Source of the DNA: Clostridiaceae bacterium | GTDB lineage: Bacteria > Bacillota > Clostridia > Saccharofermentanales > Saccharofermentanaceae | Direction: 5' to 3' | DNA: 48,464 bases | NCBI GenBank assembly: GCA_012718915.1 | Contig: JAAYBI010000028.1 | Coordinates: forward strand, 1-48,464 | In this document: one piece after another, positions 1-48,464 of the stretch | How the letters are laid out: every line of letters starts with the position of its first letter | Numbering within the stretch: the stretch's first letter is position 1 | Translations under genes and position numbers: made by a program | Notes under the pieces: model-generated | Seen by the model: the letters and a program-made list of their open reading frames with translations, nothing else | Databases searched by the model: none | Told to the model about the DNA's origin: nothing

Positions 1-4
1 ACCA

Positions 5-122
5 TTCCGGCGGCTATGACAAAGAGGCCACACCTGTTCCCATCCCGAACACAGCCGTTAAGCTCTTTTGTGTCGACAATACTTGGCTGGCAACGGCCCG
101 GGAAGATAGATCGCTGCCGGAT
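5..122 (+). rRNA. rrf: 5S ribosomal RNA
   Basis: The closing helix is visible: TCCGGCGGC at 6-14 pairs with GCTGCCGGA at 113-121 with one G-U. Inside lie the conserved 5S segments, including the CACACCTGTTCCCATCCCGA stretch of loop B/C and the GTTAAGCTC element. Length of about 117 nt is normal. A strong terminator follows directly, so this is the last gene of an rRNA operon lying outside the window to the left. The exact ends are uncertain by 1-3 nt. Confidence 0.93.
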
Positions 123-128
123 TATATG

Positions 129-167
129 AAGGTCTTTTGCGAGTAAGCAAAAGACCTTCTTTTTTTT
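129..167 (+). terminator. Rho-independent terminator of the rRNA operon
   Basis: A perfect 12-bp stem, AAGGTCTTTTGC at 129-140 and GCAAAAGACCTT at 147-158, with loop GAGTAA, is followed by an uninterrupted T run at 160-167. It sits right after 5S rRNA and ends that transcript. Confidence 0.95.
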
Positions 168-170
168 CGT

Positions 171-198
171 TTGGACTTTTACGTATAAATGATATAAT
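171..198 (+). promoter_or_regulatory. Sigma-A-type promoter of the walRK-like operon
   Basis: TTGGAC at 171-176, a 16-bp spacer and a perfect TATAAT at 193-198. It lies immediately after the rRNA terminator and about 70 bp before the response regulator start, so it probably drives walR-walK-murA-walJ-rlmH. Confidence 0.75.
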
Positions 199-269
199 TA
201 CTCTAGTTGAGTTTCGTATAACATTGTTATTTTGTGGCGATATTCTTATCGCGGAATGGAGAGTCATAT

Positions 270-971
270 ATGTGCGCTAAAATCCTCATCGTTGATGACG
301 AACCCAATATTGTCGATATTCTTAAGGTGAATCTCGAGAGAGAGGGTTATACTACAATAACGGCGACGGATGGTGCAGCCGGTCTCGAGATGGGACTTAC
401 AATGAAGCCGGACCTTATCCTTCTGGATTGCATGCTTCCCAAGATGGATGGATTTGATGTATGCCGTAAGCTTCGCACACAATCGAGTGTTCCGATACTG
501 ATGCTTACAGCGAAGAGCGAGGAAATCGATAAGGTTCTCGGTCTTGAACTGGGTGCGGATGACTATATTACAAAGCCTTTTAGTGTTCGCGAAGTTCTTG
601 CCAGAGTTAAGGCACAACTGAGACGCGTGGCTCTTTCAGATAGTGATTCTGCTTCGGATGCCAAGCATTTGACTTTCGGTGATCTCCAGATTGATACCGA
701 TGCCTATCAGGTTATGCGGAATGGCCGCGTTCTTGAACTGACATTAAGGGAGTATGAGCTGGTTTTATTTCTGGCGCAGAATGCCGGACAAGTTTTTTCC
801 CGAGAGCAGCTTCTTGAAAAAGTTTGGGGTTATGAGTATTTTGGTGACGTTCGTACGGTCGATGTAACGGTCCGTCGCACACGTGAAAAACTCGAGCCCG
901 ATCAGAGTAATTATCGATACATTTTAACAAAGCGTGGTGTCGGTTACTATTTTGATAAAAGTCAGGCTTGA
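270..971 (+). CDS. walR: OmpR/PhoB-family response regulator, WalR-like
   Basis: A 233-residue winged-helix response regulator. The receiver domain (about 1-120) opens KILIVDDEPNI with the acidic pocket, carries the phosphoacceptor in LLDCMLPKMDG, and has the conserved K in ITKPFSVREV. The C-terminal half (about 135-232) is an OmpR-type DNA-binding domain with LTLREYELVLFLAQNAG and DVTVRRTREKLE. Start chosen at ATG 270, with GGAGAG 6 nt upstream; an in-frame ATG at 234 has no better site. The adjacent kinase, murA, walJ-like and rlmH genes support the essential cell-wall regulator WalR (YycF/VicR), although PhoB of a phosphate system has the same architecture. Function is therefore a context call. 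Confidence 0.85.
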   Translation: MCAKILIVDDEPNIVDILKVNLEREGYTTITATDGAAGLEMGLTMKPDLILLDCMLPKMDGFDVCRKLRTQSSVPILMLTAKSEEIDKVLGLELGADDYITKPFSVREVLARVKAQLRRVALSDSDSASDAKHLTFGDLQIDTDAYQVMRNGRVLELTLREYELVLFLAQNAGQVFSREQLLEKVWGYEYFGDVRTVDVTVRRTREKLEPDQSNYRYILTKRGVGYYFDKSQA

Positions 972-984
972 GGCGACGTGAATC

Positions 985-3225
985 ATGGCAATTTCTGACA
1001 TGAAGCTCATTTTTCGTCTTGTGGCGCCTACAGATATTTTCAATAGTACGTATTTCTGGATTACCTTACTCGCACTTATTTCGATACTGCTGGTGCTTAT
1101 TTTGTGCGTTATGTACTTGCGATTTAAGACGAGACAATTTGCTGTAGCTGCGGACGAGCGAATCGCTTCTATTATCAGCGATTTTAAGACTGAAAAGAGT
1201 ACTTCCGACACCATACTTCGCAAGTTGGACGTAGGAGTTTTGGCATACGGCCCGGATGGTAAGCTGATCAGCGCCAATCCATCCGCAAAGAATTTGTTGG
1301 GCACGGATAATCTGCCGCGTACTTTTCAATCGTTTTTGGATGCTTATGGCAAAGACAACGGCATTACTTTGGATTTGATGCTTCAATCTACAGATAATGT
1401 ATCGGGTAATATAACTGTTACGGACCGCATTATTAAGCTGCAGATGGCTCGATCTCAGTTTTCATCTTCGGAGAGCCCGGGTTGGATTATTATTATTCAG
1501 GATATTACGGAACAAGAGCGTGAAGAGAAGCAGCGAAAAGAATTTGTTGCCAATGTTTCACATGAATTAAAGACGCCTCTTACAACTATATCTGCCTATT
1601 CCGAAACTCTTTTGGATTGGGGTTTAGAAGGAAAGTCGATTCACGATGTCAAGAGTGATGTGCAGCGAATTCACGACGATTGTGAGAGAATGGATAATCT
1701 GGTTCAGAATCTTTTGCTTTTATCTTCGATAGATAGCAAAGGGGTTCGCCCGAGGATGGTCCAGTACGACATTGCGGCGTTGATGAAGCAAGTGGTTTCG
1801 AGATTTGGTTTGCATGCCGAGGAAAAGAATATTACTTTGAATTCCGCGGTTCTTTCAAATATGGCCGCTGTATATGGGGATCCGACTGCTTTCGATCGAA
1901 TTTTAACAAATCTCGTTTCTAATGCTATCAAATATACGGAGAAAAACGGTCAGGTTCAGGTTTTTGTTCATGCGACGAAGAATTACATTTCTCTCAAAGT
2001 CGCTGACAATGGAATGGGCGTTTCGAAAGAGAACCTTCCGAGATTATTTGACCGCTTTTACCGCGTTGATGCGACCGGCTCTCGAAAATATGGAGGAACG
2101 GGATTAGGTCTGTCTATTGCGAAGGAGTTGGCTGAGCTTCAGGGTGGGACAATTACTGCCAGCAGCACGTTAGGCAAGGGTACAGAATTTGTTGTGACGT
2201 TACCCAAGGCGGAGACGACATATCGTGAAGCTTTGGATGCTATTCTTGCGGGGTCACCGAGAACAGAGATATTGTTTGAAAACGCCTGCCAATACTTGTT
2301 GTCGGCGGCTGATGAACTTGATATGCAATTGTATTCTTTATCGCAGATTACCAAAGATCAAAAAGAGAGTTTACTTCATTATTTACTGGCAGATCCCGAT
2401 GAGGACTTCTTTTATTCGGCACCCGTCAACGTGACTGCAAAGACTCAGAATATTCAGAATACTCAGGATATATCAACTCAAGCGCAGCCGGGAATCGAAA
2501 ATAATCCGAATGCAAACCAAGCGAATATTCCTGCTAAAGCGGACGTTATCGTATATGATACAAAACCAAAAGAAGAAGTGCCGCAAAAGAATAATTATCA
2601 TTCGATGAATATTAAGCCTTCGATGCCGTCGACAGACATTATCAAGGAGGCACAGGTTCGGCGAACGGAAGAAAATAGTGCTCATGTTGAACCAGAAGCA
2701 GAGATTCAAAAGCGTGTTGAGGAGACTATCCCGCCACATCCCTATATTGCATTGGCAAAAGCAGCAAAATTGAACCGACCGGAACCTGAACCCACGCCAT
2801 CGGTTCCCTTGTCTCAGCTAAATATTCAGTCACGTGCTATTCGTATCCAAAACAAGCAAACCGGCACGACATCTTCTGCTCCGACTTCAGAGTCGGGTAA
2901 ATCTTCCGATATTTTGGAAAAGACGGATCCGAATAAAAGCCTGACTAACAAATCAAAAGAAAAGGTAAGTGCTGCTCAGAAAAAGATGATAAAGGGCTCT
3001 GAAGTATCGACCATTGAGGCAAAATCAGATAAAATGCTTAAGAAAGCCGAAGCGGAGGTCAATCTCTCTAAAAAGACTTCCGATCGCTTGACCAAATCAA
3101 AGATACACCCGGACAATAGACAACGCACGTTGTCTTCTTCGAAGACAACAAAAACGGGTGAGCGCAAAAGTCTTGAAAACATGACGCTGGATGATCTGCA
3201 AATAGACAAGCGCAGGGGGAAATAG
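985..3225 (+). CDS. walK: Sensor histidine kinase, WalK/VicK-like, with a long C-terminal tail
   Basis: A 746-residue kinase. One membrane segment (about 22-45) is preceded by a very short outside part, so there is no large extracellular sensor, as in streptococcal VicK. A PAS-like region (about 78-172) follows, then HisKA with VSHELKTPLT (phospho-His 193) and HATPase with N-box Asn315, DNGMG 342-346 and GGTGLGLSIA 371-380. The kinase ends near residue 408. The last 335 or so residues are Ser/Lys/Glu/Pro-rich, low in hydrophobic stretches and resemble no domain I know; WalK-family kinases normally stop soon after the ATPase domain. The start is ATG 985 with GAGGCG upstream; ATG 1000 is an alternative. 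The gene follows the regulator by 13 nt and murA begins 1 nt after its stop. Confidence 0.88.
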   Translation: MAISDMKLIFRLVAPTDIFNSTYFWITLLALISILLVLILCVMYLRFKTRQFAVAADERIASIISDFKTEKSTSDTILRKLDVGVLAYGPDGKLISANPSAKNLLGTDNLPRTFQSFLDAYGKDNGITLDLMLQSTDNVSGNITVTDRIIKLQMARSQFSSSESPGWIIIIQDITEQEREEKQRKEFVANVSHELKTPLTTISAYSETLLDWGLEGKSIHDVKSDVQRIHDDCERMDNLVQNLLLLSSIDSKGVRPRMVQYDIAALMKQVVSRFGLHAEEKNITLNSAVLSNMAAVYGDPTAFDRILTNLVSNAIKYTEKNGQVQVFVHATKNYISLKVADNGMGVSKENLPRLFDRFYRVDATGSRKYGGTGLGLSIAKELAELQGGTITASSTLGKGTEFVVTLPKAETTYREALDAILAGSPRTEILFENACQYLLSAADELDMQLYSLSQITKDQKESLLHYLLADPDEDFFYSAPVNVTAKTQNIQNTQDISTQAQPGIENNPNANQANIPAKADVIVYDTKPKEEVPQKNNYHSMNIKPSMPSTDIIKEAQVRRTEENSAHVEPEAEIQKRVEETIPPHPYIALAKAAKLNRPEPEPTPSVPLSQLNIQSRAIRIQNKQTGTTSSAPTSESGKSSDILEKTDPNKSLTNKSKEKVSAAQKKMIKGSEVSTIEAKSDKMLKKAEAEVNLSKKTSDRLTKSKIHPDNRQRTLSSSKTTKTGERKSLENMTLDDLQIDKRRGK

Positions 3226-3226
3226 A

Positions 3227-4540
3227 ATGTCAGTATATAAGATACATGGTGGAATTCCGCTTCAAGGCGAGGTTTCCGTCAGCGGTAGCAAAAATGCCGT
3301 TTTAGGAATTTTAGCTGCTGCCATGCTCCTTGACGGAGCCTGTATTTTGGAGAATGTTCCGGATATTGCTGATGTTCAGGCGATGCTTGAGATATGTGAA
3401 ACGTTAGGTGCGATTATTACACCTCTTGGCGGAGGTACATACAAGATTGACCCAACCAATATTTCAACGCATGAAGCGACGCATGCAAAGGTTAAGAATA
3501 TTCGCGCGTCGTATTATTTGCTTGGCGCTTTGCTGTCTCGTTTTAAAAAGGCGACGATGCATATGCCGGGAGGATGCAATTTCGGAACACGTCCCATCGA
3601 TTTACACCTGAAGGGCTTTTCTAAATTAGGTGCTCGAGGCACGGATATATCGGATTTGAGAGATGGCACGATTCGAATCGTAGCAGATAAACTACGTGGT
3701 GCACACATATTTTTAGATGTGGTAAGTGTTGGAGCGACGATTAATATTATGTTGGCAGCAACCCGTGCAGATGGGTTAACCACCATCGAAAATGCTGCGA
3801 AAGAGCCACATATCGTTGATGTCGCAAACTTTTTGAATTCGATGGGTGCTAATATCAAGGGTGCCGGTACAGATACAATTCGTATCAAGGGTGTACCGGT
3901 TTTGCCCGGCGGCTATTCCTATTCCATTATCCCGGATCAGATTGAAGCAGGTACATATATGATTGCTGCAGCGATGACCCGTGGAGACGTAACCGTTAAG
4001 AATTTGATTCCTAAGCATATGGAGCCATTAACCGCAAAACTGATGGAAATGGGTTTTGATATTTTTGAGGGTGACGATTCTATTCGAGTTACTATTGAAG
4101 AGTGTCGTCCGATAGAGCCCGTAAATTTCAAAACCATGCCATATCCCGGATTTCCGACCGATTTGCAGCCACAGGCGACAGCGTTGCTTTGTCTGGCAAA
4201 GGGTATGAGCCGGATGCACGAAAATGTATGGGACAACCGTTTTCAATATATCAGTGAGTTACAGACGATGGGAGCGAATATATCCGTCATCGGGCGAGTC
4301 GCATTAGTGAGTGGCCCGAGCTTTTTGCACGGTGCGAATGTCGTCGCGATGGATCTGCGAGCCGGAGCGGCGATGGTCCTGGCGGGATTAGTTGCGACCG
4401 GAGAAACGATTATTTCTTCTGCGTATCGAATTGATCGCGGGTATGAGCATATTGTCGAAAAACTGACCGCGATGGGGGCTCAGATAGAACGAGTCGAAGA
4501 AGATGCGTCATCTTGTCAAAGACCGTTGGTAGAAGTGTGA
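3227..4540 (+). CDS. murA: UDP-N-acetylglucosamine 1-carboxyvinyltransferase
   Basis: First committed step of peptidoglycan synthesis: transfers enolpyruvate from PEP to UDP-GlcNAc in the cytoplasm. 437 residues, normal length. The N-terminal SGSKNAVLGILAA binds substrate; the catalytic, fosfomycin-targeted Cys is Cys117 in PGGCNFGTRPIDLHL. The Cys is retained, unlike the Asp form seen in some intrinsically resistant species. FPTDLQPQ and the RAGAAMVLAGL region near the C-terminus are typical. The start sits 1 nt after the kinase stop with AGGGGGA upstream, so translation is probably coupled. Firmicutes often carry two murA paralogues; which one this is cannot be told here. Its place inside a wall-regulator operon fits its role. 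Confidence 0.96.
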   Translation: MSVYKIHGGIPLQGEVSVSGSKNAVLGILAAAMLLDGACILENVPDIADVQAMLEICETLGAIITPLGGGTYKIDPTNISTHEATHAKVKNIRASYYLLGALLSRFKKATMHMPGGCNFGTRPIDLHLKGFSKLGARGTDISDLRDGTIRIVADKLRGAHIFLDVVSVGATINIMLAATRADGLTTIENAAKEPHIVDVANFLNSMGANIKGAGTDTIRIKGVPVLPGGYSYSIIPDQIEAGTYMIAAAMTRGDVTVKNLIPKHMEPLTAKLMEMGFDIFEGDDSIRVTIEECRPIEPVNFKTMPYPGFPTDLQPQATALLCLAKGMSRMHENVWDNRFQYISELQTMGANISVIGRVALVSGPSFLHGANVVAMDLRAGAAMVLAGLVATGETIISSAYRIDRGYEHIVEKLTAMGAQIERVEEDASSCQRPLVEV

Positions 4541-4544
4541 TGAC

Positions 4545-5453
4545 ATGCAAATGGATTTATTTGACATGAGTTCTGATGTATTTCGAATTATTCCGCTTTT
4601 CAGCGGAAGCAGTGGAAATGCTGTTTTTATCAGCTTTGCAGGCACAAAGATTCTCATAGATGCAGGACGCTCTTGCAAGCAAATCATTGACGCGTTGGGT
4701 CAAGTCGGTGAGTCTGCCGAGAGATTGGATGCGATTTTTATCACGCATGATCATTCGGATCATCTGAGCGGTTTAGATGTCTTAGTGCGAAAGTATAATC
4801 ACCATACCTATGCAACGGCAATGACATGGCGTGGTATTCGCAATGCCCAGAAGAAACCTCACGCTGAAGAATTGGATCACGTAATTGAACCCTGGAAGAC
4901 ACTAAAGGTGGGGTGCGTGGATGTCACGCCTTTTCCGACGCCACATGATGCAAAAGGATCCGTCGGATATCGGTTTGAATCAAAGGGGCGATCGTTTGCC
5001 TTAGTAACGGATATAGGGCACTTCAGCGAAGATGTGAAACGCGCTGTAACCGGTACAGAAGCCGTATTAATTGAAGCAAACTATAATAAAGATATGCTGT
5101 TCAGCGGACCTTACCCTTGGATTCTTAAAAAGCGTGTGGATAGTGACTATGGTCACTTGTGCAACGCCGACTGTGCCAAGGCGGTTGCATATTTACTCGA
5201 AAACGGGACGCAGCACATTATCCTTGGCCACTTGAGCCAAGAAAACAACTCGCCCTCGGTAGCGCGTCGTGAAGTGATGGATTATTTACTCGAAAAAGGA
5301 TTTTTAAATGCACCGCCGTTCTCATTGACATTAGCCAATCGACACTATCCTTCGCCGCCGATTGTATTGGGGCAGGCAAATTTCCAAACTACTACTCTTT
5401 CACCTTCAGTTGCACCGTGCCGAATAATATCTGAAGCCAGGTCAGAAACATGA
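4545..5453 (+). CDS. walJ: MBL-fold metallohydrolase, WalJ/YycJ/VicX family
   Basis: A 302-residue beta-lactamase-fold hydrolase with the metal-binding motif HDHSDH at residues 68-73, a second ligand region TPHDAKGSVGY, and GHLSQENNS with a further His. The N-terminal SGSSGNAVFIS is characteristic of the WalJ group. WalJ proteins are encoded in walRK operons of Firmicutes; a role in coordinating cell division or DNA repair has been proposed and the substrate is not settled. The start is uncertain: ATG 4545, 4551 and 4566 are in frame and none has a strong ribosome site. It overlaps rlmH by 4 nt. Confidence 0.85.
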   Translation: MQMDLFDMSSDVFRIIPLFSGSSGNAVFISFAGTKILIDAGRSCKQIIDALGQVGESAERLDAIFITHDHSDHLSGLDVLVRKYNHHTYATAMTWRGIRNAQKKPHAEELDHVIEPWKTLKVGCVDVTPFPTPHDAKGSVGYRFESKGRSFALVTDIGHFSEDVKRAVTGTEAVLIEANYNKDMLFSGPYPWILKKRVDSDYGHLCNADCAKAVAYLLENGTQHIILGHLSQENNSPSVARREVMDYLLEKGFLNAPPFSLTLANRHYPSPPIVLGQANFQTTTLSPSVAPCRIISEARSET

Positions 5454-5914
5454 AACTTCAAATTGTATGCGCCGGCAAGGTCAAGGATACTTGGTTACGA
5501 GAAGCGATTGAAGAGTACACAAAGCGGCTGTCCAGATTTTGCAGCCTTTCAATTATTGAAGTGCCGGATGCGCCGGATCATTTGCCGCGTGAGCAAGCCT
5601 TGAAAAAAGAAGGGGATGCTATGCTGGCAAAGATTAAGCCCTCTTCTTTATTGTGGCTGATGGATCTATCCGGTGTAACGATGGATTCGGTGCGTTTTTC
5701 AGAGACACTGATCCGTGCTTTTGATCAAGGAGGCGCGGAGCTCACAATAATGATTGGTGGCTCCAACGGTTTTTCAAGGGAAGTGCTCGACCGGGCAGAT
5801 TTCAGAGTGCGTTTTTCGGACATGACGATGACGCACACCATGGCCCGCTTGTTCTTAGTCGAGCAATGTTACAGAGCATTCAAAATAGCGAACAACGAAT
5901 CCTATCACAAATAA
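5450..5914 (+). CDS. rlmH: 23S rRNA (pseudouridine-1915-N3)-methyltransferase RlmH
   Basis: A 154-residue SPOUT-class methyltransferase that methylates pseudouridine 1915 in helix 69 of 23S rRNA, using SAM. Visible family features are MKLQIVCAGKVKDTWLREAI at the start, the SAM-loop IGGSNGFSREV and the C-terminal NESYHK, which ends the protein as usual. Length is normal. ATG overlaps the previous stop as ATGA. RlmH commonly closes walRK operons in Firmicutes, which supports the operon identity. Confidence 0.96.
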   Translation: MKLQIVCAGKVKDTWLREAIEEYTKRLSRFCSLSIIEVPDAPDHLPREQALKKEGDAMLAKIKPSSLLWLMDLSGVTMDSVRFSETLIRAFDQGGAELTIMIGGSNGFSREVLDRADFRVRFSDMTMTHTMARLFLVEQCYRAFKIANNESYHK

Positions 5915-5984
5915 ATATACCGCCCGGCTAATTATGACGAACGATGTTATCCGTTCGAATAATCGCTTTGAGCGGTATATTTTT
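5913..5984. terminator. Branched bidirectional terminator between rlmH and trpG
   Basis: An outer 11-bp stem, AAATATACCGC at 5913-5923 with GCGGTATATTT at 5972-5982, encloses an inner stem CGAACG 5938-5943 / CGTTCG 5952-5957. On the plus strand it runs into a short T tract (5980-5984). On the minus strand it ends the convergent trp operon. The long, internally structured loop is unusual for a terminator. Confidence 0.6.
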
Positions 5985-6008
5985 GCTGCATCAGTTCAAT
6001 ATATCCGG

Positions 6009-6605
6009 TTAGCCAACCTTTTGAGAAAGAAAATTTTTCATAATGGTATCTCCGACCGTGGTCAGAATGGACTCCGGATGAAATTGAATGCCAAATACCG
6101 GATATTTCCTATGTTGAACTGCCATAATGGTATTATCGGGTGCAAGTGCAGTGACGATTAATGCATCAGGCATATTATCTGCGTTGGCTGCAAGAGAATG
6201 ATATCGGGCGACCTCGATAGTTGACGGCAGACCACTGAATAACGGGCAGAGGTACTCTCCTGTCGAACTCGAAGAAAGAATATTCACCGGTCTTTTCTTA
6301 CCGTGTACGAGTTCGCGCGCGTGAATAATTTCGCCGCCAAATGCTTCGGCGATGGCTTGATGACCGAGACAGATGCCGAGTATCGGGATTTTTCCGGATA
6401 GCGTTCGAATCAGATCAATCGATACTCCGGCGTCACATGGATAGCCGGGACCGGGAGATATAATGATGTGCGTGGGCGAGAGCGCTTCGATTTCCCCTAC
6501 GGTTAATGCATCGTTTCGAATAACTTTTACGTCGGGGTTTATGCTGCCGACCAACTGGTAGACGTTGTAGACAAAAGAATCATAGTTATCAATCAGTAAA
6601 ATCAT
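6009..6605 (-). CDS. trpG: Anthranilate synthase glutamine amidotransferase subunit (TrpG/PabA)
   Basis: A 198-residue class I glutamine amidotransferase that supplies ammonia to TrpE. MILLIDNYDSFVYN is the classic start; ISPGPGYP forms the oxyanion loop region, the nucleophile is Cys79 in GICLGHQAIAEAFGG, and GIQFHPESI holds the catalytic His-Glu pair. It overlaps trpE by 4 nt and is the last gene of the trp operon. In many Firmicutes the same protein also serves para-aminobenzoate synthesis; no pabB lies in the window, so a shared role cannot be excluded. Confidence 0.94.
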   Translation of the reverse strand: MILLIDNYDSFVYNVYQLVGSINPDVKVIRNDALTVGEIEALSPTHIIISPGPGYPCDAGVSIDLIRTLSGKIPILGICLGHQAIAEAFGGEIIHARELVHGKKRPVNILSSSSTGEYLCPLFSGLPSTIEVARYHSLAANADNMPDALIVTALAPDNTIMAVQHRKYPVFGIQFHPESILTTVGDTIMKNFLSQKVG

Positions 6606-8074
6606 CGCATACCTCCGGTCTTTTCAAGCGCCGAAAAAAGCGCACGGGCTTTGTTCATGGATTCCTGGTATTCCTTTTCCGGATCAGAGTCCGCAACGAT
6701 TCCGGCTCCGGCTTGAACGTGTATTTGTCGATCGCGAATCAGTGCGGTACGGATCGTAATACAAGTGTCCATGTCACCGTCAAAACCAAAGTAGCCGACA
6801 GCACCGCCATATAGTCCCCGTCTCAATGGCTCGAGCTCGTCAATAATCTCCATCGCTCTGATTTTCGGGGCACCCGAGAGGGTTCCGGCAGGCAGTATTG
6901 AAGATAGTACATCCACCGGGCTGAATGGCTCGCGAAGCTTGCCGAACACATTGGTCACGATGTGCATGACGTGAGAATATTTTTCGACATGTCCAATGTT
7001 TTTGGCTTCGACGGTTCCGATTTCGGCGACTTTTCCGACGTCGTTTCGGGCTAAGTCCACCAGCATGTAGTGCTCGGATATTTCCTTTTCGTCGCGGAGC
7101 AGTTCTTCCTCAAAGACTTGGTCTTCTTCGGCGGTTTTACCTCGAGGACGCGTCCCGGCGATAGGGCAAGTTTCGATGATGCCGCTATTGATCCGTACCA
7201 GCATTTCGGGCGATGAACCTACAATTGCAGCATCCTCGAACTGAAAATAGAACATATACGGAGAGGGATTGACGGTTCGAAGCGCACGATAGACCGGCAA
7301 AGCATCTCCAAAATAGTCTGAGCTGAAACGTTGCGATAAAACAACTTGAAAAATATCGCCGTCGCGAATGTATTCTTTGGCACGCTCGACACTTTCACAG
7401 AAACGATCGTGGCCGGTGTGGGATTGAAAACTCAGCTCGGATGGGTGGACGCGAGCGGGACGGATCGAGGATGTGTCTTGAATACGAGCAATAATGTCCG
7501 CAATCTTTGTTACTGCTTTTGTATAGCCGTCGGCGCCTTCTTCAGAAAAAACGTTCACAATAACAGCGGCTTCGTTCTTGAGATGATCGAACACGATGAC
7601 CTGCTCAGGCGCCATCAAGTGACAATCCGGCATATCTATGTTGTCTGGATTATTATCCGGAAGTATTTCGGAATAGCGGACAAAGTCGTAACCAAAATAT
7701 CCAATCAGGCCGCAGTAGAAATGGTCTATATAATCGAAGCGACCGGAAACGGATCGCGCGAGGATGCTTTTGAGATGATCGATGGGTTGGCGGCCCAAAT
7801 TCTCGGGCGGGTAGTTCCGGCTTCCGACGCGATAACTCGCAACACCTTTTTTCACAATATATTCAATCATCGGATCCGAGCCCATGATGGAATATCTCGC
7901 CCAGCGCTGCCCGTTGACAACGCTTTCGAGAAGAAAGCTCTTTGGCCCGGTGGCAAAACGTCTGAACACTGAAATAGGTGTAAACAGATCCGCCGGAATC
8001 CTCTGGACAATCGGAATAATTCGACGCTCTTGAAGCATAGACGTAAATTGTGAATAAGAAGGCTCGATTAGCAT
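6602..8074 (-). CDS. trpE: Anthranilate synthase component I
   Basis: 490 residues. Converts chorismate plus ammonia to anthranilate with TrpG. The N-terminal FLLESV segment (near residue 47) corresponds to the LLES motif of the tryptophan feedback site, so the enzyme is probably Trp-inhibited. Chorismate-binding motifs are clear: DGDIFQVVLSQRF, CPIAGTRPRG, LPAGTLSGAPKIRAM and YQESMNKARAL near the end. The start overlaps the trpA stop by 7 nt, with GGGGGA at 8080-8085 as ribosome site inside trpA. TrpE and TrpG lie at the operon end rather than at its head, which is uncommon. Confidence 0.95.
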   Translation of the reverse strand: MLIEPSYSQFTSMLQERRIIPIVQRIPADLFTPISVFRRFATGPKSFLLESVVNGQRWARYSIMGSDPMIEYIVKKGVASYRVGSRNYPPENLGRQPIDHLKSILARSVSGRFDYIDHFYCGLIGYFGYDFVRYSEILPDNNPDNIDMPDCHLMAPEQVIVFDHLKNEAAVIVNVFSEEGADGYTKAVTKIADIIARIQDTSSIRPARVHPSELSFQSHTGHDRFCESVERAKEYIRDGDIFQVVLSQRFSSDYFGDALPVYRALRTVNPSPYMFYFQFEDAAIVGSSPEMLVRINSGIIETCPIAGTRPRGKTAEEDQVFEEELLRDEKEISEHYMLVDLARNDVGKVAEIGTVEAKNIGHVEKYSHVMHIVTNVFGKLREPFSPVDVLSSILPAGTLSGAPKIRAMEIIDELEPLRRGLYGGAVGYFGFDGDMDTCITIRTALIRDRQIHVQAGAGIVADSDPEKEYQESMNKARALFSALEKTGGMR

Positions 8075-8883
8075 ATTGAATCCCCCGTAAATGCTTTGAC
8101 GGTCGCGCCGAGTTTGTCAGCAATCGCAGACTCGCTGAGACCATCGAGGACGGCGTCCTCAATTTTCTTGACCAAGGCAGAGCCCACGATGATGCCGTCG
8201 CAGTATTTCTCTAAAGATTGTTTTTGTTCGGGTGTTGATATTCCGAAACCGAGACACTTCGGGATATCTGAATAGGTATTCAGGGCATCCATATATTCTT
8301 GAAATTGCGTTTCAAATGTCTGTCTCTCGCCGGTCACCCCGGAAGTAGATACACAATATAGGAACCCCTTTGCATTGGGCACAATTAATCGTATGCGATC
8401 GAAAGATGTCGGAGTGACCATAGAAATGAGATATACCCCATACTGATCCGCCGTCGGCTCAAGCTCGTCTCTCTCTTCAAAGGGAAGATCCGGAATGATG
8501 AGCCCTGAAATACCGCTGTCTTTGCATGCGGACATAAATTTGTCCATGCCGTAAACAAAAATCGAATTGAAGTATAGAAGGAGCAAAACCGGTATTTCCG
8601 GATATTCTTGTGTAGTTCTTCTGCAAATCTCAAATACATCGACTAAACGAATACCTGCAGCGAGAGCTCGCTCATCGGCTCTCATGATGACCGGTCCGTC
8701 TGCGGATGGGTCTGAGTAGGGGACACCGAACTCGATGAGATCTGCTCCGTTTTCAATCATTGATTTCGCAATTAAATACGTCGCTTCTGCTGAAGGGTCG
8801 CCGGCGGTTATGAATGGAATAAAGGCTTTTTTGTTCTCGGCTCGTAATTTTTCAAAACGTGCATCTATTGGATTAGGCTTCAT
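8068..8883 (-). CDS. trpA: Tryptophan synthase alpha subunit
   Basis: 271 residues, a TIM barrel that cleaves indole-3-glycerol phosphate and channels indole to TrpB. Family signatures are [12 protein letters not shown], the catalytic Glu in [18 protein letters not shown], and the catalytic Asp in [11 protein letters not shown]. Start chosen at ATG 8883, preceded by GGGAGG about 8 nt upstream; an in-frame ATG at 8937 would add 18 residues outside the family alignment. The start lies inside the trpB 3' end (11-nt overlap), implying coupled translation. Confidence 0.95.
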
Positions 8884-10072
8884 TTGACGTACCTCCCGCT
8901 TTAAGTCGACCTCGATATTGGCCAATAGCCTCGACATCTTTATCTCCTCGGCCGGAAATCGTGATGACCACCAGATCGTCCGTTCCGAATTGTTCCTTAA
9001 GTTTTATGAGCAGCGCGACAGCATGTGAGCTCTCGATGGCAGGGATAATCCCTTCAATGCGGCTGAGATACTCGAATGCGTCAACCGCTTCATCGTCGGT
9101 GACGGGAAAGTATTCCGCACGACCGATTTCATTGAGATATGCGTGCTCCGGCCCAATGCCCGGATAGTCGAGTCCGGCAGATATTGAGTAGACAGGAGCA
9201 ATCTGACCTTCATCGTCTTGCAGGAAAATGGATTTCATACCGTGAAAAACGCCGACGCTTCCGCCGCTTATGGATGCAGCGTGTGTTGAAGTATCCATGC
9301 CTCGACCGGCGGCCTCGGATGCAATCAGGCGAACTTCTTGATCTGCAATAAATGGATAGAATGTACCCATTGCGTTGCTTCCGCCACCGACACAAGCGAC
9401 CAAAGCGGTGGGCAGACGATGATAACGATCCAAGGTCTCGTTTCGAATCTCGTCGCCGATAACTCTTTGAAAATCGCGAACGATCTCGGGATAGGGGTGC
9501 GGACCGACCACAGAGCCAATGACATAGAAGGTGTCCGATACCCTTCGCGACCATTCGCGCAAGGCTTCGCTGGTCGCATCTTTCAGCGTTGCAGTTCCGT
9601 CGGTCACAGCGTGGACTTGTGCTCCAAGAAGCTCCATTCGATATACATTCAGTGATTGGCGTCGCATGTCCTCCAATCCCATATATACATCACAGGAAAG
9701 ACCGAGATAAGCAGCCGCGGTCGCGGTTGCGACGCCGTGTTGACCGGCACCGGTCTCTGCAATCAGACGTTTTTTGCCCATTCGAACTGCTAAGAGCGCC
9801 TGTCCGAGAACATTGTTTATCTTGTGAGCACCGGTGTGATTTAAGTCTTCACGCTTGAGAAGCACCGTAAACCCCAAGTCTTTAGACATTCGCTCCGCGT
9901 GATATAAAAGTGAAGGCCTACCCGCATATTCTCTAAGGAATCGCTTATATTCTTCGATGAACAGCGGGTCATTCTGGGCCGTTCTGTAAGCAGTCTCCAG
10001 TTCATTCAACGCGAACATTAATGTTTCAGAGGCGTATTGGCCGCCATAGGACCCGTATCTTCCTTTTTTCAT
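8873..10072 (-). CDS. trpB: Tryptophan synthase beta subunit
   Basis: 399 residues, PLP enzyme condensing indole with serine. [18 protein letters not shown] is the normal opening. The PLP lysine is in [14 protein letters not shown], the phosphate-binding loop is [10 protein letters not shown], and [10 protein letters not shown] is the TrpB1-type motif. Length matches the standard TrpB1 that works with TrpA, not the longer TrpB2. It sits between trpC (39-nt gap) and trpA (overlap). Confidence 0.97.
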
Positions 10073-10111
10073 AAATTGTCCTCTTTTCTCCTTAGGTATC
10101 GAAATCTATCA

Positions 10112-10978
10112 TTATCGTCCGGCTCTGCCGGGGATATCGTCAAATAACTCTTGAATGGCTTTTTCCACGGAATGGTCGCTATCAGAACATCGCATCAGGC
10201 TTTCTCCGACAAGTACGGCACGCACGCCGCTTCGATAGCATCGAGATATGTCTGCTGCCGTGAAAATCCCGCTTTCGGAGACGATAGTTCTTCCTGCGGG
10301 GATCATCGGAGCCAGACGCTCGGTGGTTGCCAAATCGACATGAAATGTATGAAGGTCTCGATTATTGATGCCGATGATACGGACATTGAGATCCAAAGCA
10401 CGCATGAGTTCTTGCATCGTATGGACTTCTAAAAGAACGGAAAGGCCTAAGCTATGAGCAATTACGATGAATTCCTTCAGTATCTCATCCGGCAAAATAG
10501 CCGCAATCAGTAATATAGCGGATGCGCCCAGTATTCTGGCCTCATATATCTGTCCGGCGTCTATTGTAAAATCTTTGCGCAGAATCGGTAAATGGACGGC
10601 CTCTTTAACTTCTGTTAAGTAACGGTCGCAACCTAAGAAGAAATCCTGTTCGGTCAAAACAGAAATGGCCTGAGCTCCGCCATTAGCATATGCAAGTGCC
10701 TGCTTGACAGGGTCGAAATTTTCGCATATGACACCTTTGGAAGGAGAAGCTTTTTTGATTTCTGCAATCAAGGAAAGGGGGGTTGATTGAATGGCCGTCT
10801 CGAAATCGGCCATCGGCTTTGGACTGCTTTCCGCAAGTACCATCAATTCCTTTAAACTGCGGTGTTCCATTCGAGCAATGATACGCTCCTTTTTTTGCGC
10901 CACAATGCGGTCGAGTATCGTGTTCGTCGCGACTGTTTTAATTTTATGTTTTTCGGAGTTAATGATGAATTGACTCAT
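10112..10978 (-). CDS. trpC: Indole-3-glycerol phosphate synthase
   Basis: 288 residues. Ring-closes CdRP to indole-3-glycerol phosphate. Motifs: LIAEIKKASPSKGVI (catalytic Lys), PILRKDFTID (second catalytic Lys), IIGINNRDL and TIVSESGI. Start chosen at ATG 10978, with GAGG about 8 nt upstream; the frame stays open further upstream but that part is not family-like. About 20 residues precede the usual TrpC start region. The protein ends after the IGPS domain, so this is not a TrpC-TrpF fusion; PRA isomerase is missing from the operon. Confidence 0.95.
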   Translation of the reverse strand: MSQFIINSEKHKIKTVATNTILDRIVAQKKERIIARMEHRSLKELMVLAESSPKPMADFETAIQSTPLSLIAEIKKASPSKGVICENFDPVKQALAYANGGAQAISVLTEQDFFLGCDRYLTEVKEAVHLPILRKDFTIDAGQIYEARILGASAILLIAAILPDEILKEFIVIAHSLGLSVLLEVHTMQELMRALDLNVRIIGINNRDLHTFHVDLATTERLAPMIPAGRTIVSESGIFTAADISRCYRSGVRAVLVGESLMRCSDSDHSVEKAIQELFDDIPGRAGR

Positions 10979-11036
10979 AGCTTTTTCCTCTTCTACATAT
11001 TCTACATATTGATTCGTGTTAGATAGGCGTAAGGAA

Positions 11037-12068
11037 CTACATCGATTTGATATCTTCCCGGTTAGTGAAAATTCGGATTTCCTCGACTTTACGTTTGACA
11101 GCTCCGGAATCCAGAGTCTTCTCGGCCATGCGGACAGCTTCTTCAAATGTTTTCGTAAGGCCGGCGACATATATGGTTGCGGCAGCGTTCAAAACGACAA
11201 TATCCCGATGCGGCCCTTTTTCACCATCGAAAATTCTCAATGATATTTCGACATTTTCTTCCGGGGAGCCCCCGATGATATCGGACAATGTACAAGTCGG
11301 CAAGCCGAACATATCCGGAGATATGGTGTACTCCTCGATCCGATCCGGAAAGACTTCCATGACATATGTTTTTCCGGTATTAGTAATCTCATCGGATCCG
11401 TCTTCAGCATGAACGACCAAGGCGTGTTGCTCTCCGAGTTTTTGGAGAGTTTTCGCGATAAATGGCATGATCGAACGATCATAGACCCCGAGGACTTGAG
11501 CCTTTGCACCGGCAGGATTAGACAGAGGACCAAGTACATTGAAAATATTCCTGACCGCCAATTGTCTTCTGACCGGTCCGGCAAACCTCATTGCCGGGTG
11601 AAAGGTCGGTGCGAACATAAAGCCGAAACCTAATTCTTCAACACATTTTTCTACGGCTGAAGGGGACAGACTGATATTGAAACCCAAAGCTTCATAGAAA
11701 TCCGCACTTCCGGAGCGGCTCGAAATACAGCGATTGCCGTGTTTTGCAACACTTGCACCTGCCGCTGCGGCGACCAGGGCTGCGGTTGATGAAATGTTAA
11801 ACGTATTATTGCCGTCGCCGCCTGTTCCGACGGGATCGACACACAGATCAACTTTGGGGTTAATTCGATTGGCGCGCTCACATAGCGCCTTTGCGCCGCC
11901 GGTTATTTCCTCGACAGACTCGCCGTTCATGCGAAGAGCTATCAAAAGGCCCGCGATTTGAATCTCATTAGCTTCTCCGGACATGACTTCGTAAATCGCC
12001 TGATAGCTCTCATCTTCGGATAAGTGATTTCCCTCGACCAGTTTCTTAATGGCATTTGCAATAAACAT
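11037..12068 (-). CDS. trpD: Anthranilate phosphoribosyltransferase
   Basis: 343 residues. Transfers phosphoribose from PRPP to anthranilate. The signature is VDPVGTGGDGNNTFNISSTA (PRPP loop), followed by KHGNRCISSRSGSADFYEALG and MRFAGPVRRQLAVRNIFN. Start taken as ATG 12068, 9 nt after AGAAAGG; ATG 12077 is in frame but abuts that site. It is the first gene behind the Trp T-box leader. There is no glutaminase domain fused to it, consistent with a separate trpG. Confidence 0.95.
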   Translation of the reverse strand: MFIANAIKKLVEGNHLSEDESYQAIYEVMSGEANEIQIAGLLIALRMNGESVEEITGGAKALCERANRINPKVDLCVDPVGTGGDGNNTFNISSTAALVAAAAGASVAKHGNRCISSRSGSADFYEALGFNISLSPSAVEKCVEELGFGFMFAPTFHPAMRFAGPVRRQLAVRNIFNVLGPLSNPAGAKAQVLGVYDRSIMPFIAKTLQKLGEQHALVVHAEDGSDEITNTGKTYVMEVFPDRIEEYTISPDMFGLPTCTLSDIIGGSPEENVEISLRIFDGEKGPHRDIVVLNAAATIYVAGLTKTFEEAVRMAEKTLDSGAVKRKVEEIRIFTNREDIKSM

Positions 12069-12096
12069 TTTGATCATCCTTTCTAAATAAACATAC

Positions 12097-12132
12097 AAAA
12101 AAGCCCTTGCCCCTATATGCAGGGACAAGAGC
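12097..12132 (-). terminator. T-box attenuator terminator of the trp operon
   Basis: On the minus strand, GCTCTTGTCCCT and AGGGGCAAGGGC form a 12-bp stem (two G-U pairs) with loop GCATAT, followed by six T. It lies just after the T-box sequence, so uncharged tRNA-Trp should favour the antiterminator and read-through into trpD. Confidence 0.9.
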
Positions 12133-12370
12133 CTAAACTCCTGCGGTACCACCTTGCTTGACCGTGCGTTAACACGATCCACTCTGATCTCGTACTATCA
12201 TACGAGTCCGCCTGATAACGGGTCGGATCCCCGTCGGTGCCTACTAGATAAATCTTTCGGGCCGCCCTCGTAAGTCCATTCGTCGGAAACCAACCTGTTG
12301 CGATTCCACCATCCGCAACTCTCTATGAAATCAGTCACTCCGAGTACTACTCTTACTCAACAGTTTCTTA
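12133..12370 (-). promoter_or_regulatory. T-box riboswitch leader, tryptophan (UGG specifier)
   Basis: The minus strand carries the T-box sequence AAGGTGGTACCGCAG at 12155-12141, directly before the attenuator. Upstream is the Stem I region with AGAGAG and GATGGTGG elements. The specifier-loop context reads GAATGGACTT; TGG at 12278-12276 is followed by A, the usual pattern, and specifies Trp. This matches the downstream genes. Known mechanism: uncharged tRNA pairs at specifier and T-box and stabilises the antiterminator. The specifier assignment is by eye, without a covariance model. Confidence 0.9.
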
Positions 12371-12382
12371 TAAATTATCGTC

Positions 12383-12411
12383 ATATTATTACGCATTGGC
12401 TGCTCTGTCAA
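12383..12411 (-). promoter_or_regulatory. Promoter of the trp operon
   Basis: Minus strand TTGACA (plus 12406-12411), a 17-bp spacer and TAATAT (plus 12383-12388). It lies just upstream of Stem I of the T-box leader. Confidence 0.8.
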
Positions 12412-12464
12412 TAGTTTTTTCAAAAACGAGAAACGGCCGGGACTTGATCTATATGAAGTGTGTG

Positions 12465-12774
12465 TTACTCATTAATGGTTTCGACGAGATAGATGCTAAT
12501 TCGACTATGGATAATTTCTGCAGTCTCATCCGCCGATTTATCGCCGACAAGATAGTGTTGAAACTCCTCTTCTGCGATGGCATATATAAACTAATCTTGG
12601 ACGTAAAAACCATCTGCAGCAAGAATTATCTCACGGAATTGGCTTTCCCATGACCCAACCGGCGGATAGGGTCGAAGAATCGCATCCGCTGAGTCGAAGC
12701 TTGTCGAATCGTTCGAAACAATTGTGTTAAGGGATTCTTCGTAACGATTTGAATGAAGATATGAATCTTTTCAC
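12465..12774 (-). pseudogene. Remnant of a sugar-type ABC solute-binding protein (C-terminal part)
   Basis: Read on the minus strand, one frame from about 12767 to the stop at 12467-12465 gives about 100 residues. It includes PVGSWESQFREII, then an in-frame TAG at 12593-12591, then YAIAEEEFQHYLVGDKSADE and TAEIIHSRISIYLVETINE. The last part resembles the C-terminus of family 1 (sugar) extracellular solute-binding proteins. A ribosome site AGGAGG (plus 12784-12789) and GTG at 12774 precede it but are one frame off, so a deletion or frameshift plus a nonsense mutation are implied. No permease genes remain nearby. The family call rests on memory of the C-terminal pattern. Confidence 0.65.
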
Positions 12775-12995
12775 ACCGAGTACCTCCTAATAAGCAAATT
12801 AGGTCAATTTTACAAAAAATATATAGTCAAGAAAAATTGAAAGAGTAATTGGTTGACTGTTGCACTTATAGCGATGCCGTTAGATTCAGGTTATAATTGA
12901 TAGTGTAATTAATAACGTTTTCGTTCGGGTCGATACAGATTCGCGAGAATGAAAACTGTGATTTGGAATTGCTATTATCGGAGGCGAGAATACTC

Positions 12996-14186
12996 ATGGG
13001 AAACATCATTGACTATGTCAGAAACGAATTGCGCACATTCGAGGTCGCGCCTTTTAATGATGTAGACAGCCTTGTATTGTCGCAGTTTTCTTATCTCGAC
13101 CTTTCCGATATCGTCGGGGATCCGTTTGAGGATTTGCCGGCGGTTCGGCTCAGGGATTTATATCGAGCGGAGCATTTTTCGCGATATTTCGAAGGAACAT
13201 TTTCTCCGGAGTTGAATTTGCGTTTGCTTGAGGCGATGAGTGCCAGTCCGAGATTTCGAGACATAAAGTTGAATTACTATATCAGCGAGCTGGATGTTGA
13301 GGCGCAGATGCAGTTTTCGGCAACGACGTTTATATTGAATGATGACAACTGTTATATCGCTTTTCGAGGTACAGATGGAACGATTATCGGCTGGAAGGAA
13401 GACTTCAACATGGCGTTTTCGTATCCGCTTCCGTCGCAGGAGGCCGCATTGCTCTATGTGAATGCGGTCTGCGGTTTCTTGCCCGGAAATGTTGGCTTAT
13501 TTGTCGGAGGACATTCCAAAGGCGGCAATTTAGCTGTATATGCGGCGATGAATACACAAAGCAATAATCGCGACCGAATTACTTATATATACAATCATGA
13601 CGGGCCCGGGTTTTCGGAGGAAGTAATTCACAGCGAAGAATATCTCCGTGTGGCGGATCGCATCAGGAAGACTTTGCCGGCGTCTTCCTTGATTGGCATT
13701 CTTTTGCATCATCACAGTCATTATCGCGTGGTTGACAGTAACGCGAAGGGTCTCATGCAACATGATCCATTTACATGGAATGTCGAAGGCGATGATTTTG
13801 TTTGGACCGATGAGCTCCGGGGGGAGTCCGTTCATACGCACCGTACAATCAATCTCTGGTTGTCCAAATTATCACCCGAAAAACGCCGTATGTTCGTGGA
13901 TACATTGTATTCCGTTGTGGAGTCCACGTCTGCAAAATCTCTTTTTGATTTAACCGATGATTGGATGAAGGGGGCGGGGATGGTCATTGCGGCATACAAG
14001 GAACTTGATCCCGAGTCTCGCAAATTTTTGCAAGATACATTTGCCGAACTGGTGAAACTCTCTATAAAAAACCGACGGCCTTCAAGAAAATTATCGATCG
14101 TTAAGACGGTTAACTCCACTGCGATCGGAAACGGAATTTCGGGGGACATTGGTATGGAGCCGCCGGATGATTTCCCGGTTTTTTAG
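12996..14186 (+). CDS. Mbeg1-like (DUF2974) alpha/beta-hydrolase-fold protein
   Basis: 396 residues, no signal peptide or membrane segment, so cytosolic. It resembles the DUF2974/Mbeg1-like family, which has a lipase-type fold: the nucleophile elbow GGHSKGGNLAVYAA places Ser174, and CYIAFRGTDGTIIGWKED (about 119-136) is the lipase-like oxyanion strand. YNHDGPGFSEEV and LLHHHSHYRVVDS in the middle are typical of the family. Start taken as ATG 12996 with GGAGG about 11 nt upstream; an in-frame ATG at 12963 lacks a site. A TATAAT at 12892-12897 may be its -10, without a clear -35. Substrate unknown. Confidence 0.8.
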   Translation: MGNIIDYVRNELRTFEVAPFNDVDSLVLSQFSYLDLSDIVGDPFEDLPAVRLRDLYRAEHFSRYFEGTFSPELNLRLLEAMSASPRFRDIKLNYYISELDVEAQMQFSATTFILNDDNCYIAFRGTDGTIIGWKEDFNMAFSYPLPSQEAALLYVNAVCGFLPGNVGLFVGGHSKGGNLAVYAAMNTQSNNRDRITYIYNHDGPGFSEEVIHSEEYLRVADRIRKTLPASSLIGILLHHHSHYRVVDSNAKGLMQHDPFTWNVEGDDFVWTDELRGESVHTHRTINLWLSKLSPEKRRMFVDTLYSVVESTSAKSLFDLTDDWMKGAGMVIAAYKELDPESRKFLQDTFAELVKLSIKNRRPSRKLSIVKTVNSTAIGNGISGDIGMEPPDDFPVF

Positions 14187-14273
14187 AACCGAAGCGCTAA
14201 GGCGTCGAGCGATTTTCTTGTGGTATAATACGTAGATTATTTATCCTCAATTGCTAACTGAAGGATGGGCTTC

Positions 14274-14978
14274 ATGGGTCTTAAGAAAAAACTATACATC
14301 GCGCATACTTTATGGCTAGGAATTCCATTAGCCATAGTTGGCGGATACTTGGATGCCTATACTTACTTTTATCACGGCGGTGTTTTTGCGAATGCTCAGA
14401 CCGGCAACATGGTATTTCTCGGACTTTCGTTGGCCAGAGGAGCCTTTTCTTCGGCACTTTCATATCTGATTCCGATTGTGGCATTTGCCGCCGGCGTCTT
14501 CCTGACAGAACGGATGAGAAAGAAAAAGTCTGCATTTTGGTTTTTTCAATGGCGGCACATTGTATTGGCGGTGGAGGCATTACTTCTTTTTGTGATTGGG
14601 CTGCTTCCGAATACGATTCCGGACAACGTGGTGAATGTTGTGGTGTCGTTTATCTGTGCGATGCAAGTCAATTCTTTTGCGAAGCTTCATAACAGTGCAT
14701 ATGCTACAACGATGTGTACAGGCAACTTGAAAAGCGCTACGCAGGCTTTGGCGGACTCCATTTACGGTTATGATGCGGAATCGTTTCCGATATTTCTGCG
14801 CTACGTTGCTGTCCTTTTGGCCTTTTGCGCAGGAGCAGCGCTTGGCGCCGTCATGACGAAAGTTCTTGCGGCGAGATCTGCGTGGTTCTGCACGGTGGTG
14901 CTTTTGGGATGTATTGTCTTGTTGTACTCAGATCGATCATCAAATCCCGTTGGGCGCCCGGAGAAGGAGGGAAGATAA
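14274..14978 (+). CDS. YoaK family (DUF1275) membrane protein
   Basis: 234 residues with about six hydrophobic segments. The N-terminal GGYLDAYTYFYHGGVFANAQ followed by TGNMVFLG is the hallmark of the DUF1275/YoaK family, an uncharacterised group of small integral membrane proteins. A second family motif, TTMCTGNLKSATQAL, lies near residue 145. Start chosen at ATG 14274, 8 nt after GAAGGA; ATG 14265 would overlap that site. A TATAAT at 14224-14229 suggests its own promoter. The stop overlaps the next start (TAATG). Function unknown. Confidence 0.85.
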   Translation: MGLKKKLYIAHTLWLGIPLAIVGGYLDAYTYFYHGGVFANAQTGNMVFLGLSLARGAFSSALSYLIPIVAFAAGVFLTERMRKKKSAFWFFQWRHIVLAVEALLLFVIGLLPNTIPDNVVNVVVSFICAMQVNSFAKLHNSAYATTMCTGNLKSATQALADSIYGYDAESFPIFLRYVAVLLAFCAGAALGAVMTKVLAARSAWFCTVVLLGCIVLLYSDRSSNPVGRPEKEGR

Positions 14979-15760
14979 TGCGTTTTCTATCGATATCCAA
15001 TGTCTTGAGATTGCTTTTTTTTCTGCTGGGAGTTTACGGTTTTTATGTATTTTTTAGACCGGTGCTTATCGGTATTATAAATTTTGGAAATGTTGTAGGC
15101 ATGCTGTTTTTTATTTGTACGGCATCGCTTGCCGTATTTTGGCCGGGCTTTGCGAGGCTGGTGGCCGTTATTGCTAAGAAACGATTCGGGAAAATCTTCG
15201 TTATAGGAGTGGCGTTCTTTCTCATTGCGTGTTTTGTCTGGGCGACAATCTTATCCGTGATTATGATTCGAAATATTCTCAGAACTCCGGATCAACGGTC
15301 TACCGTTATCGTATTAGGTTGCAGGGTTAACGGAGAAGAACCTTCATTGGCGCTATCGAGGCGAATTGATGCGGCAATTGAGTATCTTGAGGAATATCCG
15401 AAGAGCGTTGCAATTGTCTCCGGCGGACAAGGTCCGGATGAAGACATTAGTGAGGCAGAAGCGATGCGGCGAAGAATGGTCGATCGAGGCATTGCGCCTG
15501 AACGGATTATTCTGGAGGATCGATCGACTTCAACGTACGAAAATCTTTCGTTTTCAAAGCAGATCATTGAAGAGAATCAGCTGGGAGAAGACACCGTTAT
15601 CATCACAGAGGGATATCACTTGACAAGAGCATTGCATATGGCGGAATCAATGGGCATCGATGCTCAAGTCCTTGCCTCGGATTCGGTTCGGTGGCTTTTG
15701 CCGACATTTTGGGTCCGAGAGTGGTTTGCGATCACAGCTTCTTACTTTTCGAACGGATGA
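14978..15760 (+). CDS. YdcF/SanA family (DUF218) membrane-anchored protein
   Basis: 260 residues. Three N-terminal membrane segments (about 9-29, 36-57, 72-98) are followed by a DUF218 domain with IVLGCRVNGE, SLALSRRIDAA, VSGGQG (148-152), SEAEAMRRRMVDRGI and STSTYENL. The conserved His214 and Arg217 lie in TEGYHLTRAL. The family is linked to envelope and vancomycin-barrier phenotypes in enterobacteria (SanA), but the enzymatic role is unclear. The start overlaps the previous stop, with GGAGGGAAG upstream. The domain probably lies outside or at the membrane. Confidence 0.87.
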   Translation: MRFLSISNVLRLLFFLLGVYGFYVFFRPVLIGIINFGNVVGMLFFICTASLAVFWPGFARLVAVIAKKRFGKIFVIGVAFFLIACFVWATILSVIMIRNILRTPDQRSTVIVLGCRVNGEEPSLALSRRIDAAIEYLEEYPKSVAIVSGGQGPDEDISEAEAMRRRMVDRGIAPERIILEDRSTSTYENLSFSKQIIEENQLGEDTVIITEGYHLTRALHMAESMGIDAQVLASDSVRWLLPTFWVREWFAITASYFSNG

Positions 15761-15958
15761 GGTAGGCAATTCTTACAAATATCGGAATTTAAGATCGATC
15801 GGGTGTCCGTTTGCACATTTTCTTATAAATATCCACGCCCGCAACTTTTCTCTGACAATGAATTAATTGCTGAAATACATTGCAACCGCGAATCCACACC
15901 TTGCGTGTTATAATGAATTCGAAAGCGTTGTTGTTTGTGATAGAAAGAGGTGGTAGTT

Positions 15959-16783
15959 ATGCCGCTGTCTGCTGTTTACACTGTTCCTCACCCGCCGCTT
16001 TTGATTCCGGAAGTCGGACGCGGAGAAGAACTTCTTATCCGTGACACATTGTTGTCGATGGAACGCGTCGGTCAAGAGATTGCGGAAATCAAGCCGAGCA
16101 CGATAATTGTCATATCTCCGCATGCGCCATATATGAATGATCGGTTTGTTATTTCCGCTGACCACTCACTATACGGCGATATGAGACGTTTTCGAGCCCC
16201 CCTGGTATCCGTTCGGAAGAATATTGATGTATCTCTTGCCAGCAAGATATACACCGAGTCTCTTTGCAAATCAATTCCCGTGTTGCTCCATGAGGAGGAT
16301 ATGTTTGTTGATCACGGTGCCATCGTGCCACTCTATTTTATCGACAAATACTTCCGTGATTATAATCTGGTTCTCATCTCGCTATCCGGTTTGTCGACCG
16401 AAGCGCATTTTATGTTTGGACAGAGCATTGCCAAAGCGGCATCTTCCTTCGAGGGGCGAGTCGTCTTAATCGCAAGCGGAGATCTTTCACACCGATTGAC
16501 ACAAGACGGTCCGTACGGATTTACTCCGGAGGGGCCGGTATTTGATCGAATCATTACAGAGTATCTTCGCAACGGACAAGTCGATGAAATCCGAAATATT
16601 GATCCGGATTTAGCAGAAAAGGCGGCAGAGTGCGGCCTTCGATCATTGATTATTATGTCCGGAGCCCTTTCCGGACAAGATTTTTCGTCGGAATTTTTCT
16701 CTTATGAGGGACCGTTCGGGGTGGGTTATGCCGTCTGTGGTTTTGATTTGGAAGATAATTTGCGGTTTGCGGATTTGCCTTAG
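15959..16783 (+). CDS. MEMO/LigB-like protein of the AmmeMemoRadiSam cluster
   Basis: 274 residues of the class III extradiol dioxygenase (LigB) fold. Metal-ligand-type motifs are TVPHPPLLIPE (His11), ISPHAPYMND, DHGAIVPLYFI and IASGDLSHRL, the arrangement seen in MEMO-like proteins. Start at ATG 15959, 8 nt after AAGAGG; GTG 15950 is less likely. A TATAAT lies at 15909-15914. It is followed by AMMECR1 and radical SAM genes on the same strand, a partnership conserved in bacteria and archaea. In such clusters a catechol dioxygenase activity is not demonstrated, so a ring-cleavage role should not be assumed. Confidence 0.85.
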   Translation: MPLSAVYTVPHPPLLIPEVGRGEELLIRDTLLSMERVGQEIAEIKPSTIIVISPHAPYMNDRFVISADHSLYGDMRRFRAPLVSVRKNIDVSLASKIYTESLCKSIPVLLHEEDMFVDHGAIVPLYFIDKYFRDYNLVLISLSGLSTEAHFMFGQSIAKAASSFEGRVVLIASGDLSHRLTQDGPYGFTPEGPVFDRIITEYLRNGQVDEIRNIDPDLAEKAAECGLRSLIIMSGALSGQDFSSEFFSYEGPFGVGYAVCGFDLEDNLRFADLP

Positions 16784-16828
16784 TTCGTGAGTGAACCTGC
16801 GAATCCAAGATAGGAGGGAGTTGCTCTC

Positions 16829-17359
16829 ATGGTTCAAGATTCGTTGATTGAGGATCCCTATATTGTACTTGCACGAAAAGCGCTTGAGGAATATGTCATG
16901 AGCGGCAGGGTCATTGACGTCCCTGCGGACTTGCCGGAAGAAATGTACAAGACAAAGGCCGGAACTTTTGTATCGCTGAAGATTGCAGGGCAACTTCGCG
17001 GTTGTATCGGGACAATATATCCGACTGCAATATCGGTCGCTGAGGAGATTATCAGAAACGCCATTGAAGCCGGCACTTCAGACCCTCGATTTATGCCGGT
17101 TACTGCCGCTGAGATGAAGCATTTGGATTATAGCGTTGATGTCCTCAGTCCTTCGGAACCGATTTCGGATATTTCAGAACTCGACCCCTTTCGATACGGT
17201 GTGATTGTATCTTATAAGGGGCGTCGAGGTCTTCTTCTACCGGATTTAGAAGGCGTAGATACCGTTGAACTTCAGCTTTCTATTGCACTTTCGAAAGCCG
17301 GAATTTCTTCTGACGCCGACTATTCGATTCAGCGCTTTGAGGTCATCCGTCACCAATGA
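16829..17359 (+). CDS. AMMECR1 domain protein
   Basis: 176 residues, cytosolic. The diagnostic motif is LRGCIGTI at residues 56-63, preceded by [11 protein letters not shown] and followed by [14 protein letters not shown] and the [11 protein letters not shown] strand. AMMECR1 is universally distributed, with a human homologue linked to a developmental syndrome; its biochemical role is not settled. GGAGGG lies upstream of ATG 16829. It overlaps the radical SAM gene by 4 nt, so the two are translationally coupled and probably act together. Confidence 0.93.
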
Positions 17360-18174
17360 ATGCGATATGCGAGATTTGCCCTCATCATTGCCAATTGAAA
17401 GTCGGACAGGTCGGCTTTTGTCACGCTCGGCAAAATATTGACGGCGTCATCAAGAGCATCAGTTATGGGAAAGTGACCTCAATTGCGTTGGACCCGATTG
17501 AAAAGAAGCCGCTCAAACACTTTTTTCCGGGTAGCTACATCTTATCAGTCGGTAGTTTTGGATGTAATTTGCGCTGCCCATTTTGCCAAAACTATGAGAT
17601 ATCAATGGCCGACGAGCAATCCTCGAGCATTTCATTTTATTCGCCGGAGACACTCGTTGAACTCGCACTTCGATATCGTGAACTTGGAAACATTGGTATT
17701 GCGTTCACTTATAATGAGCCACTAATAGGTTATGAGTATGTCGCGGAGACGTCTGTGCTTGCAAGACATAATGGACTGGAAACGGTTTTGGTTACAAATG
17801 GGTATATCAATGAAGATCCGTTGCTTGAATTATTACCCAATATCAGTGCCTTGAATATTGATCTTAAGTCATTTTCTCCGGAATTCTACTCGCGAATTAA
17901 AGGAGATCTGGATACGGTTAAGAGAAGTATTGAGATTGCTTCGCGGCTCGCCAATGTTGAGGTAACGACCTTAATCGTTCCCGGAGAGAATGACACGGAT
18001 GAGGAAATGAGAAATCTGGCGAAGTGGCTTGCGAGCGTCGATTCGGAGATTCCGTATCACATCACGGCGTTCTATCCGAGATATAAAATGACTGATCGAG
18101 GTCGAACGAGAGAAGAAACAATCCGGAGACTCGCAAATATTGCATCCCAATATCTTCGCTATGTATATGCGTAA
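17356..18174 (+). CDS. amrS: AmmeMemoRadiSam system radical SAM enzyme
   Basis: 272 residues. The radical SAM cluster motif CNLRCPFC has Cys70, Cys74 and Cys77. An N-terminal set Cys5, Cys8, Cys12 and Cys22 ([14 protein letters not shown]) is typical of the AmrS/PflA-like group and may bind further metal. [16 protein letters not shown] is a strongly conserved AmrS segment. Most AmrS proteins are longer at the N-terminus by one to two dozen residues; here the ATG overlaps the AMMECR1 stop (ATGA), which supports it as genuine. The reaction is unknown. Confidence 0.92.
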
Positions 18175-18226
18175 TTGGATTCTTATGACTCTTTTCCATA
18201 AAAGGGTAGTTCAGAACAACAGATGA

Positions 18227-18255
18227 AAACGGCACCGTCGAAAGCGGTGCCGTTT
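18227..18255. terminator. Bidirectional terminator between amrS and hcp
   Basis: AAACGGCACCG at 18227-18237 pairs perfectly with CGGTGCCGTTT at 18245-18255 around a 7-nt loop. T runs are short on both sides (TTT on plus, TTTT on minus). The position between convergent genes supports termination in both directions. Confidence 0.75.
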
Positions 18256-18299
18256 GGGTGAATTTCTTGTGATAGCCGAATTGATCTGATAGATCGTTT

Positions 18300-19919
18300 C
18301 TAGTCGCCCATGAAAAGAGCGATATCTTCTTCAACAGAACCAATCGGGGCAATGCCAAATTTTTCGACCAGTACCGATGCGACATTCGGAGATAAGAATG
18401 CCGGTAAAGTCGGTCCGAGATGGATGTTTTTCACGCCGAGGAACAGAAGTGCCAGGAGAACAATAACGGCTTTTTGTTCGTACCATGCGATATTAAAAGC
18501 TATGGGTAAATCGTTGATGTCTTCGAGCTCAAAAGTTTCTTTAAGCTTCAGGGCAATCACCGCCAGAGAATAGGAGTCATTGCACTGGCCGGCATCCCAA
18601 ACTCTCGGAATACCCGCGATATCGCCGAGCGGCAATTTATTGTATCTGTATTTGGCACAACCTGCCGTCATAATCACTGTGTCGGAAGGCAACTTCATGG
18701 CGAAATCCGTATAGTATTCTCGAGACTTCATACGTCCGTCGCAACCGCCCATTACGAAAAACTTCTTGATGGCACCGGTCTTAACGGCCTCAACGATTGA
18801 GTCAGCCAGTGCAATCACTTGGTTGTGTGCGAAACCGCCAACTATACTTCCGCTTTCGATTTGAGTCGGTGGGGGCAAGGTCTTCGCCAGCTCGATAATC
18901 TCCGAAAAATCCTTAATACCCCTTTCATCGGCAACAATATGTTTGCATCCGGGGAATCCTGAGGCACCTGTCGTGAAAATGCGTCCCTGAATCTCGGGAT
19001 TTCTTGGTGGTACGATGCAATTCGTAGTAAAGAGAATCGGTCCGTGAAAGGTTTCGAACTCATCGATTTGCTTCCACCATGCGTTGCCGTAGTTTCCGAC
19101 CAAGTGCTCGTATTTCTTGAAGACCGGATAATAATTGGCCGGCAACATCTCGCTATGCGTATAAACGTCGACGCCATGATCTTTAGTCTGCTCCAGCAGT
19201 TGATCCAGGTCAACCAGGTCGTGTCCTGAAATCAATATTGCAGGATTCTCGCGAACACCGAGGTTGACTTCAGTAATTTCCGGATGTCCGAAACGAGTTG
19301 TATTAGCTTTGTCCAGGAGTGCCATCGCCCGTACTCCGAATTCTCCGGTTTTAAGGGTCATGGCCACCAATTCATCAACACCGAGCTGATCATTAATCGT
19401 CGCGGCGAGCGCCTCATACGCGAATGCAAATATTTCGCTGTCTCGGAATCCGATACGTTCTGCATGCTCCGTGTAAGCCGCCATACCTTTGAGCCCATAA
19501 ATGATGAGTTCGCGCAAAGAACGAATGTCTTCGCTCTCTGTCGATAATACACCGACGGATTGAGCCTTCTCGAGCATGGATTCTTTTGAAGAGACCTTAA
19601 ATGTCGCCGCATCCGAAAGTTCGTCCTGAGATTGGCGTATGCCGTCTCTGGCGGTCAACATTTTCAGAATTTGAGTTTCGAAAGCCGTCTCATCAAAATT
19701 CGCATTGGTGATGGTCATAAATAAGCTTTCAATGACATCACTATTAAGAGAGCCACAGAGTTCGGTTGCAACATTGTCCTTTATGACAATCTCTGATATG
19801 CCTTTCAGCGTGTAGATGAGCAAATCCTGAAGAGCGGCAACATTTTCAACTTTTCCGCAAACGCCTCGAACAGTACAACCTTTGTTTTTGGCGGTTTCCT
19901 GGCATTGATAACAAAACAT
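18300..19919 (-). CDS. hcp: Hybrid cluster protein / hydroxylamine reductase
   Basis: 539 residues. N-terminal cysteines Cys3, Cys6, Cys15 and Cys21 form the CX2CX8CX5C arrangement of class I Hcp from strict anaerobes. Further conserved Cys-containing segments ([38 protein letters not shown]) supply hybrid-cluster ligands. Hcp proteins reduce hydroxylamine in vitro and act on NO in vivo in E. coli; here it probably protects against nitrosative stress. GGAG lies upstream of the ATG. It stands alone: no Hcr reductase or HcpR regulator is adjacent, and I see no clear operator upstream. Confidence 0.96.
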
Positions 19920-20340
19920 AAAATACTCTCCTTTTCTGAAAATAGCTTGTAGGCAAATAGTGAAAGCTTACAGGGATTTGCCATATAATACTTGATATGT
20001 TTTTATGCTAATCCTGAAAGATTTATAAATCAATGAAGAGAGATAATTGTTTGGAAATCGTTTTCAATTCAATGGAAAAGACCGTGACATAAAGGAATAT
20101 AGTTTACGAGGGAGGCCTTTCAGCTATTTCGGTGAAAGGCGTGAATCATATTACGTGACATGACACGGAAACTGCCGTAAAAGGATTATGTCGCGAAGAA
20201 TATTGGTAAATCTTTCTCCGGAAATACGCCGCGAAAATTTCTTGTTTTTGTGCCGGGCACGTTGGAGTCGTCAATATCGGAGGATACTGACGAGATAGAG
20301 CATATGAGTGATTTTGGCGCTAGTTACGGTTCAAGCTGGA
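19920..20340. other. Intergenic stretch without a recognised gene
   Basis: Upstream of hcp (minus). I see no convincing promoter pair. A hairpin GCCTTTCA / TGAAAGGC lies at about 20115-20140. A reading frame from about 20185 to 20370 on the plus strand is open but has no start codon with a ribosome site and resembles nothing I know. The hcp promoter should lie at about 19930-20060. Confidence 0.4.
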
Positions 20341-20357
20341 CTGTGCATCACAATCTA

Positions 20358-20487
20358 ACACATACGAAATGATTGAGTTTGTGCTGTTTCGTATGTATTT
20401 ACTTTGATTTTCAGGCTAGCGCGAAACGGTTTGCTACACTCTAATACATACGAAATGGTTGGGTTTGTGCTGTTTCGTATGTATTTA
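20358..20487. repeat. Two copies of palindromic repeat family A (about 45 bp each)
   Basis: Copies at 20358-20402 and 20443-20487 are nearly identical. Each has a stem ACATACGAAA / TTTCGTATGT (10 bp in copy 1, 12 bp in copy 2) around a 17-nt loop containing GTTTGTGCTG. The ends run into ATTTAC, and copy 2 merges with the first family B repeat. No transposase is visible nearby, so this looks like a small palindromic element or a transcribed hairpin. Confidence 0.85.
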
Positions 20488-20693
20488 CCGCCAAATTCGG
20501 ATATTTTACAACTTTTGGCGGTAATCTGTAACTCTCGCAAGGCGATACGAAGCCATGAGGTGCTTCATTTACCGCCAAATTTCTGAGAATTGTCTGTTTT
20601 GGCGGTAATTTCAAATTCTTTCCTGTTCCCGGTGCACTTGATCTCTCAAGATTTACCGCCAAATTCAGAAGTTTTGCATCTTTTGGCGGTAAT
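20484..20693. repeat. Three copies of palindromic repeat family B (about 42 bp each)
   Basis: Copies at 20484-20525, 20568-20609 and 20652-20693. Each has an 11-bp stem TTACCGCCAAA / TTTGGCGGTAA. Spacing of starts is exactly 84 nt in both intervals. The arms are identical while the 18-nt loops differ, which suggests selection on the stem. Read as protein, the arms give LPPK and NLAVN, but this is a by-product of the palindrome. Confidence 0.9.
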
Positions 20694-20702
20694 CGCCTGA
20701 AG

Positions 20703-20835
20703 CGAAACGATTCGCCCCGTCGCTCGCGCCACAACCGCCACCACAACCACCACCGATACGCCCGGTGACCGTAGCCACAGCCGGCCCTACCACCGCCAAC
20801 ACCACCACAACCACCGCTGCCCTTACCTTCGAGCC
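20703..20835. other. GC-rich ACC/GGT-repetitive tract, possible remnant of a Gly/Cys-rich protein
   Basis: The plus strand is dominated by CCACCACAACCACC-like units, far richer in GC than its surroundings. In one minus-strand frame it reads a hydrophobic stretch (KVRAAVVVVLAVVGPAVATV) followed by GGGCGGGCG and a stop inside repeat B3. No start codon with a ribosome site was found. It may be low-complexity DNA or a decayed gene end. Confidence 0.4.
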
Positions 20836-20982
20836 ATTCTCAATCTCCAGTCGAATATTTTTCCGGCGCAGTGGCTAATATATGCTGATCAATTTCTAAC
20901 CCAATAACTCAATTGTGCGCCCCGAAGCATTTTCTAATAAACTTTTCACGGAAATAGATAATGAAACACGAGGGGGAGTGGG

Positions 20983-21011
20983 TTGACAAAGAAGTGAGGA
21001 TTTTTTATAAT
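20983..21011 (+). promoter_or_regulatory. Promoter of the histidine operon
   Basis: Consensus TTGACA at 20983-20988, a 17-bp spacer and TATAAT at 21006-21011. It is the only strong promoter seen upstream of hisZ; the ten downstream genes are closely packed, so it probably drives them all. Confidence 0.92.
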
Positions 21012-21020
21012 TCAAAATGC

Positions 21021-21050
21021 TTTACCGCTTTAGTGAAGTAAAGTGGTAAA
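21021..21050 (+). promoter_or_regulatory. Hairpin in the his operon leader
   Basis: TTTACCGCTTTA at 21021-21032 and TAAAGTGGTAAA at 21039-21050 form a 12-bp stem (one G-U) with loop GTGAAG, near the predicted 5' end of the transcript. No T run follows and I find no T-box sequence, so it is not a classical attenuator. It could stabilise the mRNA or, as DNA, be an operator. Confidence 0.6.
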
Positions 21051-21123
21051 GGAATCATTCATATTATGTCAGAAATTGATTTTCGGATATGATATTAATC
21101 AAACGGGTCAATTAGGAGGAGAC

Positions 21124-22347
21124 ATGGGTACTTATAGATTTCACACTCCGGATGGACTGAGCGACATGCTTCCGGAAGATTGTGCAGCCAAAAGAGGCGT
21201 AGAAAGCAAACTTCGTAAATTATATGAAGCTGGAGGGTATCAGGAGATTGAGACCCCGGGCATTGAGTTTTTTGATGTTTATGCCGGAGGCGAATTTGTC
21301 GCTCAGGAAAATTTATATAAACTTACCGACCAAGAGGGGCGCATTTTGTCGCTCAGATATGACGGCACTGTTCCGGTTGCCCGACTGGCAGCTACGATAT
21401 ACAAGGAAGAGGAACCACCCTTAAGATTCTGCTACGTTGGAAATATGTATCGCTTTCGTGAATCCGGTGGAGGTAAGCAAAGAGAATTCGCTCAAGCCGG
21501 AGTGGAGCTGCTGGGCGCAACAGGCGCGCAAGCTGATGCAGAAGTTATTGCACTTTCGATAGCTTCCGCATTGGAACTCGGACTGACTGATCTTCAAATA
21601 TCGATTGGGCAGGTCGATTTCTTTAGAGGCCTGATGGAGGATCTCGACATTACCGGTGAAGACGCCGTTCTGTTGTCTGAATTGGTTGACCGAAAGGATT
21701 CGGTCATGCTCGAAAAAATGGCCGTACGGTTTAATTTGTCCGAAGAGGATCAAAAGACACTTGCTATGATTCCGACGCTTTTCGGGACATACGAAATATT
21801 AGATATGCTCAAGTCCCGGGTCAAGAGTGCAAAAGCCGGAGCAGCAATTGAAAATCTTCGCCAAGTCTTGGATATTCTGAATGATTATGGCTACTTAAAA
21901 TATGTATCTGTCGATTTGGGTATGCTTCGGAGTCTGGATTACTACACCGGGATGATTTTTAAAGGTTATACACATGAGGTGGGGTTCCCGATTATTTCGG
22001 GTGGCCGCTACGATAAGGTCGTATCTGTTTTTGGAAGAGATCTCTCAGCGGTCGGTTTTTCAATCGGTATTACACTATGCATCGCAGCTCTTCATCGTCA
22101 AGGTAAGGCGTTTTCGAAAAAATCAATTGATGTCATTGTCGGCTTTGAAGATGCGCCCGATCTCAGGAAGAAGGCTATCGATACGGTTCGAATGCTTAGA
22201 AAGAAAAAAATGACGGCTATTTTGGATGTGATGAATAAGCAAGAAGCATCAATTTTTGAATACGCTAAAAAACGCAGAATTGAACAGGTTATTTTTCTGA
22301 AAGCTTGCGATTGCTGCAAAGACGTAGAGGAGATCTTAATACAATGA
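21124..22347 (+). CDS. hisZ: ATP phosphoribosyltransferase regulatory subunit
   Basis: 407 residues, a histidyl-tRNA-synthetase paralogue that lacks aminoacylation and forms a hetero-octamer with short HisG. It starts with [18 protein letters not shown]; class II-type motifs are [15 protein letters not shown] and [20 protein letters not shown] and SGGRYDKVV follow. There is no C-terminal anticodon-binding match of the length of true HisRS. Start is ATG 21124 with AGGAGG just upstream. It overlaps hisG by 4 nt, consistent with stoichiometric partners. A true hisS elsewhere is expected. Confidence 0.93.
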
Positions 22348-22997
22348 TTACTATAGCTTTGTCCAAAGGAAGATTAGCAGATAGTGCCATTGAGTTGCTA
22401 GAGGCCGCCGGATATAATTGCGCTGCTGCCAGGCAACAGACGCGAAAACTTATTTTAGAGGATAAAGAAGCCGGATTGCGCTTTATAATGGCCAAACCTG
22501 CCGATGTACCGACATATGTTGAGTATGGAGCCGCAGATATCGGCGTCGTCGGCAAAGACACGCTGATGGAAGAGAATCGGCAACTCTATGAGGTTATCGA
22601 CCTGCGTTTTGGCGCATGTCGAATTTGTGTATGTGGTCCGGAGAATCTGAAAGGACGACTGGATCGTATTCCCAACAAGCGCGTCGGTACTAAGTATCCG
22701 AATATCACGCGCGAGTATTTTGAGAAAACGAAAAGAGAGAGCGTCGAAATAATCAAGCTCAATGGTTCCGTTGAGCTTGCGCCGCTAATTGGTTTGGCTG
22801 AGGTCATTGTCGATATTGTCGAGTCCGGTCGCACACTTCGAGAAAACGGCCTTGACGTACTGGAGACTATCGCGGATGTCTCTGCACGGATGGTCGTTAA
22901 TCGCGTGTCGATGAAGATGAAGGCGGAAGAGATTGTGCCGATGTTGGACGCTTTACGCGCCAAACTTTCTGAACAAAATGCGGAGGAAGCGCTATGA
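22344..22997 (+). CDS. hisG: ATP phosphoribosyltransferase catalytic subunit, short form
   Basis: 217 residues, the short HisG that needs HisZ. First step of histidine synthesis: ATP + PRPP to PR-ATP. Motifs: [39 protein letters not shown], and the PRPP-binding loop [17 protein letters not shown]. The C-terminal regulatory domain of long HisG is absent, so feedback inhibition should run through HisZ. ATG overlaps the hisZ stop, and hisD overlaps its end by 4 nt. Confidence 0.96.
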
Positions 22998-24289
22998 AAT
23001 GCAGGTATATCGAAGGATCAAAAGAATCATTAGTCGAAATTTCTGAAGCGCTGGGCATGCGTGGCAAAATGGCTCTGGAACCGATTATTGCAACGGTGCA
23101 AGAGATTATTGAGCAGGTCAAGATGTATGGCGACGGCGCAATTTTGGATTATACAAAGCGATTCGACGGCGCAGATTTATCCGAAAGCCTTTTCCGGGTC
23201 ACCGAAGAAGAAATTCAAGCAGGACTATCTATGGTCGATGATAAATTGATCAATATAATGAATAAGGCTGCTCGTAACATCCGTACTTTTCACGAGAAGC
23301 AAAAAGAAGAGGGCTATAGTATCAAGCTCAATGAGAATGCCGAAATTGGCATGCTTGTTCGCCCCTTGTCTGTTGTCGGTGTCTATGTTCCGGCAGGGAC
23401 AGCACCGCTTCCTTCAACGGTACTGATGGATGCTATTCCGGCAAAAGTTGCCGGTGTGCCACGCGTTATCTTGTGCTCTCCGCCACGAAAAGACGGCTCG
23501 TTGGATCCTTCAATTCTTGCTGCGGCACAACTTTCCGGGGTCGATGAAATATATAAAATCGGCGGTGCGCAGGCAATTGCTGCAATGGCATACGGTACGG
23601 CGACAGTGCCGAGAGTTGACAAGGTCTGCGGACCGGGAAATATTTACGTGAACACGGCAAAGAGACTTCTTTTCGGACAAATTGATATTGACATGTTCGC
23701 AGGTCCGAGTGAAATATTGATTGTAGCAGATGAAAGCGCGAATCCGGAGTTTGTCGCAGCGGATATGTTATCTCAAGCAGAGCATGACAAACTGGCATCT
23801 GCCATACTGCTGACGACGGACCTATCATTGGCTGAAGCGGTGATGCAGGCGCTTGACCGACGTTCGGAAAAGTCGTCTCGAATCCATATTCTAGCTGAAT
23901 CCATGAAAGATTACTGTGCGATAATCACCGTTCCGAGTCTTGAAGATGCGTTTGCTTTTTCTGAAGAACTTGCGCCGGAGCATTTAGAGCTCTGCGTTAA
24001 AAATCCGGACGCATGGATTGGGAAAATAAAGAATGCCGGCGCGATTTTTGTGGGTAACTATTCGCCGGAATCTGTCGGTGACTATTTTGCGGGTCCGAAC
24101 CACACATTGCCGACATCCGGAACAGCAAGATTTTTTTCGCCGTTGAATGTCGGAGACTTCACGAAAAAAATAAGTTTGATTCGATACGATGAAGCCATGC
24201 TGAAATCCTGTTATGAGGACATTGCATCTTTTGCACGGGCTGAAGGATTGGAAGCACACGCTCAGGCGGTTGAAGTTCGTTTTGAGTAA
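22994..24289 (+). CDS. hisD: Histidinol dehydrogenase
   Basis: 431 residues, zinc enzyme performing the last two oxidations from histidinol to histidine with NAD. The family signature [31 protein letters not shown] and [15 protein letters not shown] (Zn ligands Gln and His) are all present. A further Zn-region is [14 protein letters not shown]. Length is normal. GTG/ATG choice is settled by the ATGA overlap with hisG. About 97 nt follow before hisC. Confidence 0.97.
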
Positions 24290-24386
24290 GGAGATAATCA
24301 TTGATACTCCATTTATTGTATTGCTTATTTGCCGTTCAAACCGGTTTGTCCGGCATAAACAGAATGACATGCAGCGAGGATAGTTT

Positions 24387-25481
24387 ATGAGTCGTTTTTG
24401 GAATAAGAAGACCAGGGAATTAACCCCTTATGTTGCGGGAGAACAGCCGCGTGAAGGGGCAAAAGTCATCAAACTCAATACCAACGAGAACCCTTACCCG
24501 CCTTCACCGAATATCAGGACAACAATGAATCATTTTGATCCTGTATCATTGAGGCTTTATCCGGATCCTCAGAGTTCGGATTTGCGAAGAGCTATGTCGT
24601 CGTATCTTAATGTCCCGTCTGATAATATTTTTTGCGGGAACGGTTCGGATGAGGTTTTGGCTTTTGCGTTTCAGGCATTTTTTGAGAGCGGCGCTACTGC
24701 ATCGCCGCTTAGGTTGCCGGATATCTCGTACAGCTTTTACCCGGTTTATGCCAAACTATATGATATTCCGACTCAAATCATCCCGCTTCGCGGCGATATG
24801 ACTATTGATGTGGATGCATTTTGTAGTGGCGCGTGTGGAGGTATCGCTATAGCTAATCCCAATGCGCCGACGGGTATGTCAATGAAGTTGGAAGAAGTGG
24901 AGGCAATTTTAAAGGCCAACGCTGACTGCGTGGTGTTGATTGACGAAGCGTATGTGGTTTTTGGCGGTGAGTCTGCGGTTTCGCTGATTGACCGTTACCC
25001 GAATTTGTTGGTTGTCGGGACGCTTTCGAAGTCACATGCACTAGCCGGGCTAAGAGTAGGTTATGCCGTCGGTTCCGGCGAATTAATTGAAGGCTTGTGT
25101 CGAATTCGAGATTCGTTTAACTCCTATCCGCTGGATCGTTTTGCTCTGAAAATCGCCGAGATTGCTGTGAATGATCGGCTATGGACCGAAGAGAGCACTC
25201 GAAAGATTATTGCGACACGGGAGAAGATGAGACTAACTTTTCAGGAGATGGGTTTGGACGTTTTGCCATCTGCAGCAAACTTTTTGTTCGTAAATGTCGG
25301 CGAAAAACGCGCAGAGTACATATACAATTATCTTAAAAATGAAGGTATACTGGTAAGGTATTTCAAAAAACCGAGAATCAGCGCGTTTTTAAGAATTTCT
25401 GTCGGGACGGACACAGAAGTTAGCGCGCTACTAACTGCGATGAGAGCTGCAATTCAATCCATGGAAGAGGGTGAGATATAA
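24387..25481 (+). CDS. hisC: Histidinol-phosphate aminotransferase
   Basis: 364 residues, fold-type I PLP aminotransferase converting imidazole acetol phosphate and glutamate to histidinol phosphate. LNTNENPYPPSP is the typical HisC start motif; the PLP lysine is Lys215 in TLSKSHALAGLRVGYA. NPNAPTG and LIDEAYVVFGG are standard. The ribosome site is GAGGAT. The 97-nt gap before it contains a palindromic segment (TTTGCCG...CGGCATAAA around AAACCGGTTT), possibly an mRNA structure. Confidence 0.95.
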   Translation: MSRFWNKKTRELTPYVAGEQPREGAKVIKLNTNENPYPPSPNIRTTMNHFDPVSLRLYPDPQSSDLRRAMSSYLNVPSDNIFCGNGSDEVLAFAFQAFFESGATASPLRLPDISYSFYPVYAKLYDIPTQIIPLRGDMTIDVDAFCSGACGGIAIANPNAPTGMSMKLEEVEAILKANADCVVLIDEAYVVFGGESAVSLIDRYPNLLVVGTLSKSHALAGLRVGYAVGSGELIEGLCRIRDSFNSYPLDRFALKIAEIAVNDRLWTEESTRKIIATREKMRLTFQEMGLDVLPSAANFLFVNVGEKRAEYIYNYLKNEGILVRYFKKPRISAFLRISVGTDTEVSALLTAMRAAIQSMEEGEI

Positions 25482-26089
25482 TGAGCAATTCCGGTGACGT
25501 TTCTCGTATTTCAAATATTAAGAGGGACACGAAAGAGACGCAGATAGAGGTTCGACTGAACATTGATGGCCGGGGTCAAAGTGACATATCGACCGGCATC
25601 GGTTTTTTCGATCACATGCTGACACTTTTGGCTCGCCATTCCGGAATGGATCTTTTTGTAAAGGCGGTTGGTGATATACAAGTTGATGGTCATCACACCG
25701 TAGAAGACGTCGGTATAGTAGTTGGCAAGGCGATTGCAGAGGCGCTGACGGACAAGACCGGCATCAACAGGTATGGCTTTTTTTCGGTGCCGATGGATGA
25801 GACATTGGCAAACTGTGCTCTTGATATATCCGGGCGTTCTTTCTTGGTATTCCGTGCTTCTTTTTCCGGTGACCGCGTCGGTGAGTTTGACACCGAACTC
25901 GCAGAAGAGTTTTTTCGGGCATTGGCATTTCAGGCCGGTATCACTTTACACCTTTCCTGCGAATATGGTGGCAACGATCACCACAAGATAGAGGCTCTTT
26001 TTAAGGCTTTTGCGAGGGCGTTTCGGATAGCGGTGTCCATTGACCCCGACTTTTCTGACATGATTCCTTCGACTAAAGGTGTGCTTTGA
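25481..26089 (+). CDS. hisB: Imidazoleglycerol-phosphate dehydratase
   Basis: 202 residues, monofunctional IGPD (no N-terminal histidinol-phosphatase domain). Metal-binding His motifs are GFFDHMLTLLARHSG, DGHHTVEDVG and GGNDHHKIEALFKAFARA. The start overlaps the hisC stop (TAATG). Because HisB lacks the phosphatase domain, histidinol-phosphate phosphatase must be a separate gene, which is not in this window. Confidence 0.97.
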   Translation: MSNSGDVSRISNIKRDTKETQIEVRLNIDGRGQSDISTGIGFFDHMLTLLARHSGMDLFVKAVGDIQVDGHHTVEDVGIVVGKAIAEALTDKTGINRYGFFSVPMDETLANCALDISGRSFLVFRASFSGDRVGEFDTELAEEFFRALAFQAGITLHLSCEYGGNDHHKIEALFKAFARAFRIAVSIDPDFSDMIPSTKGVL

Positions 26090-26135
26090 TTAATATTTGC
26101 ATGCCCTGTCAATATAACAAAAAAGGAGACACAAT

Positions 26136-27023
26136 ATGACCACACAACGCAACACAGATTATATTGATTTGCCTCTGCTCATCAAGGGAAAGGTACGTGA
26201 CGTCTATGACCTCGGTGATTCGATGCTTATGATTGTTACGGATCGAATTTCCGCATTTGACGTTGTTTTCGAAGAGTGTATTCCGGACAAAGGGAAAGTT
26301 CTGAATAGTATTTCTGCATTCTGGTTTGATTATACAAAGGCGATTGTCAACAATCATGTCATTTCCACTGACCCATCAGAGTATCCGATGGGCTTGGATA
26401 AGCACGCCGACAAGCTTCGTGGGAGATCGATGTGGGTCAAAAAGGCCAAAATGTTCCCGGCGGAGTGCATTGTTCGCGGTCACCTTGAGGGATCGGCACT
26501 TAAGGAGTACAAAGCATCCGGAACGATCAACGGAGTCGAGATGCCTTCCGGCCTGCGTCAAGGCGACCGCCTTCCTGAGCCGCTATTCTCGCCTTCAACT
26601 AAGGCTGATGAGGGTCATGATATTAATATCACTATGAGTGAGTTAGAAGATTTAATCGGCAAAGAGGATGCTAATCGTCTTAAAGACGCAAGTATCTCTT
26701 TATATCAAGCCGGAGCTGCTTATGCCCTTGAAAAAGGCTTGATTCTGGCGGATACAAAATTCGAGTTTGGTACGATCAACGGAGAGCTTATCATTGCGGA
26801 TGAGATGCTGACACCGGACTCTTCACGCTTCTGGGATTTGTCTGATTATGAGCCCGGCAGGCCGCAGAAAAGCTTTGATAAGCAGTATTTACGCGAATGG
26901 CTCGAAAGTACGGATTGGGATAAGACTTATCCGGCGCCGTCTTTGCCGGAAGATGTCATCTTGAAGACTTCCGAAAAGTATAAGGAGGCGTATAGCCTCT
27001 TGACCGGAAAGGCTCTTCAATGA
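26136..27023 (+). CDS. purC: Phosphoribosylaminoimidazole-succinocarboxamide synthase (SAICAR synthetase)
   Basis: 295 residues. ATP-dependent condensation of CAIR with aspartate in de novo purine synthesis. Signature segments: KGKVRDVYDLGDSML, VTDRISAFDVVF, CIVRGHLEGSALKEYKASG and LIIADEMLTPDSSRFWD. It is a plant/eukaryote-and-some-bacteria length form rather than the roughly 235-residue short type. It lies inside the his operon, 46 nt after hisB with its own AAAAAGGAGA site, and overlaps hisH by 4 nt, so it is co-expressed with histidine genes. Confidence 0.96.
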   Translation: MTTQRNTDYIDLPLLIKGKVRDVYDLGDSMLMIVTDRISAFDVVFEECIPDKGKVLNSISAFWFDYTKAIVNNHVISTDPSEYPMGLDKHADKLRGRSMWVKKAKMFPAECIVRGHLEGSALKEYKASGTINGVEMPSGLRQGDRLPEPLFSPSTKADEGHDINITMSELEDLIGKEDANRLKDASISLYQAGAAYALEKGLILADTKFEFGTINGELIIADEMLTPDSSRFWDLSDYEPGRPQKSFDKQYLREWLESTDWDKTYPAPSLPEDVILKTSEKYKEAYSLLTGKALQ

Positions 27024-27616
27024 TTGCAATCGTCGACTACGGAATGGGGAATCTTGGTTCGGTCCGGAAGGCGTTGAGCTACATCGGCTATGAGAGTGTC
27101 ATTTCTAGAGAGCCGGATCAATTGATGCATGCTTCGGGCGTTGTCTTGCCCGGCGTCGGAGCTTTTGATCCGGCGATGGCTGCCTTGGAATCATTAGGAT
27201 TGGACAGGACGGTTAAAGATTTCGTGTCATCGGGGCGTCCGTTTCTTGGAGTTTGTCTTGGCATGCAACTCCTTTTTGACGGTTCGGATGAAGGTGTTAA
27301 TAATGGCTTGGGGCTGATTCCCGGAAGAGTGAAGCGATTGCCGAAACCGCAAGGGCAAAAAATTCCGCATATGGGTTGGAATGATCTGATTTCTGCCGCT
27401 GACCCTGTTTTTCGCAAGGGAGATTATGTTTATTTTGTTCACTCGTATTATTGCGATCCGACGGATCAAGCTCATGTTGCCGCAGAGGCATTATTCGGCA
27501 TTCCGTTTGCGTGCGCTGTCAGTAAGGACAACATTTTAGCGGCACAGTTCCACCCCGAGAAAAGTGGAGAAGTGGGCTTATCGATCTTGAATCGGTGGGC
27601 AAGGAGGACTCGATGA
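27020..27616 (+). CDS. hisH: Imidazole glycerol phosphate synthase, glutaminase subunit
   Basis: 198 residues, class I glutamine amidotransferase partner of HisF. Catalytic Cys79 lies in GVCLGMQLLFDGS; His178 and Glu180 complete the triad in AQFHPEKSG. MIAIVDYGMGNLGSV is the usual opening. The ATG overlaps the purC stop and the gene overlaps hisA by 4 nt. Confidence 0.97.
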   Translation: MIAIVDYGMGNLGSVRKALSYIGYESVISREPDQLMHASGVVLPGVGAFDPAMAALESLGLDRTVKDFVSSGRPFLGVCLGMQLLFDGSDEGVNNGLGLIPGRVKRLPKPQGQKIPHMGWNDLISAADPVFRKGDYVYFVHSYYCDPTDQAHVAAEALFGIPFACAVSKDNILAAQFHPEKSGEVGLSILNRWARRTR

Positions 27617-28326
27617 TTATATTTCCTGCAATTGATTTATTAGACGGCAAGTGTGTACGTCTCAAACAGGGTTTATACGATCAGGTTACGAAATACTCGG
27701 ATCGTCCCGAAGAGGTGGCACGAGATTTTAAGGCTCAGGGGGCAAAATGGATTCATATTGTGGATCTCAATGCTGCAAAGACCGGAGTCCCTACGAATCA
27801 TGAGATAATCGGACGTGTTGTGGCCGAAACCGGACTTCGGATTCAAACCGGCGGCGGCATTCGCAATATGGATACTCTCAAGCGCCTTATTGAAGAATAT
27901 GGTGTTTCGAGATGTGTGCTGGGGACTTCTGCAATGCGTGATCGCGCATTTACCGAAGCTGCACTGACGAAATATTCTAATCAAATCGCCATTGGGATTG
28001 ATGCACATGGCGGTGATGTCGCGGTAGACGGATGGACAAGCCGGTCCGGCATAAAGGCTACGGAATTTGCTTTGCAGATGAAGGCGCTTGGTGCTCAGAC
28101 CGTCATATATACGGACATTTCGCGTGATGGCATGTTAATCGGTCCTGCAACATTACAAACGGCCGAGATGGTTGAAGTGACGGGCATGGACGTGATTGCG
28201 TCCGGCGGGATCGGTTCGCAAGAAGACATTTTCGAAATAAAGAAGACCGGTTGTGTCGGTGTCATCGTCGGCAAAGCAATATATGAAGGGAAAGTGAGGT
28301 TATCCGAATGCATGCAAAGCGAATAA
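27613..28326 (+). CDS. hisA: ProFAR isomerase HisA
   Basis: 237 residues, half-barrel-repeat TIM barrel isomerising ProFAR to PRFAR. Catalytic-type Asp8 lies in [14 protein letters not shown] and Asp130 in [16 protein letters not shown]; phosphate loops are QTGGGIR and ASGGIG. Start is ATG 27613 (ATGA overlap with hisH) after AAGGAGGA; an upstream ATG at 27595 would add six residues. Because trpF is missing from the trp operon, dual HisA/TrpF activity (as in actinobacterial PriA) is conceivable, but position 139 is Asp where PriA, as I recall, has Arg. Confidence 0.95.
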
Positions 28327-29444
28327 TTCCATGTCTTGATGTCAAGGACGGCCGTGTAGTAAAAGGTGTAAATTTTGTTTCTCTGAGAGATGCAGGAGAC
28401 CCGGTCGAAATTGCGAAGGTATATAATCTTTCGGGTGCGGATGAATTGGTTTTCCTGGACATTTCCGCGACTCTCGAGGGAAGAGGGACAATGATTGATA
28501 TGGTGACGCGAGTTGCCAATGAGGTCTTTATCCCATTCACGGTCGGCGGAGGAATTCGATCGACTGAGGATATTCGTGACATATTGAACGCCGGTGCGGA
28601 TAAGGTATCGTTGAATTCTGCCGCGGTTAAGGACAAATCGCTGGTAAGAGCCGCTTCAGAGAAGTTTGGAGCACAATGTATCGTAGTCGCGATTGACGTT
28701 AAGGAAAGAAAAGATGTTTCTGCGTTCCCGAGCGGGTATGAGGTGGTTATAGCAGGAGGAACCAAGTCGACCGGTCTGGATGCCGTTGAATGGGCCAGAG
28801 AAGCTGAGTCGCTCGGCGCCGGAGAAATCCTTTTGACCAGCATGGACCGGGACGGTACGAAAAGTGGTTTTGACAATGTGATTACGGCCTTGATTTCGGA
28901 TGCTGTCAGCGTACCGGTTATTGCATCCGGCGGCGCAGGAAAAATGTCCGATTTTTACGATGGCATAGTTGACGGCAAAGCAGATGCCGTTTTGGCGGCT
29001 AGCCTTTTTCACTTCGGAGAAATTGAGATTTCTGACCTTAAGAAATATCTTGAGTCTCGTGGGATACCCGTTCGACATGTAGGTAAGGCAATCTCGCTTT
29101 GGCAACGATTCAAAAAGGATAGTAACGGCCTGGTGCCGGCGATTGTCGTAGATCACGATTCCAAGGATGTTCTGATGTTGGCATATATGGACTATGAGGC
29201 GTTTGATTTAACCCTTTCTTCGGGCTTCATGCATTACCACTCCAGAAGCCGTGGTCGCCTTTGGAAAAAAGGAGAAACTTCAGGGCACACACAGAAGGTT
29301 TTCGATTTCAAAATCGACTGTGACCGTGATACATTATTATTTTATATAGAACAGAATGGCGTGGCCTGTCATACCGGCAATCGGACCTGTTTTTTCTCGG
29401 GACCGGACGACGTTCTTTCAAGTGTTATAGCAGAGGAGGAGTAA
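28308..29444 (+). CDS. hisFI: HisF-HisI fusion: IGP synthase cyclase + phosphoribosyl-AMP cyclohydrolase
   Basis: 378 residues. Residues 1 to about 256 are a complete HisF: catalytic Asp11 in [18 protein letters not shown] and Asp130 in VAIDVKER, phosphate loops TVGGGIRS and IASGGAGK. From about 258 a complete HisI follows: [23 protein letters not shown], and Zn cysteines Cys338, Cys354 and Cys361 in DCDRDT and [13 protein letters not shown]. The junction [17 protein letters not shown] has no stop or frameshift. HisI is more commonly fused to HisE; here HisE is a separate gene. The start overlaps hisA by 19 nt. Confidence 0.95.
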
Positions 29445-29448
29445 GAGC

Positions 29449-29745
29449 ATGGATACAAACACAAATAATGCCGCAGTCATTCAAGAACTTTATGAGGTGA
29501 TTACGGATCGCAAGAAGAATCCGGTCGAGGGATCTTATACCAATTACCTCTTTTCAAAGGGACTCGATAAAATTCTTAAAAAGATTGGAGAGGAGTCAGT
29601 TGAGGTCGTGATTTCTTCTCTTTCGGGCGAGAAGAAAGATATCATATATGAGATTGCAGATTTACAGTATCATTTGATGGTTTTGATGGCCGAAAAGGAT
29701 ATCACGCCGGAGGACGTTTATAAGGAACTGAAAAATCGTCGATAA
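29449..29745 (+). CDS. hisE: Phosphoribosyl-ATP pyrophosphatase
   Basis: 98 residues, all-alpha MazG-like fold hydrolysing PR-ATP to PR-AMP, the step just before HisI. Motifs: GSYTNYLFSKGLDKILKKIG, EESVEVVISSL and IYEIADLQYHLMVLM with the acidic metal ligands. GAGGAG lies in the end of hisFI, 4 nt gap. It is the last gene of the his operon. Confidence 0.95.
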   Translation: MDTNTNNAAVIQELYEVITDRKKNPVEGSYTNYLFSKGLDKILKKIGEESVEVVISSLSGEKKDIIYEIADLQYHLMVLMAEKDITPEDVYKELKNRR

Positions 29746-29798
29746 TTCATAGTTGATCCGACCGATTCGTGCGACTGTTGCGAGAAATTTTCAGGAAT

Positions 29799-29832
29799 AT
29801 ATCGGACACAAATAAATAGGAGCGATATTTTT
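29799..29832 (+). terminator. Possible weak terminator after hisE
   Basis: ATATCG at 29799-29804 and CGATAT at 29823-29828 form a 6-bp stem with an 18-nt loop, followed by TTTTTC. Short and A/T-rich, so weak. No better candidate lies between hisE and the next promoter. Confidence 0.35.
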
Positions 29833-29851
29833 CTAAATATGCGCGATTTGT

Positions 29852-29880
29852 TTGACTCTCATCTCTATCTGTGTTAGAAT
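29852..29880 (+). promoter_or_regulatory. Promoter of the rpmG-secE-nusG operon
   Basis: TTGACT at 29852-29857, a 17-bp spacer and TAGAAT at 29875-29880, about 80 bp before rpmG. Confidence 0.85.
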
Positions 29881-29960
29881 TTCGTTTGCTATCGCTGAAG
29901 CGGTTTATTTTTTTTGTGCGATAAAGCATCCCGGAGATGCTTATTTTGGAGGTGTTCGAC

Positions 29961-30128
29961 ATGGCGACCAAAGCAGGTGCACGAGACAAGCTGACAATGG
30001 CTTGCGAAGAGTGCAAACAGAGAAATTATCAGACATACAAGAACAAGAAGAACAATCCGGACAGAATGACACTCAACAAGTATTGTCCATTTTGCCGCAA
30101 GCACACTGCACACAAGGAAACCAAGTAA
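29961..30128 (+). CDS. rpmG: 50S ribosomal protein L33
   Basis: 55 residues. Two Cys pairs (CEEC and CPFC) make this the zinc-binding C+ form of L33. [10 protein letters not shown] and [18 protein letters not shown] are typical. Start at ATG 29961 behind GGAGGTG; an in-frame ATG at 29937 lies before the ribosome site. rpmG-secE-nusG is the usual Gram-positive order. Confidence 0.95.
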
Positions 30129-30163
30129 TTTCCATGTCGGAATATTGCGGAGAGGGTTAACCG

Positions 30164-30499
30164 ATGAGTGACGAAAAAAAGAGTAAGAACATTTTCAAAA
30201 AAATCGGAAGATTATTCAGTTCTGTCATTGCTGAACTGAAGAAGGTCATCTGGCCAACAAAGGAAAAGTTGATTCAGACTTGCGCCGTTGTTTTGGTAGT
30301 CATCGGCATTGCCATTGTAGCTTTGACAGGAATCAGCAAGGGCGCGGGTTATCTTTTGAAGAAGGTGGGTTTTTATGAGCAGGCTCCTGCGAAGGTAACT
30401 ACAGTCGCAACCGACTCATCTTCAACTCTTGAATCTTCTGCAACCGAGACCGAGGCCGCCGAGATATCGGAAGAGGCCACTGTGTCATCAGCGCAGTAA
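30164..30499 (+). CDS. secE: Preprotein translocase subunit SecE
   Basis: 111 residues. The amphipathic helix with AELKKVIWPTKEKL (about 23-36) and the single membrane segment (about 37-58) are the conserved SecE core; it clamps SecY in the translocon. A tail of about 40 residues after the core, rich in Ser, Thr, Glu and Ala, extends beyond the roughly 60-75 residues usual in Firmicutes. RBS is GAGAGG. Followed by nusG after 35 nt. Confidence 0.93.
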   Translation: MSDEKKSKNIFKKIGRLFSSVIAELKKVIWPTKEKLIQTCAVVLVVIGIAIVALTGISKGAGYLLKKVGFYEQAPAKVTTVATDSSSTLESSATETEAAEISEEATVSSAQ

Positions 30500-30534
30500 T
30501 CGCGTTAATCGAATAACCAGTTAGGAGCATATAC

Positions 30535-31074
30535 ATGGCGGACGAAAACCAAAAAAATGAAGCCAAGTGGTATGTCATTCACACTTATTCCGGTTATGAG
30601 AATAAGGTTAAGACAACACTGGAAACCGTTATCGAGAATCGCGGACTTCATGAAATGATTCAGGAAGTGTCGGTTCCGATGGAGGAGCAGATCGAGGTCA
30701 AAGACGGTAAGAAGAAGACCGTTATGAAGAAGATCTATCCCGGTTACGTTTTGGTCAAGATGGTTTATACAGAAGAAGTCTGGTACATTGTGCGTAACAC
30801 CAGAGGTGTGACGGGCTTTGTTGGTCCGAGTTCGAACAAGCCGGTTCCGTTGTCCGATGAAGAACTCATGATTATGGGTCTCGAGTCTAATTGGGTGCCG
30901 ACGGTCGACTATTCCGTAGGCGATTCGGTTCGTTTGATTTCCGGGCCGTTTTCAGATTGTATCGGAGTGGTTGAAGACATTAACCATGAAAAGCATTCCG
31001 TCCGTGTTCGCATTTCGATGTTCGGACGAGAGACTCCGATCGAATTGGATTTTGCACAGGTTATAAGAACCTGA
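30535..31074 (+). CDS. nusG: Transcription termination/antitermination factor NusG
   Basis: 179 residues. N-terminal NGN domain begins KWYVIHTYSGYENKVK and contains KIYPGYVLVKMVYTEEVWYI and the NTRGVTGFVGP segment. The C-terminal KOW domain starts near residue 125 with GDSVRLISGPFSDCIGVVED. It binds RNA polymerase and modulates pausing and termination. TTAGGAG lies upstream of the ATG. A structured gap of 140 nt separates it from rplK. Confidence 0.96.
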   Translation: MADENQKNEAKWYVIHTYSGYENKVKTTLETVIENRGLHEMIQEVSVPMEEQIEVKDGKKKTVMKKIYPGYVLVKMVYTEEVWYIVRNTRGVTGFVGPSSNKPVPLSDEELMIMGLESNWVPTVDYSVGDSVRLISGPFSDCIGVVEDINHEKHSVRVRISMFGRETPIELDFAQVIRT

Positions 31075-31090
31075 TTATCTTTTACACTTG

Positions 31091-31181
31091 CTTTTCGATC
31101 GTGATATTTCACGTAACGAAAAGAATAACAAATTGCTTATCCCGTCATTTTTGACGTGAAGAACAGACGAGAGAGGATAAG
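31091..31181 (+). promoter_or_regulatory. Tandem hairpins in the nusG-rplK gap (candidate leader)
   Basis: Hairpin 1: CTTTTCG 31091-31097 with CGAAAAG 31117-31123, and inside it CGTGA with TCACG. Hairpin 2: CTTATCC 31136-31142 with GGATAAG 31175-31181, and inside it CGTCA, loop TTTT, TGACG; the 3' side has an 18-nt bulge. Neither ends in a T run. The position just before rplKA suggests a binding site for L1 or L11 autoregulation; this is inference. Confidence 0.5.
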
Positions 31182-31214
31182 ACTTTCGTCAATACATTTG
31201 GGAGGTGGCCAATT

Positions 31215-31643
31215 ATGGCAAAGAAAGTCACAGGGTATATCAAACTTCAAATACCCGCAGGCAAAGCGACGCCAGCGCCGCCGGTCGGACCAGCCCTTGG
31301 TCAACACAGCGTTAATATCGCTCAGTTTGTCAAGGAATTTAATGAAAGAACCGCTAAGGACGTCGGATTAGTTATTCCTGTTGTCATTACGGTTTATGCG
31401 GACAGAACGTATACTTTCATTACAAAGACTCCACCGGTACCGGTGTTGCTTAAGAAAGCAGCAAACATTGAAAGTGGATCGGGCAAGCCGAATAGGGATA
31501 AGGTTGCAAAGCTTCCTTTTTCCGAATGTCGCAAAATTGCCGAGATCAAGATGCCGGATTCTAACGCATCCGATGTCGAATCATGCGCTCGCATGGTAGC
31601 CGGAACCGCACGCAGCATGGGCATCGCAATTATCGATGACTAA
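31215..31643 (+). CDS. rplK: 50S ribosomal protein L11
   Basis: 142 residues, normal length. [20 protein letters not shown] and [10 protein letters not shown] form the N-terminal domain that contacts the GTPase-associated r[20 protein letters not shown] follows the hinge. ATG 31215 has GGGAGGTGG upstream. rplA follows after 23 nt, and L1 usually represses this pair by binding the mRNA. Confidence 0.97.
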
Positions 31644-31666
31644 GTCTTCACAAGGAGAGTAAAGTA

Positions 31667-32356
31667 ATGAAAAGAGGCAAAAGATATAATGAGCTCATAA
31701 AGCTCGTAGACAGATCAGTCGCCTACGATCCTTCGGAAGCGATTCGTCTGGTTCAGGAGACCGCGAAAGCGAAGTTTGACGAAATGGTCGAACTGCACGT
31801 TCGTTTGGGTGTCGATTCACGTCATGCGGATCAGCAGGTTCGCGGCGCAGTCGTATTACCACACGGAACAGGTCGCACAAAGAAAGTGTTGGTTTTCGCA
31901 AAGGGTCCGAAGGCTGATGAAGCCAAAGAAAACGGCGCAGATTTTGTCGGCGCAGAAGATCTCGTTGAGAAAATTACCAAGGAAAACTGGTTTGATTTTG
32001 ATGTTGTCGTTGCAACCCCTGATATGATGGGTGTTGTCGGTCGTCTCGGTAAAGTCCTCGGCCCTAAGGGCTTGATGCCGAACCCGAAGTCCGGTACGGT
32101 CACGATGGATGTTACTAAGGCAATTAATGACATTAAGGCCGGTAAAATCGAGTATCGTTTGGATAAGAGCAATATCATCCACTGCCCGATCGGCAAGGTG
32201 TCTTTCGGTCAAGAGAAGCTCGAAGAAAACTTTAAGGTGATCATGGAAGCTATCGTCAAGGCAAAGCCTTCGGCAGCTAAGGGTCAGTACCTGAAAAATG
32301 TTTCCCTCGCTTCAACAATGGGCCCGGGAGTCCGTGTCAATCCGGTCAAGATTTAA
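31667..32356 (+). CDS. rplA: 50S ribosomal protein L1
   Basis: 229 residues. [20 protein letters not shown] is the usual start; the L1 signature lies in [20 protein letters not shown], with [20 protein letters not shown] after it. L1 builds the mobile stalk at the E-site and is typically the translational repressor of rplKA. CAAGGAGAG lies upstream. The L10 leader follows. Confidence 0.97.
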
Positions 32357-32374
32357 ATTATGACCAGAGGGATG

Positions 32375-32536
32375 GTACCACCGAACGGGCCGATCAATTG
32401 AATAAATAGCCAAGCTAAAGACAGCAGGAAGCCCTTTGGGCTGTAAACGATTCGGTCGTCCCGCCGAGGATTAGGCAATACACATATCTTTGATTGTGTT
32501 TTTGTACCCCTCGTCCGTCTTGGCGAGGGGTATTTA
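32375..32536 (+). promoter_or_regulatory. L10 ribosomal protein leader with attenuator hairpin
   Basis: The rplA-rplJ gap carries the conserved L10-leader elements: AGCTAAAGACAGCAGG, the GCCCTTTGGGC hairpin and CCCGCCGAGGATTAGGCAAT. A hairpin TACCCCTCG 32505-32513 / CGAGGGGTA 32524-32532 with TTTATA after it acts as attenuator. In Gram-positives L10-(L12)4 binding to this leader represses rplJL. Confidence 0.9.
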
Positions 32537-32561
32537 TATATTAGTCAAGGAGGTGCACATT

Positions 32562-33197
32562 ATGCCAAGCCAAAGAATTCTCGAGGCGAAGCAAAAAGTC
32601 GTCGCTGACCTGGTGTCGGATTACAAGCAAGCGAAGTCATTCGTATTTACGGATGCTCGTGGTTTAACCGTACTTCAGGACACGCAAATGCGCGCTGACC
32701 TCAGAAAAAACAACGTGACCTACAAGATCGTTAAGAACACAACTGCCAAGTTGGTTTTCGATGAACTCGGAGTTAAGGGTCTCGATGAATTTTTCAAGGG
32801 TCCGACCGCTATTGCGTATTCAACCGAAGACTTGATTGCCCCCGCGAAGATCATCAAGGAATATGCAGACAAGTACAGCAAGCTCGACATCAAAGGCGGT
32901 ATCATCGAAGGTGCGGCTGCAACTGCAGAGCAGGTCAATACTCTTGCTAAAATTCCTGCGAAAGAAGTTCTTTGCGGACAAATCGCTTATGGATTGCTTT
33001 TCCCTTTTACAAAGCTCGCTATGTTGCTTAAGGCTGCGGCCGAGAAGCTTCAAGAAGAGGGCGGAGTAGTTATTTCTGAGAAGACAGAAGAAGCAAGCCA
33101 GGAAGTTCCGGAAGTCAAAACAGAAGAGACCACAGAAGAGGTTGCTGTACAAGCATCCGAAGAAGTGGTTGAACCAACCGCAGAAGCTGCCGAGTAA
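32562..33197 (+). CDS. rplJ: 50S ribosomal protein L10
   Basis: 211 residues. Core about 1-165 starts RILEAKQKVVADLVSDYKQA and includes FTDARGLTVLQDTQMR, NTTAKLVFDEL and the C-terminal L12-binding helices. A further acidic tail of 35 to 40 residues (Glu, Thr and Val rich) exceeds the usual 165-175 length. Start ATG 32562 behind AAGGAGGTG; the in-frame ATG at 32490 would lie inside the attenuator hairpin region. Confidence 0.95.
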   Translation: MPSQRILEAKQKVVADLVSDYKQAKSFVFTDARGLTVLQDTQMRADLRKNNVTYKIVKNTTAKLVFDELGVKGLDEFFKGPTAIAYSTEDLIAPAKIIKEYADKYSKLDIKGGIIEGAAATAEQVNTLAKIPAKEVLCGQIAYGLLFPFTKLAMLLKAAAEKLQEEGGVVISEKTEEASQEVPEVKTEETTEEVAVQASEEVVEPTAEAAE

Positions 33198-33248
33198 TCG
33201 GTAATTACAACAAATGCCGTTTCGGCATATTAAATGGAGGTATTATTC

Positions 33249-33626
33249 ATGGCCAGTGAGAAAGTAACAAAGATTCTCGAAGAAGTGAAGACCCTGACCG
33301 TTATGGAGCTTTTTGAGCTCGAGAAGGGCATTGAAGAAGAGTTTGGCGTATCCGCTGCTGCTCTTGCTGTCGCAGCACCTGCTGCCGGTGGCGAAGCTGC
33401 TGCTGAAGCAGAGCAAACAGAGTTCACCGTCGTTCTTAAGAGTGCCGGTGCAGCGAAGATTGCTGTTATTAAGGTTGTTCGTGAGATCACGGGCTTGGGC
33501 CTCAAGGAAGCTAAAGACCTGGTCGATGGCGCTCCGAAGCCGGTTAAAGAGAATGTTTCTAAGGAAGAAGCTGATGCAGCTGCTGCTAAGCTTAAGGATG
33601 CCGGAGCTGACGTCGAGATTAAGTAA
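33249..33626 (+). CDS. rplL: 50S ribosomal protein L7/L12
   Basis: 125 residues. N-terminal dimerisation and L10-binding domain, Ala-rich hinge (about 36-53), then the conserved factor-binding domain with [39 protein letters not shown] and [12 protein letters not shown]. Start ATG 33249 has GGAGG 9 nt upstream. It is the last gene of this ribosomal operon; rpoB does not follow. Confidence 0.97.
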
Positions 33627-33638
33627 TCTCGGAGTTCT

Positions 33639-34331
33639 CTATATCTGAATCATTGAAACTGCGCAGGCTTCCGCCGATAGTATCGGTCGGAAGTCTGCTT
33701 TTTCATCTTCGCTTAACCGGATTAATTCATAACTCATCGCTTCATTCTTGCGGACGAGTAGCATTGCATCACGAGATTCACACGGAAGAGGAATTCTGTC
33801 CGTAATCATTCGTGACGAAGACGCATTGAATAAAGACTTAATATCGAAAATATCCGAACGCCATTCTTCAGACATGCAAAATTCGTCGCCTTCAGAAGAA
33901 GTGAACAGACTCGATATATAGTTACGCCAAAAAGAGGGAAGATGAAGTTTATATTGTTGATTCGAAAGTCCGTAATCCGTGATGGTAGTGGCGCGCAGAG
34001 CGAACGGCAGAGACTCCTCATAATAATCTATGGACAGATCAATCTCTTGGTTTACATAGATGTCGGAAAGAACCTGATGCTGAAAAAATGAGGAGGTATG
34101 TGATTGCGAACAAACACTTCCGAATTTTGCCCTCAAATATGAAAGTCGATAATATGAGCGAAGCTCGGATTCTATGGTCTGAAGCACATTGATCAACCAG
34201 GCATTCGACACATTCAATAAATTCTGTTGTTCGGATTTGCTCGCATTCACAATGCACATATGCATATAAGATTCTCTCGAAAAAATATACTTGTATTGTG
34301 TCTTATCATGTTGGGTTTTGGCTGACGACAT
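33639..34331 (-). CDS. Hypothetical protein of unrecognised family
   Basis: 230 residues from ATG 34331, which has AGGAG about 9 nt upstream. I do not recognise the family. No signal peptide or membrane segment is visible; the sequence is rich in Ser, Tyr and aromatic residues (RSYYRLSYLRAKFG, LPSFWRNYISSLF) with an acidic C-terminal half. The last 20 codons or so overlap the rplL terminator on the other strand. It faces the ribosomal operon convergently and is divergent from the amino-acid transporter. The good ribosome site and 230-codon length argue for a real gene. Confidence 0.7.
   Translation of the reverse strand: MSSAKTQHDKTQYKYIFSRESYMHMCIVNASKSEQQNLLNVSNAWLINVLQTIESELRSYYRLSYLRAKFGSVCSQSHTSSFFQHQVLSDIYVNQEIDLSIDYYEESLPFALRATTITDYGLSNQQYKLHLPSFWRNYISSLFTSSEGDEFCMSEEWRSDIFDIKSLFNASSSRMITDRIPLPCESRDAMLLVRKNEAMSYELIRLSEDEKADFRPILSAEACAVSMIQI
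33663..33703 (+). terminator. Terminator of the rplJL operon, inside the convergent gene
   Basis: GCAGGCTTCCG at 33663-33673 and CGGAAGTCTGC at 33688-33698 pair with one mismatched or bulged position; inner CGAT / ATCG extends the stem around AGT. TTTTT follows at 33699-33703. The whole structure lies in the coding 3' end of the minus-strand gene. Confidence 0.85.
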
Positions 34332-34443
34332 CGAATAATCTCCTTTTTTAAAAGGATATAAAATTTTATATTTGACTGGGGCACAAAGATACGACAATAT
34401 CAACGTAATTCGACAAAAGGTGAATATTGTAAAAAATACTCAA

Positions 34444-34472
34444 TTGACAAAGGAGCCTATTGTTTGTAGTGT
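34444..34472 (+). promoter_or_regulatory. Likely promoter of the amino-acid transporter operon
   Basis: TTGACA at 34444-34449, a 17-bp spacer and TAGTGT at 34467-34472. The -35 is perfect, the -10 is weak, about 45 bp before the ATG. Confidence 0.55.
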
Positions 34473-34518
34473 AATTGTGTAATATTTGAAGTAAGCAGAT
34501 TATGTATTGGGGTGTTAT

Positions 34519-35280
34519 ATGAAAAAGATTAAAATATTCGTCATGGTATTAGTTGTTGCCAGTATTTTTTTGGGACTGGTTGCATGCAAGAATGACAAGA
34601 AAGATACAGGGACTAAGGATCCAAAAGTCTTAGTAATGGGGACGAATGCGGCTTTTCCTCCTTTTGAGTATATGGAAGGCGGTCAAGTTGTCGGCCTTGA
34701 CGCTGAAATGATGGCATTAATTGCTAAAGAATTGGGCATGGAACTCAAAATTGTGGATATGGACTTCGATTCTCTTCCCACGGCCCTTGCGAACGGACAG
34801 ATTGACATTATTGCTGCGGGGCTGACCGTCCGTCCTGATCGTGAAGAGACGATGGATTTTACGGATACTTACTACACAGCTGCTCAGACCGTTATCGTGC
34901 TTAAGGATTCTGGCTATGAAGGTATTGTTGACTTATCCGACAAATTAATCGGTGTTCAGACTGGAACGACCGGGAGTTTCTGTGCGGAAGAGTTTGTTAA
35001 TGATTTATCTCAAATTAAGACTTTTCAAAATGGAATGCTGGCAGTAGAAGCCCTTAAGAACGGTCAGGTTGATGCAGTTGTCATCGATAACAATCCGGCA
35101 AAAGAATATGCTGAAATCAATTCGAACCTGGACTTAATCGAGGGCGAATTCGCTGATGAGATGTATGCCATGGCGGTCGCGAAGGGCAACAAAGTTTTAC
35201 TTGATCGCGTAAACGAGGCCTTTGCTAAGATTAGAGGAAATGGCGAATTTGATAAAATTATCGATAAATACGTGAAGTAG
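34519..35280 (+). CDS. Polar amino-acid ABC transporter, substrate-binding lipoprotein
   Basis: 253 residues, family 3 solute-binding protein. Signal peptide with lipobox LVAC (Cys23) anchors it to the membrane outer face. GTNAAFPPFEYMEGGQVVG, GLDAEMMALIAKELG, DIIAAGLTVRPDREETMDFT and the GVQTGTTGSF loop are typical. Start ATG 34519 behind GGGGTG; ATG 34507 is less likely. The ligand class (basic, glutamine or cystine-like) cannot be fixed from sequence alone. Permease and ATPase follow. Confidence 0.92.
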   Translation: MKKIKIFVMVLVVASIFLGLVACKNDKKDTGTKDPKVLVMGTNAAFPPFEYMEGGQVVGLDAEMMALIAKELGMELKIVDMDFDSLPTALANGQIDIIAAGLTVRPDREETMDFTDTYYTAAQTVIVLKDSGYEGIVDLSDKLIGVQTGTTGSFCAEEFVNDLSQIKTFQNGMLAVEALKNGQVDAVVIDNNPAKEYAEINSNLDLIEGEFADEMYAMAVAKGNKVLLDRVNEAFAKIRGNGEFDKIIDKYVK

Positions 35281-35298
35281 TATGACTTGATACGGACG

Positions 35299-35332
35299 AA
35301 ATCGGGCGCCCGGAGCGGCGCCCGATTTCTTT
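35299..35332 (+). terminator. Intercistronic stem-loop between binding protein and permease
   Basis: A perfect 12-bp GC-rich stem, AAATCGGGCGCC 35299-35310 and GGCGCCCGATTT 35317-35328, loop CGGAGC, then CTTTG. The short T run suggests partial termination or protection of the upstream mRNA, which would raise binding protein over membrane subunits. Confidence 0.65.
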
Positions 35333-35345
35333 GGGAGAATGATTC

Positions 35346-36032
35346 GTGTTTGAGGCTCTGATTAGATCTTTTTCGGATATGATTTATTTGGCATTAATTA
35401 AGGAGGATCGCTTTAACTTCCTTGTTAATGGTTTTGTTGTGTCCGTTCAATTGACCTTCAGTGCGGCAGTAATCGGCGTGGCTCTCGGTTTGGTCATTGC
35501 AATCTTTAAGATTCGCAATAAAGGCGCGACGGCTGCTTTTGCTAACGCTTATATTACGGTCATCAGAGGAACTCCGGCAGTTGTTCAGTTGACGGTCATT
35601 TACTTTGTTATATTGGCTAAATCCGGATTGCCTGCAATGCTGATTGCCTCAATTGCATTTGGCCTTAACAGTGCTGCTTACGTTGCCGAAATTGTTCGTG
35701 GCGGAATTATGGCCGTAGATAAGGGGCAGACCGAAGCGGGGCGTTCTCTTGGGTTGTCGTCTCTTCAGACCATGCGCTATATTGTGATTCCGCAAGCGGT
35801 GAAGAATGTTTTGCCCGCGCTGGGTAACGAATTCATTGTTCTTCTTAAGGAGACTTCGATTGCCGGATATATCAGCATTGTGGACTTGAACAAAGGCGGC
35901 CAGCACATTTCGAGCATTACGTATAACGGTATGGTTGCACCGCTTTGTGTCGCATACATATATTTACTTATGACCACCTCGATGGCGTCCGCTCTGGACC
36001 GTTTGGAACGGAGGATGAGAGCCGGTGATTAG
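35346..36032 (+). CDS. Polar amino-acid ABC transporter permease
   Basis: 228 residues of the HisM/ArtQ family with about five membrane segments. The family loop [29 protein letters not shown] is present (EAA motif). [14 protein letters not shown] is the conserved segment of amino-acid permeases. Start is GTG 35346 after GGGAGA. It overlaps the ATPase gene by 8 nt. Only one permease gene is present, so it should homodimerise. Confidence 0.92.
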
Positions 36033-36747
36033 CGTAAAAAATCTCTACAAATCTTTCGGAAAGATAGAGGTCCTCAAGGGTATCGACGTTCAGATAGAGC
36101 GTGGAGAAGTGGTGTGTGTCATTGGTCCTTCGGGTTCCGGGAAAAGCACTTTCTTGCGTTGCTTAAATTGGCTGGAAGAGCCGGATCAGGGTGATATTAT
36201 ACTTGATGGGGTATCGATGACGGAGCACAAGAAGGATATTGATAAATTGAGACAAAAGGCCGGAATGGTTTTCCAACAGTTCAATCTATTTCCGAATTTG
36301 ACCGTCCTTGAAAATATCACGCTGGCTCCCGTTAAAGCTCTGCATTTGCAGCCTAAGCAGGCTGAAGAAAATGCTGTACGCTTGTTGGCTCGAGTAGGGC
36401 TGGAGGAAAAAGCTTCGGCTTATCCGAATCGTCTTTCCGGCGGACAGAAGCAACGAGTTGCTATTGCCCGGGCATTGGCGATGAACCCGGAAATAATGCT
36501 CTTCGATGAGCCGACTTCAGCCTTGGATCCGGAGATGGTTGGAGAGGTGTTGGATGTCATGAAAGAACTTGCTAAATCGGGCATGACTATGGTCGTCGTC
36601 ACCCATGAAATGGGGTTTGCACGTGAAGTCGCGGATAGGGTTCTGTATATGGACGAGGGTGTGATTTACGAGCAGGGTACGCCGACCGAAATATTTGTTA
36701 CACCTAAAAAACCACGCACCAAAGAATTCTTGAGCAAAGTTTTGTAG
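36025..36747 (+). CDS. Polar amino-acid ABC transporter ATP-binding protein
   Basis: 240 residues, GlnQ/ArtP type. Walker [11 protein letters not shown]-loop [14 protein letters not shown], signature [15 protein letters not shown], Walker [14 protein letters not shown] and H-loop [11 protein letters not shown] are all complete. Start is GTG 36025 with GGAGGA upstream, inside the permease 3' end. High conservation places it in the polar amino-acid uptake group. Confidence 0.95.
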
Positions 36748-36756
36748 GAGATAAAA

Positions 36757-37404
36757 ATGCAAACGGCAATATTTGTATATGCGGTCATGTGGATATTATT
36801 CGTCGTTCCGTTATTGGGATTCAATATAAAGCGTATTTATGAACGCACCCCAAATGGTCGCAGAAAGATCAAGTGGCCCCAAACAATAGCATTGTCGCTG
36901 ATATTTGTCGTAATTACCTCTTTTCTTGCCGTTTCATTAAAAACGACACTCACTTCTCGTTACGAAATCGCATCAGAGCAATATGCGAGAGTTTATGCTG
37001 AATATCTTGCCGGCAAAATCGATAAGAATGAATACGTTCTGAAGACAAAAGAGCTTTCAACTCTTGATGTCGAACAGAACTATGATCTGTGGACGGAGCA
37101 GATGGCGTTGAGTTCGAATGGAACAGTTCGTTTCCAAATAAGCGATTGGATTATTCCGAAGTATTATCAAGATTCAGAAATGTTTCCCGATACGCTTGTT
37201 ATTGATGAGAACAATCCGGTTTTTGTGATTTTGCTTTTCGACAACGGTTCGGACCAGAAGTATTTTTTGATACGTATGGTATCGGACGAGAACGGAGCGA
37301 ATTGGAAAATCGATTTGGCCGAGCCGGCTACGGAAGAGCAACTCAAACAAGTTAGTTATGCGGTTCCGAGCCAAAAGACCGGCAAATGGTTCAATGTTGC
37401 ATAA
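36757..37404 (+). CDS. Hypothetical protein with two N-terminal membrane segments
   Basis: 215 residues. Membrane segments at about 4-22 and 42-60 are separated by a basic loop (RIYERTPNGRRKIKW); the rest (61-215) should lie outside the cell and begins with a helix-rich region followed by beta-type sequence. I do not recognise the family. It starts 9 nt after the ATPase stop with GGAG upstream, so it is co-transcribed with the amino-acid transporter. Confidence 0.75.
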   Translation: MQTAIFVYAVMWILFVVPLLGFNIKRIYERTPNGRRKIKWPQTIALSLIFVVITSFLAVSLKTTLTSRYEIASEQYARVYAEYLAGKIDKNEYVLKTKELSTLDVEQNYDLWTEQMALSSNGTVRFQISDWIIPKYYQDSEMFPDTLVIDENNPVFVILLFDNGSDQKYFLIRMVSDENGANWKIDLAEPATEEQLKQVSYAVPSQKTGKWFNVA

Positions 37405-37529
37405 TTGCGCAATTGCAGCGGTCTTGATTTTTCTTCAGGCTGATTCAAGTCTATTTGTCTCTTTTGGGGGTTGAAATCCAAGATAATTTATCAGGATAGT
37501 CGGCAGGATAGTCGGCATGAAAAAGGTTA

Positions 37530-37558
37530 TTGACAAGATCATAGTCTGCTGTTAGAAT
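37530..37558 (+). promoter_or_regulatory. Promoter of the tRNA-Met/tRNA-Glu pair
   Basis: TTGACA at 37530-37535, a 17-bp spacer and TAGAAT at 37553-37558, about 33 bp before the first tRNA. Confidence 0.88.
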
Positions 37559-37590
37559 CGTATAGCGTTGCAAACTAAGCGTTTCGATGT

Positions 37591-37667
37591 GGCGGCATAG
37601 CTCAGTTGGCCAGAGCGTCCGGTTCATACCCGGCAGGTCGTAGGTTCGAATCCCACTGCCGCTACCA
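37591..37667 (+). tRNA. tRNA-Met (CAT), elongator type
   Basis: Cloverleaf of 77 nt with encoded CCA. Acceptor GGCGGCA pairs with TGCCGCT (G1-U72), anticodon CAT at 37625-37627, T-arm GGTTCGAATCC. A G1-U72 pair instead of the unpaired C1-A72 argues against initiator tRNA. It could also be the tRNA-Ile with lysidine-modified CAT. One mismatch (T-C) is seen at the base of the anticodon stem. Confidence 0.9.
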
Positions 37668-37670
37668 TAT

Positions 37671-37745
37671 GGCCCGTTGGTCAAGAGGTTAAGACATCGC
37701 CCTTTCACGGCGAAAACAGGAGTTCGATTCTCCTACGGGTCACCA
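37671..37745 (+). tRNA. tRNA-Glu (TTC)
   Basis: 75 nt with encoded CCA. Acceptor GGCCCGT pairs with ACGGGTC (one G-U); anticodon TTC at 37704-37706 in loop CTTTCAC; T-arm GAGTTCGATTCTC. It follows tRNA-Met by 3 nt and shares its promoter and terminator. Confidence 0.95.
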
Positions 37746-37750
37746 AGTAA

Positions 37751-37781
37751 GAAGTCCGAGTCAACTCGGGCTTCTTTTTTT
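37751..37781 (+). terminator. Terminator of the tRNA pair
   Basis: GAAGTCCGAG 37751-37760 and CTCGGGCTTC 37765-37774 pair around TCAA (one G-U), followed by TTTTTTT at 37775-37781. Confidence 0.92.
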
Positions 37782-37891
37782 GGGATAGATGCGGGTCGAA
37801 AAGCAAGAAGACTCAGTTGGCTCAGAATTTCTTGCTGTTGTCGTTCAATTGTTCGTATAAGAGAATTAGTAATACATATTCTTGTAAATAT

Positions 37892-37944
37892 TGTGCATAT
37901 GACAATAACAAACTATGTGCATATTCCTAGTAAAACAGTATAAT
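37892..37944 (+). promoter_or_regulatory. Promoter region with a direct repeat upstream of the NMT1-type transporter
   Basis: A perfect -10 TATAAT at 37939-37944. The expected -35 position reads TGTGCA and is part of the repeat TGTGCATAT, present at 37892-37900 and 37916-37924 (24-bp period). The poor -35 plus the direct repeat suggest an activator or repressor site. Confidence 0.45.
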
Positions 37945-37997
37945 TAATTACAGAGCAATCTTACAATTGTTTCAATAATCAATCGGAGGGAAAATAC

Positions 37998-38969
37998 ATG
38001 AAAAAAGTAATGGCGCTGATACTCGTTGCCGGGATTTCGCTGGCGATGATTGCCGGCTGTACTACGAAGAAAAAGCAAGATATAACCCTCAGGATAGCCG
38101 GTCTAAAGGGGCCGACATCTATGGGTATGGTCGGCTTAATGGATTCTTCGGAAAAAGGAACATCAAAGAACAAATATGATTTTTCAATTCACGGCACCGC
38201 AGATGAGGTAACGCCGAAACTAATTAACGCCGAATTGGATATTGCGGCTATTCCGGCAAATTTGGCATCCGTTCTTTTCAATAATACCGAAGGAAAGATT
38301 CAGGTGCTCGCTGTTAATACTTTAGGCGTCAATTATATTGTGGAACTCGGTGATGAAGTGAATTCATTCGCAGACCTGAAAGGCAAGACCATTTACGCAT
38401 CAGGCAAGGGATCTTCTCCTGAATACGCACTAAGATATCTATTGTCTCAAAATGGCATTGACCCCGATAATGACGTTACTATTGAGTTTAAGTCCGAGGC
38501 ATCTGAAGTGGTTGCCTTGATGGCTGAGAATCAATCAGGAATTGCGATGTTACCGCAACCCTATGTTTTTGTTGCAAAGGCGACGCTTCCGGATCTTCGT
38601 GTTGCAATTGATATGAATCAGGAGTGGACAAACCTTAACAACGGCAGTTTGATGATTACAGGTGTAGTTGTAGCACGTACCGAATTTGTTAAAGAAAACC
38701 CTGAAGCAGTTAAGGAATTTCTGGAAGAGTACAAAACCTCCACGGAATATGTAAATTCAAATCCTGTAGAGGCTTCGGCATTAATCGAAAAGTATGATAT
38801 CTTTAAAGCAGCAGTAGCTGAGAAAGCCATTCCGTTTTGCAATATCACATACATCTCCGGTGCAGATATGAAGACCGCCATGGAGGGATATTTGAATGTT
38901 CTTTACAACGAAAACCCCAAATCGGTCGGAGGAAAACTGCCGGAATCCGGTTTCTACTACGGCGCATAA
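37998..38969 (+). CDS. NMT1/SsuA-type ABC transporter substrate-binding lipoprotein
   Basis: 323 residues. Signal peptide with lipobox (Cys21 in MIAGC). The mature part resembles the NMT1/SsuA/TauA group: IRIAGLKGPTSMGM-like start, GTADEVTPKLINAELDIAAI, then LKGKTIYASGKGSSPEYALRY, where the Gly/Ser loop binds ligand. KENPEAVKEFLEEYK is a standard family segment. The substrate (sulfonate, pyrimidine precursor, nitrate or similar) cannot be called. RBS is GGAGGG; permease and ATPase follow with overlaps. Confidence 0.88.
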   Translation: MKKVMALILVAGISLAMIAGCTTKKKQDITLRIAGLKGPTSMGMVGLMDSSEKGTSKNKYDFSIHGTADEVTPKLINAELDIAAIPANLASVLFNNTEGKIQVLAVNTLGVNYIVELGDEVNSFADLKGKTIYASGKGSSPEYALRYLLSQNGIDPDNDVTIEFKSEASEVVALMAENQSGIAMLPQPYVFVAKATLPDLRVAIDMNQEWTNLNNGSLMITGVVVARTEFVKENPEAVKEFLEEYKTSTEYVNSNPVEASALIEKYDIFKAAVAEKAIPFCNITYISGADMKTAMEGYLNVLYNENPKSVGGKLPESGFYYGA

Positions 38970-39711
38970 GCGTCTCGTTGAAAAAATTGTTGCAATCGTT
39001 GCCGCACTTGCCGTTTGGCAAGTTGCGGCAATACTTGTTGACCAGAACATCATTCTGGTCACACCGACAAAAGTACTCGTTAAGTTATTTGATTTAGTTC
39101 AGACCGTCGATTTTTGGTCGGCGGTACTGTTTTCCCTGTCTCGGATGAGTCTGGGGTTCTTTTTGGCACTTTTTGCAGGCGTGTTTTTGGCATTTTTTGC
39201 TTCGCAATGGCGTCCGATCGATGTGCTATTGTGGCCATACATGGCGGCGGTCAAATCGACTCCGGTGGCATCCTTTGTCATACTTTGTTTGTTGTGGCTT
39301 GGTGCGGCTCGATTGTCGGTGTTTATTTCGTTTTTGATGGTTCTTCCTGTTATTTATACAAATATGCTGCAAGGCATTAAGAGCACGGACAAAAAACTTC
39401 TTGAAATGGCCGCAGTTTTTCGCGTGCCAATACGAAGAAAGCTATTCTACATATATATCCCCGGCGTTAAGAGCTATTTTCTTTCTGCTACAGGTGTGGC
39501 GATTGGGTTTGCTTGGAAAGCGGGGATTGCGGCCGAAGTCATTGGCATTCCGAAAGGTTCGATAGGAGAGCGCCTATATGAAGCAAAGATTTACTTGAAT
39601 TCGGCTGAACTATTTGCCTGGACTTTGGTCATCGTTGTCATAAGTGTTGTTTTTGAAAAGATTTTCTTAGCCGTTGTCAAGCGCATATATAAAAGAATGG
39701 AGACGGTATAA
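38896..39711 (+). CDS. NMT1/SsuA-type ABC transporter permease
   Basis: 271 residues with about six membrane segments from residue 28. The BPD-transp_1 region includes PYMAAVKSTPVASFVIL and, in place of the usual EAA loop, LLEMAAVFRVPIRRKLFYIY. The start is ATG 38896, 8 nt after GGAGGG, which makes the first 24 codons or so overlap the binding-protein gene (74 nt) in another frame. No closer start codon with a ribosome site is seen, so the overlap is probably real. The stop overlaps the ATPase start (TAATG). Confidence 0.85.
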   Translation: MFFTTKTPNRSEENCRNPVSTTAHKRLVEKIVAIVAALAVWQVAAILVDQNIILVTPTKVLVKLFDLVQTVDFWSAVLFSLSRMSLGFFLALFAGVFLAFFASQWRPIDVLLWPYMAAVKSTPVASFVILCLLWLGAARLSVFISFLMVLPVIYTNMLQGIKSTDKKLLEMAAVFRVPIRRKLFYIYIPGVKSYFLSATGVAIGFAWKAGIAAEVIGIPKGSIGERLYEAKIYLNSAELFAWTLVIVVISVVFEKIFLAVVKRIYKRMETV

Positions 39712-40280
39712 TGGATATTCTTTTCGAGAAAGTTAGCAAGCGCTTTGGGGACAAAACGATTTTTTCAGATTTGTCTTTACGAATCTCGAAAGGCTCGCTA
39801 ACGGTTATCATGGGGCCTTCCGGATGTGGAAAAACTACGCTGTTGAATTTGATGATGCGGCTGATAGAACCTGATGACGGCGAAATTACTGGCGTGCCGT
39901 CACGAAAAGCTGCTGTATTTCAAGAGGATAGGTTATGTGAGACCTTTAACGCAGTGGCCAATGTGAGAATGGTGTGTTCGAAGGGTCTTAATGATTCTAT
40001 AATTATTTCGCACCTCGTACAGCTTGGATTATCCGAACGACTAACTGTTCCGGTCAAAAACTTAAGCGGTGGAATGCGTCGGCGTGTTGCAATCGCGAGA
40101 GCGATGCTGGCGGACGCGGATATTATTTTGATGGATGAGCCGTTTAAAGGATTAGATGATAAACTTAAATTTGAAACAATGGACTATGTGAAAAAATTTC
40201 GCAACCAACGTTCATTGATTATGGTCACTCATGACCGAGAAGAGTCTCAATACATGGATGGCGAGTTGATTATTTTGTAA
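39711..40280 (+). CDS. NMT1/SsuA-type ABC transporter ATP-binding protein (short)
   Basis: 189 residues; SsuB/TauB-like proteins are usually about 240-270. Walker A GPSGCGKTT, Q-loop VFQEDRL, signature LSGGMRRRVAIARAM, Walker B IILMDEPFKGLDD and H-loop VTHDREE are intact. It ends shortly after the H-loop with DGELIIL, so the C-terminal helix region is shortened, not the catalytic core. A clean stop and the adjacent B12 riboswitch suggest a natural short form. Confidence 0.9.
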   Translation: MDILFEKVSKRFGDKTIFSDLSLRISKGSLTVIMGPSGCGKTTLLNLMMRLIEPDDGEITGVPSRKAAVFQEDRLCETFNAVANVRMVCSKGLNDSIIISHLVQLGLSERLTVPVKNLSGGMRRRVAIARAMLADADIILMDEPFKGLDDKLKFETMDYVKKFRNQRSLIMVTHDREESQYMDGELIIL

Positions 40281-40287
40281 CTTAGAC

Positions 40288-40316
40288 TTGTAAAATTAGT
40301 TTTTCATCGTTATATT
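40288..40316 (+). promoter_or_regulatory. Promoter of the cobalamin transporter operon
   Basis: TTGTAA at 40288-40293, a 17-bp spacer and TATATT at 40311-40316, just before the riboswitch aptamer. Confidence 0.65.
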
Positions 40317-40329
40317 ACCCGTATAAGCC

Positions 40330-40488
40330 ATCGGTGCTTGTTAATTCAAGATAATAGGGAATGCGGTATCAATCCGCAGCAGCCCCCGCTACTGTGAAGG
40401 GGACGAAATTCGTCTATGCCATTGGATCTCTGCTGAGATTTGAGAAGGTGCGAAGAATAGGTTGACCCGAAGCCAGGAGACCTGCCGA
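40330..40488 (+). promoter_or_regulatory. Cobalamin riboswitch
   Basis: The core reads GGTGC, AATAGGGAATGCGGT, then AATCCGCAGCAGCCCCCGCT and ACTGT, and closes with GACCCGAAGCCAGGAGACC. These are the invariant blocks of the B12 aptamer. A hairpin TTTCCTC / GAGGAAA (about 40507-40525) lies between it and the ribosome site AAGGAG; no T-rich terminator follows, so control is more likely at translation initiation. Confidence 0.95.
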
Positions 40489-40544
40489 TGAGTTCGTTTT
40501 TTGTGTTTTCCTCGGAGGGAGGAAAGGCACAGAAGGAGTATCCC

Positions 40545-41549
40545 GTGTTCAAGAAACTATCTGCCATATTGCTGTCAGCATTACTTGCGCTGTCTTTGTT
40601 TTCGTGTTCAAAACCACAAAAACAGAGTAGCAATTCTTCTGAATTGACTGCAATACACATCTCAGAGTCATCAGCCGATACGTCTGTCGAGATATCTGCG
40701 TCGGAACATTCCGAAGCCGATATGACAGCGCCCGACACAAAGTACCCTTTGACTTTCAGAGATTCTTACGACAATGAGATGACGCTCGAATCTGAGCCGA
40801 AAAGAATCGTGTCGTGTGCTCCCAACATGACCGAACTCATATTTCAGTTAGGTGCTGAAGATCGACTTGTCGGTCGCTCGGATTTTTGCGACTATCCGGA
40901 TTCCGTGTCGTCCATCGAGAGTATCGGCGCCATTGATTCGCCGAGCATCGAGACAATAATCGAAATGGATCCGGATTTGGTTTTAGCGTCCTCGATTTTC
41001 ACTGAAGATACCTACAATCAACTAACCGGACTGGGTATAAAAGTCATTGTGATTCATGAGGAATACGATGTTGAAGGTGTCAGCGACATGATAATGTCGG
41101 TTGGAGAGATACTGAATTGCAACGAGAAGGCATCCGAACTCACTGAAGAAATGAATTCTTTAATTGCTGATGTTCAAGCGAGTGTCGAGGGACTTGAAAA
41201 GCCAACGGTATATTATGCGGTGTCCTTTGGAGAATATGGTGATTACACGGTCGGAGGAGATACATATCTTCATCAGCTGATTGAAGCGGCCGGCGGCGAA
41301 AACATCGCAAAAGACGTGGTTGGTTGGTCATATTCAGTCGAGGCTTTAGTTGAGGCCGATCCCGATATTATTCTGGTCAATCAGTATTCGTTAGATATAT
41401 TCCTTACAACAGCGCCATATTCTGACTTGACAGCGGTTAAGGAGGGGAGTGTCTATGGCATTGATTCCAACCTTCTTGAGAGACAGGGTTTCAGAAATGC
41501 GCAAGGCATTCTTATGCTGTCCGAGTTATTTCATCCGGAGGCCAACTGA
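40545..41549 (+). CDS. btuF: Cobalamin-type ABC transporter substrate-binding lipoprotein (BtuF-like)
   Basis: 334 residues. Signal peptide with lipobox (Cys21 in SLFSC), then a Ser/Glu-rich linker of about 50 residues and a class III (BtuF/FecB) binding domain: PKRIVSCAPNMTELIFQLGA, VGRSDFCDYPD, SIETIIEMDPDLVLAS and VYYAVSFGEYGDYTVGGDTY. Start is GTG 40545, 6 nt after AAGGAG; an ATG at 40488 lies in the riboswitch. The upstream riboswitch makes B12 or a cobinamide the likely ligand, while the domain alone would also fit siderophores. Confidence 0.9.
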   Translation: MFKKLSAILLSALLALSLFSCSKPQKQSSNSSELTAIHISESSADTSVEISASEHSEADMTAPDTKYPLTFRDSYDNEMTLESEPKRIVSCAPNMTELIFQLGAEDRLVGRSDFCDYPDSVSSIESIGAIDSPSIETIIEMDPDLVLASSIFTEDTYNQLTGLGIKVIVIHEEYDVEGVSDMIMSVGEILNCNEKASELTEEMNSLIADVQASVEGLEKPTVYYAVSFGEYGDYTVGGDTYLHQLIEAAGGENIAKDVVGWSYSVEALVEADPDIILVNQYSLDIFLTTAPYSDLTAVKEGSVYGIDSNLLERQGFRNAQGILMLSELFHPEAN

Positions 41550-41566
41550 GAAAGAAGACGACAGTA

Positions 41567-42610
41567 ATGAAGATTAAGCCGCCTCTGTTAACGATTTTGT
41601 TGACGATATTGCTTGCAATCATGGTTGTCATCGCACTGTCGGTGGGTGCCGTCCGAGTTCAAATTCGTGACGGCATCCGCATCCTTATGTCCGCAATTCC
41701 GTATTTGGGGCAACGAATTTCTTTGGAGGATATCCCAAAGTCGCATGAGACCATCATTCTTTCCATTCGATTGCCGAGAGTATTGTTGGCGGGGTTAGTC
41801 GGGTTCGGGCTTTCGCTCTCCGGCGCGGTGCTACAGGGTGTGCTTCGTAATCCGCTTGCGGATCCGCAGGTTCTGGGGATCTCATCCGGCGCGGCTTTTG
41901 GTGCAGCGGTCGCAATCACGTTCGGATTGACGTATTCCTCGTTTGGCATAGGAGGAATCGCCGGCGCTTCTTTTATCGGAGCATTGGGCACTATTTTTTG
42001 TGTCTGGAGAATTTCGTTTTCGGCGGGTAAATCTTCATTAATCGGCATCTTGTTGGCCGGAATTGCGCTGAGCTCCCTGTTAACATCTGCAATTACGATG
42101 ATCATGGTCTTTGATCGAGAAAAGCTTGAAAAAGTCTACATGTGGATGCTTGGAAGTTTTTCGGCAGCCGGGTCGCTTCGAGTTATATTTATGTCGTTTT
42201 TTGCGGTAATCGGAATGCTTGGAATTCTTCCGTTTTCCAGAACGCTGGACATTATGATGACCGGAGACGATGCAGCGAAAAGTATGGGCGTAGATGTCGA
42301 AGTCATGCGCCGATGGATGATAATCGTATCATCCCTGATTGTAGCGGCTTGTGTTTCTGTCAGCGGAATTATCGGTTTTGTCGGACTGATTATCCCGCAT
42401 GTAGTTCGACTCATTTCGGGTCCGGGACATAGGCGACTATTGCCATTGACATGCGTTGTCGGTGCGATATTTATGATTGCCTGTGATACCATTGCCCGTA
42501 CGATTGCAGCGCCTTCTGAAATACCTGTAGGAGCGATCACGGCAGTACTCGGTGCACCGTATTTCCTGTTTTTATTGGCTCGCTCTACTCGAAAGGGGGC
42601 AATCCGTTGA
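41567..42610 (+). CDS. btuC: Cobalamin-type ABC transporter permease (BtuC/FecCD family)
   Basis: 347 residues with about nine to ten membrane segments. RLPRVLLAGLVGFGLSLSGA, LQGVLRNPLADPQVLGISSGA and GIIGFVGLIIPHVVRLISGP are FecCD hallmarks. It functions as homodimer with the ATPase. The start is 17 nt after btuF. The stop overlaps the next gene's TTG start. Confidence 0.93.
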   Translation: MKIKPPLLTILLTILLAIMVVIALSVGAVRVQIRDGIRILMSAIPYLGQRISLEDIPKSHETIILSIRLPRVLLAGLVGFGLSLSGAVLQGVLRNPLADPQVLGISSGAAFGAAVAITFGLTYSSFGIGGIAGASFIGALGTIFCVWRISFSAGKSSLIGILLAGIALSSLLTSAITMIMVFDREKLEKVYMWMLGSFSAAGSLRVIFMSFFAVIGMLGILPFSRTLDIMMTGDDAAKSMGVDVEVMRRWMIIVSSLIVAACVSVSGIIGFVGLIIPHVVRLISGPGHRRLLPLTCVVGAIFMIACDTIARTIAAPSEIPVGAITAVLGAPYFLFLLARSTRKGAIR

Positions 42611-43500
42611 CCAAGCCGTCACATAATATCTTTCAAGTCGATTATGTTGAAGTTTGTGATTTATCATGGCAACCTCCGACTGCGCCCCAATTATTACTGA
42701 ATCACATCGATTGTCGTTTGGAAAAGGGTCGATTTTATGGGATTATAGGTCCGAACGGCTCCGGAAAAACCAGCTTAATCCGACATCTTCTTGCGCTGAA
42801 GTCGGTTCAGAGTGGCTCAATCAAAATCCAGGGCGTTCCCATCGAATCATTTTCAAAAAAGCAACTGGCACGACATTTCGCGTATGTTGCTCAAAAAATC
42901 CCGGCGAACTATGCTTTTACTGTTTTTGAGACCGTTGCAATGGGGTTGTATGCCAGGAGTCGATTTTTCGAGGCCCCTTCATTACAGATGTTAGAGCAAG
43001 TCCATGAGGCCATGATCGCTACGGAGACTTACAGATACAAAGATCTGCCATTCTCTGTCCTTAGTGGCGGTGAGGCGCAGCGCGTCCTACTGGCTCGTGC
43101 AATCGCGCAGTCCGCAGAGTGGTTGTTTCTTGATGAACCGGTATCCAATCTTGACGTGTCGCATCAAGTGGATATGATGGAAAAACTATCCTCCTTGTGC
43201 CGAAATAATGGCAAAACTATTGTTTGCGTGCTGCATGACATCAACCTTGCGGCACGATATTGTGACTCGATTCTGATGATGAAAGAAGGCCGGCTGCGAT
43301 ATTGCGGGTCGTCAAATGAACTCCTGAATCCGGAGCAACTCAGAGATATATTTGATATCTCGTTTTCGCAACTCACCCACCCTCGGACTTCGGATGTGAT
43401 ATTTGTTCCTGACTATAATCTATCGACAGAAAATCAGAAAAATCAGGATGTTTTGTCAATCGAGAAAGACGTTACGGACTGTGATACAATTCAGATATAA
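42607..43500 (+). CDS. btuD: Cobalamin-type ABC transporter ATP-binding protein
   Basis: 297 residues. Walker A GPNGSGKTS, Q-loop VAQKIPANYAFTVFE, signature LSGGEAQRVLLARAI, Walker B WLFLDEPVSNLD and H-loop VLHDINLAARYCD. About 45 residues follow the conserved domain. The start is TTG 42607 (TTGA overlap with btuC) behind AAGGGGG. It resembles the FepC/BtuD group. Confidence 0.93.
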   Translation: MTKPSHNIFQVDYVEVCDLSWQPPTAPQLLLNHIDCRLEKGRFYGIIGPNGSGKTSLIRHLLALKSVQSGSIKIQGVPIESFSKKQLARHFAYVAQKIPANYAFTVFETVAMGLYARSRFFEAPSLQMLEQVHEAMIATETYRYKDLPFSVLSGGEAQRVLLARAIAQSAEWLFLDEPVSNLDVSHQVDMMEKLSSLCRNNGKTIVCVLHDINLAARYCDSILMMKEGRLRYCGSSNELLNPEQLRDIFDISFSQLTHPRTSDVIFVPDYNLSTENQKNQDVLSIEKDVTDCDTIQI

Positions 43501-43527
43501 TTGATTATAGACAAGTGAGAATAGTGA

Positions 43528-44193
43528 ATGATTTATACAATGAAATCGCCAAACATCGGTGCGTACCTTGAGTCTTCGGAGTTTATCGACTTTGATCATC
43601 CTAAGGTGCGAATTATCGCTTCTTATTTGCAGGAGCGCCTATTGCAGCGCGTTAAAGACGAACCGGAGCGTATTCTCTATGATCCCGAACTTGAACTGGC
43701 AAGATTGACGTATCTTCTGGTGCGTGATGAGGTGCAATACACTTTTGATTCAGGCAAGTCGGAAGTCACGATCAAAGCATCGGATGTTCTCTCCAAAAAG
43801 CACGGAACATGCTTTGGAAAATCTCATTTGCTTGCTGCACTAATGCGAGCTAACGGCATTCCGGCAGCGGTATGTTATCAATATCTTCGTCAAGACAGAA
43901 ACGAAGATTCACCGTTGGTTCTTCATGCTTTGAATGCAATTTGTCCCGAATCGGTCGGGAGGTGGTTTAGGTTAGACACCCGAGGCAATAACGGAAATAT
44001 TTCGGCAGAGTTTAGCATTGAGGAAGAATGTATTGCTTATCCGGTTGATCCTGCCCGAGGCGAGACGGACTTGAATTTGCTTTTCGCAATACCGGATTAC
44101 TCGGTCATTCGAGTTCTAAAACAATACACGCAAGCAGATGAACTATATAATCATCTGCCGGATAAAATAGCAGGTAGATATTGGCAGTCATAA
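43528..44193 (+). CDS. Transglutaminase-like protein
   Basis: 221 residues, no signal peptide, so cytosolic. The transglutaminase-like (papain-type) triad is visible: Cys95 in KHGTCFGKSHLLAALMRANG, His133 in LVLHALNAI and Asp150 in WFRLDTRG. Such small solo domains act as proteases or amidases, or are inactive; the substrate is unknown. It follows btuD by 27 nt and could be co-transcribed. The upstream ribosome site is weak. Confidence 0.85.
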   Translation: MIYTMKSPNIGAYLESSEFIDFDHPKVRIIASYLQERLLQRVKDEPERILYDPELELARLTYLLVRDEVQYTFDSGKSEVTIKASDVLSKKHGTCFGKSHLLAALMRANGIPAAVCYQYLRQDRNEDSPLVLHALNAICPESVGRWFRLDTRGNNGNISAEFSIEEECIAYPVDPARGETDLNLLFAIPDYSVIRVLKQYTQADELYNHLPDKIAGRYWQS

Positions 44194-44259
44194 GAAGTAA
44201 TACGACGGATGTGGATTGTCTTTTTGCCATAGTTGAAGACGTTAGGCGAGGGAAGATGG

Positions 44260-46101
44260 ATGCAGATCGTTGAAGGAAAAGGTTACTATAATTCGAGATT
44301 ATTTTCGAATGTGAAGGAAATGCTGGCTCAGAGCGTTTCTTTATACGGTCGGCTGGGCGCTTTCCGCTACAGAAGTGCACCAAACTCGCGAATTTTATCG
44401 TGCACATACCACGAGTTGGATTCAGACATTTGTGCTTTGGGTGAAGCGATGTTGAGAATCGGGTTATCCGATTGTCGAGTTGCGCTTATTGGAAAGAACA
44501 GTTATCGCTGGGCTCTGACGCATTTATCTGTGATTACCGGAGTTGGAACTTCGATACCACTTGATCCGACGCTTTCGGATATGGATTTAATGGTGCTATT
44601 GGATCGTGCAGATGTTTCTGCTGTTTTTTTCGATCCGGAATTTGCGCCGCTGATGTTAAAGTGTGCGTCGCAAGATACTCAGATTAAGTATTATGTCGAA
44701 TTGAATGATTTTTGCAGTTCTGAGAATACAGTAGCAAATGGCTCGTATTTTCATTTTGATGCGCTTCTGGATCTGGGGAGATATCCAAGTTCGATATTCG
44801 AGATAGAGAATCAAGAACCAATCGCTCTGGCTGAGCCAGTATCGTTTGATGAAATAATTATCAATCCGGAGCAAGCGGCAGTAATAATTTATACGGCCGG
44901 CATGGCGACAACGACAAAAGGCGTGGTTTTGTCGCATGCAAATATCGCGGCTAATATTTGTTCGATTTCTCGAGGGTTTCATTTTTCGGCAGGAATCAGA
45001 TTGCTTTCAGTTCTGCCCATGCATCATGCGCTCGAAAATATTTGCAGTTTGCTTTTCGGGCTCTATTCGGGTGCATGCATATGTATTTCAGATGGTATGG
45101 AACATATTCAGAAAAATATGATAGAACATAGAATCAGCCTTCTTGTCGGTGTTCCGCAAATTTTTGAGCATTTCTACAAAAATGCCAGAGCGGCGATAGA
45201 AAGAAATGGTACCGGTGGCGCGGTACGACGATTGGGACTAGTGAGCAAAAGATTGCTTGATGCAAATATAGATGTGAGAAAATTTCTCTTTATACCCATG
45301 CAAAGAGCGTTCGGCGGTCGATTTCGTTATGCTATTTGTGGTTCGGCAACGCTTGATTCAGAAATTGTCCGCTTTTTTGACAGCGTCGGCATTCGTATTT
45401 ATCAGGTTTACGGAATGACGGAGACCACTTCGGTTGTCTCCGCTTGCACTGAGGCGCTGTTTCGGCCCGGAACGGTTGGCATTCCTTTAGCCGGTGTAAA
45501 AATTGCGATTGACAACGATAACGACGGCGAGGACGGAGAAATACTGGTCAAGGGTCCGATGGTCATGAAGGGTTACTTTGAAGATGCATTGATGACCGCA
45601 TCGGCGATTGATGAGAATGACTGGTTTCATACCGGAGACATCGGGCGCATTTACGCTGATGGTACAATCGGGATCATCGGCAATATCCACTCGGTCATTC
45701 GATCAAAACATAAGCAGGTGGTTTACCCGGAGCAAACCGAGCTAATTATTTCAAAGTACAGTATTATCAAGGAATCCTTCGTATTTGGAGATGTCGAAGC
45801 GAACGGAGAAATAGCAATTAACGTGAAATTCGTTGTGGATGCCTCTTTTCTCAAGCAGGCCGAAAACAACGAGGCTGAGATCGCTAAGTTATTGGATCAA
45901 GTCGTACTTGAGGTCAACATGCAGATGCCGGAACATCAAAGTATTAGTCATTACGTGTACAGTTTTAAGCCATTGAAAAGGACGACAACGCTACGAATAA
46001 AAAGATCTTCAGAAATTCGAGCCTTACAAGCGGTCTTGGACGCTCAGAATCTCAGTTTTAGCGATCTTCATCGTCAAAACATAGACAATAAGTCGATGTA
46101 A
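44260..46101 (+). CDS. AMP-binding (long-chain acyl-CoA synthetase-like) protein with degenerate motifs
   Basis: 613 residues of the ANL adenylate-forming superfamily. YGMTETTS (384-391) and DWFHTGDIG (455-462) are canonical. The P-loop reads YTAGMATTTKG (211-221) instead of the usual TSGTTGxPKG. The hinge region GNIHSVIRSKH replaces GRxK. The C-terminal catalytic-lysine motif reads LKRTTTLRIKR, apparently without the GK lysine. The fold is probably intact but full acyl-CoA ligase activity is uncertain. Start ATG 44260 behind GAGGGAAG; a TTG at 44233 is less likely. Confidence 0.8.
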   Translation: MQIVEGKGYYNSRLFSNVKEMLAQSVSLYGRLGAFRYRSAPNSRILSCTYHELDSDICALGEAMLRIGLSDCRVALIGKNSYRWALTHLSVITGVGTSIPLDPTLSDMDLMVLLDRADVSAVFFDPEFAPLMLKCASQDTQIKYYVELNDFCSSENTVANGSYFHFDALLDLGRYPSSIFEIENQEPIALAEPVSFDEIIINPEQAAVIIYTAGMATTTKGVVLSHANIAANICSISRGFHFSAGIRLLSVLPMHHALENICSLLFGLYSGACICISDGMEHIQKNMIEHRISLLVGVPQIFEHFYKNARAAIERNGTGGAVRRLGLVSKRLLDANIDVRKFLFIPMQRAFGGRFRYAICGSATLDSEIVRFFDSVGIRIYQVYGMTETTSVVSACTEALFRPGTVGIPLAGVKIAIDNDNDGEDGEILVKGPMVMKGYFEDALMTASAIDENDWFHTGDIGRIYADGTIGIIGNIHSVIRSKHKQVVYPEQTELIISKYSIIKESFVFGDVEANGEIAINVKFVVDASFLKQAENNEAEIAKLLDQVVLEVNMQMPEHQSISHYVYSFKPLKRTTTLRIKRSSEIRALQAVLDAQNLSFSDLHRQNIDNKSM

Positions 46102-46188
46102 TTGTTTTGGGCTTTTCGTGAAAAGCAAAATATCGAAGAATTTTGGATGTTTGATTTGTAATGAGTGCATGTTTTTGGTGTCTTTCGG

Positions 46189-46218
46189 TTGACTTCAACT
46201 CGCGTTTGATGATATTAT
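46189..46218 (+). promoter_or_regulatory. Promoter of tRNA-Cys
   Basis: TTGACT at 46189-46194, an 18-bp spacer and TATTAT at 46213-46218, about 30 bp before the tRNA. Confidence 0.75.
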
Positions 46219-46247
46219 TCAATCCGTTGATTAACTCGTCGACATAT

Positions 46248-46322
46248 GGCGCCATAGCCAAGTGGTAAGGCAAGGGTCTGCAAAACCTTTACTCCCCAGT
46301 TCAAATCTGGGTGGCGCCTCCA
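46248..46322 (+). tRNA. tRNA-Cys (GCA)
   Basis: 75 nt with encoded CCA. Acceptor GGCGCCA pairs with TGGCGCC; anticodon GCA at 46280-46282 in the loop CTGCAAA; T-arm CCAGTTCAAATCTGG. Discriminator is T73, the cysteine identity base. Confidence 0.96.
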
Positions 46323-46328
46323 GTCCGA

Positions 46329-46370
46329 AGCCCGAAGTACGCGAACTGCGCTACTTCGGGCTTTTTTTTT
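46329..46370 (+). terminator. Terminator of tRNA-Cys
   Basis: AGCCCGAAGTA at about 46329-46339 and TACTTCGGGCT at 46352-46362 form an 11-bp stem, followed by a run of nine T at 46362-46370. Confidence 0.93.
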
Positions 46371-46454
46371 CGAGATGTGCTTCAAATATGAGGCGTCTTG
46401 TGTTTTTCGAGACAGCTATTATCCGGGCGATTGAAAGCTTGCGAAAGCAAAAAC

Positions 46455-46483
46455 TTGTTCGATACAATGGCTTCGGGTATAGT
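46455..46483 (+). promoter_or_regulatory. Promoter of the helical-repeat protein gene
   Basis: TTGTTC at 46455-46460, a 17-bp spacer and TATAGT at 46478-46483, 30 bp before ATG 46514. Confidence 0.65.
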
Positions 46484-46513
46484 AGTAAAATAAACAAAAA
46501 TAAGAGGGTTAAT

Positions 46514-47428
46514 ATGACTATGAAAGAAGCAATCCGTCAAATATATGAATCGTACAATAATTATATTGAAGTGGAGAGTGAAAGAATTCTTTCGTCTGCA
46601 CCGCAAAATGTTGATTTGTATTCCAAAGATTATCACGATTATTTCCAGAAAGCACTCGACGATAAAACAGATGCCTATTTTGATCGACCCATTGATATTC
46701 TTCAGGGGCGAAGCCCTAACGAATATTTCGGATTGCTTGCAACGGTTGAGGATTGTGTCGATGCATTTATGATTGGAGCCGAAGTCTGTGATGACGTTGT
46801 TCCGAAAGGTCTTTTGAATCGACTTTTATCCTTTGGAGAAAATGCTGTCGTCAGGTTATTAGATATTGCATTGGCTGAGGATTGGCACATCGAAAAGGCA
46901 GCGGACACGATGGATGCCCGTGAGGCGATATCCGGGGCGATGTCGGCGATAAAAGTCCTTGGCAGAATCGGAGCAAACGAGGCGGTAGAGCCTTTGCTCG
47001 AGCGATATGGGACGCTTATATCTCCTGATGAATATATAGCGGATATTATTCAGTCTTTCCTCCAAGATATCGGTGAACCTGCAGTTGCATCACTCTTAAT
47101 GAGAATTAACGGAGTATCCCATATCCCGGCCCATTCTGCAGAAGAAGACTATGTTGTCGCACTCTCGCAAATTGGGGCGCAAGTGCCGGATGAGATTATA
47201 TATCAAGCACTTCGGAGCGCGTTTAAGAAACTCGAACGCAAGTTGATTGGCGTGCTCTGCTTTGGAGATTATGGCGATTCTCGTGCAGTGACACTGTTGA
47301 AGAATTATTTGGACCGTAATCAACACGCGCTGACTCGAGATATTTTCTATGAGGCGATGTCTGTTATCCAAAAACTTGGCGGAGATATTAACGATATTAG
47401 GGATCCTTTTAAGGATTTTTCCAAGTAA
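46514..47428 (+). CDS. Hypothetical protein with HEAT-like helical repeats
   Basis: 304 residues, cytosolic. The N-terminal 75 residues are mostly helical with a distinctive DRPIDILQGRSPNEYFG segment. From about 90 on, repeated helix pairs of HEAT type are suggested by AISAIKVLGRIGANEAVEPLLERYG-like segments (ALKVLGRIG, QDIGEPAVASLLMRI, FGDYGDSRAVTLLKNYL). Such folds bind proteins; no partner is evident. Start is ATG 46514 with AGAGGG 5 nt upstream; the frame is open back to the tRNA but that part overlaps tRNA-Cys and its terminator. Confidence 0.75.
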   Translation: MTMKEAIRQIYESYNNYIEVESERILSSAPQNVDLYSKDYHDYFQKALDDKTDAYFDRPIDILQGRSPNEYFGLLATVEDCVDAFMIGAEVCDDVVPKGLLNRLLSFGENAVVRLLDIALAEDWHIEKAADTMDAREAISGAMSAIKVLGRIGANEAVEPLLERYGTLISPDEYIADIIQSFLQDIGEPAVASLLMRINGVSHIPAHSAEEDYVVALSQIGAQVPDEIIYQALRSAFKKLERKLIGVLCFGDYGDSRAVTLLKNYLDRNQHALTRDIFYEAMSVIQKLGGDINDIRDPFKDFSK

Positions 47429-47466
47429 TTATTTAGAGGTTCCTATACTGGGAGGACACCGGATAT

Positions 47467-47934
47467 ATGTTCTCAGACGATGACAACAAACCAAGAATAC
47501 TGGTTGATGCCGATGGTTGTCCCGTTGTGGATGTTGCGATTTCTTTGGCGAAAAGGCATAAAATGTCGTGCGTTCTGTTTTGTGATACATCTCATGAGTT
47601 CGATAAAATCGGAGCCAGTACAATTGTTGTTGACCAGGGCGCTGACAGCGCAGATTTTGCTCTTGCAAACTATATTCGCAATGGTGACATTGTTGTTACT
47701 CAGGACTATGGATTAGCGGCGATGGCTTTGGCGAAAAAAGCATATGTCTTCAATCAAAATGGGCAACAGTATACAGACGACAATATCGATATGCTCTTAA
47801 GTGTTCGTTATGAAAAAAGCAAGCAAAGGCGAATGACGGGAAGAGGGTCTCGAATTCCTAAGAGAACACAAGATCAAGATAAGGCTTTTTATGAATTGCT
47901 GAACACACATATTTCTCGAAGAGACATTTCATAA
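47467..47934 (+). CDS. YaiI/YqxD family (UPF0178, DUF188) protein
   Basis: 155 residues. ILVDADGCPVVDVAISLAKRH is the family opening; VDQGADSADFALANYI and NGDIVVTQDYGLAAMAL give the PIN-like Asp pattern, and FYELL closes the domain. The family fold resembles PIN/NYN nucleases; activity is not established. GGGAGG lies upstream. It follows the helical-repeat gene by 38 nt, so they may be co-transcribed. Confidence 0.92.
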   Translation: MFSDDDNKPRILVDADGCPVVDVAISLAKRHKMSCVLFCDTSHEFDKIGASTIVVDQGADSADFALANYIRNGDIVVTQDYGLAAMALAKKAYVFNQNGQQYTDDNIDMLLSVRYEKSKQRRMTGRGSRIPKRTQDQDKAFYELLNTHISRRDIS

Positions 47935-47970
47935 CAAATGTGCATAAATTCAATCGATTTAGAAAATGAA

Positions 47971-48000
47971 GAACGCCGGGGAATCGCCCGGCGTTCTCTT
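47971..48000 (+). terminator. Terminator after the YqxD-family gene
   Basis: GAACGCCGGG 47971-47980 pairs perfectly with CCCGGCGTTC 47987-47996 around GAATCG, followed by TCTT only. The GC-rich stem is strong while the T run is poor. Confidence 0.65.
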
Positions 48001-48443
48001 GCGGCAAGCCGCATGGATGATGCTTCAAGGAGAGTCAGGGTTCCAATTATGAGTCGGTCACTGTCAAGCTGTCTGAACCTCTGAACGATTGTGATGAAAG
48101 AAGAGAGAAACAACGCCCTTAACATCTCCTATCGTGTTTTTATTATATCAAAGTGTTGCGGTTGAAGGCGTGACCGAAATGTATCCGAAATGTATCGAAA
48201 CGGAGAAATTGCGCATCATTATATACAATAATCCTGACAATCCGGGGTTTCCTTCCCGATTATATCGACAAAGACAATATTCAAAATTCGAAACCGATTT
48301 GTCCGGCTTCAGCTACGCTTTGATGAAAAAAGATAATCTGGTGAATTGTAAAATGAAGTGACGCGAAAATAAAAAAGATGTCCCACGCGGACAATCTCAC
48401 ATACAATGTTAAGTGACTAACCCAAACACGAAGGAGAAAGCTC
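48001..48443. other. Stretch without a clear gene
   Basis: Minus strand: a TGATATAAT extended -10 (plus 48142-48150) and an AGGAG (plus 48126-48130) precede an open frame of 78 codons (48125-47889) whose ATG directly abuts the AGGAG, so a normal start is not given. Plus strand: 60 codons from ATG 48179 without a good ribosome site. I make no gene call. Two interleaved inverted repeats start at 48380 (see findings). Confidence 0.4.
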
Positions 48444-48464
48444 GTGGGACACGAACATTGTAAC
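48444..48464 (+). CDS. Start of an ORF truncated by the window edge
   Basis: AAGGAG at 48431-48436 is followed, 7 nt later, by GTG GGA CAC GAA CAT TGT AAC, giving MGHEHCN before the window ends. The spacing is good. Seven residues do not allow identification. The inverted repeats just upstream might suggest an insertion sequence or a structured 5' UTR. Confidence 0.4.

Follow-up and report, generated by a model that had tools for sequence, protein, structure and literature searches.

The palindrome array at positions 20357–20692 of the window (the whole 48,464-nucleotide stretch of Clostridiaceae bacterium DNA analyzed here) is the interior of a nonautonomous ISL3-type modular MITE. We consider it reasonably probable (about 0.6) that the palindromes of this element are double-stranded DNA sites for a putative sequence-specific protein. 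The customary explanations for interspersed palindromes in bacteria are recognition by a transposase and RNA folding. In this element the arms are only about 2% divergent amid drift, the geometry is fixed and the arms switch in concert, pointing to a specific partner that should be findable by ordinary biochemistry.

A recount in the window bears out the preliminary description of five palindromes of two families, two of family A and three of family B, with a family-B period of exactly 84 nt (starts 20485, 20569, and 20653), identical B arms and differing loops. The array itself is real, and its unit lengths are corrected to 43 bp rather than 45 bp for A and to 40 bp for each B. Palindrome A1 (20357–20399) has arms AACACATACGAAA and TTTCGTATGTATT with one mismatch in 13, and A2 (20443–20485), offset from A1 by 86 nt across a linker (20400–20442) that contains GCGCGAAACGGTTTGC, has perfect 13-bp arms (AATACATACGAAA...TTTCGTATGTATT) and abuts B1, the two centers lying 40.5 bp apart. 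The B palindromes follow the pattern TTACCGCCAAA-N18-TTTGGCGGTAA and comprise B1 (20485–20524; TAC core 20486–20523) and B3 (20653–20692; TAC core 20654–20691), both with loop type a, and B2 (20569–20608; TAC core 20570–20607) with loop type b; linker S1 (20525–20568), of which 34 copies were recovered through the linker sequence alone, follows B1, and linker S2 (20609–20652) lies between B2 and B3.

Genome searches returned 34 exact matches to the B pattern (0 for the reversed control) and 46 copies of the exact A core. The possibility that the palindromes occur only here is therefore disposed of, as B is present on 16 contigs, 22 times in a congener (G001) and also in two other genera of this family. 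Palindromes with arms of at least 10 and a span of 34–49 number 115, versus 6 in Markov shuffles, in 360 kb of loci of this genome, all selected because they contain A or B. The earlier suggestion that selection acts on the stem and the spacing rather than on coding is also supported, given that the 83- and 84-nt spacings break the frame and that the flanks examined are all intergenic. Coding repeats were rejected because the spacing at many loci is 83 nt, which breaks the frame; a 101-aa minus-strand open reading frame across the array is artefactual, produced by palindromes spaced by 84 nt.

The whole element occupies 20114–20967 on the plus strand and contains no coding gene. It is bounded by a left target-site duplication (20106–20113, ACGAGGGA) that is identical at 7 of 8 positions to the right copy (20968–20975, ACGAGGGG), and by terminal inverted repeats of about 24 bp, the left (20114–20137, plus strand, GGCCTTTCAGCTATTTCGGTGAAA) matching an ISL3 element end in contig C4 of this genome (GGCTCTTTATCTAATTCCGTGAAA) and the right (20944–20967) reading TTTCATTATCTATTTCCGTGAAA on the minus strand; the consensus ends are GGCTCTTCAaCTATTTCCGTGAAA (left) and GGCTCTTTATCTATTTCCGTGAAA (right). 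Between them lie a left unique module (20138–20335, plus strand; about 72–86% identity among copies), the palindromes, a short palindrome that ends the array (20702–20715, GCGAAACGATTCGC; GCGAAACGTTTCGCG in most copies), a degenerate low-complexity tract rich in CCA/GCC that varies between copies (20716–20830), and a right unique module (20831–20943, plus strand) repeated in this genome and in the congener. This architecture is common to the arrays: left module, A, B with linkers S1 and S2 and two loop types, a GCGAAACGTTTCGC palindrome, CCA/GCC-rich tract and right module. The tract after the GCGAAACGTTTCGC palindrome differs in every copy, with 12-nt AACCAGCGCACA-like repeats at locus L050 for example, and looks hypervariable.

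Copies of the left part number at least 15 and of the right part 17 in this genome, compared with 6 and 7 in the congener. A second element, at locus L039, is flanked by the target duplication GAACGCAA/GAACTCAA, and its orthologous copy in the congener has GAACTCAA at the left flank. The 8-bp duplication is imperfect, clear in only two elements and unrecognizable in several older copies. In the window the element lies between the divergent genes hcp and hisZ (assigned via Pfam and gene order), upstream of both, and the corresponding hcp–hisZ junction of the congener (L152; HisZ 88% identical) lacks it, providing an empty site. A perfect promoter of the hisZ operon, TTGACA-17-TATAAT (20983–21011, plus strand), begins 16 bp past the element end and is also found at the empty site; the gene order, recognized from the open reading frames of the window, is hisZ-G-D-C. 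Downstream of this promoter is an inverted repeat, GCTTTACCGCTTT...AAAGTGGTAAAGG (21019–21053), with a similar one in the congener, which is probably an operator or leader hairpin of the his operon. No intrinsic terminator was found in 19900–21150. Elsewhere in the window, Rfam matches include a cobalamin riboswitch (40315–40503), a T-box leader (12118–12369), and an L10 leader (32397–32545).

With ISL3-matching inverted repeats, an imperfect 8-bp duplication, many dispersed copies, an empty site and no transposase gene, the element sustains the MITE-like reading offered in the preliminary description, except that what moves is the 854-bp element and not the 336-bp array. The resident ISL3-family transposase (PF01610, E = 5e-43) carries the ISL3 helix-turn-helix and zinc ribbon, and the upstream end of its element reads GGCTCTTTATCTAATTCCGTGAAAGAGGG. 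The ends of the MITE copies align to this ISL3 end better than shuffles do. Alignment of the two ends of the window element gives scores of 16 and 17 against shuffle maxima of 13 and 16, each a modest result taken singly, and a second MITE type in the congener aligns to the first ∼60 bp of the resident insertion sequence with a score of 45 (shuffle maximum 13). From the matching ends, the duplication, the dispersed copies and the empty site we infer that an ISL3 transposase moved the element in trans. The transposase is present in this genome and in G010, a member of another genus; its phyletic distribution does not match that of the arrays, because searches of G001 and G005, both of which bear arrays, did not find it. 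At locus L141 (1440–1600; contig C37 of G010), an ISL3 insertion sequence has landed within the first palindrome of a unit of the TTACAGTA type, and an ISL3 element may therefore target such arrays.

The palindrome arms are far better conserved than the remainder of each unit. Across 92 aligned units the arms diverge by 1.5–2.0% per site and loops of the same type by 14–16%; linker divergence is 10–24% overall. Units were also recovered by their linkers alone to avoid selecting on the arms; in S1 units the linkers diverge by 10% and the adjoining arms by about 2%, and in S2 units the corresponding values are 21% and 1.4–4.9%. Loop length is fixed and loop sequence free. In the genus of G010, arms diverge by 2.0% and linkers and loops by 16–28%. 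Some of the identity among arms may reflect recent copying.

A single rule, TAC-NNNN...N'N'N'N'-GTA with a span of 38–39 bp, describes all six arm families. Among 7-bp inverted repeats of this span, those starting with TAC number 95 in this genome, against at most 5 for any other trinucleotide, 33 versus 3 in G001 and 29 versus 10 in G010; the loci were picked through A and B, so the counts of these two families are biased, and an independent sample is provided by families C, D, E, and AGTA alone. The four address bases after TAC are CGCC (46), ATAC (38), CGGC (9), AGCC (1), and CGAC (1) in this genome, CGCC, AGCC, and ATAC in G001, and CGCC, AGTA, and CGCA in G010. Distances between palindrome centers (40.5, 63, 72.5–75, and 83–86 bp) correspond to about 3.9, 6, 7, and 8 helical turns, and the helical phase over seven array types, whose spacings are non-independent, gives R = 0.80 and p of about 0.011 at 10.5 bp per turn, which is suggestive of near-whole-turn spacing.

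Arrays are restricted to a narrow set of organisms. A looser stem pattern occurs 38 times in this genome, 25 times in G001, 3 times in G005, and 35 times in G010, almost never in 54 other members of the family and in none of 390 further genomes from the class, indicating that only a few members of a single family have the site. The B pattern was also matched in Methylococcaceae, a marine gammaproteobacterium and Izhakiella, there as lone palindromes whose surroundings are unrelated. An origin from phages or plasmids was rejected, as these gave no match and the B pattern is absent from viral contigs. In Clostridiales bacterium strain 16 (L038, 3948–4151 and 7858–7895), 38-nt TTACCGCCAAA palindromes lie downstream of two similar genes and are followed by a shared AAGCAATGATGACGATG tail. 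Papers retrieved by searching the literature for the arm sequence matched it only by coincidence and, judging by their titles and abstracts, deal with unrelated subjects.

G010 contains 12 three-palindrome units with other linkers, of 23 and 33 nt, and two of those examined lie inside a different MITE with ends GGGGCTGTCTCAAA. Comparison of units reveals exchange of arms. At locus L164 the five arms tallied read TTACAGTA (one TTACAGTT) in place of TTACCGCC; the linkers are homologous, as is the interior of the second palindrome, P2, despite the switch (p = 0.0005 vs. shuffles). Both P2 arms at locus L163 read TTACCGCA, with interior and linkers still homologous, and in genus g1 the interiors of CGAC and CGCC palindromes are related (p = 0.0005). 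Arms thus change as a set, and the rest of the unit persists.

Of the three readings originally offered for the palindromes themselves, a protein-binding array is the best supported by inference. Protein half-sites are favored over RNA hairpins or a satellite because the arms are conserved, the loops are free in sequence and fixed in length, the spacing is helical and the arms switch in concert. On these patterns in the sequence, we predict that each palindrome comprises two inverted TAC-NNNN half-sites held at a fixed span of 38–39 bp, and that a putative protein would bind cooperatively, along a single helical face, to sites about 4, 6, 7, or 8 turns apart. All arms of an array have the same four address bases, which would change together when the specificity of the partner changes, and the number of sites presumably varies by recombination or slippage between units. 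Genes neighboring the arrays, which are intergenic, have no common function, and no partner protein was found. Speculatively, a bound protein upstream of the histidine-operon promoter could affect transcription; as the array adjoins a biosynthetic-operon promoter and the congener offers a clean empty site, a regulatory effect is directly testable. Further, the palindromes may belong to an undescribed class of “addressed” TAC-NNNN sites, helically spaced, whose four-base address would be exchanged simultaneously throughout an array in coevolution with a partner, be it a DNA-binding protein or a system formed by a UG26 reverse transcriptase with RT-5 RNA, and which would be carried in several genera by MITEs that are unrelated to one another, a proposal we put forward tentatively and with some doubt.

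A purely selfish satellite, growing by slippage and unequal exchange inside MITEs, with arms kept alike by gene conversion or hairpin template switching and with no binding partner, is a somewhat unlikely account of the same arrays. Template switching is known to perfect quasipalindromes, B sites vary from 1 to 5 per locus with units alternating between types a and b, and chimeric palindromes combine an A left arm with another right arm, all of which speak for a satellite. However, template switching equalizes arms within one hairpin, not between loci that differ by 15–28% in their loops and linkers, and the TAC geometry is found with six different addresses and, in another genus, in a different linker context.

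We regard it as unlikely that the arrays are transcribed into hairpins acting as attenuators, RNase targets or protein sponges in the manner of transcribed BOX or Correia elements, although the repeated-hairpin RNA proposed in the preliminary description does have a strong fold. The segment 20350–20720 folds far more stably than its shuffles (z = −6.8), pairing is retained when the arms switch, and BOX elements are transcribed in pneumococcus (PMC3049150); strong hairpin potential is equally expected from an RNA or a single-stranded DNA function. Against transcribed hairpins, 30 one-sided arm changes comprise 7 G.T, 4 A.C, and 19 others, the random proportion of 1:1:4, with no bias toward pairs that survive as RNA wobbles, which argues that RNA pairing is not what keeps the arms. 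Loop length is moreover fixed while loop sequence varies, no intrinsic terminator accompanies the array, the arrays match no Rfam family, and the window copy lies upstream of both divergent flanking genes.

More improbable still is that the arrays are a small mobile unit of their own, bounded by TTACCGCC/GGCGGTAA and lodged within several MITE types, whose movement would depend on its own enzyme, possibly a UG26 reverse transcriptase with RT-5 RNA (RF03026). The ∼174-bp three-palindrome unit of G010 does have sharp TTACCGCC/GGCGGTAA ends at dispersed sites, and B arrays occur in two MITE types of G001. This genome encodes a UG26-group reverse transcriptase (PADLOC RT_UG26) at L052 (10621–12029; contig C101), 0.7 kb away from an array, and G010 encodes another, 37–39% identical to it, at L114 (7480–6090; contig C2), 4.2 kb away from an array. 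Each has an RT-5 RNA upstream, scoring 73.6 bits in L114; the L052 match, at 37.7 bits, falls short of the gathering score. Yet no target duplication was seen around the G010 units, the proximity of the reverse transcriptases was noticed post hoc, and none was seen at the G001 loci examined. Viral contigs held no relatives of the enzyme. We treat the UG26 reverse transcriptase and its RT-5 RNA as a lead to a candidate array partner.

A true REP/BIME system mobilized by a RAYT (Y1) transposase, to which the size of ∼40 bp, palindromy, intergenic arrays and two alternating linker types would be suited, is hardly credible because Y1_Tnp has no match in G000 (this genome), G005, or G010, three of the four array genomes, and has matches in G001 and in 13 relatives with no or nearly no arrays, the element ends are ISL3-type, and the units are symmetric (TAC...GTA) with no GTAG (or CGTC) tag at one end as in REP and REPIN sequences (PMC3733652).

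Comparison with known repeat systems places the element among familiar kinds and sets its palindromes apart. It resembles ISL3 insertion sequences and their MITEs in its GGCTCTT...TTCCGTGAAA ends, as in the resident ISL3 element, its ∼8-bp duplications and its dispersed intergenic copies; unlike it, the insertion sequences lack palindrome arrays, and only the terminal ∼24 bp are in common (∼60 bp in the second type of G001). A CRISPR array was rejected, the linkers and loops recurring among loci in a few types and the arrays being dispersed at tens of sites. REP, BIME, and REPIN sequences are likewise ∼40-bp intergenic palindromes arrayed with linkers, but here arms rather than a tag are conserved and RAYT is absent from most array genomes. 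Neisserial NIME/dRS3 repeats (ATTCCC-N8-GGGAAT), of which dRS3 is a target of phage integration, also have conserved arms, a variable middle of fixed length and dispersed intergenic arrays with other repeats (PMC3898611); they differ from the present palindromes, which span 38–40 bp, are helically spaced, switch arms as a set and showed no integrase association. The BOX element of Streptococcus pneumoniae, boxA-(boxB)n-boxC, is a modular MITE whose inverted ends are shared with a resident insertion sequence (PMC3049150), and similarly consists of internal units repeated in tandem, in varying number, between a left and a right module that are each unique. Our element is not counted as a BOX member because the likeness is one of architecture only: it has ISL3-type ends, is ∼850 bp long and carries a CCA-rich tract and palindromes of fixed geometry with interchangeable arm families. 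It is an ISL3-type MITE with BOX-like modularity whose unusual part is the palindromes themselves, the strictly spaced, swappable putative recognition arms setting apart an otherwise ordinary bacterial repeat.
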